DNA of 43,067 nt, taken from assembly GCA_025351325.1 (NCBI GenBank), contig JANXWE010000187.1:1-43067 (forward strand), read 5' to 3'. Of the stretch, positions 1 through 43,067 are shown piece after piece. Each line of letters starts with the position of its first letter. The stretch's first letter is position 1. The notes beneath the pieces are model-generated. The model was not told the DNA's origin. It ran no database searches and worked only from the letters and a program-made list of their open reading frames with translations. The translations under genes and the position numbers were made by a program. Source of the stretch: Fimbriiglobus sp. Lineage in GTDB: Bacteria; Planctomycetota; Planctomycetia; Gemmatales; Gemmataceae.

Positions 1-1
1 C

Positions 2-216
2 GCCGAGGAGTTCTTCAATGCCTTTCCGATTGAGAAGCGATTTGGTGGCAATCGGGCGTACTACTCACCGCGTGAGGATTACATCCAACTGCCGCCGTAT
101 GACAGCTTCGCAAGTCGAGCCAGTTTCTACGCAACGGAGGCACATGAATCGATTCACGCGACGGGTTCCCCGAAGCGGTTGAATCGTGAATTCGGCAAGC
201 GGTTTGGCGACCAGCA
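2..216 (+). pseudogene. ArdC-like zincin peptidase, internal fragment
   Basis: The plus frame from base 2 reads through family-typical motifs: IEKRFGGNRAYYSPRED, then an HESIH zinc-binding site (HExxH), then RLNREFGKRFGD. These are the signatures of the C-terminal zincin domain of ArdC-type antirestriction/replication proteins found on plasmids and mobile elements. The match stops at about base 210-216. The same DNA then continues as the 3' part of an RHS gene on the opposite strand, so this copy is truncated by a rearrangement. Its N-terminal part lies outside the window. The remaining frame runs to a stop near 314 without family similarity. The family call is good; the fragment is very unlikely to be functional. 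Confidence 0.65.
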
Positions 217-1715
217 CGCCGTCTTTGACCATGTACGCAGGCACGTTGATTCCGGTCGAGTAAACGAATTGCTCAACGATGTTGCCAAAGCTATCGAGTT
301 TTGCCACCGGCCATAGTTGCCCGTTGCAAATCAACCCCTCGACCAGCACGCCGTCGACCTTCTTCCCGACCCGCCGGGTTTTGTCCGTCGATCAGATACT
401 CGATGACCTTGCCATCGGGCAGTTCCACGCGCGTGAGGTTCTTGAATGCGTCGTACTGGTAACGAGTGATTTGCCCTGTTGCCGAATCGGTGACTTGTTT
501 CAGCGAACCGAGTTCGTCGTAGGTGTATGCCTTCGTGCCGTAGGAAAGCAGTTGATCTTGAGCGTTGTAGACACCAGTAACTGTTCCATTCAGTGTGATC
601 AAACTCAGCCGGTTGCCGTTCGGATCGTAGCCGTATTGCTGCGTAACGACACCGTTTTCTGTTACCGAAATGAGTTGACCGTTCAAGTCGTAGCCGTAGT
701 CGATGGTATTGCCCGTGCCATTGACCGAATCGATCTTGCGAGTGATTCGTCCGAGCGCATCCCGCGTGTACTCGAAGGCCATCCGAGGCTGAGCGTTCCA
801 AGTAGCCGAGTAACTCCGCACTTCGCCGAAGTTGTTGTAGTCGATGACTTCAGCGACACCGGCCGTGCTTGTGCCGAGATACGTCGAGTCAATTCGCCCG
901 AGATTATTACTTCGGTAAATCGTGAGATCGCCCGCTTGCATGAGCAACCCGTCAGCGTCATAAGTGAAATTCGCCAAACTTACGCCATTCACCCGTTCGC
1001 CGGTCACTCGGAAGTTGCTGTCGAAAGTGCGATCAATCCGGCCTGCGACTGCCCCCGTAGTCGTTTCCGACGTGACGAGGCTGCCATCCAAGCCGAACGA
1101 CACCGAGAACCCACCAGGGCTTGCAATCGAGGAGAGTTCGCCCGTCGTCGTGCTGTAGGTGTGTGCATACTCTCCCCACGGAGCCGTAATGCCGGTGAGC
1201 CGGCCACAGTCGCAGTAGGCGTAGGAGATAACCTGACCGCCCGGCAATGCCTCACTGACGAGTTGGTGCGCGAGGTTGTAGACGTAGCGTGTCGAATCAT
1301 CGGTGGCCCCGACCGGCGGGGGCGTCGCACTCAGCAACTGGTTCTTTGAGTCGTAATTGAAAGCGTGTTGCGGTTGGCCGGGCGGAGTCAGGCCGACCAG
1401 GTTGCCGCTAATGTCGTAGGCGAACAGGATGAAGGTGCCGTCGGGTTGGGTTTGCTTAACTACTCGGCGAGCAGCGTCGTATTCAAAGCGCGTCACACGG
1501 TTGAGGGGATCGGTGATCGAGTCGAGCCGCCCCTGGGCGTCGTAACCATTCGTGACGGTACGGGTGCCCTGAGTGATCGAGGCGATTCGACCGCGACCGT
1601 CGTAGGCGTAGAGCGTCGGTTCGATAGTGGGCACCGAGACGAGAATCGGACGGCCCAGGTCATTGAGGGTGGTCACGCTCGCCCGTCCAGCGGCACTGGT
1701 GGACGTGACCCCGAT
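214..1715 (-). pseudogene. RHS-repeat protein, truncated and frameshifted
   Basis: The minus strand encodes many RHS/YD repeats (for example YDAQGRLDSITDPLNRVTRF and YDPNGNRLSL), typical of large secreted RHS or wall-associated proteins. Neither end is intact. Upstream, the reading frame stays open to about 1715, where it meets a transposase fragment. Near 376-378 a run of three G on the plus strand appears to hold one base too many. The main frame leaves the expected LIDGQN-RRVGKKVDG path there and ends at 291. The correct continuation (VEGLICNGQLWPVAKLD through YMVKDGVLV) is found in another frame from 349 downwards and is cut off near 214. No C-terminal toxin domain remains. I infer a dead gene, though a single-base sequencing error could explain the frameshift alone. 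Confidence 0.75.
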
Positions 1716-1980
1716 AGCGTTCGGCCACCGTCGCCGGGTCGAACGCTTTTGCCGCCGCGTACAGATAACCGGCCAAGTGGAGGAAGTCGAGGATCGGGAC
1801 GAAGTCGGGGAACTGCCCAGCGCGCATCGTCCAGTTGTAGGCGGCGCCGTCGGCTACGAAGGCCCGCTTCTTCGCCGTGAAGAAGTGTCGACGTTTGGCC
1901 TCGGCCATCACCATCCAGCGGAAGTCGTCGACGCGGCGCATCGTCGCCACGCACGTGCGAACCAGCGGTTCGGGCTGCCA
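1716..1980 (-). pseudogene. ISKra4-like transposase, internal fragment
   Basis: A minus frame encodes roughly 85 residues with the pattern seen in ISKra4-family transposases: EPLVRTCVATM, then AEAKRR, then KRAFVADGAAYNW, then FPDFVPILDFLHLAGYLYAAA. The start and the C-terminal catalytic part are absent. On one side the match ends where the RHS frame begins, and on the other where the plus-strand DUF922-like frame begins. No inverted repeats for this insertion sequence are evident. It is a relic that marks a rearrangement point. The assignment rests on motif recall only. Confidence 0.55.
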
Positions 1981-2337
1981 ACGAACTTCAAGTTCAAGAG
2001 CGAGTTCAACCCGGCGGAATCCAAAAGGCTCGACATCCCGGCCCGCTGGACGGATGCTCTGCTCAAACACGAGAAACTGCATCTGGCCATCGGTGAATAT
2101 GTGATGAAGAAACAGCTGCTGAATGTCCCGGTCATGACGGCTGTGCAGACGGGCAGTACAGCGGCAGCTGCTGAAAAGGCGGCCATAACTCAACTGAAGA
2201 GCCTCGCAAACATCCAATTCGATGAGATAAAAAATGCAGTAGACTTGATTAATGAACTCTACGATCATGAAGACCAAACTGATCATGGAAAAAATCAGAT
2301 GTCTCAAGCCGACTGGGAAGCCAACTACAGGTGCTGA
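1978..2337 (+). pseudogene. DUF922-like Zn peptidase, 5'-truncated and 3'-interrupted
   Basis: The frame reads FKFKSEFNPAESK, then TDALLKHEKLHLAIGEY with an HEKLH (HExxH) site, then YDHEDQTDHGKNQMSQADWE. This order matches the DUF922 family of secreted predicted zinc proteases (usual HExGHFDI and YDxETxHGxNQ motifs). The start is lost at the junction with a transposase fragment near 1978. At the 3' end the frame enters a transposable unit at 2330 and stops two codons later. If that unit and one target copy are removed, the frame continues with KEENRRCT and stops at 3328-3330, a plausible native C-terminus. This supports recent insertion into an already damaged gene. Confidence 0.55.
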
Positions 2338-2353
2338 TGCAGTAATGCGTTGA
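2330..2353 (+). repeat. Left terminal inverted repeat of the cassette
   Basis: This 24-bp repeat pairs with 3273-3296 in inverted orientation with two mismatches. It abuts the left target copy. Its inner end supplies most of a candidate -35 box (TTGACG at 2350-2355). Confidence 0.8.
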
Positions 2354-2376
2354 CGATTCGTTTTACAAAGTATAAC
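2350..2376 (+). promoter_or_regulatory. Candidate promoter of the cassette gene
   Basis: TTGACG (2350-2355) and TATAAC (2371-2376) are separated by 15 bp, slightly short for a sigma70 promoter. The -35 lies in the left terminal repeat, so the cassette would carry its own promoter. The predicted start lies only a few bases upstream of the AGGTGG ribosome-binding site of the gene at 2394. Confidence 0.4.
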
Positions 2377-2393
2377 TCAAAAGGTGGCCAACC

Positions 2394-3242
2394 ATGTATC
2401 TCTTCAATATCATGACCACTAACGGTATTTCGTCGTTCTGCCAAACTGGCAAAGTCACGAGCCTGTACGCGATGCTCGAAGCATATTCCTACAACTACTT
2501 TTTGGCTGGCCATGCAATTGGCAGGGCAATCACGGAATTGGATTTGTCCAATTTGGATTGCGTCATAAACCCACAGGAAAACGTCCCATTGATGGGAATT
2601 GTTGCCGGGTTCAAATCGCAGTGCGAAAAACTAGATTTGAAATTTACGATTGAGGCCGTCAATCGTTTTCTGGTCTGTAAAGACGGCCCTGTGAAATGCA
2701 GCAGAGTCGTCGATGAACTCGGCGAGATTCGCCGCCGCGCTGCCGACGAACTCGGCAGCAGGCTGTTCCTATACCTCGACACCCCGAAAGCCACGCTTTT
2801 CAGCAAAGAGTACCCTCTTGGGGAAGAAATCGAAACGCGGTTTCCGACTACGTCCAACGACATTTCGGAGGCTGCGAAGTGCCTTGCACTCGGTCGGTAC
2901 ACCGGTGCCGTTTTCCACTTCTCAAGGGTTCTGGAATTCGTACTGAACGACTTCCACGAAAGACTTACTGGAAACCCGCCCGCCCCGAAAAATACATGGG
3001 GACTAACCGTCGCTTTGGCCAAAGTGTATGCTGGCCAGTTGCCGTCTTCTGCCAAGGTTGAAATCGACAAGAAGCGATCTGCATCTGCCGTGATAGATGC
3101 GTTTGATTCCATCAAAAGGGCATGGCGCGATCCGGCTGTACACGATCTCGGCAAGATGTATACCGAGGAACACGCAAAAAACTTAATGGATAGAACTAAA
3201 CAAGCCTGTACCTTAACTATCGCGTGGATGGACGCCGCATAG
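2394..3242 (+). CDS. HEPN-like protein, sole gene of the mobile cassette
   Basis: This 282-aa protein starts at ATG 2394 behind an AGGTGG ribosome-binding site. The N-terminal two thirds have no family I recognise. The C-terminal part is all-helical: an ISEAAKCLALGRYTGAVFHFSRVLE segment, then FDSIKRAWRDPAVHDL, then YTEEHAKNLMDRTKQ. The RDPAVH element fits the R-x4-6-H motif of HEPN proteins, many of which are RNases in toxin-antitoxin and abortive-infection systems. Helix-rich proteins with a W-R-x4-H then Y-T-E-E-A pattern are common uncharacterised HEPN relatives. No antitoxin gene sits beside it in the cassette. Base composition is visibly less GC-rich than the neighbours, suggesting transfer. 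Family membership is an inference; nuclease activity is not shown. Confidence 0.6.
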   Translation: MYLFNIMTTNGISSFCQTGKVTSLYAMLEAYSYNYFLAGHAIGRAITELDLSNLDCVINPQENVPLMGIVAGFKSQCEKLDLKFTIEAVNRFLVCKDGPVKCSRVVDELGEIRRRAADELGSRLFLYLDTPKATLFSKEYPLGEEIETRFPTTSNDISEAAKCLALGRYTGAVFHFSRVLEFVLNDFHERLTGNPPAPKNTWGLTVALAKVYAGQLPSSAKVEIDKKRSASAVIDAFDSIKRAWRDPAVHDLGKMYTEEHAKNLMDRTKQACTLTIAWMDAA

Positions 3243-3272
3243 CCATCGGCGGATTCCCACGAAAATCAGCGA

Positions 3273-3296
3273 TCAACGCATTGCTGCATCAGTACC
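3273..3296 (-). repeat. Right terminal inverted repeat of the cassette
   Basis: This is the inverted partner of 2330-2353, followed directly by the second CAACTACA target copy at 3297-3304. It lies 30 bp after the stop codon of the cassette gene. Confidence 0.8.
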
Positions 3297-3383
3297 CAAC
3301 TACAAAGAAGAAAATAGACGGTGTACTTAAGGAAAAGTTCAAGTGGGCGAAGTAGCCTTAAATTGCTGATTAACAAGTGCGAT

Positions 3384-3480
3384 GGGGGCAACCATGTTCC
3401 GGCCGATCATACTTCTGTGTGCAACTCTCGTGGGAATCGCGGCCTGGGCCGCTCTGGCGGGGGACAAACCGGTTCCTGGG
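3384..3480 (+). repeat. Duplicated leader, copy 1
   Basis: This stretch covers the ribosome-binding site, start codon and signal-peptide codons of the 3394 gene. It is similar without gaps to 4024-4120, an offset of 640 bp. Conserved landmarks are GGGGGCAACCATGTTCCGG and the GGGGACAA(A/G)CCGGTT codons for GDKPV. Confidence 0.7.
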
Positions 3481-4014
3481 CCGGTCGAGGCCCCGGAACC
3501 GGAATTAAGGGCCAAGCCCCCGCGCCGGGTCCTGATCACCGCCGAATTGAGCCGCACGCACGCCTTCCCGGGGGACTCCATTCGCCTGACCGAACTCGTC
3601 CCGGTCGAGCGCGAGATTCGAGCGCGCAGTGTTTCGCACACACAGCACATCATCGGAGAGTACGACTTCGCGACCAAGTCGGTCATCAATTTAAATCCAG
3701 AAAAGGCACGATTCTGCATCTCGGGTGAAGGCTTCGACGAGTCCAGGATTACCGGAAGTGTGGGGGCGGCGGGTGATAGGCCCATGCCTTTCATGGTAAC
3801 GAATCCACGTCGAGAGGGTATGGAGTGGGATTTCAACGCGCGGCAGATCGGCATCTTCTTAATCAAAGCGGAGTGGAAGCTGTACCCCTCGAAGGAGATC
3901 ATCGAGAGCAACCCGGTGATCCTGACGGTCAGCCCTCCGCTCGACAAGGCGGGCCAGCCGGTCATCAAGGAGGAGTGGATCGACAAGACCGACTGGAAGT
4001 ACCGGCCCAAGTAG
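3394..4014 (+). CDS. Secreted protein of unknown function, leader-paralogue 1
   Basis: The protein is 206 aa from ATG 3394. An upstream ATG at 3382 is in frame, but only 3394 has a GGGGG-type ribosome-binding site at good distance, and the paralogue at 4034 uses the equivalent codon. Residues 1-23 form a signal peptide (MFRPIILLCATLVGIAAWAALA), followed by a proline-rich stretch. The mature part has a beta-rich look (a segment around INLNPEKARFCISGEGFDESRI and a final VILTVSPPLDKAG), and I recognise no family. The first ~95 bp, including the ribosome-binding site, resemble those of the next gene, while the mature parts do not. It is probably exported and probably co-transcribed with 4034, 19 bp downstream. 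Confidence 0.7.
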   Translation: MFRPIILLCATLVGIAAWAALAGDKPVPGPVEAPEPELRAKPPRRVLITAELSRTHAFPGDSIRLTELVPVEREIRARSVSHTQHIIGEYDFATKSVINLNPEKARFCISGEGFDESRITGSVGAAGDRPMPFMVTNPRREGMEWDFNARQIGIFLIKAEWKLYPSKEIIESNPVILTVSPPLDKAGQPVIKEEWIDKTDWKYRPK

Positions 4015-4023
4015 GCATCACAA

Positions 4024-4120
4024 GGGGGCAACCATGTTCCGGTCGATTGTGATTCTATGCGCATCGTTCGTGGGGGTCGATGCTTTCAACGTTGTTGCGG
4101 GGGACAAGCCGGTTGTAGTC
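4024..4120 (+). repeat. Duplicated leader, copy 2
   Basis: This is the second copy of the leader at 3384-3480, in direct orientation. Similarity fades after the GDKPV codons. Confidence 0.7.
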
Positions 4121-4690
4121 GAGACACCGGCGCCACCGGTCGCGGTCAAAGACACGAAAACCCTGTTCGAGGATGCAAACCGTCTCGAAAAAGCCAGGAC
4201 GGAGCTGTGCGTGTCGCTACTCGCCAAAGTCCAAGAAAAAGGCTTGAGTACCATCGAAGTAGAAAGTGGCATGTGGATTTTGAGTAGGCTCAGGTACGAA
4301 CCGTCTATCCACTTCACCATTTCCCAGATCAGTACTCCAAGGTCGATCCGATTCACACGAAGAGGAACGGTCTACAATACTATGCGAGGGACGGATGCAA
4401 ATTCGGGTTTGAATCATAATTTCCCGGCGATCCAGGCCCTCCTCGATTACGGGTCGGCGGCGGTCCCGCCGTTGGTGAAGGCCTACATCGCCCGCAGGAA
4501 AGAATTGGCCGAGAAACCCCAAGAGGAGCCCGATGTTGTCCTTCGGAACATCGAATTCACACTCTATCAACTCGACAACTCCGAAAACGCATTGCTATAT
4601 CTGAAACGAGCCATCGAAGAGGTGCGGCTCAAGGAAGTTTTGGGTGTCGAAGTGGAAGCGATGGTCGAATTGCGTGTCAGAATCCAGTGA
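4034..4690 (+). CDS. Secreted protein of unknown function, leader-paralogue 2
   Basis: This 218-aa protein begins with a signal peptide that parallels the upstream gene (MFRSIVILCASFVG, then VVAGDKPV). The mature part is helix-rich: TLFEDANRLEKARTELCVSL, a central GTDANSGLNHNFPAIQALLDYG, and a charged C-terminus. The segment LLDYGSAAVPPLVKAYIARRKEL resembles the helical repeat found in some HEAT-like proteins, but only one unit is visible. I do not recognise a family. The stop codon lies within the arm of a hairpin shared with the convergent HIT gene. Confidence 0.7.
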   Translation: MFRSIVILCASFVGVDAFNVVAGDKPVVVETPAPPVAVKDTKTLFEDANRLEKARTELCVSLLAKVQEKGLSTIEVESGMWILSRLRYEPSIHFTISQISTPRSIRFTRRGTVYNTMRGTDANSGLNHNFPAIQALLDYGSAAVPPLVKAYIARRKELAEKPQEEPDVVLRNIEFTLYQLDNSENALLYLKRAIEEVRLKEVLGVEVEAMVELRVRIQ

Positions 4691-4719
4691 AACGCCGCCG
4701 GTAAACTCACCCGTTTCAC
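4687..4719. terminator. Hairpin between convergent genes
   Basis: GTGAAACG (4687-4694) and CGTTTCAC (4712-4719) form a perfect 8-bp stem with a 17-nt loop, exactly in the convergent space between the 4034 gene and the HIT gene. There is no clear T-run on either side, so factor-independent termination is uncertain. Confidence 0.4.
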
Positions 4720-4732
4720 AGTCCACGCGCTT

Positions 4733-5233
4733 CTATTTGGCGAGAACGCCCGTGAGCAACTCCCAGAGCGAATCGAGGCTTTGGACGATCACTTTGGCGT
4801 CGGTGAGCACGGGCATGAAGTTGGTGTCGCCGGTCCAGCGGGGCACGAGGTGCCAGTGCAGGTGCCCCGGCAACCCGGCCCCGGCGACGCGGCCGAGGTT
4901 CAGCCCGACGTTGAACCCGTCGGGGGCCATGCCGGTTTCGATGGCCGATTGCATCCGGATCAACGTCCGCTGCAAATCGAGGAGTTCGGTGTCTTCGAGG
5001 AGATCGAGGCGTGCGACGTGCCGCAGCGGGGCGACGAGCAGATGGCCGTTGTTGTACGGGAAGCGGTTGAGCATCACGACGGACAACGCCGTGCGGTGGA
5101 CGATGAGATTTTCCCGGTCGGCGGCCCCGGCAATGCCCCGGCAGAGGAAGCAATCGTCGGCATGGGGCGACGGTGCCGTCGGCTTCGGATTGGTGATGTA
5201 CGCCAGTCGCCACGGTGCCCAGAGCAGTTCCAT
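4733..5233 (-). CDS. HIT-family nucleotide hydrolase/transferase
   Basis: The protein has 166 aa. The catalytic histidine triad is present as HLHWH (H124, H126, H128) in GHLHWHLVPR, and a CFLC pair (residues 28-31) fits the zinc-binding version of the family. The order FLCR, NRFPYNNGHLLVAP, GFNVGLNLGRVAGAG, HLHWHLVPR is that of the diadenosine-polyphosphate (Ap4A) hydrolase/phosphorylase branch of HIT proteins. Expected work is cytosolic cleavage of nucleotide phosphoanhydride or phosphoramidate bonds. The start has a GAGGC ribosome-binding site 5 nt upstream. It lies 19 bp after the isomerase-like gene and is probably the last gene of the same transcript. Confidence 0.9.
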   Translation of the reverse strand: MELLWAPWRLAYITNPKPTAPSPHADDCFLCRGIAGAADRENLIVHRTALSVVMLNRFPYNNGHLLVAPLRHVARLDLLEDTELLDLQRTLIRMQSAIETGMAPDGFNVGLNLGRVAGAGLPGHLHWHLVPRWTGDTNFMPVLTDAKVIVQSLDSLWELLTGVLAK

Positions 5234-5252
5234 CGGGTGCCTCGCGGTCGGG

Positions 5253-6065
5253 TTAGTTGCGGGTCATCAACCTGGCGAGTGCCGTCATGCCCAACTCGGC
5301 GATCTGCGACGGTTTCGATCCCCAGAGCATCGGGTTCAGCAATTCCAGCGAGACGAACCCGGTGTAACCGATCTCGTGCAGACGGTTCAAAATCGGGTCG
5401 AATTGGAACTCGCCTTCGCCGGGGAAAATGCGGTCGGCATCGGTCATCAATTCCCGCGGGATGCCGGCGACATCGCAGAGTTGCACGTGGAAGAGATTCG
5501 CATTCGTCAGCCGGGCCAAGTCTTCGGGTTTGCTCGGCCCGCGGTAGTAGTGGAAGGCGTCGAGGCAGACGCCGACGTTCGGCTCGCGGCACTCGGCCAC
5601 GAGCATCAGCGCGGTTTCCAAGCAGGTGCAGAACGTGTCTTGGCCGCGGAATTCGAGGGCCAGTCGGACGTCGAACCCCGCCGCCCACCGGCCCGCTTCC
5701 GTCAGCGATACCACCGAGCGCCCGAGGTCCGTGGAATCGACCTTCTGCACGAAGTCGGCGACCAGCAGCAGCGTGCGGATGCCGAACTGCTGGCAGATTT
5801 CCAGCCGCCGTTTGAAGTGGTCGAAGGCCGCCTTGCGAGCTTCCCCCTGCGAGAGCAACAGGCCGCCTTGGTACGCCGCAGCGGCCAGGGTGACACCGCG
5901 TTGTCGCAGCAGCTCTTGCGTCTCGGCGACGGAGTGCGTCTCGAGGTGCGTTTCGAGTTTGGTGAGCCAGACTTCGAGTGCGGGGCAGCCGCCATCGGCG
6001 TACCCGGTCACGTCGTCGGCGAAGCGGCTCGGCAGCGTCGTCGCCTGGCTGATGCACGGCTTCAT
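5253..6065 (-). CDS. Sugar phosphate isomerase/epimerase-like TIM-barrel protein
   Basis: This 270-aa protein fits the AP-endonuclease-2-like TIM-barrel superfamily, which includes sugar isomerases and epimerases. The beta-strand ends carry metal-ligand-type residues: LALEFRGQ (Glu), GVCLDAFHYYRG (Asp and His), FHVQLCDVAG (His and Asp) and FVSLELLNP (Glu). The pattern is close to hydroxypyruvate-isomerase or inosose-dehydratase relatives. The true substrate cannot be read from sequence. Its start codon overlaps the stop of the kinase-like gene (ATGA), so the two are translationally coupled. No signal peptide is visible, so it should be cytosolic. Confidence 0.85.
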   Translation of the reverse strand: MKPCISQATTLPSRFADDVTGYADGGCPALEVWLTKLETHLETHSVAETQELLRQRGVTLAAAAYQGGLLLSQGEARKAAFDHFKRRLEICQQFGIRTLLLVADFVQKVDSTDLGRSVVSLTEAGRWAAGFDVRLALEFRGQDTFCTCLETALMLVAECREPNVGVCLDAFHYYRGPSKPEDLARLTNANLFHVQLCDVAGIPRELMTDADRIFPGEGEFQFDPILNRLHEIGYTGFVSLELLNPMLWGSKPSQIAELGMTALARLMTRN

Positions 6066-7462
6066 GCGGGCGATTTGCCCTTCTTAACGGGTTTGATGGG
6101 CGCGGTTTTCGGCTCCGGTTCCGGGTCCGGGGTGTTATCGAACACCCCGAAGTAAATGGACGCCCAAATCGCGGCGGCCAAGAAGTTCAGGACGAAAAAG
6201 GCGACGATCCAGATCAGCACTTTCGTCTTGTTGATCGTCCGCTTCGGGACGACCCGCGGTTGCGATGGAGCACTGCTCGGCGTATCGTGCGGAGCCCATT
6301 CTTCTAGGGAGTGTGCGGGCCAATCGCCCACCACCGGGAGCGAGTCTTCCGCGACCGATGCGAGATCGACATTGGCCGCTTCGGCCATGTCGATCCCGGT
6401 GTCTTCGATGACGGAATTCACTTCCAGATGCTCCAGCTCGCCACCACCCAGAGCCGACGGCCCTCGGCTCTTGCGTTCGACCGTGGGCGATCGATCCACT
6501 TCGGAAAGTTCGACGAGCACTTCGGACGCCGTCGGCCGCGCGCCCGGATCGGCGGCCATCATTTTGCCCACCAAGTTCAGCAGCGCCGGCGGGGCATCGG
6601 GGCGGAGCGCGGTCAACGTGTCCGGGGTCGACGGTGGCTTCGCGGTCAACAAAAAGGCCAAGCTGGCACCGAGGGCGAAGATGTCCGCCTCGGCCGATGG
6701 GGACTTCGATTTCGGAGCGAGGTAAGGGTCACCGGCTACAGCCGGGCGATTCGGCACCAAGCCCAGTTCGAACAGTTTGACCGAGGCCGTCGACGCCGGG
6801 CGATATCGTGGTGAACCGTCGATCCGCAAGCGCGTCGAGGTGATCAGCGGCCCCACCCAAATGTTCGCGGGTCGGATGTCGCCGTGAACTAATCCGGACA
6901 GGTGAGCCGTTTGAAGGGCCAGCGCTGCTTGCTTGATGAATTCGGCGGCTAGCGGGGCGGGCATCGGGCCGATGTCGCCGATCAACGATTCCAAATCGGC
7001 ACCGTCGAACGGCTCGAGCACCACGAACGCTTCGTCGCGGTGAACACCGGCATCCAGCAAGTGGGCCAAGTTCGGGTGAACCGTCGGGGCCGCATCTTGG
7101 GCCCGCTGCAGATAGGCCGAGGCATTATCGAGCGGTGCGAACCACTCACTGCGTAAGCGGCGAATCACCACTGGTGTCCGCAACGCGGGGTGAATGCCCT
7201 TGTAAGCGGTGCCACCGGGGCAGAGGCCGAGTTCATCGAGGATCGGGTAGCCGGCGAAGTTCAGCTCGTAGCCTTTGCCGGCGCGGATCATGTCGGACTG
7301 ATACTGCGTCAGCACGCCGCGCATCTGGAGGAACTCGCAGAGGGCCGCGAGGTTCTGTTGCGGCACATCCGGCTGTTGAAACAGCGCGTCAACATCCCCG
7401 GCTTGGAGGATGTTCTTTTCGCGGGCCAAATCGAGAAAGGATGCGATCGATTCAGAAGGCAT
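6062..7462 (-). CDS. Membrane-anchored Ser/Thr kinase-like protein, probable pseudokinase
   Basis: The 466-aa protein starts with a helical region (1-60), then a protein-kinase-like domain (about 72-320), a linker rich in Glu/Ser, one membrane segment (about 415-438) and a short Lys/Pro tail. The kinase signature LVHGDIRPAN (191-200) replaces HRDLKPxN but keeps the Asp and Asn. The VAIK lysine is an arginine (VVIRR, R101), the glycine loop is degraded (LGLCPGGTAYKG), and the DFG motif reads ELG (232-234). Loss of both the ATP-anchoring lysine and the Mg-binding aspartate argues for a pseudokinase with a scaffold or sensor role. It overlaps the downstream isomerase-like gene by 4 bp and lies 53 bp after the cytochrome gene. 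Confidence 0.85.
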   Translation of the reverse strand: MPSESIASFLDLAREKNILQAGDVDALFQQPDVPQQNLAALCEFLQMRGVLTQYQSDMIRAGKGYELNFAGYPILDELGLCPGGTAYKGIHPALRTPVVIRRLRSEWFAPLDNASAYLQRAQDAAPTVHPNLAHLLDAGVHRDEAFVVLEPFDGADLESLIGDIGPMPAPLAAEFIKQAALALQTAHLSGLVHGDIRPANIWVGPLITSTRLRIDGSPRYRPASTASVKLFELGLVPNRPAVAGDPYLAPKSKSPSAEADIFALGASLAFLLTAKPPSTPDTLTALRPDAPPALLNLVGKMMAADPGARPTASEVLVELSEVDRSPTVERKSRGPSALGGGELEHLEVNSVIEDTGIDMAEAANVDLASVAEDSLPVVGDWPAHSLEEWAPHDTPSSAPSQPRVVPKRTINKTKVLIWIVAFFVLNFLAAAIWASIYFGVFDNTPDPEPEPKTAPIKPVKKGKSPA

Positions 7463-7515
7463 GTCGTCGCATCTCTTGGGCTGAGTGAACTCTGGGAAGT
7501 TAGTGCTATTCTAGT

Positions 7516-8499
7516 TCACCGCTGTTCCAGCGACTTCACATAATGCACGAGATCGATGATGTCCTGCGGTGGCACGGTCAACCCACTCATCGGCATCGGC
7601 GTACCGGGAATACCCAAGAAGACACGCGAATAGATATGATCCGGTGCGGCGCCCCCTTTGAATAGCCCAGCCGTGAGATCGCGTGGCACCGCCTTCGTGC
7701 CGTTCTCGTTGAGGAATTTGGGATCTTTCGATTGCGGCCCGTCGCCTTTGCCGTTGGTACCGTGACACGACACGCAGGCCGCTTTCTCGAAGATCAATTT
7801 GCCGTGGGCAATTCCTTCCGGGGTGCTTTCAGGGAACGGGTTCGGCAGCGCGAAGCTCAGGCCCACCGCGACTTCCATCTCGGCCATCTGCCGCATCTTT
7901 TCGATGGCCACCGGACTCCAGTCGGATTTTTCATCGAAGCCTTCCTCGCTCAGTTCGGCTTTCGTCTTCACGCTGTCCTTCATCCGCTGCACGATGACTT
8001 CGACGCGGACGAACTTGCGGACTTGGCCGACGAGTGCCCAAAGTTGGGCGTCGGGCAGGTGGCCGAACGAGGGCATCGGCGAACCGGCGATCCCACGTTT
8101 TAAGGTGCCGAACAGATCGTCGTCGGTCGGCATTCCCCCGCCGGTTTTCGCGGCGTTCGTGGTGCTGACAAACTTGAATTTGTCGTACCCGAAGTACCGG
8201 GCACGCGGGTTCAATCCGGCCAAACCGACTCCGTCCCCTTTGGCTCCATGGCAGTTGGCACAATGGAGTAGAAAGAGCTTGTTCCCATCCGGATTTTCGA
8301 CTTCGACATCCGGCAGCGAGGTTCCTGTGGTCAGCCCCGTCTTCGAATAAGGCCCGGCCGGTTGCTCTGGCAGGACACGATTCACCGCGAAGCCGCTGGC
8401 GACCACTCCGCCGATCAACAAAAAGGGCGACAGCATCAGAATGATCAAGCGGAACTTCGGCAGGCGGAACCCTTGGCCGGGTGGCAAAATTTCGTTCAT
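7516..8499 (-). CDS. Membrane-anchored di-heme cytochrome c
   Basis: The 327-aa protein has one N-terminal membrane segment (about 17-40) and two c-type heme sites, CANCH (80-84) and CVSCH (near residue 240), each in a cytochrome-c fold context (CHGAKGDG, CHGTNGKGDG). Candidate axial methionines lie in the GSPMPSFG segment of domain 1 and near GTPMPMSG in domain 2. It should face the periplasmic side and carry electrons one at a time; the partner oxidase or dehydrogenase is not in this window. The architecture is a tandem of two class-I domains. It is the first gene of the minus-strand set running down to the HIT gene. The start at 8499 was chosen because it places the membrane segment directly after a short charged tail. 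Confidence 0.9.
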   Translation of the reverse strand: MNEILPPGQGFRLPKFRLIILMLSPFLLIGGVVASGFAVNRVLPEQPAGPYSKTGLTTGTSLPDVEVENPDGNKLFLLHCANCHGAKGDGVGLAGLNPRARYFGYDKFKFVSTTNAAKTGGGMPTDDDLFGTLKRGIAGSPMPSFGHLPDAQLWALVGQVRKFVRVEVIVQRMKDSVKTKAELSEEGFDEKSDWSPVAIEKMRQMAEMEVAVGLSFALPNPFPESTPEGIAHGKLIFEKAACVSCHGTNGKGDGPQSKDPKFLNENGTKAVPRDLTAGLFKGGAAPDHIYSRVFLGIPGTPMPMSGLTVPPQDIIDLVHYVKSLEQR

Positions 8500-8582
8500 G
8501 GCGGCACTCGAACGTGGCGGCGGGATGGCACCTACATTTTAGCCTAAAACCGCAAAAAGCAAACCGGAGTAACCGAAGGCAG

Positions 8583-8662
8583 GCGAGCCGGCCAGAGTCT
8601 GCCGGATTGTTTTGAGCAGTCCAGAATCCGACAGCTGACGGACGCTGGCCGGGGTGCCTGTT
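8583..8662. repeat. Dispersed hairpin repeat, diverged copy
   Basis: This stretch begins CGAGCCGGCCAGAG and ends CGCTGGCCGG, so its ends pair (CCGGCCA with TGGCCGG). Its middle (GATTGTTTTGAGCAG and CCGACAGCTGACG) resembles the repeats at 34521-34596 and 35585-35660. It occupies the 173-bp gap upstream of the cytochrome gene and is probably an untranslated family member. Confidence 0.5.
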
Positions 8663-8672
8663 CATCAAGCCA

Positions 8673-8843
8673 TCAAATCACGAAGGCAATCAGAAGTATC
8701 AGGGCGAGTAGGAATCCGATCCCAATGATCGTGGCGAAGTCGTCTCCACAACGCTTTTGCCCCAGCGTGCAGACATACACCACGCTATGGCCAATCGCTT
8801 GCGTGAGAACTGCAAGCAATACTTCGAAAACAAACGATAACAC
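8673..8843 (-). CDS. Small two-helix membrane protein
   Basis: The protein has 56 aa. A longer frame with an ATG reaches 9008 but would overlap the HAD gene. The GTG at 8843 is instead preceded by GGAGG at 6 nt, a near-ideal ribosome-binding site, so I choose it. Two hydrophobic helices (about 2-27 and 36-56) are separated by a polar turn, TLGQKRCGDD. The protein is probably an inner-membrane small protein. I recognise no family. It is read divergently from the HAD gene, with 85 bp between the two starts. Confidence 0.55.
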   Translation of the reverse strand: MLSFVFEVLLAVLTQAIGHSVVYVCTLGQKRCGDDFATIIGIGFLLALILLIAFVI

Positions 8844-8928
8844 TCTTGCCTCCTTCGCCCGCCACGGTTGCCATTCTTTGCGATAGACTGGTTTCAAATG
8901 CTTATCTTGGACGGTAGTTCCGTTCCCA

Positions 8929-9579
8929 ATGTTTGAGAGCCGACCGATGCCCGCTGACTGGAAGCCGTCCGCCACTACTCGCGCTTTGATCTTCGATTGC
9001 GATGGCACACTCGCCGATACTATGCCGATCCATTACCGGGCTTGGACGCAAATTCTGCATCCGCGTGGAATCCCCTTCGATGAACGGCGCTTCTACCAGC
9101 TCGGCGGAGTGCCGACGGCGAAGATCATCCGCGTTTTGAGCGAGGAAACGGGCATCCCCGTTACAGATGCCGAAATCGAAACGCTCGTCCACGTTAAAGA
9201 ATCGATCTTCCTGACTCTGTTGCACGAAGTGACCGCGCTGGATTCCGTCGTTGGCATTGCCGAGCGCTACCGGGGCCGGTTGCCGATGGCCGTGGCGAGC
9301 GGGGGATACCGCGCCATCGTGCAGCAGACGCTCCAAGCTATTGGCATCCACGATTGGTTCGATGCGTTGGTCTGTGCGGAAGACACGGCCCGCCACAAAC
9401 CGGAGCCGGATGTCTTTCTGGAAGCGGCCGCGCGGCTCGGGAACATCCCGACGAGCGCCTGCGTGGTGTTCGAAGATACCGACATCGGCCTCGAAGCGGC
9501 CCGCCGCGCGGGCATGCAAGGAATCGACGTGCGCGGTTGGGTTTCACCCCGTGCAGGCGAAGTCACCCCTGACTACTGA
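8929..9579 (+). CDS. HAD-superfamily phosphatase, beta-phosphoglucomutase-like
   Basis: The 216-aa protein carries all four HAD motifs: I, FDCDGTL (D23 nucleophile, D25 acid); II, a serine in MAVASGGY; III, the lysine in RHKPEPD; IV, VFEDTDIG. A helical cap lies between motifs I and II, as in the beta-phosphoglucomutase/phosphoglycolate-phosphatase subgroup. Substrates are likely small phosphorylated sugars; the exact one is not predictable. An alternative start at 8947 would remove six residues and is equally possible because neither has a strong ribosome-binding site. The 3' end overlaps the convergent histidine-kinase gene by 17 bp. Confidence 0.9.
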   Translation: MFESRPMPADWKPSATTRALIFDCDGTLADTMPIHYRAWTQILHPRGIPFDERRFYQLGGVPTAKIIRVLSEETGIPVTDAEIETLVHVKESIFLTLLHEVTALDSVVGIAERYRGRLPMAVASGGYRAIVQQTLQAIGIHDWFDALVCAEDTARHKPEPDVFLEAAARLGNIPTSACVVFEDTDIGLEAARRAGMQGIDVRGWVSPRAGEVTPDY

Positions 9580-10837
9580 CCCGCGGGAAAAAGATTCTGA
9601 ACTGCGTTCCTCGGCCGAGTGCCGTAACAACGCGCACGAAGCCACCGGCGTGCGTGACGATCTGGCTGACCACCGCAAGACCTAGCCCGGTGCCTTGGCC
9701 CCGAGGCTTCGTGGTATAGAACGGATCGAAGATTTTCGCCAACACCTCCGGTGAAATTCCGGTGCCACCATCGGCCACTTCCACCAAGACGAACCGGCCC
9801 GGAAGACCGTCTTCGTACCGATCTTCTACGGCATCCACGACAATCGAAATCACTCCTTGATTTTGAAGTGCATCCCGAGCATTCACCACCAGATTCAACA
9901 CGACGCGTTCGAGTTGATCTGGAGCGATCAACACCCGACCAACGGGCGAGCGTACCTCAATGGTCACCGGGCACTGTTCCCCTGCGACGGCTTGAAGGAG
10001 TGGGAGCTGGGCAGCGATGACTTCGGACGGTCGAATCACCCGGGCCGCTTTTGGGCCAGGATGGGCGAACTCCATCAATTCCGCCGTCAACTTCACCCCG
10101 CGTTGGCCGGCGCTGGCGATCTGCCGGGCGAACCCACTGAGGATTGGCCCGGCCGTCGAGTCGGCTGAAATCAAGTCGGCGTAGCCGGTGATGATCGTCA
10201 AAATGTTCCGGAAGTCGTGTGCGACGCCCGCCGCCATTTCCGCGAGTGCATCCAACCGACGAGCCTCGGCGAGTTGGCTCGCCTGCGTGTGCAAGGCGAT
10301 CCGTGCTTCCTCGAATTCAGCCGCACGGATTTTGAGCGCCACGACATCGGCCATCGATCCGGCGAAGTCCCGATCCTCGGTCGTCCACTCCCGCAGTGGG
10401 CCGATGTGCTCGTGACAGACAACTCCGATGACTTCGCCACCCACATAAATCGGAGCGTCGAGTAGCGAAGTCACGCCGAGTGGGGCCAGGTAAGCGTCGT
10501 ACAGGCCGGTCGTTCGCGGATCGGTCTTCGCCGACTCGGCCGGTACCGTTTTGCGACGGGAAAGAGCCGCGAAGTAAGCGGGAAAATCGTCCACTTGCAG
10601 AGTGATGCCCGCCGAGTGCGTGGCTTTGGATTGCTCGAATAAGTCGACGCAACGCAGAGCACGCTTTTCGTCCACGAAGAGCCAAATCCCGGCCCGCTCG
10701 ATCCGGAGCACACCAGCGGCGGCTTCGGTCAACTTCCCAAACACTTCCTCAAGTTTGGTGCCGTCTTCGATGCGGAGTTTCGCCAAAAGCAGACGGGCAT
10801 CGTCGGCGGGGCGCCGAGGTTCGGGATGATCCGGCAT
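9563..10837 (-). CDS. GAF-domain sensor histidine kinase
   Basis: The protein has 424 aa from ATG 10837, which has GAGGG 8 nt upstream; an in-frame ATG at 10852 would add five residues. An N-terminal GAF domain (about 15-180) is followed by a HisKA helix with GVAHDFRNILTIITGY, then an ATPase domain with the N box LNLVVNARDAL, G1 ADGGTGI, F box FDPFYTT and G2 GQGTGLGLAVV. There is no membrane segment, so sensing is cytosolic. No receiver domain or response regulator lies next to it, so its partner must be elsewhere. It follows map by 27 bp (12 bp if 10852 is used) and is probably co-transcribed with adk and map, an unusual place for a sensor kinase. Confidence 0.88.
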   Translation of the reverse strand: MPDHPEPRRPADDARLLLAKLRIEDGTKLEEVFGKLTEAAAGVLRIERAGIWLFVDEKRALRCVDLFEQSKATHSAGITLQVDDFPAYFAALSRRKTVPAESAKTDPRTTGLYDAYLAPLGVTSLLDAPIYVGGEVIGVVCHEHIGPLREWTTEDRDFAGSMADVVALKIRAAEFEEARIALHTQASQLAEARRLDALAEMAAGVAHDFRNILTIITGYADLISADSTAGPILSGFARQIASAGQRGVKLTAELMEFAHPGPKAARVIRPSEVIAAQLPLLQAVAGEQCPVTIEVRSPVGRVLIAPDQLERVVLNLVVNARDALQNQGVISIVVDAVEDRYEDGLPGRFVLVEVADGGTGISPEVLAKIFDPFYTTKPRGQGTGLGLAVVSQIVTHAGGFVRVVTALGRGTQFRIFFPRVSSQG

Positions 10838-10864
10838 GGGCGAGACCCTCATCAGCCGCCGATT

Positions 10865-11686
10865 CTAAACCGCCGTCGGTTCGTCGTCGAAGGCGCCTTC
10901 GTCCGAGGTGATATTCACGATACCGTCGGCGGTGATCGCCAGCGTGTGTTCGATGTGGACACTCGCCAGACCGTCGCGGGTGACTACCGTCCAGTGGTCG
11001 CGCGTCGTCACGACTTCGGCCGTGCCCATGTTCACCATCGGTTCGATGGCGAGCACCAACCCCGGCTCCAACCGGAAGTCGTGCTTGCGGGTGTCCCGCG
11101 ACACGTAGTTCGGCACCTGCGGGTTCTCGTGCATCACCCGCCCGATCCCGTGACCCACGTAGTTCGTCACGACACTGAACCCGGCTTCCTCGGCGTGCTT
11201 CTGCATCCGGCTGGCCACTTCGCTCCACCACTTCCGCCGCGGCAGTTCGTCGATGGCCATCTGGAGCACTTCCGTGCCGATTTTGAGCAAGCGCAACCGC
11301 TCCGGCCGAACCGTGCCCACGGGGATGGTGATCGCGCGATCGGCGCACCACCCGTTCAACCGGCAGGCCGTATCGACCTTGAGCAGGTCGCCGTCTTTGA
11401 GCGCCCGTTCGCCCGGGATGCCGTGAACCACTTGCTCGTTGATGCTCATGCACGTCACGGAGGGGAATGGGACTTTGCCGGGATACCCTTTGAACAGCGG
11501 GATGGCTTGATGTTTCAAATAGAATGCTTCGACCACACGGTCGATCTCGATGGTTTTCACGCCGGGTTTCGCCATGTCGCGGCAGATCTTGAGCGCCCGG
11601 GCCACGAGTTTGCCCGACTCCCGCATGAGGCCGAGTTCGCGGGCCGATTTCAATTCGGGCGGACGATTGTTGTGCCGTTGAAACAT
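10865..11686 (-). CDS. map: Methionine aminopeptidase, type I
   Basis: The 273-aa enzyme removes the initiator methionine from nascent proteins. The metal-binding residues expected for the pita-bread fold are visible: the first Asp in LLKVDTACRL, the second Asp in WCADRAIT, the His in GHGIGRVMHENP, the Glu in LAIEPMV and the Glu in HIEHTLAIT. The start at 11686 gives the usual N-terminus; an in-frame start at 11746 would run into the adk coding region. Position after secY and adk is the classic spc-operon arrangement. Confidence 0.95.
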   Translation of the reverse strand: MFQRHNNRPPELKSARELGLMRESGKLVARALKICRDMAKPGVKTIEIDRVVEAFYLKHQAIPLFKGYPGKVPFPSVTCMSINEQVVHGIPGERALKDGDLLKVDTACRLNGWCADRAITIPVGTVRPERLRLLKIGTEVLQMAIDELPRRKWWSEVASRMQKHAEEAGFSVVTNYVGHGIGRVMHENPQVPNYVSRDTRKHDFRLEPGLVLAIEPMVNMGTAEVVTTRDHWTVVTRDGLASVHIEHTLAITADGIVNITSDEGAFDDEPTAV

Positions 11687-11724
11687 GGTATCCGTGGGGT
11701 CTCGGCGTGGGAATCGAAACTCGC

Positions 11725-12378
11725 TCAGCCGCGTTCGGGAAGGCATTTCACGATGTTCTGGTAAATCGTCTCAACCGGATCAGTCGCCGAGATTTCTTTC
11801 AACAGCCCGGCCCGGCGGTAATGCTCGATCAGAAAATCGGTGTTGGCGTGGAACTCGGCCAGCCGCGTCCGAACCGTCGCTTCGCCGTCGTCATCTCGGA
11901 TCATCAACGCGCGACCGCAGCGGTCGCAGATGTTGGGCAATTTCGGTCGTTGAAACTCTAAATTGTAGCAGACTCCGCACGCGCCATTGGAGCAACATCG
12001 GCGACTCCCAATCCGCCGGACGACGTCGTCGTCGCTCACGGCCAAATCGACGACGGCATCCAGTTTCAAGAATTGCTGCGCCAACAAGGCGTCGAGCGCG
12101 ATCGCCTGCGAGTAGGTGCGCGGGTAGCCGTCCATCACGAATTGCTCCGGGTGCCGGGCACGGAACAGTTCGGCCACCATGTCGTTGGCCATCGTGTCCG
12201 GCACGAGCCGGCCCGCATCGATCAGGGGCTTCGCCTCGCGGGCCACGGTCGAGTTTTGTCGGATCGCTTCCCGCAAAATATCGCCGGTGCCGATGTAGAG
12301 CAGCCCGAGGCGGTCGCACAGTTTTCTGGCTTGCGTCCCTTTCCCGGACCCCGGTGCACCGATCAGAACCAATCGCAT
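11725..12378 (-). CDS. adk: Adenylate kinase
   Basis: The 217-aa enzyme interconverts ATP + AMP and 2 ADP. It shows the P-loop GAPGSGKGT near residue 10, the AMP-binding DGYPRT motif and a LID with four-cysteine zinc-type spacing (CCSNGACGVC and CDRCG). Starts at 12378 (MRLVLIG) and 12384 (MLMRLVL) are both possible; I chose the one that matches the usual family N-terminus. Neither has a clear ribosome-binding site. A terminator-like hairpin with a T-run ends only about 10-16 bp upstream, so expression probably depends on read-through. Confidence 0.95.
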   Translation of the reverse strand: MRLVLIGAPGSGKGTQARKLCDRLGLLYIGTGDILREAIRQNSTVAREAKPLIDAGRLVPDTMANDMVAELFRARHPEQFVMDGYPRTYSQAIALDALLAQQFLKLDAVVDLAVSDDDVVRRIGSRRCCSNGACGVCYNLEFQRPKLPNICDRCGRALMIRDDDGEATVRTRLAEFHANTDFLIEHYRRAGLLKEISATDPVETIYQNIVKCLPERG

Positions 12379-12393
12379 AAGCATGGCCAATAG

Positions 12394-12423
12394 AAAAAGC
12401 CGACGAACGGTCGGTTCGTCGGC
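12394..12423 (-). terminator. Intrinsic terminator/attenuator between secY and adk
   Basis: On the minus strand, arms GCCGACGAAC and GTTCGTCGGC (12414-12423 and 12399-12408) form a perfect 10-bp stem with a 5-nt loop. It is followed directly by TTTTT (12398-12394). This is the standard intrinsic terminator layout. It sits 27 bp after the secY stop and just before the adk start. Confidence 0.75.
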
Positions 12424-12450
12424 GGCATGGAAAAACAAGTCACCCGCAGT

Positions 12451-13845
12451 TCACTCGTCGGTGAGGCCCGCGTAGTTCCGCATCACCAAGTGGCTGTTGA
12501 TCTTCTGGACGAGGTCGAGGGCCACACTCACGACGATCAGCAAGCCGGTACCACCGAAGAAGGCCGCGACGGTCGGGTGGATTTCCAACTCCGACCCGAC
12601 GATCGTCGGGATGATCGCGATGATGGCCAGGAATGCGGCGCCGACGTAAGTGATCCGCATCAGCACGCGTTCGAGGTAATCCGCGGTGCTCTTCCCGGGA
12701 CGGTACCCGGGGATGAAGCTGCCATAGTCTTTGAGGTTGTCCGACACTTCCTTCGGGTTGAACGTGATCGCCACCCAGAAGTAGCAGAAGACGTAAATCA
12801 AGACGATGTACAGCACGTTGTAAATCCAGCCCGAGTTCCGCTGGAAAATGTTGCCCCAGTCGGTCGCCCACTGCACGTTGAACTGGTTCGCAATCATGTT
12901 GAACGCGAACCCCGGAATGATCAGCAGCGTGCTGGCGAAGATCACCGGCATGACCCCGGCCGCGTTGAGTTTCATCGGCAAGAAGTTGCGCGAACCGCCG
13001 AACGCCCGGCGGCCGCGGATGTGCTTCGCCGACTGGGTCGGGATGCGGCGTTGGGCTTTCGTGATGGCGATGACGCCCACGACCACGGCGATGAACAGGA
13101 ACCCGAGGACGAGCATTTTCTCGAGGCTGATGTCGCCCGATTCACTCCCGAGCGTGAACAAGCTCGCCTTCAGTTGAGACGTGCCCGGAACGAAGATCAT
13201 GATGCCAATGGCTTCCGGAATGCGGGCGATGATCCCCGCCATGATGATCAGCGAGATCCCGTTGCCGATACCGTATTCGTCGATCTGCTCACCGATCCAC
13301 ATCAAGAACAGCGTTCCCGCCGTCATGATGATGACCGCCGCCATGCCGAAGTAAAATGCGGTTGACGAATCATCCATGATCCCGCCGATCGCGGACCCGA
13401 AGCCACCGCCATCACCCCCCGGCCGCAGCAGCGTCTGGACGAACATGGTCGCTTGGATCACGCAGATCGGCACCGTGAGATAGCGTGTGTATTCGTTGAT
13501 CTTCTTCCGCCCGGATTCCCCCTCTTTACGGAGGCGTTCGAGAGACGGGAGCACCCCGGATGACAGCAACTGCATGATGATCGACGCGGAAATGTACGGC
13601 ATGATGCCGAGCGAGAAGATGCACGACTGGCTCAAGTTCCCACCGGAGAACAACGAGACGAAGCCGAGAACCTTCCCGAGTGCCCCGCCGCCCGCGTTGG
13701 CCATTTTATCGGCGAGCACCGCTTGATCGATCATCGGGAGTGGAACGTAGTATCCAATCCGGTACGCGGCCAAAAATAGCAGCGTGATGAAAATCTTGCG
13801 GCGCAGTTCGGGGATCTTGAAGATCGTGACTAATTGCGAGAACAT
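12451..13845 (-). CDS. secY: Preprotein translocase subunit SecY
   Basis: The 464-aa protein is the channel subunit of the Sec translocon. It starts MFSQLVTIFKIPELRRKI, has about ten hydrophobic segments, and shows the family signatures GIMPYISASIIMQLL (helix 2 region) and the cytosolic loop QRRIPTQSAK. The frame is open upstream of 13845, but those codons come from the repetitive hairpin and are not part of the protein. Relative to shorter bacterial SecY proteins, it carries a Gly-rich insert (LLRPGGDGGGFGSAIGG) in an early loop. It is the last gene before the intrinsic terminator. Confidence 0.96.
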   Translation of the reverse strand: MFSQLVTIFKIPELRRKIFITLLFLAAYRIGYYVPLPMIDQAVLADKMANAGGGALGKVLGFVSLFSGGNLSQSCIFSLGIMPYISASIIMQLLSSGVLPSLERLRKEGESGRKKINEYTRYLTVPICVIQATMFVQTLLRPGGDGGGFGSAIGGIMDDSSTAFYFGMAAVIIMTAGTLFLMWIGEQIDEYGIGNGISLIIMAGIIARIPEAIGIMIFVPGTSQLKASLFTLGSESGDISLEKMLVLGFLFIAVVVGVIAITKAQRRIPTQSAKHIRGRRAFGGSRNFLPMKLNAAGVMPVIFASTLLIIPGFAFNMIANQFNVQWATDWGNIFQRNSGWIYNVLYIVLIYVFCYFWVAITFNPKEVSDNLKDYGSFIPGYRPGKSTADYLERVLMRITYVGAAFLAIIAIIPTIVGSELEIHPTVAAFFGGTGLLIVVSVALDLVQKINSHLVMRNYAGLTDE

Positions 13846-13861
13846 CGGAACCCCGAGATGA

Positions 13862-13942
13862 ATTTCGGATTTGGGATTTCGGATAGGAGACTTCGGATCG
13901 GCAGTGAATCTTCCAATCCGAAATCTGCAATCGCCGATCCGC
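13862..13942. repeat. Short-tandem-repeat hairpin, rplO-secY spacer
   Basis: The spacer is made of variants of TTTCGGA/ATCCGAAA. One perfect pairing is GATTTCGGAT (13875-13884) with ATCCGAAATC (13916-13925); TTCGGAT at 13892 could pair alternatively. It belongs to the same sequence class as the element at 21611-21690. Confidence 0.65.
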
Positions 13943-13944
13943 AA

Positions 13945-14478
13945 TCAAACGACGGCCGGCGGCTTCGGTTTGATCTTCACGGCCCGGTTGCCCTGGCCCA
14001 TCTTGTTGCGAACGGGCTTCTTCGGTGGTGGAATCAGTTCCAACATCCCACCTTTGGCTTCGAGCTTCTCGCGGGCCGACTTCGTGAAGTGGTTCGCCTT
14101 CACGGTCAACTGCTTCGTGACTTCGCCTTCGCCGAGCACGCGGACGCCATCGAAGGTGCCCACGACGAGCCGCTTGGCCTTGAGGGACGCCATATCAATC
14201 AACTCGCCCGGCTCGAACTGATCGTCGAGGTCGCGGATGTTGACGATGGCAAAATCCTTGGCGAAGGTCGCGTTGGAAAAGCCCCGCTTCGGAATCCGGC
14301 GGTGGAGCATCGTCTGGCCACCCACGAACAGCGGATTCGGCTTCGCCGAACCGGCGCTCGCGAACTGACCCTTGTGTCCACGGCTACCCGTTTTACCGTG
14401 ACCGGAGCCGACGCCCCGACCAACCCGTTTTTTGAGCTTGCGCTTTTGCAAACCATCCGAGAGTGTCGTGAGATCCAT
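13945..14478 (-). CDS. rplO: 50S ribosomal protein L15
   Basis: The 177-aa protein has the L15 N-terminus rich in basic Gly motifs (KKRVGRGVGSGHGKTGSRGHKGQ) and the GGQTMLHRRIPKRGF segment. It is longer than the usual ~145 aa because of the C-terminal end (PPPKKPVRNKMGQGNRAVKIKPKPPAVV). Its start overlaps the rpsE stop (TAATG), leaving no room for rpmD, which normally lies between them. Confidence 0.95.
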   Translation of the reverse strand: MDLTTLSDGLQKRKLKKRVGRGVGSGHGKTGSRGHKGQFASAGSAKPNPLFVGGQTMLHRRIPKRGFSNATFAKDFAIVNIRDLDDQFEPGELIDMASLKAKRLVVGTFDGVRVLGEGEVTKQLTVKANHFTKSAREKLEAKGGMLELIPPPKKPVRNKMGQGNRAVKIKPKPPAVV

Positions 14479-15059
14479 TAGAGTTGCACTCCCCGAAGGT
14501 TGGCAACCATTTCGCGTGTGCGTAGTTGCTTCAGGCCGTTGATGGTGGCTTTCACAAGGTTGATCGGATTCGTGCTACCGTGCGTTTTGGTCAGGATGTT
14601 TTCGATCCCGGCCGCTTGCAGTACTTCGCGGACACCGGGGCCAGCTTTCACGCCGGTACCCGGGCCAGCGGGAACCAGAATCACCCGACTGGCGCCGAAC
14701 TTGCCAATCACGCGGTGCGGGATCGTCTTATCTTTGAGCTGGAGCTTCTTGGCCCGCTTGGCCATTTGCTCGCCTTCTTTAATGGCTTTCTCAACGGCCG
14801 GTGGCACTTCGTTCGCCTTGGCGTATCCGAAGGAGACCTTGCCGAGCTTGTCGCCGACGACCACGAGCGCGTTGAAACTGAATCGCCGGCCACCCTTGAC
14901 CACGCAGGCACTGCGGCGAATTTTCACCAAGTAGTCGACCATGCCTTGATCGCGTGAATCGCGGTCGTCGCCACCACGGCCACTGCCGCCGCGACCACCG
15001 CCGCCGCTGCCCCCACGGCTGCCGCCTCCACTCCCACCGCCACCTTGTTCATTCGCCAT
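14478..15059 (-). CDS. rpsE: 30S ribosomal protein S5 with Gly-rich N-terminal tail
   Basis: The core (from about residue 38, VDYLVKIRRSACVVKGGRRFSF) is standard S5, including the DKLGKVSFGYAKANEVP and GPGTGVKAGPGVREVL segments. S5 takes part in mRNA decoding fidelity and unwinding. The first ~37 residues are a low-complexity Gly/Ser/Arg tail (GGGGSGGGSRGGSGGGGRG followed by RGG), not found in ordinary S5. It looks like an RGG-type RNA-binding extension. A later start at the Met before VDYLVK would remove it, but that codon has no better ribosome-binding site. Confidence 0.95.
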   Translation of the reverse strand: MANEQGGGGSGGGSRGGSGGGGRGGSGRGGDDRDSRDQGMVDYLVKIRRSACVVKGGRRFSFNALVVVGDKLGKVSFGYAKANEVPPAVEKAIKEGEQMAKRAKKLQLKDKTIPHRVIGKFGASRVILVPAGPGTGVKAGPGVREVLQAAGIENILTKTHGSTNPINLVKATINGLKQLRTREMVANLRGVQL

Positions 15060-15149
15060 GTTCGATCCCCGGTGATCCCGGCGGCGGAGCCGCTGCGGAT
15101 CAGTGCTGTAAGTCTATCGGACGCGAACGCCCGTGATTATCGTTTGAAA

Positions 15150-15605
15150 CTAGCCCTGCTGACGTTCGGCCTTCTTCTCTTTTTTCGACGGTGCAGCCGG
15201 GGCGACCACTTTCGCCTCTTTCGGAGCGGCTTCGACCAAACCGGTGCAGATCAAGCCTGCTTCGGTCGCAGCTCGGGCCAATGCCTTCACCCGGCCATGG
15301 AACCGGTAGTTGCCACGGTCAAAGGCCGCCACGGCGATCCCTTTGGCCTTGGCTTTCTCGGCGAGCTTTTTCCCGACGATGGTCGCTGCCGAGGCATTAC
15401 CGCCGTACTTCAGTTTGTCACCTTTGTCGCTGGTCGAGGCCGCGGCGAGTGTGACCATGTTCTCGTCGTCGATCAACTGGGCGTAGATGTGCAGGTTGCT
15501 GCGGAACACCGAAAGGCGCGGCTTGGTGGCCGTGCCACGGATGGCCCGGCGCACGCGGTATTTCCGCCGCTGGCCTTGCAATGCTTTGAGTTTATTGGCG
15601 TCCAT
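15150..15605 (-). CDS. rplR: 50S ribosomal protein L18
   Basis: The 151-aa protein binds 5S rRNA. The core [25 protein letters not shown] and the C-terminal [24 protein letters not shown] are typical. About 25 extra residues at the end are Ala/Lys-rich ([17 protein letters not shown]). The start at 15605 was chosen from the family N-terminus; the frame is open far upstream without L18 similarity. About 130 bp of spacer separate it from rplF. Confidence 0.95.
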
Positions 15606-15735
15606 AGTTCTCGAGCTTTCGGCTATCGGCGGAACACAGTTCAGAGTCAGCAAGACCAGCCATCGGCCCACGCGGCCCATGATGTCGTCGGCGATTGCAA
15701 TGCAACCACCGAATGCGGACTGCCAACCGTCGAAA

Positions 15736-16281
15736 TTACTTGCTCGCGGCGAAGGACTTGCCTTCTTTGCGGCGAACGACTTCGTTTTCGTATCGAATCC
15801 CTTTGCCTTTGTACGGCTCGGGCTTCTTGCTTGCTCGGATCTCGGCGGCGAATTGGCCGACACGCTGCTTGTCCGACCCGGTGACGAGAATCGTCGTCGG
15901 GTCGGGCACGGCGACCGTGATCCCCTCGGGGGGCGTGTGCAAAATGCGGTTGGCGAAGCCGACTGTCAGTTCCACAGCTTTGCCCTTCATCGTGGCTTGG
16001 TAACCGACGCCTTCGATCTTCAATCGCTTTTGGTACCCCGTCGTCACCCCGACCACCATGTTGTTGATCAAGGCACGCGTCAAACCGTGGAGCGCACGGT
16101 TGTCGCGGCTGTCGTCGGGCCGCTCGACCAGGATCTGGCCGCCATCGACCTTCAACTTCATCGCCGTGTGGTGTGTGAATGCGAGAGTCCCTTTGGGGCC
16201 TTCGACCTTCACGGTCATACCCGTCACGTTCACCTTCACGCCGGCGGGGACGACCACGGGCTGTTTGCCGATACGAGACAT
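15736..16281 (-). CDS. rplF: 50S ribosomal protein L6
   Basis: The 181-aa protein starts [19 protein letters not shown], the standard L6 N-terminus, and ends with the [20 protein letters not shown]-like signature (here [13 protein letters not shown]). It has two L6 repeats. The longer frame upstream of 16281 lacks similarity. Confidence 0.96.
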
Positions 16282-16369
16282 CGTTGAATCCTCTGTTCCA
16301 AATTCCAAGCAACACAAATGGTGTGCTTGAGGTCAATCGGGAACTATTATCTTGAACGTCGGATACGGA

Positions 16370-16810
16370 TCACCAAACGGTGCACAGGACTTCGCCGCCC
16401 ACCTTGGCTTTGCGGGCCTGGCGGTCGCTCATCACACCCCGGCTGGTGCTGATGATGGCGATGCCCAAACCGTCGAGCACGCGGCGAATTTCGGTGTAAC
16501 TTTGGTACACGCGGCGCCCCGGCTTCGAGTAGCGGTCGATCTTGCGGATCACCCGCTCGCCGTCCGGGCCGTACTTCAAGAAGACTTGCAGCATCACGTG
16601 GGCTTGGCCGAGGTCGGTGGTTTCCACGAACTCTTTACCGGCGTCGCCTTCGCTGTACTTGCCGGTGCGGTATCCGGAGACGAACCCTTCGTCCACGAGC
16701 ACTTTGGCGATGGCCACCTTCAATTTGGTGGCAGGCATATCGACGAACGGACGCTCGACGTTGCTCGCGTTGCGAATCCGGGTCAGCATGTCCGCTACGG
16801 GATCGGTCAT
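16370..16810 (-). CDS. rpsH: 30S ribosomal protein S8
   Basis: The protein has 146 aa from MTDPVADMLTRIRNA; a second Met one codon upstream is also possible. The signature STSRGVMSDRQARKAKVGGEVLC near the C-terminus is S8, the primary 16S rRNA binder and, in many bacteria, the autoregulator of the spc operon. A 32-nt-arm hairpin of 7-nt repeats ends a few bases upstream of the start and could affect its translation. Confidence 0.96.
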   Translation of the reverse strand: MTDPVADMLTRIRNASNVERPFVDMPATKLKVAIAKVLVDEGFVSGYRTGKYSEGDAGKEFVETTDLGQAHVMLQVFLKYGPDGERVIRKIDRYSKPGRRVYQSYTEIRRVLDGLGIAIISTSRGVMSDRQARKAKVGGEVLCTVW

Positions 16811-16819
16811 CATGGTCGA

Positions 16820-16916
16820 AGTTCCAGGTTCCAAGTTCCAGGTTCCAGGTTCGAGAACAAGCTCGGGCTGCGACAAGTCTTAGCGACTTGGAACCTGAAA
16901 CTTGGAACCTGGAACT
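16820..16916. repeat. 7-nt tandem-repeat hairpin, rpsN-rpsH spacer
   Basis: Variants of the heptamer GTTCCAG/GTTCCAA are repeated in tandem from 16820 to 16851. They return in inverted orientation at 16885-16916, giving 32-nt arms with about four mismatches. The 33-nt loop contains a small CGAG...CTCG hairpin. The element fills nearly the entire spacer. Confidence 0.8.
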
Positions 16917-16920
16917 AAAA

Positions 16921-17181
16921 TTACCAAGACGCTTTGCGGACACCGGGGATCAACCCGTCGCTGGCCATGTCGCGGAAGATAATTCGGCAGACGCCGAACT
17001 TGCGGAGCACGGCGCGGGGGCGACCGGTGATCTGGCAACGATTGCGGATGCGGATCAAATCACGCGGACGCATGATTTTGGTTTTGTCGCGCTGCTCTTC
17101 CGGCTTGGCCATCTCCGCTTTGTGGGCGTCGAGTGCCACCATTTGCTTCTTGAAACGAGCCATTTTGGCGTCGGTTGACAT
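16921..17181 (-). CDS. rpsN: 30S ribosomal protein S14, zinc-free type
   Basis: The 86-aa protein carries [21 protein letters not shown] and ends [11 protein letters not shown], the S14 signature. The CxxC pairs of the zinc-binding form are absent, so this is the C-minus form. The start at 17181 gives the usual N-terminus with basic MARFKKQ following six extra residues. Confidence 0.95.
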
Positions 17182-17322
17182 CCAGCGACCTCGGGTGGAG
17201 ATTGTGAGATTGCACTCTTGGCGGCGTTCCCACTCGGGCGGTGGATCACACCGTGAGCAAGCCGTTCCGCTTGAATACTTCAAAGTATGACTTCGACCGC
17301 AACAGTCACGGTCGTTTCCAAA

Positions 17323-17868
17323 TTACTCGCGGAACGGCATTCCGAAGAGTTTGAGCATCAGTCGAGCTTCTTCGTCGTTCATCGCCGAAGTGCAGATGGT
17401 GATATCCATACCCTGGGTGAAGTGGACGTTGTCCGGGTCGATCTCCGGGAACACGAGCTGCTCCGAGAGACCCATGCTGTAGTTTCCGTTGCCGTCGAAG
17501 CTCTTCGGATTCACCCCGCGAAAGTCGCGGATCCGCGGGAGCGCCAAGTTGATCAAGCGATCCAGAAATTCATACATCCGTCGACCGCGGATCGTCACCC
17601 GACAACCGATTTCATAACCCTGGCGGAGACGGAACGTACTGATGGCCACTTTCGCTTTGGTGACTTGCACTTTCTGACCCGCGATCAACGTCAGCTGGTC
17701 GGCGGCTTCGGTCATCCGGTTCTTGTCTTGCAGAGCTTTGCCCACGCCCATGTTCAGGCAGATCTTGGTGAGCTTCGGCAAGCTGTGCTTGTTGGAGCGG
17801 CCGAGCTTTTCAATCAGCACCGGCTCAATTTCTTTCGTGTATTTCTCTAACAACCGGGCCATGTTCAA
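17323..17868 (-). CDS. rplE: 50S ribosomal protein L5
   Basis: The 181-aa protein binds 5S rRNA and helps assemble the central protuberance. The family signature LPKLTKICLNMGVGKA and the C-terminal GMDITICTSAMNDEEARLML are clear. Length is normal. Confidence 0.96.
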   Translation of the reverse strand: MNMARLLEKYTKEIEPVLIEKLGRSNKHSLPKLTKICLNMGVGKALQDKNRMTEAADQLTLIAGQKVQVTKAKVAISTFRLRQGYEIGCRVTIRGRRMYEFLDRLINLALPRIRDFRGVNPKSFDGNGNYSMGLSEQLVFPEIDPDNVHFTQGMDITICTSAMNDEEARLMLKLFGMPFRE

Positions 17869-17948
17869 GTTCCTAGCTCGACCTAATTCCCACCCATTGC
17901 CAACGGGCGAGGTCCGGGTCTTCGGTGTATGAATAACGGAAAGCAGAT

Positions 17949-18299
17949 TTACTTCTTGGTGGCGTATTTCGCGTTCGCTTTGGCGATCTGGCGGATGGTC
18001 GTCCCGCTCTTTTTCGCAAACAATTCTTTTGTGCCGTCCGCCGTGTACCGGACACCCACGCGAGTTGGCGTGTTCGTCTGCGGGTCGATGAGGGCGACGT
18101 TCGAGACGGCCACGGGCATTTCCTTCGACAACCGGCCCCCTTGCGGGTTCCGCTTCGACGGCTTCAAGTGACGGTAGACTTTATTGATCCCTTCAACGAG
18201 GACTTTGCCATCTTCACGAAGGATCTGAAGCACTTTGCCGCGCTTGCCTTTGTCGTCGCCGGCGAGGATCGCGACAATATCATCTTTGCGAATGAACAT
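17949..18299 (-). CDS. rplX: 50S ribosomal protein L24
   Basis: The 116-aa protein begins with a KOW motif (FIRKDDIVAILAGDDKGKRGKVLQI) and contains the KHLKPSKRNPQGGRL segment near the middle. It is an assembly initiator of the large subunit. Length is near normal. Confidence 0.96.
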   Translation of the reverse strand: MFIRKDDIVAILAGDDKGKRGKVLQILREDGKVLVEGINKVYRHLKPSKRNPQGGRLSKEMPVAVSNVALIDPQTNTPTRVGVRYTADGTKELFAKKSGTTIRQIAKANAKYATKK

Positions 18300-18354
18300 C
18301 TCAACACCATCGTGTATCGGAATTCAGGAACGTAACATCACCGAAAGATTTACT

Positions 18355-18720
18355 TCAAACCACTTCGGAGGCGAGGCTGATGATCTTATTAAACTTGGCG
18401 CGGAGTTCACGCGGTACAGCACCGAAAATACGGGTACCACGTGGATTGTTGTCGTTGTCGAGCAATACGAGTGCATTGCTGTCGAAGCGGATGTAACTAC
18501 CATCTTCGCGGCGGGTGGCAATTTTCGTGCGGACGATCACACCTTTGATCACGTCGCCGTTCTTCACTTCACCGCCGGAAAGCGACTTGCGAACGCTAGC
18601 GCGAATCACATCGCCTAAGTAAGCCACACGGCGCTTCGTGCCGCCGAGCACTTGGATGCACATGACTTCTTTGGCGCCCGTGTTGTCGGCCACATCGAGA
18701 TACGAATACATCTGAATCAT
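18355..18720 (-). CDS. rplN: 50S ribosomal protein L14
   Basis: The 121-aa protein starts [22 protein letters not shown] and contains the family signature [20 protein letters not shown]. Highly conserved; no oddities seen. Confidence 0.97.
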
Positions 18721-18757
18721 GGTAGAATCCTAATGGTGTGGCCTACATCCGGTCTGA

Positions 18758-19120
18758 CTACTTACTGACCGGTGCGTCGGTCGGCAATTGGCTGCCGGCG
18801 ACGGCCCCTTCGAGGTTGGCCACGGTACGGCTCGGCGCCTTGGTGAGAATCCGAATCAGCGTCCAACGCTTAGTCTTCGACAGCGGGCGCGACTCTTGGA
18901 TCTCGACCGTGTCGCCGAGATGCGATTCGTTCGCTTCGTCGTGCGTGTAGCAGACGGTTCGCTTCTTGATGAACTTGCCGTACTTCGCGTGGCGCACCAG
19001 ACGCTGCACTTCCACGCGGCGGGTCTTGTTCATCTGATCGCTGGTCACGATGCCGAGGACGAGTCGGCCTTCGGAAGCCGCCGGGGTCTCAGTTGCCGTG
19101 GCTGTTTTGGTGTCCGCCAT
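18758..19120 (-). CDS. rpsQ: 30S ribosomal protein S17
   Basis: The 120-aa protein has the OB-fold core (GIVTSDQMNKTRRVEVQRL and HDEANESHLGDTVEIQESRPLS). It is longer than the usual ~85 aa because of an Ala/Thr-rich N-terminal tail (~17 residues) and a C-terminal extension. The start overlaps the rpmC stop (TAATG). Confidence 0.95.
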   Translation of the reverse strand: MADTKTATATETPAASEGRLVLGIVTSDQMNKTRRVEVQRLVRHAKYGKFIKKRTVCYTHDEANESHLGDTVEIQESRPLSKTKRWTLIRILTKAPSRTVANLEGAVAGSQLPTDAPVSK

Positions 19121-19464
19121 TACTTACCGCTCCCCTTCTGGGCCGCTCGTTCATTTTGAATCGTTTCGAGGCGGACGATGGCCCGCTTGAACCGGCGTTT
19201 GCCCGGCTCTTCTATCTTGGCTTGCAGGCCAGCCAACTGCGTCGTCAACTCCGCGTCGCTGATCTTCTGAAGGGCGACGAGTTGTCGCTGCCGCTGCAGA
19301 GTCTTGATGCGGGCGATGTCGTGGCGGGCCTTCTTGATTTCGCTCGGCGTTTCGAGGCGGTCGGTCGCCGATTGAAACCGGAGCTGGAACAAGTGCTTTT
19401 CCGTATCGATCAACGTGAGCGCGAGTTGATCGTCGCTCATATTGCGAAGGTCGCTGGTTTTCAT
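19120..19464 (-). CDS. rpmC: 50S ribosomal protein L29, extended
   Basis: The first ~65 residues are L29-like (MKTSDLRNMSDDQLALTL, then FQLRFQSATDRLETPSEIKKARHDIARIKT). A further ~50 residues follow, charged and helical (AGLQAKIEEPGKRRFKRAIVRLE and onward). L29 is usually 60-70 aa, so at 114 aa this is almost twice the usual size. The extension would lie near the tunnel exit, where L29 and L23 form a docking platform. Confidence 0.93.
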   Translation of the reverse strand: MKTSDLRNMSDDQLALTLIDTEKHLFQLRFQSATDRLETPSEIKKARHDIARIKTLQRQRQLVALQKISDAELTTQLAGLQAKIEEPGKRRFKRAIVRLETIQNERAAQKGSGK

Positions 19465-19494
19465 ATCGGGACATCCACTCTCAGGAACTTAAAC

Positions 19495-19953
19495 TTAAAC
19501 GTTAGGGCGACGGCTGACGAATCGGCACTTGAACGGCATTTTGTAAGCCACACGGGCCAGGGCATCCTTGGCAGCCGCTTCCGGCAACCCGCCGATTTCA
19601 AACAGGATCGTCCCGGCCTTGACGACGGCAGCCCAATACTCGGGTTCGCCTTTACCTTTACCCATCCGGGTTTCGGCGGGGATGGAGGTCACCGATTTGT
19701 GGGGGAAGACGCGGATGTAATACCGGCCTTCGCCCGACACGAACCGGGTCATCGTGATCCGTCCGGCTTCGATGGCTTCGGCCGACAACCAGCCGCCTTC
19801 GAGGCTCTGCAAACCGTAGTCACCATATGCGACGTAGTTGCCACGGGTGGCATTACCCTTAATCGCGCCGTGGTACTTCGCTTTGGCCGCTTTGCCGCGG
19901 ATCACTTGTCGCTGATTCTTGCGGAACTTCACCCGTTTGGGCATCAGTGCCAT
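19495..19953 (-). CDS. rplP: 50S ribosomal protein L16
   Basis: The 152-aa protein has the signatures MPKRVKFRKNQRQ at the N-terminus and RMGKGKGEPEYWAAVVKAGTILFEIGG near residues 95-125. A GGGGAG ribosome-binding site lies 5-8 nt before ATG 19953; ATG 19944 is an alternative. L16 contacts tRNA near the peptidyl-transferase centre. Confidence 0.96.
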   Translation of the reverse strand: MALMPKRVKFRKNQRQVIRGKAAKAKYHGAIKGNATRGNYVAYGDYGLQSLEGGWLSAEAIEAGRITMTRFVSGEGRYYIRVFPHKSVTSIPAETRMGKGKGEPEYWAAVVKAGTILFEIGGLPEAAAKDALARVAYKMPFKCRFVSRRPNV

Positions 19954-19992
19954 GGTCGCTCTCCCCGGTCTGGATCACGTCGTGAATTCGAA

Positions 19993-20718
19993 TTAGCCGC
20001 GGCGGCGGCGTTGCGGTCGCTTCTGGCCACCCGCTTGGGCGTCGGTCGTATCGTTGATTTCGCCCGTCACGAAGTCGCCGTTGTTAACCCAGCACTTGAT
20101 GCCGATGTTGCCTTGAGCGGTCGAGGCTTCTGAGAAGCCATAGTCGACTTTGGCTCGGAGGGTCGAGAGTGGAATGCTACCTTCCATGCTCTTCTCACAA
20201 CGAGCCATTTCCGCACCGCCGAGTCGTCCGGACAGTTGGAGTTTGATCCCTTTGGCCCCGCCTTCCATGGCCCGCTGCATCGCGGTCTTCATGGTGCGGC
20301 GGAAGCTGGATCGCTTCTCGAGTTGTTCGGCAATGTCTTCGGCGATGATCTGGGCATCGATCTCGGGCCGGGTCACTTCGATCGTCTTGACTTCGATGTG
20401 CCTGCGGGTCAGTTTCTCGAGGGCCTTCGTCAACTTATCGATCTTCTCGCCCTTTTTGCCGATGATGGCACCGACCCGGCTGCTGTAGACCATCACGCTG
20501 ACGCGTTCGCGGGTTCGCTCGATGCGAATCTTCGCGATGGCGGGGCGCTGTTCTTTTTTGCGATCCTTCGACTTCGTGAGGTACGTCGCGATGAACTTCC
20601 GGATCCGGAAGTCTTCCACGAGCAGCTCCGAAAAGTCGCGCTTGTTCGCGTACCACGCACTCGCCCAGTCGGTCATGATGCCGACGCGGAAGCCAGTCGG
20701 GCGAACTTTCTGACCCAT
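19993..20718 (-). CDS. rpsC: 30S ribosomal protein S3
   Basis: The 241-aa protein starts MGQKVRPTGFRVGIMTDWAS, has the KH domain (VYSSRVGAIIGKKGEKIDKL) and the C-terminal segment LSGRLGGAEMARCE. S3 contributes to the mRNA entry channel and helicase activity. The frame is open upstream to 20880, but only 20718 matches the family start. Confidence 0.97.
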   Translation of the reverse strand: MGQKVRPTGFRVGIMTDWASAWYANKRDFSELLVEDFRIRKFIATYLTKSKDRKKEQRPAIAKIRIERTRERVSVMVYSSRVGAIIGKKGEKIDKLTKALEKLTRRHIEVKTIEVTRPEIDAQIIAEDIAEQLEKRSSFRRTMKTAMQRAMEGGAKGIKLQLSGRLGGAEMARCEKSMEGSIPLSTLRAKVDYGFSEASTAQGNIGIKCWVNNGDFVTGEINDTTDAQAGGQKRPQRRRRG

Positions 20719-20839
20719 AGCCGAAACCCTTGATCCTGACGGGCCATCTGCGGTATGCAGGCGGCTGGAGCGACTCGGGGAACACAATCGGGCGATTTGA
20801 CTTTCGCAAGTCCCGGCCGCCAGGCCGGTTTGGTTCGTA

Positions 20840-21271
20840 TTACGCTTTAGTTGCGGGCGACTCGGCCAAGGCCGGTGCATCCACCGTCATCGGTACCGGA
20901 ATCGTCTTCTCAATCATGTCTGGCAGGCCATCTGGAGCAGTCGGATCGGTCAACCCGACGATGATGTGGGCGAGCCGGCGTTTGATTCCGAATGCGGTCC
21001 CGCGGGCACGCGGTTGAATCCGCTTGAACATGGGTGCTCCGTCGATCCGGCAATCGGTCACGATGAGATCTTCGAGGTTGCGACAACCGAGATCTTCCGC
21101 GTTGCCGACGGCGCTCTTGATGACGGCTTCGATCAAGCGGGCACCGCGGTTCGGCAGAAACTTCAACGCTTCGATGGCGTCGTCGATATTCTTTCCGCGC
21201 ACCAATTGGGCGATCGGCCGCATCTTGCGAGGCGCGACGTCGGCGAAACGGTGTTTAGCTACATAAATCAT
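20840..21271 (-). CDS. rplV: 50S ribosomal protein L22
   Basis: The 143-aa protein has RFADVAPRKMRPIAQLVRGK at its start and RIQPRARGTAFGIKRRLAHI near residue 90-110, the loop that lines the exit tunnel. About 25 extra C-terminal residues (DMIEKTIPVPMTVDAPALAE onward) extend beyond the usual length. Confidence 0.96.
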   Translation of the reverse strand: MIYVAKHRFADVAPRKMRPIAQLVRGKNIDDAIEALKFLPNRGARLIEAVIKSAVGNAEDLGCRNLEDLIVTDCRIDGAPMFKRIQPRARGTAFGIKRRLAHIIVGLTDPTAPDGLPDMIEKTIPVPMTVDAPALAESPATKA

Positions 21272-21316
21272 GGCAGTCGCCAGGGGTTCGGTGTTCGCGA
21301 GTCAATCGAGTCGAGT

Positions 21317-21598
21317 TTACTTCGCGCTGGCCGGGGCCGCTTTCGCCTTACCAGCGGTATGGCCTCGGAAGGTCCGTGTCGGTGAGAATTCGCCAAGCTT
21401 GTGCCCGACCATTTCTTCCGTGACGTAAACCTTAATGAAGGCCTTACCATTATGAACCAAGAACGTGGAGGCCACGAACTCGGGGACAATGGTGCAGTCA
21501 CGCGACCACGTCTTGAAGGCTTCTTTTTTGCCCATCTTTTCGACTTTGGCGAAGAGCCGCATGTCGACGTACGGGCCTTTTTTCAGTGACCGACCCAT
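21317..21598 (-). CDS. rpsS: 30S ribosomal protein S19
   Basis: The 93-aa protein starts [20 protein letters not shown] and ends with the [16 protein letters not shown] signature. AGGGG lies 7 nt upstream of the start, just after a repeat hairpin. Confidence 0.97.
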
Positions 21599-21610
21599 GC
21601 GAAACCCCTA

Positions 21611-21690
21611 TTTCGGATTTCGGATTTGCGATTGCGGATTGAAAACCGCAATCGCAAGCCGATATCCCATTTCTTCAAATCCGAAATCCG
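21611..21690. repeat. 7-nt tandem-repeat hairpin, rplB-rpsS spacer
   Basis: Variants of TTTCGGA repeat with a 7-nt period. Outer arms CGGATTTCGGATTT (21614-21627) and its complement (21677-21690) enclose a second stem of 12 bp (21626-21637 with 21646-21657, loop 8 nt). The element ends about 10 nt before the rpsS ribosome-binding site. Confidence 0.8.
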
Positions 21691-21697
21691 CAACCGA

Positions 21698-22564
21698 TTA
21701 ACCGTTGTGCTGCTGGAAGCGACCCGATGGCCGACGACGCACGATCGACGAATTCGATGGTTTCTTCTTGCTGCGCGTCTTGCCACCTTTGGCCGGAACG
21801 CCCGTTGGCGAGACCGGGTTGCGACCACCCTTGCTCCGCCCTTCACCACCACCCAATGGGTGGTCAGTCGGATTCATCGAGGTTCCGCGGTTGTGGGGCT
21901 TACGACCCATCCAGCGTTTCCGACCGGCTTTTCCGAGGCTGATATTCATATGATCCGGGTTCGAGACCGAACCGATGGTGGCCCGGCACTTCGACGACAC
22001 CCGGCGAACTTCGCCGCTTGGCATCGTGATCAGTGCCCACTCTTTTTCACGGTTCGTCAGTGTCGCCGAGCAACCGGCCGAGCGACAAATCTGACCACCA
22101 CGACCCGGAGTCATCTCGATGTTATGAATCGTGAGACCCAACGGAATCTTCGACAGTGGCAGACAGTTACCGATCTTCGGTTCCGCCATCTCGCCCGAGC
22201 GAACTTTGTCGCCGGCCTTCAAGCCGTCTGGGGCGAGAATGTATTTTTTCGTTTGAACGTCATCGGCGTATTGCACCAATGCGACGCGGGCCGTCCGGCT
22301 CGGATCGTACTCCACCGTGAGCACCAACGCTTCCACGGCGTCTTGTTTCCGTTTGAAGTCGACCAAGCGGACCATCTGCTTGTGACCACCGCCGCGGAAG
22401 CGCGAGGTCGTGATCCCTTGGTTGTTGCGACCGCCCGTTTTCTTACGGCGAACCAGCAACGGCTTGTACGGGGCGTTGACGTTCGGATTCGTACATTCCG
22501 AGAAGTCCGAAACCGAGCCGCCCCGGCGGCCTGCGGATGTCGGGTTGTAATTGCGAACGCCCAT
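21698..22564 (-). CDS. rplB: 50S ribosomal protein L2
   Basis: The protein has 288 aa from MGVRNYNPTSAGRRGG (an upstream in-frame start at 22591 adds nine unlikely residues). Family signatures are GGGHKQMVRLVDFKR and MNPTDHPLGGGEGRSKGG near the C-terminus. The segment that is usually DHPHGGGEG reads DHPLGGGEG here. L2 is required for subunit joining and peptidyl-transferase structure. Confidence 0.96.
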   Translation of the reverse strand: MGVRNYNPTSAGRRGGSVSDFSECTNPNVNAPYKPLLVRRKKTGGRNNQGITTSRFRGGGHKQMVRLVDFKRKQDAVEALVLTVEYDPSRTARVALVQYADDVQTKKYILAPDGLKAGDKVRSGEMAEPKIGNCLPLSKIPLGLTIHNIEMTPGRGGQICRSAGCSATLTNREKEWALITMPSGEVRRVSSKCRATIGSVSNPDHMNISLGKAGRKRWMGRKPHNRGTSMNPTDHPLGGGEGRSKGGRNPVSPTGVPAKGGKTRSKKKPSNSSIVRRRPSGRFQQHNG

Positions 22565-22630
22565 CGAAATCACCCTCAGTAAGTCGCACAAGCCCAGCGA
22601 ACACTGTCAAAAAACACTACCGAATATCCG

Positions 22631-22996
22631 TTAGAAGAAGTCAATCTTATCGTTCACATCGAGTGTGACGATTGCTTTCTTCCAGGTGGATTGCACACCC
22701 ATCACTTGCTTGTAACGGGCCTTCTTGCCTTTGCGAGTCTGCGTCCGAACCTTCTCAACTTTCACGTTGAACAGTTCGGCAACGGCGTTCGCAATCTGAA
22801 TCTTAGTCGCCAGCGGACTCACTTCGAATGAGTATGCGTTGTATTTGCTGCTCTGGTGCGTGCCCTTCTCGGTGACGAGCGGGCGAATGAGCACTTGGTG
22901 CGGGCGCAGTTCGATGCCGGCAACACCGTGGACGCACGGCTTCCGCATCTGTAAGCGGCGGACGTAGCGTTTGGGTTTCGGTCGCGTCGTGGCCAT
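22631..22996 (-). CDS. rplW: 50S ribosomal protein L23
   Basis: The 121-aa protein has the core IRPLVTEKGTHQSSKYNAYSFEV and the KGKKARYKQVMG signature. It carries about 33 extra N-terminal residues (basic, starting MATTRPKPKRYVRRL). L23 is the docking site for trigger factor and SRP at the tunnel exit. GAGG lies 7-8 nt before the start. Confidence 0.95.
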   Translation of the reverse strand: MATTRPKPKRYVRRLQMRKPCVHGVAGIELRPHQVLIRPLVTEKGTHQSSKYNAYSFEVSPLATKIQIANAVAELFNVKVEKVRTQTRKGKKARYKQVMGVQSTWKKAIVTLDVNDKIDFF

Positions 22997-23059
22997 CGCA
23001 AAATCCTCACCGGCGAGTCTGTATCATGGAACCGGGTCTGACCCGGACTGGAGTTCGGT

Positions 23060-23821
23060 TTACTTCGCGGCTTCCGGCTTACCTTTGTCGCGTAACAGTT
23101 GCAAGGCGGCGCGGGTGAGAACCAAGCGGCTCTGCTTCAACACGATGTACGCATTGAATTCGCCCGCTGGTAGCACCTTCACACCTTCGATGTTGCGGCC
23201 CGACTTGTAGATATTCGCGTCGAGTGATTCCGTGCCGATCAACACCGTGGTGTCGAACAGCGAAATCTCTTTCTCGACGTTCATTTCCACACCTTCCGTC
23301 AGCGTCTTGACGATCTTTTTGCCGACCTTGATCGCTTTCAGCACGGTCGCCATATCCTTGGTCTTCGGACTGGTCATCGCCAAGTCTTCGAGGATGTAGG
23401 CTTCGCCGTCCACCAGCTTGCTCAAGATCGCCATGCGGGTCGCGGCCCGGACGGCCTTCTTCGGCATGTGGTATTCGTAGTCCCGTGGCTTCGGCCCTTT
23501 GGCCGTACCGCCGCCGACCCGTTTGTTCGTTCGTTTGGTACCGGCCCGGGCGTTGCCCGTGCCCTTCTGCTTGAAGATCTTCTTCGTGCTACCGGCCACT
23601 TGGCCCCGGCGGAGGGTGTGGTGCGTCCCGGCCCGTTGGTTCGCCCGGTACATGATCACCGCTTCGTGCAACAAGTGCCGGCTGATCTTGCCGCCAAATT
23701 CGGCGGGATCGACTTCGACCGAACCGATCACGATCCCGGCTTTGTTGAGCACGGGGACACTGATCGTCGCGGTGACTTCACGAATGAATGGATTCGTGGG
23801 TTTGTCGGTGGTTTCGACCAT
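23060..23821 (-). CDS. rplD: 50S ribosomal protein L4
   Basis: The 253-aa protein has the L4 core (NQRAGTHHTLRRGQVAGSTKK, then KGTGNARAGTKRTNKRVGGG and GPKPRDYEYHMPKK). It is longer than the usual ~205 aa, with about 20 extra N-terminal residues. L4 lines the exit tunnel and in some bacteria autoregulates the S10 operon. In the S10 operon it normally follows rplC; here it directly follows rpsJ after a 268-bp gap. Confidence 0.96.
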   Translation of the reverse strand: MVETTDKPTNPFIREVTATISVPVLNKAGIVIGSVEVDPAEFGGKISRHLLHEAVIMYRANQRAGTHHTLRRGQVAGSTKKIFKQKGTGNARAGTKRTNKRVGGGTAKGPKPRDYEYHMPKKAVRAATRMAILSKLVDGEAYILEDLAMTSPKTKDMATVLKAIKVGKKIVKTLTEGVEMNVEKEISLFDTTVLIGTESLDANIYKSGRNIEGVKVLPAGEFNAYIVLKQSRLVLTRAALQLLRDKGKPEAAK

Positions 23822-24089
23822 CGCACTACCTCGCGGTTCCCGAGGGCCGGTTCACGGCCGCTTCGGTGCATTCCGACTGGGATTCACTTGGCAGACTGGC
23901 TTAACGCCAGCCAAGTTTCCAGCGGTCAGGGCCGGTCACCTTGCGGTGAGCGAGTCTTGGTTGCCGTGGCGGGAACTTGTGGAAAGTTCTCTCACACTGA
24001 TTCGGCAGACTCGAAGCCCTGCAGTTCTGGTTCAGGTACACATCATCGTCTTGAAAGCCACTGGCCCCACGGAGGCGGGCGGCACCGGC
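23822..24089. other. 268-bp gap where rplC (L3) is expected
   Basis: No frame on either strand in this gap reads like L3 (about 210 aa would need over 600 bp). I see no remnant of its motifs, only ordinary spacer. The GAGG ribosome-binding site of rplD is at the low-coordinate end. rplC must lie elsewhere in the genome or be missing from this assembly. Confidence 0.7.
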
Positions 24090-24425
24090 TCAGCCCTTCG
24101 AGCTACCCATCACACGGATCTTGATATCGATCCCCGGCGGCAAACTCAACCCTTTGTTCAAGGCTTCGATCGTCTTGCCGGTCGGTTGCAAAATATCGAT
24201 GAGTCGCTTGTGCGTTCGGATTTCAAACTGTTCGCGGCTTTTGCGGTCGATGTGCGGCGACCGCAACACCGTGTACCGTTCGATCCGAGTCGGCAACGGG
24301 ATCGGCCCGTGAACTTCGGCACCCGTCCGCTGGGCCGTGTCCACGATCTCGGCCGCAGTGCGGTCGAGCACTTCGTGGTCATAACCTTCCATGCGGATCC
24401 GGATTCGTTCGTTCGCTGCTGCCAC
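24090..24425 (-). CDS. rpsJ: 30S ribosomal protein S10
   Basis: The 111-aa protein has [22 protein letters not shown], then [39 protein letters not shown], the S10/NusE signature. Besides its ribosomal role it is the NusE antitermination factor. The start is GTG 24425, preceded by GGGAGG at 6 nt, so the unusual start codon is well supported. It is the first gene of the operon. Confidence 0.97.
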
Positions 24426-24463
24426 AACCAGCCTCCCGGCCTAAAAACACTGAGCAAACCTCT

Positions 24464-24478
24464 CCCAAACTCTTTGGG
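24464..24478. promoter_or_regulatory. Palindrome in the rpsJ 5' leader
   Basis: CCCAAA (24464-24469) and TTTGGG (24473-24478) are perfect inverted arms around CTC, extended by one more T-A pair. The palindrome lies inside the predicted ~55-nt leader of the S10 operon, between promoter and start codon, and might be an RNA hairpin or an operator. Confidence 0.4.
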
Positions 24479-24486
24479 AACCTTTG

Positions 24487-24514
24487 AATGTAAGGATTGC
24501 CCCAGCAGCGTCAA
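24487..24514 (-). promoter_or_regulatory. Candidate promoter of the S10 operon
   Basis: On the minus strand TTGACG (24514-24509) is followed after 16 bp by TACATT (24492-24487), a good sigma70-type match. The predicted start is about 55 nt upstream of the rpsJ GTG. Confidence 0.6.
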
Positions 24515-24638
24515 GGCAAACTGTTCCGAACTGTCGAAAATATTCACCCGAAGCGATTGCTCGGCGAAACTGCCACCGCCTGATCGGGTTGATTGAAGTG
24601 GGGATCGTGTTCCATCCACCACTCAATCGGAGTTTGCG

Positions 24639-25004
24639 ATGTTCTGCAAATCGTGTTTCGTCACCGCGTTCGTATTCTTCTGCACAGCCACTTCTACACT
24701 GGCCGACGACAAGAAAATCTCGGCCAAAGGCAAATTCGACAAATCCAAACTCTTTGAGAAATTGGATACCGACAAGGACGGCAAGTTGTCCGAGGCGGAA
24801 TTCGCCAAATTCCACGAGAAACTGTCCGAGAAAATCAAAGAAAAGCGTCCCGAAACCAACGACACCGTGCTCGATAAGGTTCTCGACAAGTTGTTCGAGA
24901 AGCTCGACACCGACAAAGATGGCACCATCTCGAAAGAGGAGTTCGAGAAGTACCAAGCCGACCCGGAGCAGAAGAAGTTGAAGAAAAAGAAGGCCGCGAA
25001 GTAA
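24639..25004 (+). CDS. Secreted EF-hand calcium-binding protein
   Basis: The 121-aa protein has a signal peptide (MFCKSCFVTAFVFFCTATSTLA) and two canonical EF-hand loops, DTDKDGKLSEAE and DTDKDGTISKEE, each with acidic residues at positions 1, 3, 5 and 12. Lys-rich linkers and tail make it highly basic outside the loops. It probably binds calcium outside the cytoplasmic membrane. GGAG lies 7 nt upstream of ATG 24639. It is divergent from the S10 operon and ends 14 bp from the convergent TPR gene. No specific role can be assigned. Confidence 0.88.
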   Translation: MFCKSCFVTAFVFFCTATSTLADDKKISAKGKFDKSKLFEKLDTDKDGKLSEAEFAKFHEKLSEKIKEKRPETNDTVLDKVLDKLFEKLDTDKDGTISKEEFEKYQADPEQKKLKKKKAAK

Positions 25005-25018
25005 GGTCTACCCGCGAC

Positions 25019-28000
25019 TCATTTCAATTCCTGCATCTTCTGGTATTCCTCCCATTCCAGCGGGTGCAAGCTGGCTTGAGACAGTCCGCGTTTCTTGGCT
25101 TCCGCTAGGGCTGTTGTTCGTGCGCTGGGGTTGCCGAGCTTGTGGTACGCCAGTGCCAGGTGATACTGAAACACCGGTCGAGGGTCGGACCCGGAAGCGA
25201 TTGTGAGATCGCGCAGCGCGTCTTGATATTCCCCTGATGCCATGCGGATGATCGCCCGTGAATCGAGCAGCGACGGTGAGGGGCCACGCAGACCAATCGC
25301 TTCGTTGATAAGCCGCAATGTGCTGTCACCGCCGTCTTTTTTGAACAGTGCCGTCAATACCGCGACGTTATTGAGTTGAGTCCCACGTGTTTCGGGGGTG
25401 CTGATCTGTGCTGCCCGAGTGTAGAAGCCGATGGCATCGTCGTACGCCCCCCGGGCATCGGCCAGCTCCGCACTGGCCGTCAGGAGCTCTTCCGACTTCG
25501 GATTGTCCTTCAATTTCTCGGCGACCCAGCTTTCGATCTCGGCGACAGTTTTGTCCCAATCCGGCTTCTCGGCTCCGGTCAGCGGTACTGCCACGCGGGT
25601 GCGCACCGAGATCGACAACAGCCGCGCTGTCGATCCCACGGGGGCCATTGTTAGGACTCCTTGCAAGATCACGATGGCGACGGCACCTTTGCCGCGCCGA
25701 ATGAGGTACTGCACCAGGGGAATGTGCCCCGTCGGGCCTTTGTCGCTGTTAGCGAGTCCGCGGTAGAGCGTTTCGGCTTCCTCGAAGCTGCCAATGTCTT
25801 CGAGCGCCCGTCCCAACCCGACGACTTTTTGAACCGCGTCGCCCGGCCATGGGAAGCCGAGAATGACTTTGGCCCCTTCCGCCTGCCGGCCATCTTTGGC
25901 GAGGTATCGGGCTTCAGCATATTGAGTGTCCCACGTGTTCGGGGCACGGAGCTTCAAGCGGCTGAGGCTCTGCTTCGCGGCAAATAAATTGTTGCGATCC
26001 AATTGCACATGGGCCATCAATGCCAGGTGATCGGGCGAGGCCAGCGGCCCGGCTTTCGTGGCTTCGATCAGCGATTTTTCCGCCGAGTCGGGCTGCCCCG
26101 ATTGCAAATAGAGCTTCGCCAGGAAAAAGTTTTGATCCGGCGACAACGGCGCCCGTGCGGTCGTGTCGTTGAGGAGGTCGATCCCCTTCTGGCGCTGGAA
26201 CGGGTCGATGGCCATCACGAAAGCTTTGGCTCGGATATCTTCGGTACTGTTGTTGCCATCCCGCAAATTCTCGTCGAGCCACTCCACCGCTTTGGGAACA
26301 TTCTTGAACCCTTCGGGAACCGAAACCGCGGCGACCGCTTTCATCCGCCGCGCCCAGAACGCGGCCTCGGTTTTGCCCGTGGCCATCGCCTTCGTCAAGA
26401 CCTCGTCCGCCTCTTTCGGCTTGTTCGTCCGCTGGTAAAGCACGTAAAGCCGGAGCGGAGCGGCCGGCTCCGATTCGCGGAGGGCCCACGCCTTTTTGAA
26501 CTCGGTTTCGGCCGCCGTGAAGTCACCGACGATCTCACGGCATTCCCCGATTGCTAGGGGAATCGCAGCCGGGTTCGGCACTATCACGTCGGGCTGGCGG
26601 AGTCGCTTTTCGGCGGCGTTGGCCTGCTGAAGTGCGGCGTCTTTTTGCCCGGTGGCTGCCAAGAACCGAACGATCGACACCCACAACTCCGGGGCGTCGT
26701 CTTTGAGCGATTTCGCCAGTTGCAGCGCGGCCATCGCCTCGTCGGTGGAACCGAAAATGAAGAAGACCGTCCCGCGGATCAGGTGATCGCGGTAGTTCTT
26801 GGAATTCACCACTTCTTGCGACCGCACCCACGTCAGGCTCTGCTCTTTGTTGTCCGTGAGCGCCGACTGCATCAACACGAATTGCCGCTGGAGATCGGTG
26901 GGAAGACCGCCGTTCGCGGTCATGCGGGCCAGCAACTGGGTCGCCTCTTGGTAGTTCTGCCGCTCCCACAGAATCTGCACCACGCGGCGGATCAACGCTT
27001 CGCTCCGTTCGCCCCGGTCGATTCCTTTTCGATAGTCGACCAGCGCCGCATCCAAGCGACTTTCCATGTACGCCACGTCACCCAACAACACGTGAATCCG
27101 GCCCCACGATTCCCGTTTGTCTCGGGCGATCTTCAGCCGCGCGACCCAAGTTGAACGGGTAGCGGCATCCGGCTGGGGCTTCTGGGCGAATTCACGGGAC
27201 ACTTCGGCGACGATGGTCACCGCACCGTCGGCACCGTCGAGTTTGCGGATCTCGTCCAGCGTTTTGTCAAGGACAGCCGGGTTCGGCGGATTGTTGGCGA
27301 GGTCGAAGAGGGCCAGCCGGGTCGGCAGATCGAACGGCATCTCCGCCGTCGCTTTCTGCAACAGTGCCAAAGCCTCGATGCGCTTGTTGAGTAACACCAG
27401 GAGGTCGGCAAGCCCGCTGTAGAGGCGAAAGCGATCCGCCGGTGGAAACTCGGTGATGCCCCGTTCGGCGAGAATCAAAAGCTTGGGCAGATCGAACGCT
27501 TTCGGATCACGCGTCAGCAGTTGGGCACGGAGCAGCCGCAGATCGACCGAGTCGCCGATTTTCTTCTCGGCTTCATCCAATGTCTTCAATCCCGCTTCGG
27601 GATCTTGAAGACCTCGGAGTAACGCCAGCGACAACCACGATTGAACCTGTTTCGGATCGGTCGCCACCGCAGCCGTGAGTTGCTGAATTGCTTCCGTCGG
27701 TTTTTTCTGCAAGTACAGGGCATTGGCGGCGAGCACTTCGATTTCCGGTGCATACGGTTTGGGCCCGAGCACGCGTTCGAACTCGTCCCAATTCCGACTC
27801 CGTTCGGGCTGACCGAGGATTTCGGCGAACTTCAACTTGGCGTAGCGAACTCGGGCCAGTGGATTCTTGGAAGCCAAGTCGCGGTAACGATCAGCCGCTT
27901 TAGCCGTCTGTCCCATGGTTGCCAACGTGTCGGCGACCCCCAATTGCGCAGTCACCGAGGTCGGGTCGATGTTCCACGCCGACTCGTAGCAGCGGAGTTG

Positions 28001-29275
28001 GTTGGGCAAATCGTCGGCGGCACCGTGCCCAATCGCCAAGGATAACAGAGCTTTCTTGCTCAAATTGGTGTTCCGTTGCAGCGCCGTCAATGAACCTTCC
28101 AACAAGGGGATTCCTCGGGGCCAGTCGCCGCGCATCACGCCGACGCGGCCCCTGAGATAATCCGCCGAGAGCACCCAGCGCACATCGGTGCTCAGTCGAG
28201 TGGCCGTCGTCAGGGCGGCTTCATAATTCTTCAAATCAATGAGCCTATCCCCGACGTCGAGCAATCGCACATCACCGTCGGGCAACTTCCGGGCGGCGTC
28301 CAAAAGCAGTTGCCGGGCTTGCGCTTCGGAGTTCGTCGCAATCATCATTTCCGCGAGTCCGAGCGTCAGAACCATGTTGTCCGGTTGGTCCTTCAGTGCT
28401 TTTTCGAGCAACGTGCGCGCGAATTTCGGATCGTCGAGCGCCGTGAGCGAAGCCAGTTGAAGAATGATCTCGCCGTTGGTGTCACCACCGGGGAGGTTGT
28501 AAGCCAGTTCGACATCCTCGCGGGCACCGCGGCGATCCCCCGCCCCCAACCGATAGCGGCACCGGGCGAGTCGAGACTCGACGTCTCGAGGATGATCACG
28601 AATCAACCGATTCATGACCGCGTCCGCGTCGACGATCGCTTGCGGCGTGTTGAGTTCATACCGGAGATACGTGGCCAATTCCAACGAAGTCGTGGGCGGG
28701 GCGAGCTTGGTCGCGATTGATTTTTCGTACCCCTTGCGGGCTTCTTCGGTCTTCTTTTCGAGACGGTCGCAACGGGCGAGCAGGAAGTGCAACTCGGGAT
28801 CATTCGCCAGCGCGGGCACGTCGGCGGCGAGGAGTTGCGTCAAATGGTGTCGGGCCGCCGGGAACTTTCCGATTTGGTAATAAAGCTTGGCGAGTTTCCG
28901 GCGATCATCGTGGCGACCCGGTTCGAGGCTCAGCACTTTCTCTTCGAGGAGCGCGATCGCTTCCAGGGCGTAAGCGGGTTTCGATTTCGCCAATTCTTCG
29001 TAAATCGCGGACAGCTCCGAATTGGCATCCAGGTCGTTCGGATTCAGCGCGAGGTATTGCTTGTAAAAATCGACGGCGCGGGCAGGTTCGTTCTCTTCGA
29101 AGGATTTGCGTCCCAATTCTCGGAGCACTGCAGCTTGACGGCGCATTTGATAACCGTGCAAAGCGTACATCGCCCCGCAAAAAACGAGCATCCCGAGAAT
29201 CCCGATCAACAAACGCTTGGTTCGGAGCAACCGTGTGGGCTGGGTACGTTCTCGGTTGCGTCGTCGGCGCGCCAT
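25019..29275 (-). CDS. Very large TPR-repeat membrane protein
   Basis: The protein has 1,418 aa from ATG 29275 (MARRRRNRERTQPTRLLRTK); the frame continues upstream to 29563 but lacks a plausible start and would cover the divergent promoter region. A basic tail is followed by one membrane segment (about 22-42) and then tetratricopeptide-type helical repeats over almost the full length (for example ARAVDFYKQYLALNPNDLDA near residue 60). Orientation would place the repeats outside the membrane. TPR arrays bind other proteins. Large TPR proteins also occur in exosortase/EPS loci, and an XrtA-type deacetylase is divergently encoded 116 bp away, so a role in exopolysaccharide or cell-surface assembly is a reasonable guess, not shown. 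Confidence 0.88.
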   Translation of the reverse strand: MARRRRNRERTQPTRLLRTKRLLIGILGMLVFCGAMYALHGYQMRRQAAVLRELGRKSFEENEPARAVDFYKQYLALNPNDLDANSELSAIYEELAKSKPAYALEAIALLEEKVLSLEPGRHDDRRKLAKLYYQIGKFPAARHHLTQLLAADVPALANDPELHFLLARCDRLEKKTEEARKGYEKSIATKLAPPTTSLELATYLRYELNTPQAIVDADAVMNRLIRDHPRDVESRLARCRYRLGAGDRRGAREDVELAYNLPGGDTNGEIILQLASLTALDDPKFARTLLEKALKDQPDNMVLTLGLAEMMIATNSEAQARQLLLDAARKLPDGDVRLLDVGDRLIDLKNYEAALTTATRLSTDVRWVLSADYLRGRVGVMRGDWPRGIPLLEGSLTALQRNTNLSKKALLSLAIGHGAADDLPNQLRCYESAWNIDPTSVTAQLGVADTLATMGQTAKAADRYRDLASKNPLARVRYAKLKFAEILGQPERSRNWDEFERVLGPKPYAPEIEVLAANALYLQKKPTEAIQQLTAAVATDPKQVQSWLSLALLRGLQDPEAGLKTLDEAEKKIGDSVDLRLLRAQLLTRDPKAFDLPKLLILAERGITEFPPADRFRLYSGLADLLVLLNKRIEALALLQKATAEMPFDLPTRLALFDLANNPPNPAVLDKTLDEIRKLDGADGAVTIVAEVSREFAQKPQPDAATRSTWVARLKIARDKRESWGRIHVLLGDVAYMESRLDAALVDYRKGIDRGERSEALIRRVVQILWERQNYQEATQLLARMTANGGLPTDLQRQFVLMQSALTDNKEQSLTWVRSQEVVNSKNYRDHLIRGTVFFIFGSTDEAMAALQLAKSLKDDAPELWVSIVRFLAATGQKDAALQQANAAEKRLRQPDVIVPNPAAIPLAIGECREIVGDFTAAETEFKKAWALRESEPAAPLRLYVLYQRTNKPKEADEVLTKAMATGKTEAAFWARRMKAVAAVSVPEGFKNVPKAVEWLDENLRDGNNSTEDIRAKAFVMAIDPFQRQKGIDLLNDTTARAPLSPDQNFFLAKLYLQSGQPDSAEKSLIEATKAGPLASPDHLALMAHVQLDRNNLFAAKQSLSRLKLRAPNTWDTQYAEARYLAKDGRQAEGAKVILGFPWPGDAVQKVVGLGRALEDIGSFEEAETLYRGLANSDKGPTGHIPLVQYLIRRGKGAVAIVILQGVLTMAPVGSTARLLSISVRTRVAVPLTGAEKPDWDKTVAEIESWVAEKLKDNPKSEELLTASAELADARGAYDDAIGFYTRAAQISTPETRGTQLNNVAVLTALFKKDGGDSTLRLINEAIGLRGPSPSLLDSRAIIRMASGEYQDALRDLTIASGSDPRPVFQYHLALAYHKLGNPSARTTALAEAKKRGLSQASLHPLEWEEYQKMQELK

Positions 29276-29391
29276 AATTGCTAGACCTTGAAAAGGGATT
29301 TCGTACACAGAATCATCGGATGACGCGAAAACTATAGTTTGCAGGCACTGAGGCACCGCGAAATGGATATCCGGATCGGAGAACCCGGCCT

Positions 29392-30276
29392 GTGACCGCA
29401 AGTGAAAATTCGAATGTCGTTTTGAGTTTCGACGTCGAAGAACATAACCGGATCGAAGCCGCAACGCACTTGCATTGTACGCCCGAAATGAAGGCGGACT
29501 ACGGCGACCGCATGGAAGCGTCGACGCGGCGACTCCTGGAACAACTCGCGGCCGCCGAGGCACTCGGAACCTTCTACGTCGTGGGCGAAATCGCGATCAC
29601 TCACCCGAAGCTCGTCCGGGACATCGCCGCGGCCGGGCACGAAATCGGTTCGCACAGTTGGGATCATCGGCGTCTTCACCGCCTGACACCGGAGCGCTTT
29701 CGCGAAGATTTGCACAAGAGCGTGAACACGCTGCAGGAAGTCGCCGGCGTCCCGGTCCTCGGCTACCGCGCCCCGACTTTCAGCGTAACGCCTGCAACAT
29801 CGTGGGCCGTGGATGTCCTGGCCGAATCGGGGTTGAAGTACGATTCCTCCGTCTTCCCCGCCCGGCACGATCGCTACGGGATTCCGAACGCCCCGCGTAC
29901 CCCATTCTGGCTCGTCGGGGAGCGCGGGCGCATTTTGGAACTCCCCCCGGCCACGTACCGGCGGTTCGGGCAGAATCTCCCCGTCGCCGGTGGCGGGTAC
30001 TTCCGCCTCTTTCCCCTCGCCTTCCTGCGGGCGGGAGTCAATCAGCTCATGAAGTCCGGTGCTCCGGGCGTGCTTTATTTCCACCCGTGGGAATTCGATC
30101 CGGAACAACCGCGTTTGCCACTGGGGCAGATGGCCCGATTCCGAACTTACGTCGGCATCGAGAAAAGCACCGCTCGACTTGACCGCTTACTCAAGCGCTA
30201 TCGGGGCCGGTTTCGCCGGGCGATCGATGTGGCGAATGAGATCGATGCCCCCATTCCCGACTTTAAAATCGGTTGA
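29392..30276 (+). CDS. Polysaccharide deacetylase, XrtA/PEP-CTERM type
   Basis: The 294-aa protein starts at GTG 29392. It is a NodB-type carbohydrate esterase: SFDVEEHNRIEA (catalytic and metal Asp), GHEIGSHSWDHRRL (metal His residues), YRAPTFSVTPATSWAVDVL, YDSSVFPARHDRYGIP, and the terminal FHPWEFDPEQPRLP. This combination is that of the deacetylase subfamily linked to exosortase A loci. It would remove N-acetyl groups from a surface polysaccharide. No signal peptide is visible, as in other members. The exosortase is not in this window. It converges with the hybrid kinase, with only 2 bp between the stops. Confidence 0.88.
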   Translation: MTASENSNVVLSFDVEEHNRIEAATHLHCTPEMKADYGDRMEASTRRLLEQLAAAEALGTFYVVGEIAITHPKLVRDIAAAGHEIGSHSWDHRRLHRLTPERFREDLHKSVNTLQEVAGVPVLGYRAPTFSVTPATSWAVDVLAESGLKYDSSVFPARHDRYGIPNAPRTPFWLVGERGRILELPPATYRRFGQNLPVAGGGYFRLFPLAFLRAGVNQLMKSGAPGVLYFHPWEFDPEQPRLPLGQMARFRTYVGIEKSTARLDRLLKRYRGRFRRAIDVANEIDAPIPDFKIG

Positions 30277-30278
30277 TT

Positions 30279-32186
30279 TCACCGGCGATCCAAAACCTCG
30301 CGCACTTTCGCCGCCAGCGCATTTAAACTGAACGGTTTGTGCAAGAACTCGGCGTCGGCCGACGCCACATCTTGATGCACGATCACATCTTCGGTGTACC
30401 CGGACATAAACAGCACCCGTTCCACACGACCACTGGCCCCCAATCGGTCCGCCACTTCGCGGCCGGATAAGTTCGGCATCATCAAGTCGGTCATCAGCAG
30501 GTGGATCGGGTCGGGGTACTCTTCGGCGACCGCCAACGCCTCCAACCCGTTCGCGGCTTCCAGTACCGTGTAGCCGGTTTGTTGCAGCATGATCTTCGTC
30601 ATCTGCCGAACCATCTCTTCGTCTTCCACCAGCAAAATGGTCTCATTGCCGCGGACACCGGACGGCAGCTCCGCGTGGCTTGGCGTCGTCGGTTCATCGA
30701 CCACGGGCAGGTAGATCCGGAAGACACTCCCCTCCCCGATTCGACTCGTCACTTCCAAGTGCCCCCGGCTCTGTTTGACAATTCCATAAACCGTGGCAAG
30801 GCCCAGGCCGGTTCCATGACCGATCCGCTTGGTGGTGAAGAACGGCTCGAAAAGATGCTCCAAGACCTCCTCGGGCATTCCTTTCCCGGTGTCCGTGATC
30901 GACAACAAAGCGTATCGGCCCGGTTCGACGTCCGGATGATCGCGGGTGATCGGTTCCCCCAAATCGACCGTCGAGGTGACCACGAGTAACCGTCCGCCCG
31001 TTGGCATCGCGTCGCGGGCATTGGTTGCCAGATTCAAGAACACTTGCCCGATTTGGGTCGGATCCGCTTTCACCGAACCGAGATCCGGTGCCAGTACCGT
31101 CACAAATTCGATATTCTCGCCAATCAGTCGCCGAACCATGGCGCCCATATCGCGGATGATCGTGTTCAGGTTGAGCACGCTCGGTACCAAGAGCTGCTTG
31201 CGGCTGAACGCCATGATCTGCTGGGTCAACCCTGCGGCCCGATTCGCGGCATCGTGGATGTAACCCACAAATTGCTGACGCTCCGTCACCGTGTTTCGGT
31301 CGGCGAGCAGGAATTCGCAGAAGCCCGTGATGATGGTGATGATGTTGTTGAAGTCGTGCGCGATTCCGCCCGCCAACCGGCCGATGGCTTCCATCTTTTG
31401 GGCCTGCCGCAGATGCTCCTCCAGACGACGGCGCTCGGTGATGTCCCGAAAGACCAACACCGCACCGGTGACTTTGCCATTCAGCCCGCGAATCGGGGCG
31501 GCACTGTCGTCGATGGGGCGTTCGGAACCGCCTCGATCCAGCAACAGCGTCCCCGGAGCCAGCTCGGTGGGCACCCCGTTTTGAATGGCACCGATCGTCG
31601 GGTTGTCGACCGGCTGACGGGTCTTTTCATCGACGATTTGGAAGATGTCCCGCACGTCCCGGTTGACAGCGTCCGCCAAGCGCCAACCGGTCAACCGTTC
31701 GGCCAAGGTATTCATGAAACGGACACAACCGTGCTCGTCGGTGGCGATCACCCCGTCGCCGATACTGGAGAGAGTCGCCGCGAGCCATTGCTCGTTCTCT
31801 CGAACGCGCCGTTCCATTTTGTGCTTATATAGCCCGATCTCGACCGCCGTTTGAAGATCCTTATCTTCGTACGGCTTGAGAATGAATCCGAACGGCTCGG
31901 TCAGTTTCGCCCGTTGAATGGTAGCGTCGTCCGAAAACGCCGTGAGAAAGACGACCGGAATATCAAACTGGAGGCGAATGCGGCTCGCGGCTTCGATCCC
32001 ATCGACCCCGCCGCCGAGGTTGATATCCATGAGGATCATGTCGGGCCGGAGCGTATTCGCTCGTTCAATTGCTTCGTCGCCGGTGGACGCCATCCCGGCC
32101 ACGGTATACCCCAGCCCTTTGAGTCGCTTCTCGATCCCCTTGGCAATGATCTTTTCATCTTCGACGATCAAGATAGCGGCGGTCAT
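30279..32186 (-). CDS. REC-PAS-histidine kinase-REC hybrid protein
   Basis: The protein has 635 aa from ATG 32186 (AAGGA at 6 nt). Domains in order: receiver (about 5-120, phospho-acceptor D54 in ILMDINL), PAS (about 135-255), HisKA with GIAHDFNNIITIITG, ATPase with LNLATNARDAM, DTGKGMP, FEPFFTTK and GHGTGLGLATV, and a second receiver (about 512-632, Asp in LMTDLMMP). It is soluble. The N-terminal receiver suggests control by an upstream kinase, and the gene 19 bp upstream encodes one, so the two probably form a phosphorelay. The output is not evident. Confidence 0.9.
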   Translation of the reverse strand: MTAAILIVEDEKIIAKGIEKRLKGLGYTVAGMASTGDEAIERANTLRPDMILMDINLGGGVDGIEAASRIRLQFDIPVVFLTAFSDDATIQRAKLTEPFGFILKPYEDKDLQTAVEIGLYKHKMERRVRENEQWLAATLSSIGDGVIATDEHGCVRFMNTLAERLTGWRLADAVNRDVRDIFQIVDEKTRQPVDNPTIGAIQNGVPTELAPGTLLLDRGGSERPIDDSAAPIRGLNGKVTGAVLVFRDITERRRLEEHLRQAQKMEAIGRLAGGIAHDFNNIITIITGFCEFLLADRNTVTERQQFVGYIHDAANRAAGLTQQIMAFSRKQLLVPSVLNLNTIIRDMGAMVRRLIGENIEFVTVLAPDLGSVKADPTQIGQVFLNLATNARDAMPTGGRLLVVTSTVDLGEPITRDHPDVEPGRYALLSITDTGKGMPEEVLEHLFEPFFTTKRIGHGTGLGLATVYGIVKQSRGHLEVTSRIGEGSVFRIYLPVVDEPTTPSHAELPSGVRGNETILLVEDEEMVRQMTKIMLQQTGYTVLEAANGLEALAVAEEYPDPIHLLMTDLMMPNLSGREVADRLGASGRVERVLFMSGYTEDVIVHQDVASADAEFLHKPFSLNALAAKVREVLDRR

Positions 32187-32205
32187 GGCGATTCCTTGCA
32201 CACGG

Positions 32206-34455
32206 TCACTTCTTCGTCGAGGGGAACCGCACGGTGAACGTCGTTCCCGGATCAGACGTCAGTTCAATCGTGCCGTCGAGTTGATCGACAAGTGTGTTCA
32301 CCAATTGTAGCCCAAATGAAGTCGTGTTTCGGAAGTCCGTGTCGGCGGGGAACCCGGCCCCGTTATCCGAGACGATCAAAACGTTGGTCGCCGCGTTGTC
32401 GAGATAGAGGGCGATCCGCAAACGTGCCCCGGCGACGTCGGCGAACGCATGCTTGAAACAGTTGGACATCAACTCGTTCAAAAGCAGGCCGCACGGGATC
32501 GCCAGATCGATGGACAACGGCAGAAAATCGATCTCGAGTGCCAGCTCGATTTCGTGGCTCGACAACTTGTACGTGTGGTACAGATCGTCGGCGAGCCGGC
32601 GGACATAATCGCTGAAATCGACCCGGGCGATATCCTGCGAACGGTACAAGCGCTCGTGGATCAACGCCATTGATTTCACCCGCCCCCGGCTCTCTTGAAA
32701 CATCGCCAAGGCTTGCGCGTCGGACGTGTGTCCGGATTGCAAATCGAGCAACGTCGAGACAATTTGAAGGTTGTTCTTCACGCGGTGGTGGATCTCCTTG
32801 AGGAGCGTCTCTTTCTCGTGCAACGAGGCTTTCATCGACTCTTCGGCCCACTTGCGAGCGCTAATATCCTGCGACGTAATCGCAATGCCATCTCCGACGC
32901 GTACGACGAAGTGGTGCAGCCAATTCGCTTCGATTCCCGAGCTGATCGGCATCGGGAATTCTTCTTCCAGTGGTTCCCCGGACTGCACCACACGAACGTA
33001 CTTGTCGAAGAATCCACCGGTGCGATTGATCGGTAGCAATTCGCAGAGTCGTTGCCCGAGAATCTCGCTTCGCGGGCGGTTGATCATCCGCTCTCCAATT
33101 TGGTTGAGATCGGTGAATCGGAAGTCGAGAATCGACCCATCCGACGAACGCTCCGCCGTCAGGAAATAGACCGAATGGAGGCTTCCTTCCATCCCGGCGC
33201 GGAATCGCTCTTCGCTCGCTTGCAATTCGGCGGTCCGTTTCACAACCCGGCTTTCGAGGGTGGCGTTGAGTTCAAGCAACTGGGCTTCGGCGAGTTTCTT
33301 TTCGTGAATGTCCGTGAGGGTACCGACCCATTCTTCTAGCACTCCGAGCGCATCATACAGAGCGACACCACGCACGCAAAAGTGGCGGTAAAGACCGCTT
33401 TCCGTCCGAATTCGGTATTCGGTGTCGTACAAGATTTTAAGTTCGTAAGCCTCGGTCCAAGTCGTCCTCACTCGCTCCTGGTCGTCGGGGTGGACGGCAT
33501 TCAACCATCCCCAGCCTTTCGCTTCCTGAACCGTTTGCCCGGTCAAATTCACCCACCAATCTCTCGCACTGGTGTCGGGACTCCCGGCCGTCCAGACGAT
33601 CTGCGGCGTGGTTTGGATCAACGCCCGATAGCGACGCTCACTGGCACGCAACGACGCCTCCGCTCGAATTCGCATCGTGATGTCGAGCAGGGTCGCCAAG
33701 AACCCGTTCACTTGGCCCCGATCGTCGTATTCGGTGCGATACACGCAATGCACCCGCTTCAGTTCGGTGGACGGATCGGGGATGTCGAACTCGAACTCCA
33801 CCGTCTGACCGCTCAGAACCGCATTGATGTGAGTCTGGAGTTTCTCGTAGGCGGCGATGCCAATGATTTCTGGGATTGTTTTGCCGACCACATCCTTCGG
33901 TTGCAGGCCAAACCGCTCGGCGTAGGGTTGGTTGACGAAGCGATAGTGCAAATCGCGGTCGCACTGGGCGAGCATCACCGGGGCATGATCGGTGACGAGT
34001 TGAAATTGGGTTTGGCTCACTTGCAGCCGGTGCTCGGCAGCCCGTCGTTCCACAACTTCTGATTCTAATTCACGTTGTCGCCGAGCAACATGGGTGCGCT
34101 CAAGCTCAATTTGCCGAAGAAAACGCTGCCGGGCCTCGGAGACCAAACTGATGAACACGCAAATCCCGAAGTAGAGTTCCAATCGTAGTTGATCCCCAAC
34201 ATCGTCGATGCGGAAGCTGTAGATCGGTTTGGCAAAGAAGTACGCCAGCACGGCCGTGTTCAAGACGGTAGAAAAGAGGCCGCAGCGTAAACCGGCGTAC
34301 CACGCCCCCAGCATCACCGGGATCGCAAACGGCAGCAACACGTGCGATTCGCCGCCGAGAAATCGGTCGAGGGCGTACCGGAATAGAACCACCAATCCGG
34401 TGGCGACCACGACAGCGAAATAAACTCCCCATCGCATCGGTCCGTCCGTTCCCAT
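32206..34455 (-). CDS. Membrane PAS-domain HisKA_2 sensor kinase
   Basis: The protein has 749 aa from ATG 34455; a longer start at a TTG (34497) is less likely. Several hydrophobic helices in the first ~110 residues (YFAVVVATGLVVLFRYALD and following) resemble the KdpD-type DUF4118 membrane region. A coiled linker, then three PAS/PAC units, then a HisKA_2 phosphorylation site (EIHHRVKNNLQIVSTLLDLQ) and an ATPase domain (LLNELMSNCFKHAF, SDNGAGFP) follow. HisKA_2 kinases often act on separate receivers. The gene downstream carries two receivers, a likely partner. Confidence 0.9.
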   Translation of the reverse strand: MGTDGPMRWGVYFAVVVATGLVVLFRYALDRFLGGESHVLLPFAIPVMLGAWYAGLRCGLFSTVLNTAVLAYFFAKPIYSFRIDDVGDQLRLELYFGICVFISLVSEARQRFLRQIELERTHVARRQRELESEVVERRAAEHRLQVSQTQFQLVTDHAPVMLAQCDRDLHYRFVNQPYAERFGLQPKDVVGKTIPEIIGIAAYEKLQTHINAVLSGQTVEFEFDIPDPSTELKRVHCVYRTEYDDRGQVNGFLATLLDITMRIRAEASLRASERRYRALIQTTPQIVWTAGSPDTSARDWWVNLTGQTVQEAKGWGWLNAVHPDDQERVRTTWTEAYELKILYDTEYRIRTESGLYRHFCVRGVALYDALGVLEEWVGTLTDIHEKKLAEAQLLELNATLESRVVKRTAELQASEERFRAGMEGSLHSVYFLTAERSSDGSILDFRFTDLNQIGERMINRPRSEILGQRLCELLPINRTGGFFDKYVRVVQSGEPLEEEFPMPISSGIEANWLHHFVVRVGDGIAITSQDISARKWAEESMKASLHEKETLLKEIHHRVKNNLQIVSTLLDLQSGHTSDAQALAMFQESRGRVKSMALIHERLYRSQDIARVDFSDYVRRLADDLYHTYKLSSHEIELALEIDFLPLSIDLAIPCGLLLNELMSNCFKHAFADVAGARLRIALYLDNAATNVLIVSDNGAGFPADTDFRNTTSFGLQLVNTLVDQLDGTIELTSDPGTTFTVRFPSTKK

Positions 34456-34520
34456 CCTGATTCCAAAGATTTGAGAGATGGGAACACGGATCGGCAAGAC
34501 GGGTTGCAGGAAGATTTTCG

Positions 34521-34749
34521 GGCGAGCCGGGCTGTGTCAACAATCGGAGTCTGGATTGCTTTGAAAAACCCGACAGCTCACGCTGTTCGGCTCGCCAGTC
34601 GGCTCACCTCTCCGAACAAATTCTCCAGAATCATTTGACAACCATCCTACTGGAACTTATATACCTCGGTACACATGTACGTGCATTCAGTTTACCAGGA
34701 GGATTCTCCCATGATCTCCACCAAAAACATGGCCGGGGCACCCCGGCGG
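34521..34749 (+). repeat. Promoter-leader module, copy 1
   Basis: The 229-bp module is similar without gaps to 35585-35813, an offset of 1,064 bp. Order: a hairpin repeat (34521-34596, ends GGCGAGCCG and CGGCTCGCC), TTGACA (34635-34640), 17 bp, TATATA (34658-34663), GTACACATGTAC (34669-34680), AGGAGGA (34697-34703), ATG (34711), codons ending MAGAPRR. It ends 10 bp before the stop codon of the convergent peptidase gene. Confidence 0.85.
34635..34680 (+). promoter_or_regulatory. Promoter and overlapping palindrome, module copy 1
   Basis: TTGACA-17-TATATA is almost consensus. The palindrome GTACA-CA-TGTAC at 34669-34680 covers the expected transcription start, the place of a classic repressor operator. 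Transcription would run antisense into the 3' part of the peptidase gene. Confidence 0.75.
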
Positions 34750-35034
34750 CTAGAGTCCCTACTCAACCGACGACTCCTCGGCTGCCAGAAACCGCATGGC
34801 TTGTTGAAACGCCGAGCGGACATCCAGGCGGAGTTCTCGCGACCATTCTGCTCCATCTTCGTGCCGAGACCGGGCGAAACAGGCGAGAGCGTAAGCGTAC
34901 TCGGACATCCTGAGATACCCCATTCGTGCGATGCTCCATCCGGAGAAGTTGCCATCATGCCAGTGCTTCTCCCGGATGACCGAATTGGCGGAAAATATGC
35001 CCAAGCCGAAGAACACGGTGAGCAGGTCGGTTAA
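34711..35034 (+). other. Antisense ORF opened by module copy 1
   Basis: The AGGAGGA-ATG of the module opens a 107-codon frame (MISTKNMAGAPRR then unrelated residues) that lies almost wholly antisense to the peptidase gene. Beyond MAGAPRR it has no sign of a real protein. I treat it as transcribed leader rather than a gene. Confidence 0.35.
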
Positions 35035-35493
35035 TGGCTCGTGATCTTCGGCCTCGTGCGATATCCGCCCGTGCCCAAGCAGGTGGACGTGACCGAGTTC
35101 GTGGGCCATCGTCCCGACCATTGCCAGCGGATCGGACAGATTGGAAATCTCGATCCAGATGCGGAACTTTTCTGCTTCCGGATGATAGAGGCCAGCAGTC
35201 ACCTGCCGCCCCTGAACATTATGGACTGGGTTGCGATCTTCATAAAGCGACAATTCAACGGTGCCCGGGTTGATGTCCATGTATCCACACACCCGATCAA
35301 GTATCCGGCGGGCGTCTTCGTCAGTTCCGTGAAACGGATCGGGGAAGTATTCGGGCCTGGGCAGGATGACTGTTGACCTGCGGAGGCGATCCACCCCGAA
35401 CTGCTGCTCCAGCCACTGCCATCGACCGTCGATCCACTGGCGCATCGCTGTATCGACCGGGCACATAGGCTTTGAGCGGAACCAACCGAACAT
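34759..35493 (-). CDS. Predicted zinc metallopeptidase of unknown family
   Basis: The protein has 244 aa from ATG 35493 (GAGAGGA upstream; the longer frame to 35538 lacks a site). It contains MAHELGHVHLLGHG, an HExxH zinc site (HELGH) followed by further His and, about ten residues on, the acidic SHEAEDHEPLTDLLTVFFGLG helix that likely supplies a third ligand. No signal peptide is present. I do not recognise the family. It sits between two direct copies of the promoter-leader module, has its own strong promoter, and is read opposite to both modules. Confidence 0.75.
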   Translation of the reverse strand: MFGWFRSKPMCPVDTAMRQWIDGRWQWLEQQFGVDRLRRSTVILPRPEYFPDPFHGTDEDARRILDRVCGYMDINPGTVELSLYEDRNPVHNVQGRQVTAGLYHPEAEKFRIWIEISNLSDPLAMVGTMAHELGHVHLLGHGRISHEAEDHEPLTDLLTVFFGLGIFSANSVIREKHWHDGNFSGWSIARMGYLRMSEYAYALACFARSRHEDGAEWSRELRLDVRSAFQQAMRFLAAEESSVE

Positions 35494-35539
35494 CGAGCAT
35501 CCTCTCTTGCCGAATGGACACAGCTCACAAACCTGCAAG

Positions 35540-35569
35540 ATAATATCAAACTTCCGAATGTCGTGTCAA
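35540..35569 (-). promoter_or_regulatory. Promoter of the metallopeptidase gene
   Basis: On the minus strand TTGACA (35569-35564) and TATTAT (35545-35540) are separated by 18 bp. This is a strong sigma70-type promoter about 45 bp upstream of the chosen start. It lies back to back with module copy 2. Confidence 0.65.
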
Positions 35570-35584
35570 GAATTTCATTGCTAC

Positions 35585-35813
35585 GGCGAGCCGGGCTGTG
35601 TCAGCATCCGGAGTCTGGATTGCTTTGAAGAACCCGACAGCTCACGCTGTTCGGCTCGCCAGTCGGCTCACCTTTCCGAACAAATTCTTCAGAATCATTT
35701 GACAGCCATCCTCCTGAAGCTTATATACCTCGGTACACTTGTACGTGCATTCAGTTTTCTAGGAGGATTTCACCATGCACACCACCAAGAAAATGGCCGG
35801 GGCACCCCGGCGA
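35585..35813 (+). repeat. Promoter-leader module, copy 2
   Basis: This is the second copy of the 229-bp module: hairpin repeat 35585-35660, TTGACA 35699-35704, TATATA 35722-35727, GTACACTTGTAC 35733-35744, AGGAGGA 35761-35767, ATG 35775, ending in MAGAPRR codons. The last part contains GCCGGGGCACCCCGGC, itself a palindrome. Confidence 0.85.
35699..35744 (+). promoter_or_regulatory. Promoter and overlapping palindrome, module copy 2
   Basis: TTGACA, 17 bp, TATATA, then GTACA-CT-TGTAC over the predicted start. Only the central two bases of the palindrome differ from copy 1, while its arms are kept, which suggests selection on the arms. It drives the SecA-like gene. Confidence 0.75.
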
Positions 35814-37913
35814 GACGAAACCGCTCTCCAGCGGCCGTTCGTTGACGTACAATGGCGGAACGAAGCTCGGAGGCCAGGCATGAGTTCGGCGACGGATGAA
35901 ATTCTCGACCTGATTCCGGCGGCGGAACCGAAGCGCCACGAAATGGCGAAGCCCAAGATCGCCAACGTCGAGGGGCGCTTGGGGACACTCCCGGGCAATC
36001 AGCTCTTTTCCACGCTCGGTCTGCCCTGGTCACGCCGACTTTCCAAAGCGGCCCTGCTGCTCCCTAAAATCCGCCACTTCGAAGAATTGTTCCTCACCCT
36101 CAACGACACGGATCTCCGCGCCGCCAGCATGAGTTTGCGCGGCAAAGCCCGTGGCGGCGTGACCTTAGATGGGTTGATTCCCGAAACATTCGGGCTGGCC
36201 TGCGCGGCCATCCGCCGGGTTCATGGTTACCAACCGTTCGACGTGCAGTTGGCGGCCGGGATCATTATGCACTACGGCGGGTTGGTGGAACTGGCGACCG
36301 GGGAAGGCAAGACTCTCTGCGCCGTCGCCCCGACCTTTTTGAACGCGCTGCCCGGCAAAGGGGTTCACGTCACCACGGTGAACGACTACCTCGCCCAGCG
36401 CGATGCCGAGGAAATGGGGCCGGTACACCGGTTGCTCGGGATGACGGTCGGCTGCCTCCAACAGAAGATGCAAGACGGCGAGCGCCAAGCGCAGTACAAA
36501 TGCGACCTGACCTACGGCACGGCCTCGGAATTCGGCTTCGACTTCCTCCGCGACCGGATGAAACTGCGTGGCGGTCAAGCCACCAACGCGCCGTTCTGGA
36601 GCGGTTGGATGGGCGGCGGCACGAAGGAAGATCCGCGAGTTCAACGTGGCTTGCACTATGCCATCGTGGATGAAGCCGACAGTATTTTCATCGACGAAGG
36701 TCGTACGCCGTTGATCATCGCCAACCCCACGCGGCCGGCCACCGACGAAGAGCAAGTTGTGTACTTGTGGGCCAACAGGGTGGCCGTGGAACTGAAAGTG
36801 ACCCAGCACTACAAAATGGATTTGAAGAAGGACAAGATCGAACTGACCGATGAAGGCCGGCAGCAAGTGCGGTACTCCAAACCGCCGACCGGCGAGCACG
36901 CCACGGCGATGGACAAACTGATCGAAGCGATGGAGAAAGCACTGCAAGCTCGCTACCGCTTCACCCGCGATCACCACTACATGGTCAACGACGAAAAGAA
37001 GATCGTCATCATCGACGAAGGCACCGGTCGGCCAATGCCCGATCGCCATTGGCGCGACGGACTGCACCAAGCGGTCGAAGCGAAAGAGAACGTGACGATC
37101 ACGATGGCCTCCGAACACGCGGCCCAGGTGACGTTCCAGAACTTCTATCGCATCTACAAAAAGCTCGCCGGAATGAGCGGTACGCTGATGCCGAACTTCT
37201 CCGAAATGCGTCGCGTCTATCGCCGTTGGGTCACGAGCATCCCAACGAATCGCCCCGTGAAACGTAGGCAGAGTTCGGACAACGTGTTCCCTACGGAAGG
37301 CGCAAAATTCGACGCGGTTGTGAAGCAGATTCAAGAGATGATCGCGTTGGGGCGGCCCGTGCTGATCGGCACGCGGACCGTCGATAAATCCGAACGGCTA
37401 TCGAGTTTGCTATCGTTGGCGGGCGTCGATCACCGCGTGCTGAACGCACGGCAAGACGCGAACGAAGCCGAGATTATCGCGGACGCAGGGCAACTCGGCC
37501 GCGTGACCGTGGCCACGAACATGGCGGGTCGCGGCACCGACATCAAGCTCGGCGCGGGCGTGGCCGCAAACGGCGGCCTGCACGTCATCGGCACCGAACG
37601 CCACGAAGCCGAACGCATCGACCGCCAACTCGCAGGCCGCGCCGGACGACAAGGCGACCCCGGCAGCGCGCAGTTCTTTCTGGCTCTCGACGATCAGCTC
37701 CTCGAAGGTCTCGGCGTCGCGAAACAGCGTTCGCTCGAAGCCCTCGGCACTTCCGGTTCCAACCGGCCGTGGGCGATGTTCCGTGGCCTCTTTCGCAAGG
37801 CCCAGCGCCGCGTCGAAAAGAAACACTACAAGCAACGCCTCGACCTCATGAACTACGACAAGAACCGCCAAGAGATGATGCAAGACCTCGGTGCCGATCC
37901 GTACGTGGATTAG
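35775..37913 (+). CDS. secA: SecA-like preprotein translocase ATPase
   Basis: The 712-aa protein has the SecA motor: Walker A ELATGEGKTLCA, VTTVNDYLAQRDAEEMGPV, FDFLRDRM, Walker B HYAIVDEADSIFIDEGRTPLII, MAGRGTDIKLG and GRAGRQGDPGSAQFFLALDD. The protein is shorter than the usual 840-900 aa and lacks the C-terminal zinc-binding tail, like accessory SecA2 forms. Start ATG 35775 has AGGAGGA at 7 nt and comes from the duplicated module. A second in-frame start at 35880 (MSSATDEI) has its own GGAGG at 6 nt and looks like the native one. The product energises protein export through SecY. Confidence 0.93.
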   Translation: MHTTKKMAGAPRRDETALQRPFVDVQWRNEARRPGMSSATDEILDLIPAAEPKRHEMAKPKIANVEGRLGTLPGNQLFSTLGLPWSRRLSKAALLLPKIRHFEELFLTLNDTDLRAASMSLRGKARGGVTLDGLIPETFGLACAAIRRVHGYQPFDVQLAAGIIMHYGGLVELATGEGKTLCAVAPTFLNALPGKGVHVTTVNDYLAQRDAEEMGPVHRLLGMTVGCLQQKMQDGERQAQYKCDLTYGTASEFGFDFLRDRMKLRGGQATNAPFWSGWMGGGTKEDPRVQRGLHYAIVDEADSIFIDEGRTPLIIANPTRPATDEEQVVYLWANRVAVELKVTQHYKMDLKKDKIELTDEGRQQVRYSKPPTGEHATAMDKLIEAMEKALQARYRFTRDHHYMVNDEKKIVIIDEGTGRPMPDRHWRDGLHQAVEAKENVTITMASEHAAQVTFQNFYRIYKKLAGMSGTLMPNFSEMRRVYRRWVTSIPTNRPVKRRQSSDNVFPTEGAKFDAVVKQIQEMIALGRPVLIGTRTVDKSERLSSLLSLAGVDHRVLNARQDANEAEIIADAGQLGRVTVATNMAGRGTDIKLGAGVAANGGLHVIGTERHEAERIDRQLAGRAGRQGDPGSAQFFLALDDQLLEGLGVAKQRSLEALGTSGSNRPWAMFRGLFRKAQRRVEKKHYKQRLDLMNYDKNRQEMMQDLGADPYVD

Positions 37914-37951
37914 GCGATCGAGATTCGTTTAGCCGCGCCGCGAAGGTCATT

Positions 37952-38026
37952 CCGAGCCGATTCCCCGCAAGGGGTCGGGTGGAGCCGCCGGAGACTTCAC
38001 CCGACCCCTTGCGGGGATCGGCTCGG
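37952..38026. repeat. Large hairpin repeat after the SecA-like gene
   Basis: The two ends are near-perfect inverted arms of about 28 bases, CCGAGCCGAT(T)CCCCGCAAGG and its complement ending CGGGGATCGGCTCGG, around a GC-rich centre. It is the main feature of the 377-bp gap 37914-38290. No T-run follows. It is probably a dispersed intergenic repeat that may block read-through. Confidence 0.7.
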
Positions 38027-38161
38027 TAAGATCGAATGTCTCGCGAATGTTTGGAGAGTTTCCGCCCCGCGCTACGCATAGCCTGCGCGTCGCGGCTAGT
38101 TTTCCCGACGGTGAATTTTGGGAAAATCGTGAATTTTCGAAGTGTGATCGCTTATCCCTCG

Positions 38162-38216
38162 TATAGCGTCTATACTCGCCGTAAGATGTTGGCGAGTGGA
38201 TGTTCCGTAAGTACGG
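38162..38216. repeat. Three clustered small palindromes
   Basis: TATAG-CGT-CTATA (38162-38174), ACTCGCC-10-GGCGAGT (38174-38197) and CCGTA-AG-TACGG (38205-38216) lie within 55 bp, upstream of the gene at 38291. Otherwise the rest of this gap shows nothing recognisable. Confidence 0.45.
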
Positions 38217-38290
38217 TTCAATTAGTCGGGTATGGAAGACTGCGTAAGATAGACTCTCGCTCGCCACTATGAAACGAAATTGCCGCTCGC

Positions 38291-40228
38291 TTGAAAACCA
38301 CTGACGTACGACCCCTGGAATTGCATCCCATTTTGGTAGCCACGTTGCCATCGGGGCGGAATGCCCTTCCGACGACGACGACTTCGGATCGACCCGTCGA
38401 TCCGCAAGCGTGGGCGATTGCGGCATCGTGTGCCCGCGAATGTCCCGAACGATTCTGGGTGTCCCACGACGCCGATGAGGCGATCGAGCATTTCCTACAC
38501 ACCGTCTACGCCCCGCTCATTACTAACGGCGAACGCATACTGATTGTCGCCGCCGACGAGGCGTGTGCCACTCGGCTCGTAGAACTTTGCGGCCCGAAAG
38601 CGATCCTGGCATTGGTGAACGATGCGGCACGCACTTCGCACGCGATTGTCGCCGCGGTTACGAATCGCCTGCGTACGGAAATCGCATCGCGGCACGCAAC
38701 GGTCGCCGAACGCCTCGCGAAATTCACGGCCGTGGCTCCGATATGGGATCGTATCGCGCAACTGTCCGAAGCCCATGCCGCAGCGAATGCCGACTGCCAG
38801 CGATGGATGGCGGAACGCGACGCGATTCCCGATGCCGTTCGTGCAGAAGCCTTGCAACCCGATTCGCCGCTCGGTATCGCCTGCCGGGAAGTCAACGCCG
38901 ATAAGACCTCACGGCGTGCCAAAATCGAGAGCGAACTCCACGCATTGCACGAAGAGTGGAAGCCGATTGCGGCCCAACTGGAAGCGAAGAAGGCCGGCCG
39001 CGTGCTTTCGGGTTCGTTTTGGAAAGCGTTATTCTCCGGCGACTCCGCTGCACATGCCGCCGAACTCGAAGCGAAAATCCATGCCGCCGAACAGGCGCTC
39101 CGCGACATCGACAACGCGATCCCGAACCCAGCCGATTGTGCGCCAGTGGAAGCCGAGATTGCCAAACGGCTAAGCGTGTGCGATGCTGAACGATCCGCCG
39201 CAAACGAGCGACGCAACGCCATTGAGATCGAACGACAACACGCCACTGCCACAATCGCCGAACACGGCGTTCCCGATACACTCGAAACCTTTGCCGCCGA
39301 ACATACCGAAGCGTATTCGGTTCATGCCCATTCCGAACGAACTGCTCACGATTTTGAAGCGGAGTTGGCCGCCGCCGTTCGACGCGAACTCCTCGAATAT
39401 CGCATCGTCGTTGGCACGGCAAATGCAACGAATTTCAGCGATGACCCCGCCATTGTGGCGGGCGGATTCACCCGCCTCGCGATATGTGCGGCGGAAACTC
39501 TCCACGAAACCGATTACGCCCGACTTTCTGGCTTTGCCGCCAAGCAACTTCTGCTCGGCGACTTCACCCCTCGGCTGCCCGTCGATCACCAAACTATGCA
39601 CGGTACTCACACGAACGGTTACACGAAATCTCACACCAACGGGAAAGCGGTTGCCCAGGCAACCGACTTCGCGATGGATCACTGGCGATCCGCCTATCAG
39701 CCGAGTTGGTTCCACGAAGCGGATCGGCTCGTCGTTCGCTTGGCCACGCCATCGCTGACTTCGTCGCCGCTGATTTGCGAACCGCTACTCGATAAGCCCG
39801 AAGTCGAAGTTCGCTTCGGCACCACGACGCAGGGCGAATACCTGCCCGTGGAAATCGCGTTCCCCGCCGCGTTCCCGCCCGCCGAAGCGAAAGCCCTGGC
39901 TGCCCGCGAACTCGGCGAAACGCGCCTGACGCCGAACGGCACCTGGCACTGGCACGAGAACGGTCGGCTCATCGCCTGCTGGCCGATGCCCGATAAAGCC
40001 ACGGGGCCGTGGGTCGAACTCGAAGCGGGCGTCAGGGAATGGGTGATCGCGACCGACGGCTTGCCAACCACCGCCGCCGTCTCGTTCGACCCCGCCGCCG
40101 GTTGGAACCGCGATAAAGCCGAAGCCTATCTCGAACGCAACACCGCCCATCTGCGAACGATCCGCGCCATCGTGCTACCCACCGTGTCATCGATAGCAAA
40201 CCCAGAACCCGCAATCATTGCGGGATAA
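38291..40228 (+). CDS. Large protein, probable degenerate UPF1-like helicase
   Basis: The protein has up to 645 aa; the start is uncertain (TTG 38291, no clear ribosome-binding site, stop at 38270-38272). Residues ~55-95 (ERFWVSHDADEAIEH, then ERILIVAADEACATRLVEL) align by pattern with the Walker A and Ia region of SF1 helicases (GPPGTGKT, then RVLVVAPSNAAVDxL), but the P-loop is replaced by SHDADEAI. A coiled coil (about 140-340) follows, then YRIVVGTANATNF and FTRLAICAAETLHETDY, then AAKQLLLGDFTPRLP, resembling motifs Ib, II (DEA to AAE) and III (LVGDxxQLP). The C-terminal domain, with PTTAAVSFDPAAGWNRDKAEAYL, is unknown to me. An ATPase-dead scaffold is inferred. Confidence 0.6.
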   Translation: MKTTDVRPLELHPILVATLPSGRNALPTTTTSDRPVDPQAWAIAASCARECPERFWVSHDADEAIEHFLHTVYAPLITNGERILIVAADEACATRLVELCGPKAILALVNDAARTSHAIVAAVTNRLRTEIASRHATVAERLAKFTAVAPIWDRIAQLSEAHAAANADCQRWMAERDAIPDAVRAEALQPDSPLGIACREVNADKTSRRAKIESELHALHEEWKPIAAQLEAKKAGRVLSGSFWKALFSGDSAAHAAELEAKIHAAEQALRDIDNAIPNPADCAPVEAEIAKRLSVCDAERSAANERRNAIEIERQHATATIAEHGVPDTLETFAAEHTEAYSVHAHSERTAHDFEAELAAAVRRELLEYRIVVGTANATNFSDDPAIVAGGFTRLAICAAETLHETDYARLSGFAAKQLLLGDFTPRLPVDHQTMHGTHTNGYTKSHTNGKAVAQATDFAMDHWRSAYQPSWFHEADRLVVRLATPSLTSSPLICEPLLDKPEVEVRFGTTTQGEYLPVEIAFPAAFPPAEAKALAARELGETRLTPNGTWHWHENGRLIACWPMPDKATGPWVELEAGVREWVIATDGLPTTAAVSFDPAAGWNRDKAEAYLERNTAHLRTIRAIVLPTVSSIANPEPAIIAG

Positions 40229-40229
40229 T

Positions 40230-40268
40230 AAAAAAATCGCGTCGCGACACAGGGTGTCTCGACGCGAT
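40230..40268 (-). terminator. Intrinsic terminator of the pilin genes
   Basis: On the minus strand a stem of ATCGCGTCG with CGACGCGAT, extended past one mismatch by GACAC/GTGTC, closes a 3-nt loop and is followed by seven T (40236-40230). It lies 24 bp after the second pilin gene. Confidence 0.85.
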
Positions 40269-40291
40269 GAGCGATTGACATTTTTCGTGGC

Positions 40292-40480
40292 TTACGAAGC
40301 CGCAGTCGGACTGATACGCGAACCGACGTAGCTGAAGGTTTGGCTCGTGCTGGTACCCAAAGAGGTGATCGCAACGAGGCAGACGACGATGATGAGTGCC
40401 AACATGACGGCGTATTCGACGGCGGTCGGGCCGTCTTCTTTTTTCAAAAACGCAACGAGCGGACGCAGAAATCGATTCAT
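40292..40480 (-). CDS. Flp-family type IVb pilin, distal copy
   Basis: The 62-aa protein (MNRFLRPLVAFLKKEDGPTA) has the Flp pattern: short basic leader, a GPTAVEYAVMLALIIVVC block, with the Glu at position 5 of the hydrophobic core (AVEYAVM), and a polar C-terminus (SQTFSYVGSRISP). Cleavage by a prepilin peptidase would occur before the hydrophobic helix. Upstream in-frame codons to 40588 are inside a hairpin and are not part of it. No tad assembly genes are in the window. Confidence 0.85.
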   Translation of the reverse strand: MNRFLRPLVAFLKKEDGPTAVEYAVMLALIIVVCLVAITSLGTSTSQTFSYVGSRISPTAAS

Positions 40481-40537
40481 ACAACCTGAGGGGGTTAACT
40501 CGATGACTCGGGTGTCACCAGCCCCGACGTCATCGAA

Positions 40538-40581
40538 GACGGGGATGGGGTCTCCACTTTCGCGGCAACCCCATCCCCGTC
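40538..40581 (-). terminator. Strong hairpin between the two pilin genes
   Basis: GACGGGGATGGGGT (40538-40551) and its exact complement (40568-40581) make a perfect 14-bp GC-rich stem with a 16-nt loop. No T-run follows, so it more likely protects the 3' end of the first pilin mRNA or lowers read-through than terminates fully. Confidence 0.6.
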
Positions 40582-40609
40582 GTCTCAAGTTTTAGCCAGA
40601 CTCTGTGGC

Positions 40610-40798
40610 TTACGAAGCCGCAGGAGCCTTGATGTTGCTATTCACATAGCTGAACGTTTGGCTAGCGCTCGAACCGAGGGCGGTGATTGCAGCGATGCAG
40701 ACGACGATAATCAGTGCGAGCATCACGGCGTACTCGACTGCGGTGGGGCCATCTTCCTTCTTGAGGAAATTGACCATCTTCTTTGCGATCAGATTCAT
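40610..40798 (-). CDS. Flp-family type IVb pilin, proximal copy
   Basis: The 62-aa protein (MNLIAKKMVNFLKKEDGPTA) shares the middle block KKEDGPTAVEYAVMLALIIV with the next gene and differs at both ends (C-terminus SYVNSNIKAPAAS). It is a recent tandem duplicate. GGAGAG lies upstream of ATG 40798. It is the first of the pair. Flp pilins form thin adhesive fibres in Tad systems. Confidence 0.85.
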   Translation of the reverse strand: MNLIAKKMVNFLKKEDGPTAVEYAVMLALIIVVCIAAITALGSSASQTFSYVNSNIKAPAAS

Positions 40799-41051
40799 CG
40801 GTGCTCTCCGTCAGTGTTGTTCGCAAGCCTCGTGGGTGACAGAGACAAGTCTCCGTCGTTTTTCGACCCCGTGCGTTGCTGACACAAGAACCTAGAGCAC
40901 GATTACAACCGGTGCAAACCGCACAACCGATTTTTTCTGACTTCTTGATCGAGCCGTGTCGATCCAGACACATAGACCTAGAACAGCAGCATGGGCCGGG
41001 CGCGCTTTACCCAAACTGCCCGACCGGAAAATTCTCCATCTGGTGTCAGTT
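40799..41051. other. Divergent spacer between pilins and ilvD
   Basis: This 253-bp region separates the pilin start from the ilvD start. I see no convincing promoter pair or repeat. A T-rich patch (GATTTTTTCTGAC near 40930) is the only notable composition change. The ilvD frame extends upstream to 40956 but without family similarity. Confidence 0.4.
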
Positions 41052-42734
41052 ATGACGGATCTGCCGAATCGTAAGAGTTTGACAACAACCGCAGGCCCCA
41101 GCCGGGCACCCAACCGCGCGATGCTGCGGGCGGTCGGGTTCCAAGACGAGGACTTCGACAAGCCGATGGTCGGCGTCGCATCCTTGTACAGCGATATCAC
41201 CCCGTGCAATAGCCACCTCGACCGCCTCGCCCGCAAAGCGATCGAAGGCATCCGTTCAGCGGGGGGCGTTCCGCAGATCTTCGGCGCGCCGACCGTCTCC
41301 GATGGCATCAGCATGGGCCACATGGGGATGCGCTATTCGCTCGTTTCCCGCGAAGTGATTGCCGACTGCCTCGAAACCGTCTCCGGTGCGATGAATCACG
41401 ATGGCTTGCTCGCCATCGGCGGTTGCGACAAGAACATGCCCGGTTGCCTGATGGCACTCGCACGCCTGAACGTGCCAGGTATCTTCGTCTACGGCGGCAG
41501 CATCCTCCCCGGCAAAGGGCCGGACGGCGAAGATGTCGATATCGTGTCGATTTTCGAAGCCGTCGGAAAATTCCAAGCGGGCACGATCGACGAAAAGAAG
41601 TTGCACAAGATCGAGTGCGAATCGTGCCCGAGCGCCGGCTCGTGCGGCGGGATGTACACCGCCAACACGATGTCGAGCGCCATCGAGGCGATGGGCATGT
41701 CGTTGCCGTTCGATGCGAGTTACCCGGCGATCTCGGCTTCCAAAGAGCGCGAAGCATATCAGGCGGGCAAGGCACTGATCGGCCTCGTGAATGCGAACAT
41801 CCGCCCGCGTGACATCATCACGCGGAAGTCGCTGGAGAACGCATACACGTTCGTGTTGGCGCTCGGTGGCAGTACGAACGCGGTGTTGCACCTCATGGCG
41901 ATTGCCCGCGAAGCCGAGGTGAACTGGACGCTCGACGACTTCGACCGACTCGGGGCGAAGGTGCCGCACCTCGCGGACCTGAAGCCGGGCGGGAAGTACG
42001 TGATGTACGATTTGCACCAAGCGGGTGGCACGCCGACGGTGTTGAAGGCACTCCTGAACGCCGGGTTCTTGCACGGCGATTGCATCACGGTCACGGGCAA
42101 AACCCTCGCGGAGAACCTCAAAGACGTGCCGAGCGTTTATGCGAAGAAGCAGAAAGTGATTCTGCCAATCGACAAGCCGATGCACCCCACCGGGCACATC
42201 GTGATTTTGAAGGGCAACCTGTCGCCGGAGGGCAGCGTGGCGAAAGTCGCGGGGCTGAAGGAACGCGCTATCACCGGGCCAGCAAAGGTGTTCGACGGCG
42301 AAGAAGCCTGTTTCCAGGCGATTCAGGGGCAGAAGATCGTTGCGGGCGATGTCGTCATCATTCGCGGCGAAGGCCCCGTCGGCGGGCCGGGCATGCGCGA
42401 GATGCTGAGCATCACCGGTGCATTGATGGGCCAGGGCCTCGGCGAGTCGGTCGGCCTCATCACCGATGGTCGCTTCAGCGGAGGCACGCACGGCCTCGTC
42501 GTCGGCCACGTCGCCCCCGAAGCCTGGACGGGCGGCCTCATCGCGTTCGTTCACGATGGCGATTCGATCACGATCGACGCCGACAAGAAGGTGCTGTCGC
42601 TAAACGTGCCCGAAGCCGAGATCGCGAAGCGAAAAGTCAACTGGACGAAGCCCGCACTCCGCGTCCAACGTGGCGTACTGGCGAAGTTCGCCAGGCTCGT
42701 CAGCAGCGCCTCCGAAGGAGCCGTCACGAGCTAA
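41052..42734 (+). CDS. ilvD: Dihydroxy-acid dehydratase
   Basis: The 560-aa enzyme makes 2-keto acids from dihydroxy acids in valine, leucine and isoleucine synthesis. Cluster cysteines are visible in [17 protein letters not shown] and [14 protein letters not shown], the set expected for a [2Fe-2S] DHAD. Other signatures are [16 protein letters not shown]-like N-terminus, [26 protein letters not shown] and [16 protein letters not shown]. Start [10 protein letters not shown] at 41052 was chosen over an in-frame start at 40956. It is a single gene on the plus strand; no other branched-chain gene is adjacent. Confidence 0.96.
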
Positions 42735-42778
42735 CCCAGCCACAGATACGCCCAGGGTACGACGTAAACGATTTTAAG

Positions 42779-42860
42779 TAGCCCTCTCGCTCCGCGAGAG
42801 GATAGCCAAACCATCGTAACGCAAGCGATTCCTGCTTACCTCTCGCGGAGCGAGAGGCTA
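42779..42860. repeat. Paired self-complementary repeat downstream of ilvD
   Basis: The sequence CTCTCGC-TCC-GCGAGAG at 42784-42800 is itself a hairpin. It returns inverted at 42840-42860, so the two copies can also pair with each other over about 21 bp. It may serve as the ilvD 3' end. Confidence 0.7.
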
Positions 42861-42877
42861 CGTGTAAAGCGCAGCGG

Positions 42878-42978
42878 AACCCGTGGAGCTTCCTGCTTCC
42901 GAGGCCGCTATCTTTTGCAAACTCCTCCACGGGTTGCGCTCCACTCGTGGCTACATTCCGTCGCCCCATCCGGGGCGA
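42878..42978. repeat. Further nested palindromes
   Basis: AACCCGTGGAG (42878-42888) pairs with CTCCACGGGTT (42925-42935), and TCGCCCC (42961-42967) with GGGGCGA (42972-42978). These complete a block of at least four hairpins between ilvD and the next gene. A 103-codon minus-strand frame across the block is an artefact of the repeats. Confidence 0.65.
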
Positions 42979-43018
42979 AGAGGCGACTTCACGAAACGGA
43001 AGGGTTACGATATTCAAT

Positions 43019-43067
43019 ATGCTTTGGGCGAGCACGCTGACGATCTCAATCCTCCTTACGGCGACGC
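43019..43067 (+). CDS. Start of a gene cut by the window edge
   Basis: ATG 43019 opens MLWASTLTISILLTAT, a hydrophobic signal-like N-terminus. A weak GAAGGG lies 14 nt upstream. Only 16 codons are visible, so no function can be given and even its reality is uncertain. Confidence 0.4.
   Translation, partial: MLWASTLTISILLTAT

Follow-up and report, generated by a model that had tools for sequence, protein, structure and literature searches.

A HEPN-family gene as the only cargo of a probable IS1-type insertion cassette in a planctomycete genome

The inserted unit and its surroundings

The window analysed here, a 43-kb stretch (43,067 nucleotides) of the genome of Fimbriiglobus sp., contains a unit of 967 bp at positions 2330-3296, or 2322-3304 if both copies of its target duplication are included, which is the extent already given in a preliminary description of this DNA. 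Its left terminal inverted repeat, GGTGCTGATGCAGTAATGCGTTGA (2330-2353, forward strand), and its right one (3273-3296, reverse strand) are complementary at 22 of 24 positions, and the 8-bp sequence CAACTACA is present as an exact repeat on both flanks (2322-2329 and 3297-3304). The only sizeable gene-like open reading frame between the ends (2394-3242, forward strand) is intact and encodes a HEPN-family protein of 282 amino acids, which is discussed below; there is no transposase inside. Thus, the 24-bp inverted ends, the exact duplication and the single non-transposase frame that had been proposed before were all found again. Next to the left repeat lies a subterminal motif, CGATTCGTTTTACAAAGTATAAC (2354-2376, forward strand), which differs from the right end, where the short motif TCGCTG (3267-3272, reverse strand) adjoins the inverted repeat. 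The left motif is possibly a transposase site or a promoter (TTGACG and TATAAC with a spacer of 15 bp); the promoter is our own reading, and a consensus promoter scan did not return it.

Scanning the entire window for inverted ends that match at 17 or more of 22 positions and are accompanied by an exact 8-bp duplication returned one pair, that of the unit itself (20/22), while 40 dinucleotide shuffles of the window yielded a single pair in total, which just reached the threshold of 17/22. No further occurrence of the end motif was found within the window. Ends and duplication are far above chance expectation.

The unit interrupts a host gene (1981-2328, forward strand; 5' limit provisional) whose product is weakly DUF922-like (PF06037, E 0.031, below the cut-off). 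The 3' end of this gene is proposed at 3305-3330 (forward strand) on the basis of reading-frame continuity: if the unit and one copy of the duplication are removed, the frame continues into KEENRRCT and a stop codon at 3328-3330. The restored end of a DUF922-like gene, as suggested previously, therefore stands as far as the frame is concerned, but only a few codons are gained and the similarity to DUF922 remains below threshold. Among 40 related genomes no homolog of the interrupted protein was found and, with this protein as the query, no empty site for the insertion. The surroundings of the unit are degenerate, with RHS repeats and broken open reading frames, and an RHS-repeat (YD) gene lies directly upstream (291-1676, reverse strand). 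Since a related element of the same genome (C182, see below) likewise sits between YD-repeat-like frames, YD/RHS regions may tolerate insertions.

Mobile insertion cassettes and transporter ISs are already known, as is stated in passages of PMC3129680 that cite Siguier et al. (2009). With them the unit shares IS-type terminal inverted repeats, a target duplication, a passenger gene, the absence of a transposase (as in the cassettes) and a cognate IS of the same ends with a transposase elsewhere in the genome (C184, see below). It differs in its cargo, a stand-alone HEPN protein, which was not found described in the literature searched. We are close to certain that the unit is a mobile insertion cassette. 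A MITE-like reading was dropped, since the open reading frame is intact.

Sister elements and other IS1-type elements

The host genome (5.09 Mb, 382 contigs) contains three more elements with the ends and the subterminal motifs of the window unit, which we call A-type. Two of them have exact 8-bp duplications of different sequence: C182, which is 706 bp long and contains small open reading frames (AGACATTC), and C184, which is 2529 bp long (L006, 748-3276; AAAAACTT). The third, C15 (2176 bp), lies in the opposite orientation, has most of its transposase deleted and is without a duplication. The left subterminal motif is conserved in all four A-type elements, their left ends having a further conserved stretch, CGATTCGT..TAC.AAGTAT.AC, in common, and TCGCTG is identical at all four right ends. 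As each element has one of each of these separate motifs, left and right ends are distinguishable.

The only autonomous copy with the ends of the unit is C184, whose first 67 bases are about 81% similar and which encodes a transposase of 352 amino acids. This transposase reached 78.4 bits with the IS1 model NF033558, which is below the curated cut-off of 100, and 28.2 bits with the model of the IS1/IS1595 N-terminal zinc-binding domain (NF050000, cut-off 28). Because of the former score, we name the group IS1-type and not IS1. It resembles the IS1 family in its zinc ribbon and DDE transposase near the IS1 model, its GGT ends and its 8-bp duplication, whereas its transposase is a single-ORF protein of about 350 amino acids (with no more than 78 bits for that of C184) and its elements measure 2.5-3.5 kb, with several cargo genes and end sequences of their own. 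Judged from these sequences, the C184 transposase is the likely trans-acting mobiliser of the window unit. The preliminary description had suggested looking in the host genome for an IS that shares these ends, and had regarded a lack of any other copies or empty sites as evidence against its reading; C184, with its IS1-type transposase, is such an IS, and three further same-ended elements are present. C184 carries in addition a gene for a protein of 225 amino acids (L006, 1009-1686, reverse strand) that weakly resembles MltR-family proteins and Abi_2/DUF4145, has an RNTVAH motif and is possibly another HEPN-type cargo.

Further IS1-type elements of the host genome have other end sequences, either B-type (GGTAGTGGCCCATTAGTGTGTTGA; for example C85, with the duplication TATTACCG) or C-type (GGTACTGTCCTAGCTTTGCGTTGC; for example C90, with the duplication CAGATTCG). 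C218 (L101, 1561-2790) is a second transposase-free cassette, with B-type ends and the duplication GAAAATCG. Its cargo is a protein of 283 amino acids with the R-x4-H-like sequence RHLLVH, and at the right copy of its duplication a C-type IS1 end follows directly on the seventh base. The 225-aa protein of C184 (RNTVAH), the 283-aa protein of C218 (RHLLVH) and a 258-aa protein of C15 (RTALDH) were considered as further HEPN proteins and set aside: Pfam matches were sub-threshold or lacking, none of the three matched the profile of the window HEPN family, and a HEPN identity of these R-x4-H-like cargo proteins is tentative. Other cargo of the B- and C-type elements includes a SocA/Panacea protein as well as XRE and ImmA/IrrE proteins, and P63C proteins in related genomes; in the bacterial family of the host, IS1-type transposons with P63C, SocA/Panacea and XRE plus ImmA/IrrE were observed at L063, L065, L058, L056 and L102. 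Such cargo is reminiscent of toxin-antitoxin or phage-regulatory genes. Two B-type IS1 ends also form a 52-bp near-palindrome, a minimal MITE-like unit (L108, 3765-3816), and longer two-end units of this kind occur at L107 (89 bp) and L109 (358 bp).

A second planctomycete from another genus (G388, UBA4732) has an intact C-type element with the duplication GGAAGTTC that carries a homolog of the window HEPN protein (27% identical). Its transposase reached 100.2 bits with the IS1 model (cut-off 100). This element (L067, 3531-8614) is nested in an IS1595 element, whose transposase gene it interrupts, and each of the two has an exact 8-bp duplication.

The cargo protein and its family

Taken alone, the window protein gave no convincing match to Pfam (HEPN included), NCBIfam or PADLOC. 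Single-sequence searches with it revealed no relative in 294 planctomycete genomes, genome contigs, viral contigs or phages, and six distant matches among plasmids; the remaining relatives, from plasmid, viral and genome sources, were reached only via an alignment. A profile search of the 294 planctomycete genomes gave the window copy alone among the matches listed. In the 47-row alignment V173, H175, R178, E181, W202, R245 and H250 are invariant, and W-R-N-x3-H is found in nearly all homologs. R245 and H250 delimit the predicted catalytic motif R-D-P-A-V-H (R-x4-H; 3126-3143, forward strand), which has the form Rx4-6H with a polar residue after the arginine that is typical for HEPN proteins (PMC3710099). 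Among the 47 relatives, matches to HEPN-clan families of Pfam were obtained for PF05168 (12 of 47, best 9e-5), DUF4145 (8) and Ymh (6), and Csm6-HEPN was matched as well; Pfam HEPN, DUF4145, Ymh and Csm6-HEPN are members of the HEPN superfamily (PMC3710099). The profile matches thus belong to the relatives and not to the window protein itself.

A model of the window protein calculated from the alignment (mean pLDDT 88.5, pTM 0.77) has an all-helical HEPN fold in its C-terminal domain (about residues 147-282; 2832-3239, forward strand). The best compact structural matches of this domain are the NRD-HEPN of RnlA, with Z 10.3 and an rmsd of 3.4 over 134 residues, and the HEPN domain of sacsin (Z 9.9), followed by TT1696 (1ufb; 8.7) and 4nqf (8.6). 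Foldseek alone yielded no significant E-value. Since helical bundles easily yield such middling Z-scores, the fold match supports, yet does not prove, a HEPN protein. However, with motif, profile and fold taken jointly, we assign the window protein to the HEPN proteins with high confidence, and it is probably a catalytically active, predicted RNase. The preliminary description had called the gene HEPN-like and had named a structure prediction without a HEPN fold as evidence to the contrary; the invariant R-x4-H, the Pfam matches of the relatives and the HEPN-type domain of the model all bear out the original assignment. RnlA of the RnlA-RnlB system of E. coli has an R-x4-H active site. Its C-terminal HEPN fold is matched by our model, whereas RnlA has the antitoxin RnlB and additional N-terminal domains, and no partner is seen at the window unit.

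A census of the family comprised 55 loci from named genomes, with up- and downstream sequences of similar length. At 30 of these loci an IS1595 or IS1-type transposase gene is located at most 4 kb downstream of the HEPN gene, compared to two upstream, and in all but one of the 30 downstream cases (29/30) both genes are convergent. Inverted ends of at least 17/22 together with an exact 8-bp duplication were detected at 20 of the 55 loci, while shuffled loci gave 0.2 on average. The HEPN-bearing IS1595 elements have the end consensus GGCAATAATATACTTGACACACCA, and several transposase-less HEPN loci retain one end of this type; most of the elements consist of the HEPN gene and the transposase and nothing else. 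With the IS1595 model, the six transposases tested from IS1595 loci with a HEPN gene all reached 175-210 bits (cut-off 75), as did the outer transposase of the nested pair in G388. Transposon linkage is spread across the HEPN tree, in which the window protein forms a very long branch, and is not limited to one clade. There is a moderate correlation between HEPN and transposase distances (Mantel r 0.35, p 0.0006), in keeping with genes that are partly inherited together and partly exchanged, and close HEPN neighbours frequently have distant transposases. At L154 (4753-8849) the HEPN gene of an IS1595-type element is apparently shortened ahead of the motif, and other transposase ORFs are nested inside the element.

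The window unit and the HEPN-bearing IS1595 elements have a homologous HEPN passenger and an 8-bp duplication in common, but the ends of the unit differ from the consensus of the latter, which belong to another transposase family. The host genome gave no IS1595 match, and the window HEPN gene consequently rides on IS1-type ends; at planctomycete IS1595 loci, no HEPN gene of this family was found within the short stretches examined. The unit is very probably a cassette of the IS1-type group, with a HEPN protein from a family that is associated with transposons. Because many IS1595-family elements usually have a gene of this family as their only passenger, the lone HEPN cargo is not a unique case and no accident, and the earlier remark that no class of elements with such cargo came to mind has to be corrected: IS1595-family elements and one IS1-type element, that of G388, do so. 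As the same family travels on both kinds of transposons, the HEPN gene can be seen as a mobile module that swaps vehicles.

HEPN genes are no strangers to transposons. They ride on Tn7-like elements (PMC8649781), and the Tn3-family transposon TnSod9 carries a HEPN-MNT toxin-antitoxin pair (PMC7157771). The HEPN gene of TnSod9 is a transposon passenger like that of the window; however, its transposon is of the Tn3 family and also encodes its MNT antitoxin, whereas the window HEPN gene stands alone in an IS-sized unit with no MNT or other antitoxin gene adjacent. A stand-alone HEPN protein as passenger of IS1595 or IS1-type elements was not described in the literature searched, which lay outside ISfinder and Siguier et al. 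(2009), where the gene may be listed unrecognised as HEPN. The association seems to be undescribed.

Possible role of the HEPN cargo

In the reading that we favour, an IS1-type transposase encoded elsewhere in the genome, by C184 or by a related element, would recognise the 24-bp ends together with the subterminal motifs. It would move the 967-bp unit in trans and leave the 8-bp duplication behind. The sole payload, a stand-alone HEPN protein, would most likely be an RNase that is independent of metals and might cut RNA upon a trigger in the way of abortive-infection HEPN proteins or RnlA. It could benefit the element by keeping phages or rival elements away from its host or replicon. PADLOC matched the window HEPN protein to no defence system. 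We regard such a defence-like benefit as a serious prospect, albeit with slight scepticism.

The HEPN gene might instead belong to the biology of the transposon: together with the transposase gene it would make up a two-gene element, in which it regulates the mRNA of the transposase, the copy number or the entry into targets. Most IS1595 elements consist of HEPN and convergent transposase alone, antisense contact between convergent genes is possible, and the Mantel correlation of their distances points in this direction as well. However, the window cassette retains an intact HEPN gene without a transposase, the family occurs on two transposase families and the nearest neighbours among the HEPN proteins are often paired with distant transposases. 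Given the former two observations, we favour a payload over a regulator of transposition and consider the latter rather unlikely. A type II toxin, with MNT or another antitoxin as a partner that was lost or resides elsewhere, would leave the host addicted to the element. HEPN-MNT pairs are known cargo of Tn3-family transposons (PMC7157771), and the protein that gave the best compact structural match, RnlA, is the toxin of such a system. Yet neither the cassette nor most IS1595 elements contain a second gene, and beside 16 transposase-less homologs, inspected by eye, no conserved neighbour or antitoxin was seen. Such a pair is less likely for want of a conserved antitoxin-like neighbour, and we deem it improbable.

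The unrelated cargo of C182 and other sister elements would be expected if IS1-type ends had captured a neighbouring gene by accident, so that the HEPN protein were a passive hitchhiker. This is highly improbable in our view, as a homolog is IS1-type cargo in another genus (G388) and linkage of the family to IS1595 elements recurs in several phyla. That the unit is not mobile at all, its inverted repeat having arisen by chance within decayed RHS sequence, would be in keeping with its degenerate neighbourhood of RHS repeats and broken open reading frames; against the shuffles and the sister copies, which have the same ends and different exact 8-bp duplications elsewhere in the genome, its probability is negligible.

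Returning to the HEPN protein as payload, we tentatively propose that a HEPN gene and an IS1595 or IS1-type transposase constitute a widespread, unrecognised two-gene mobile module. In it, a stand-alone RNase would be the component under selection, serving the element by defence or maintenance much as TnpB does in IS200/IS605, and transposase-free cassettes would be its hitchhiking form.

Taken together, one stand-alone HEPN family is tied to small DDE transposons in at least five phyla. This suggests that such RNases spread as single genes and need neither plasmids nor large islands to do so, which would account for the patchy distribution of stand-alone HEPN proteins. It also raises the question of whether a single-gene RNase pays for its transposon by defence or regulates it, and offers a reading for the 'hypothetical' passenger genes of IS1595 elements.
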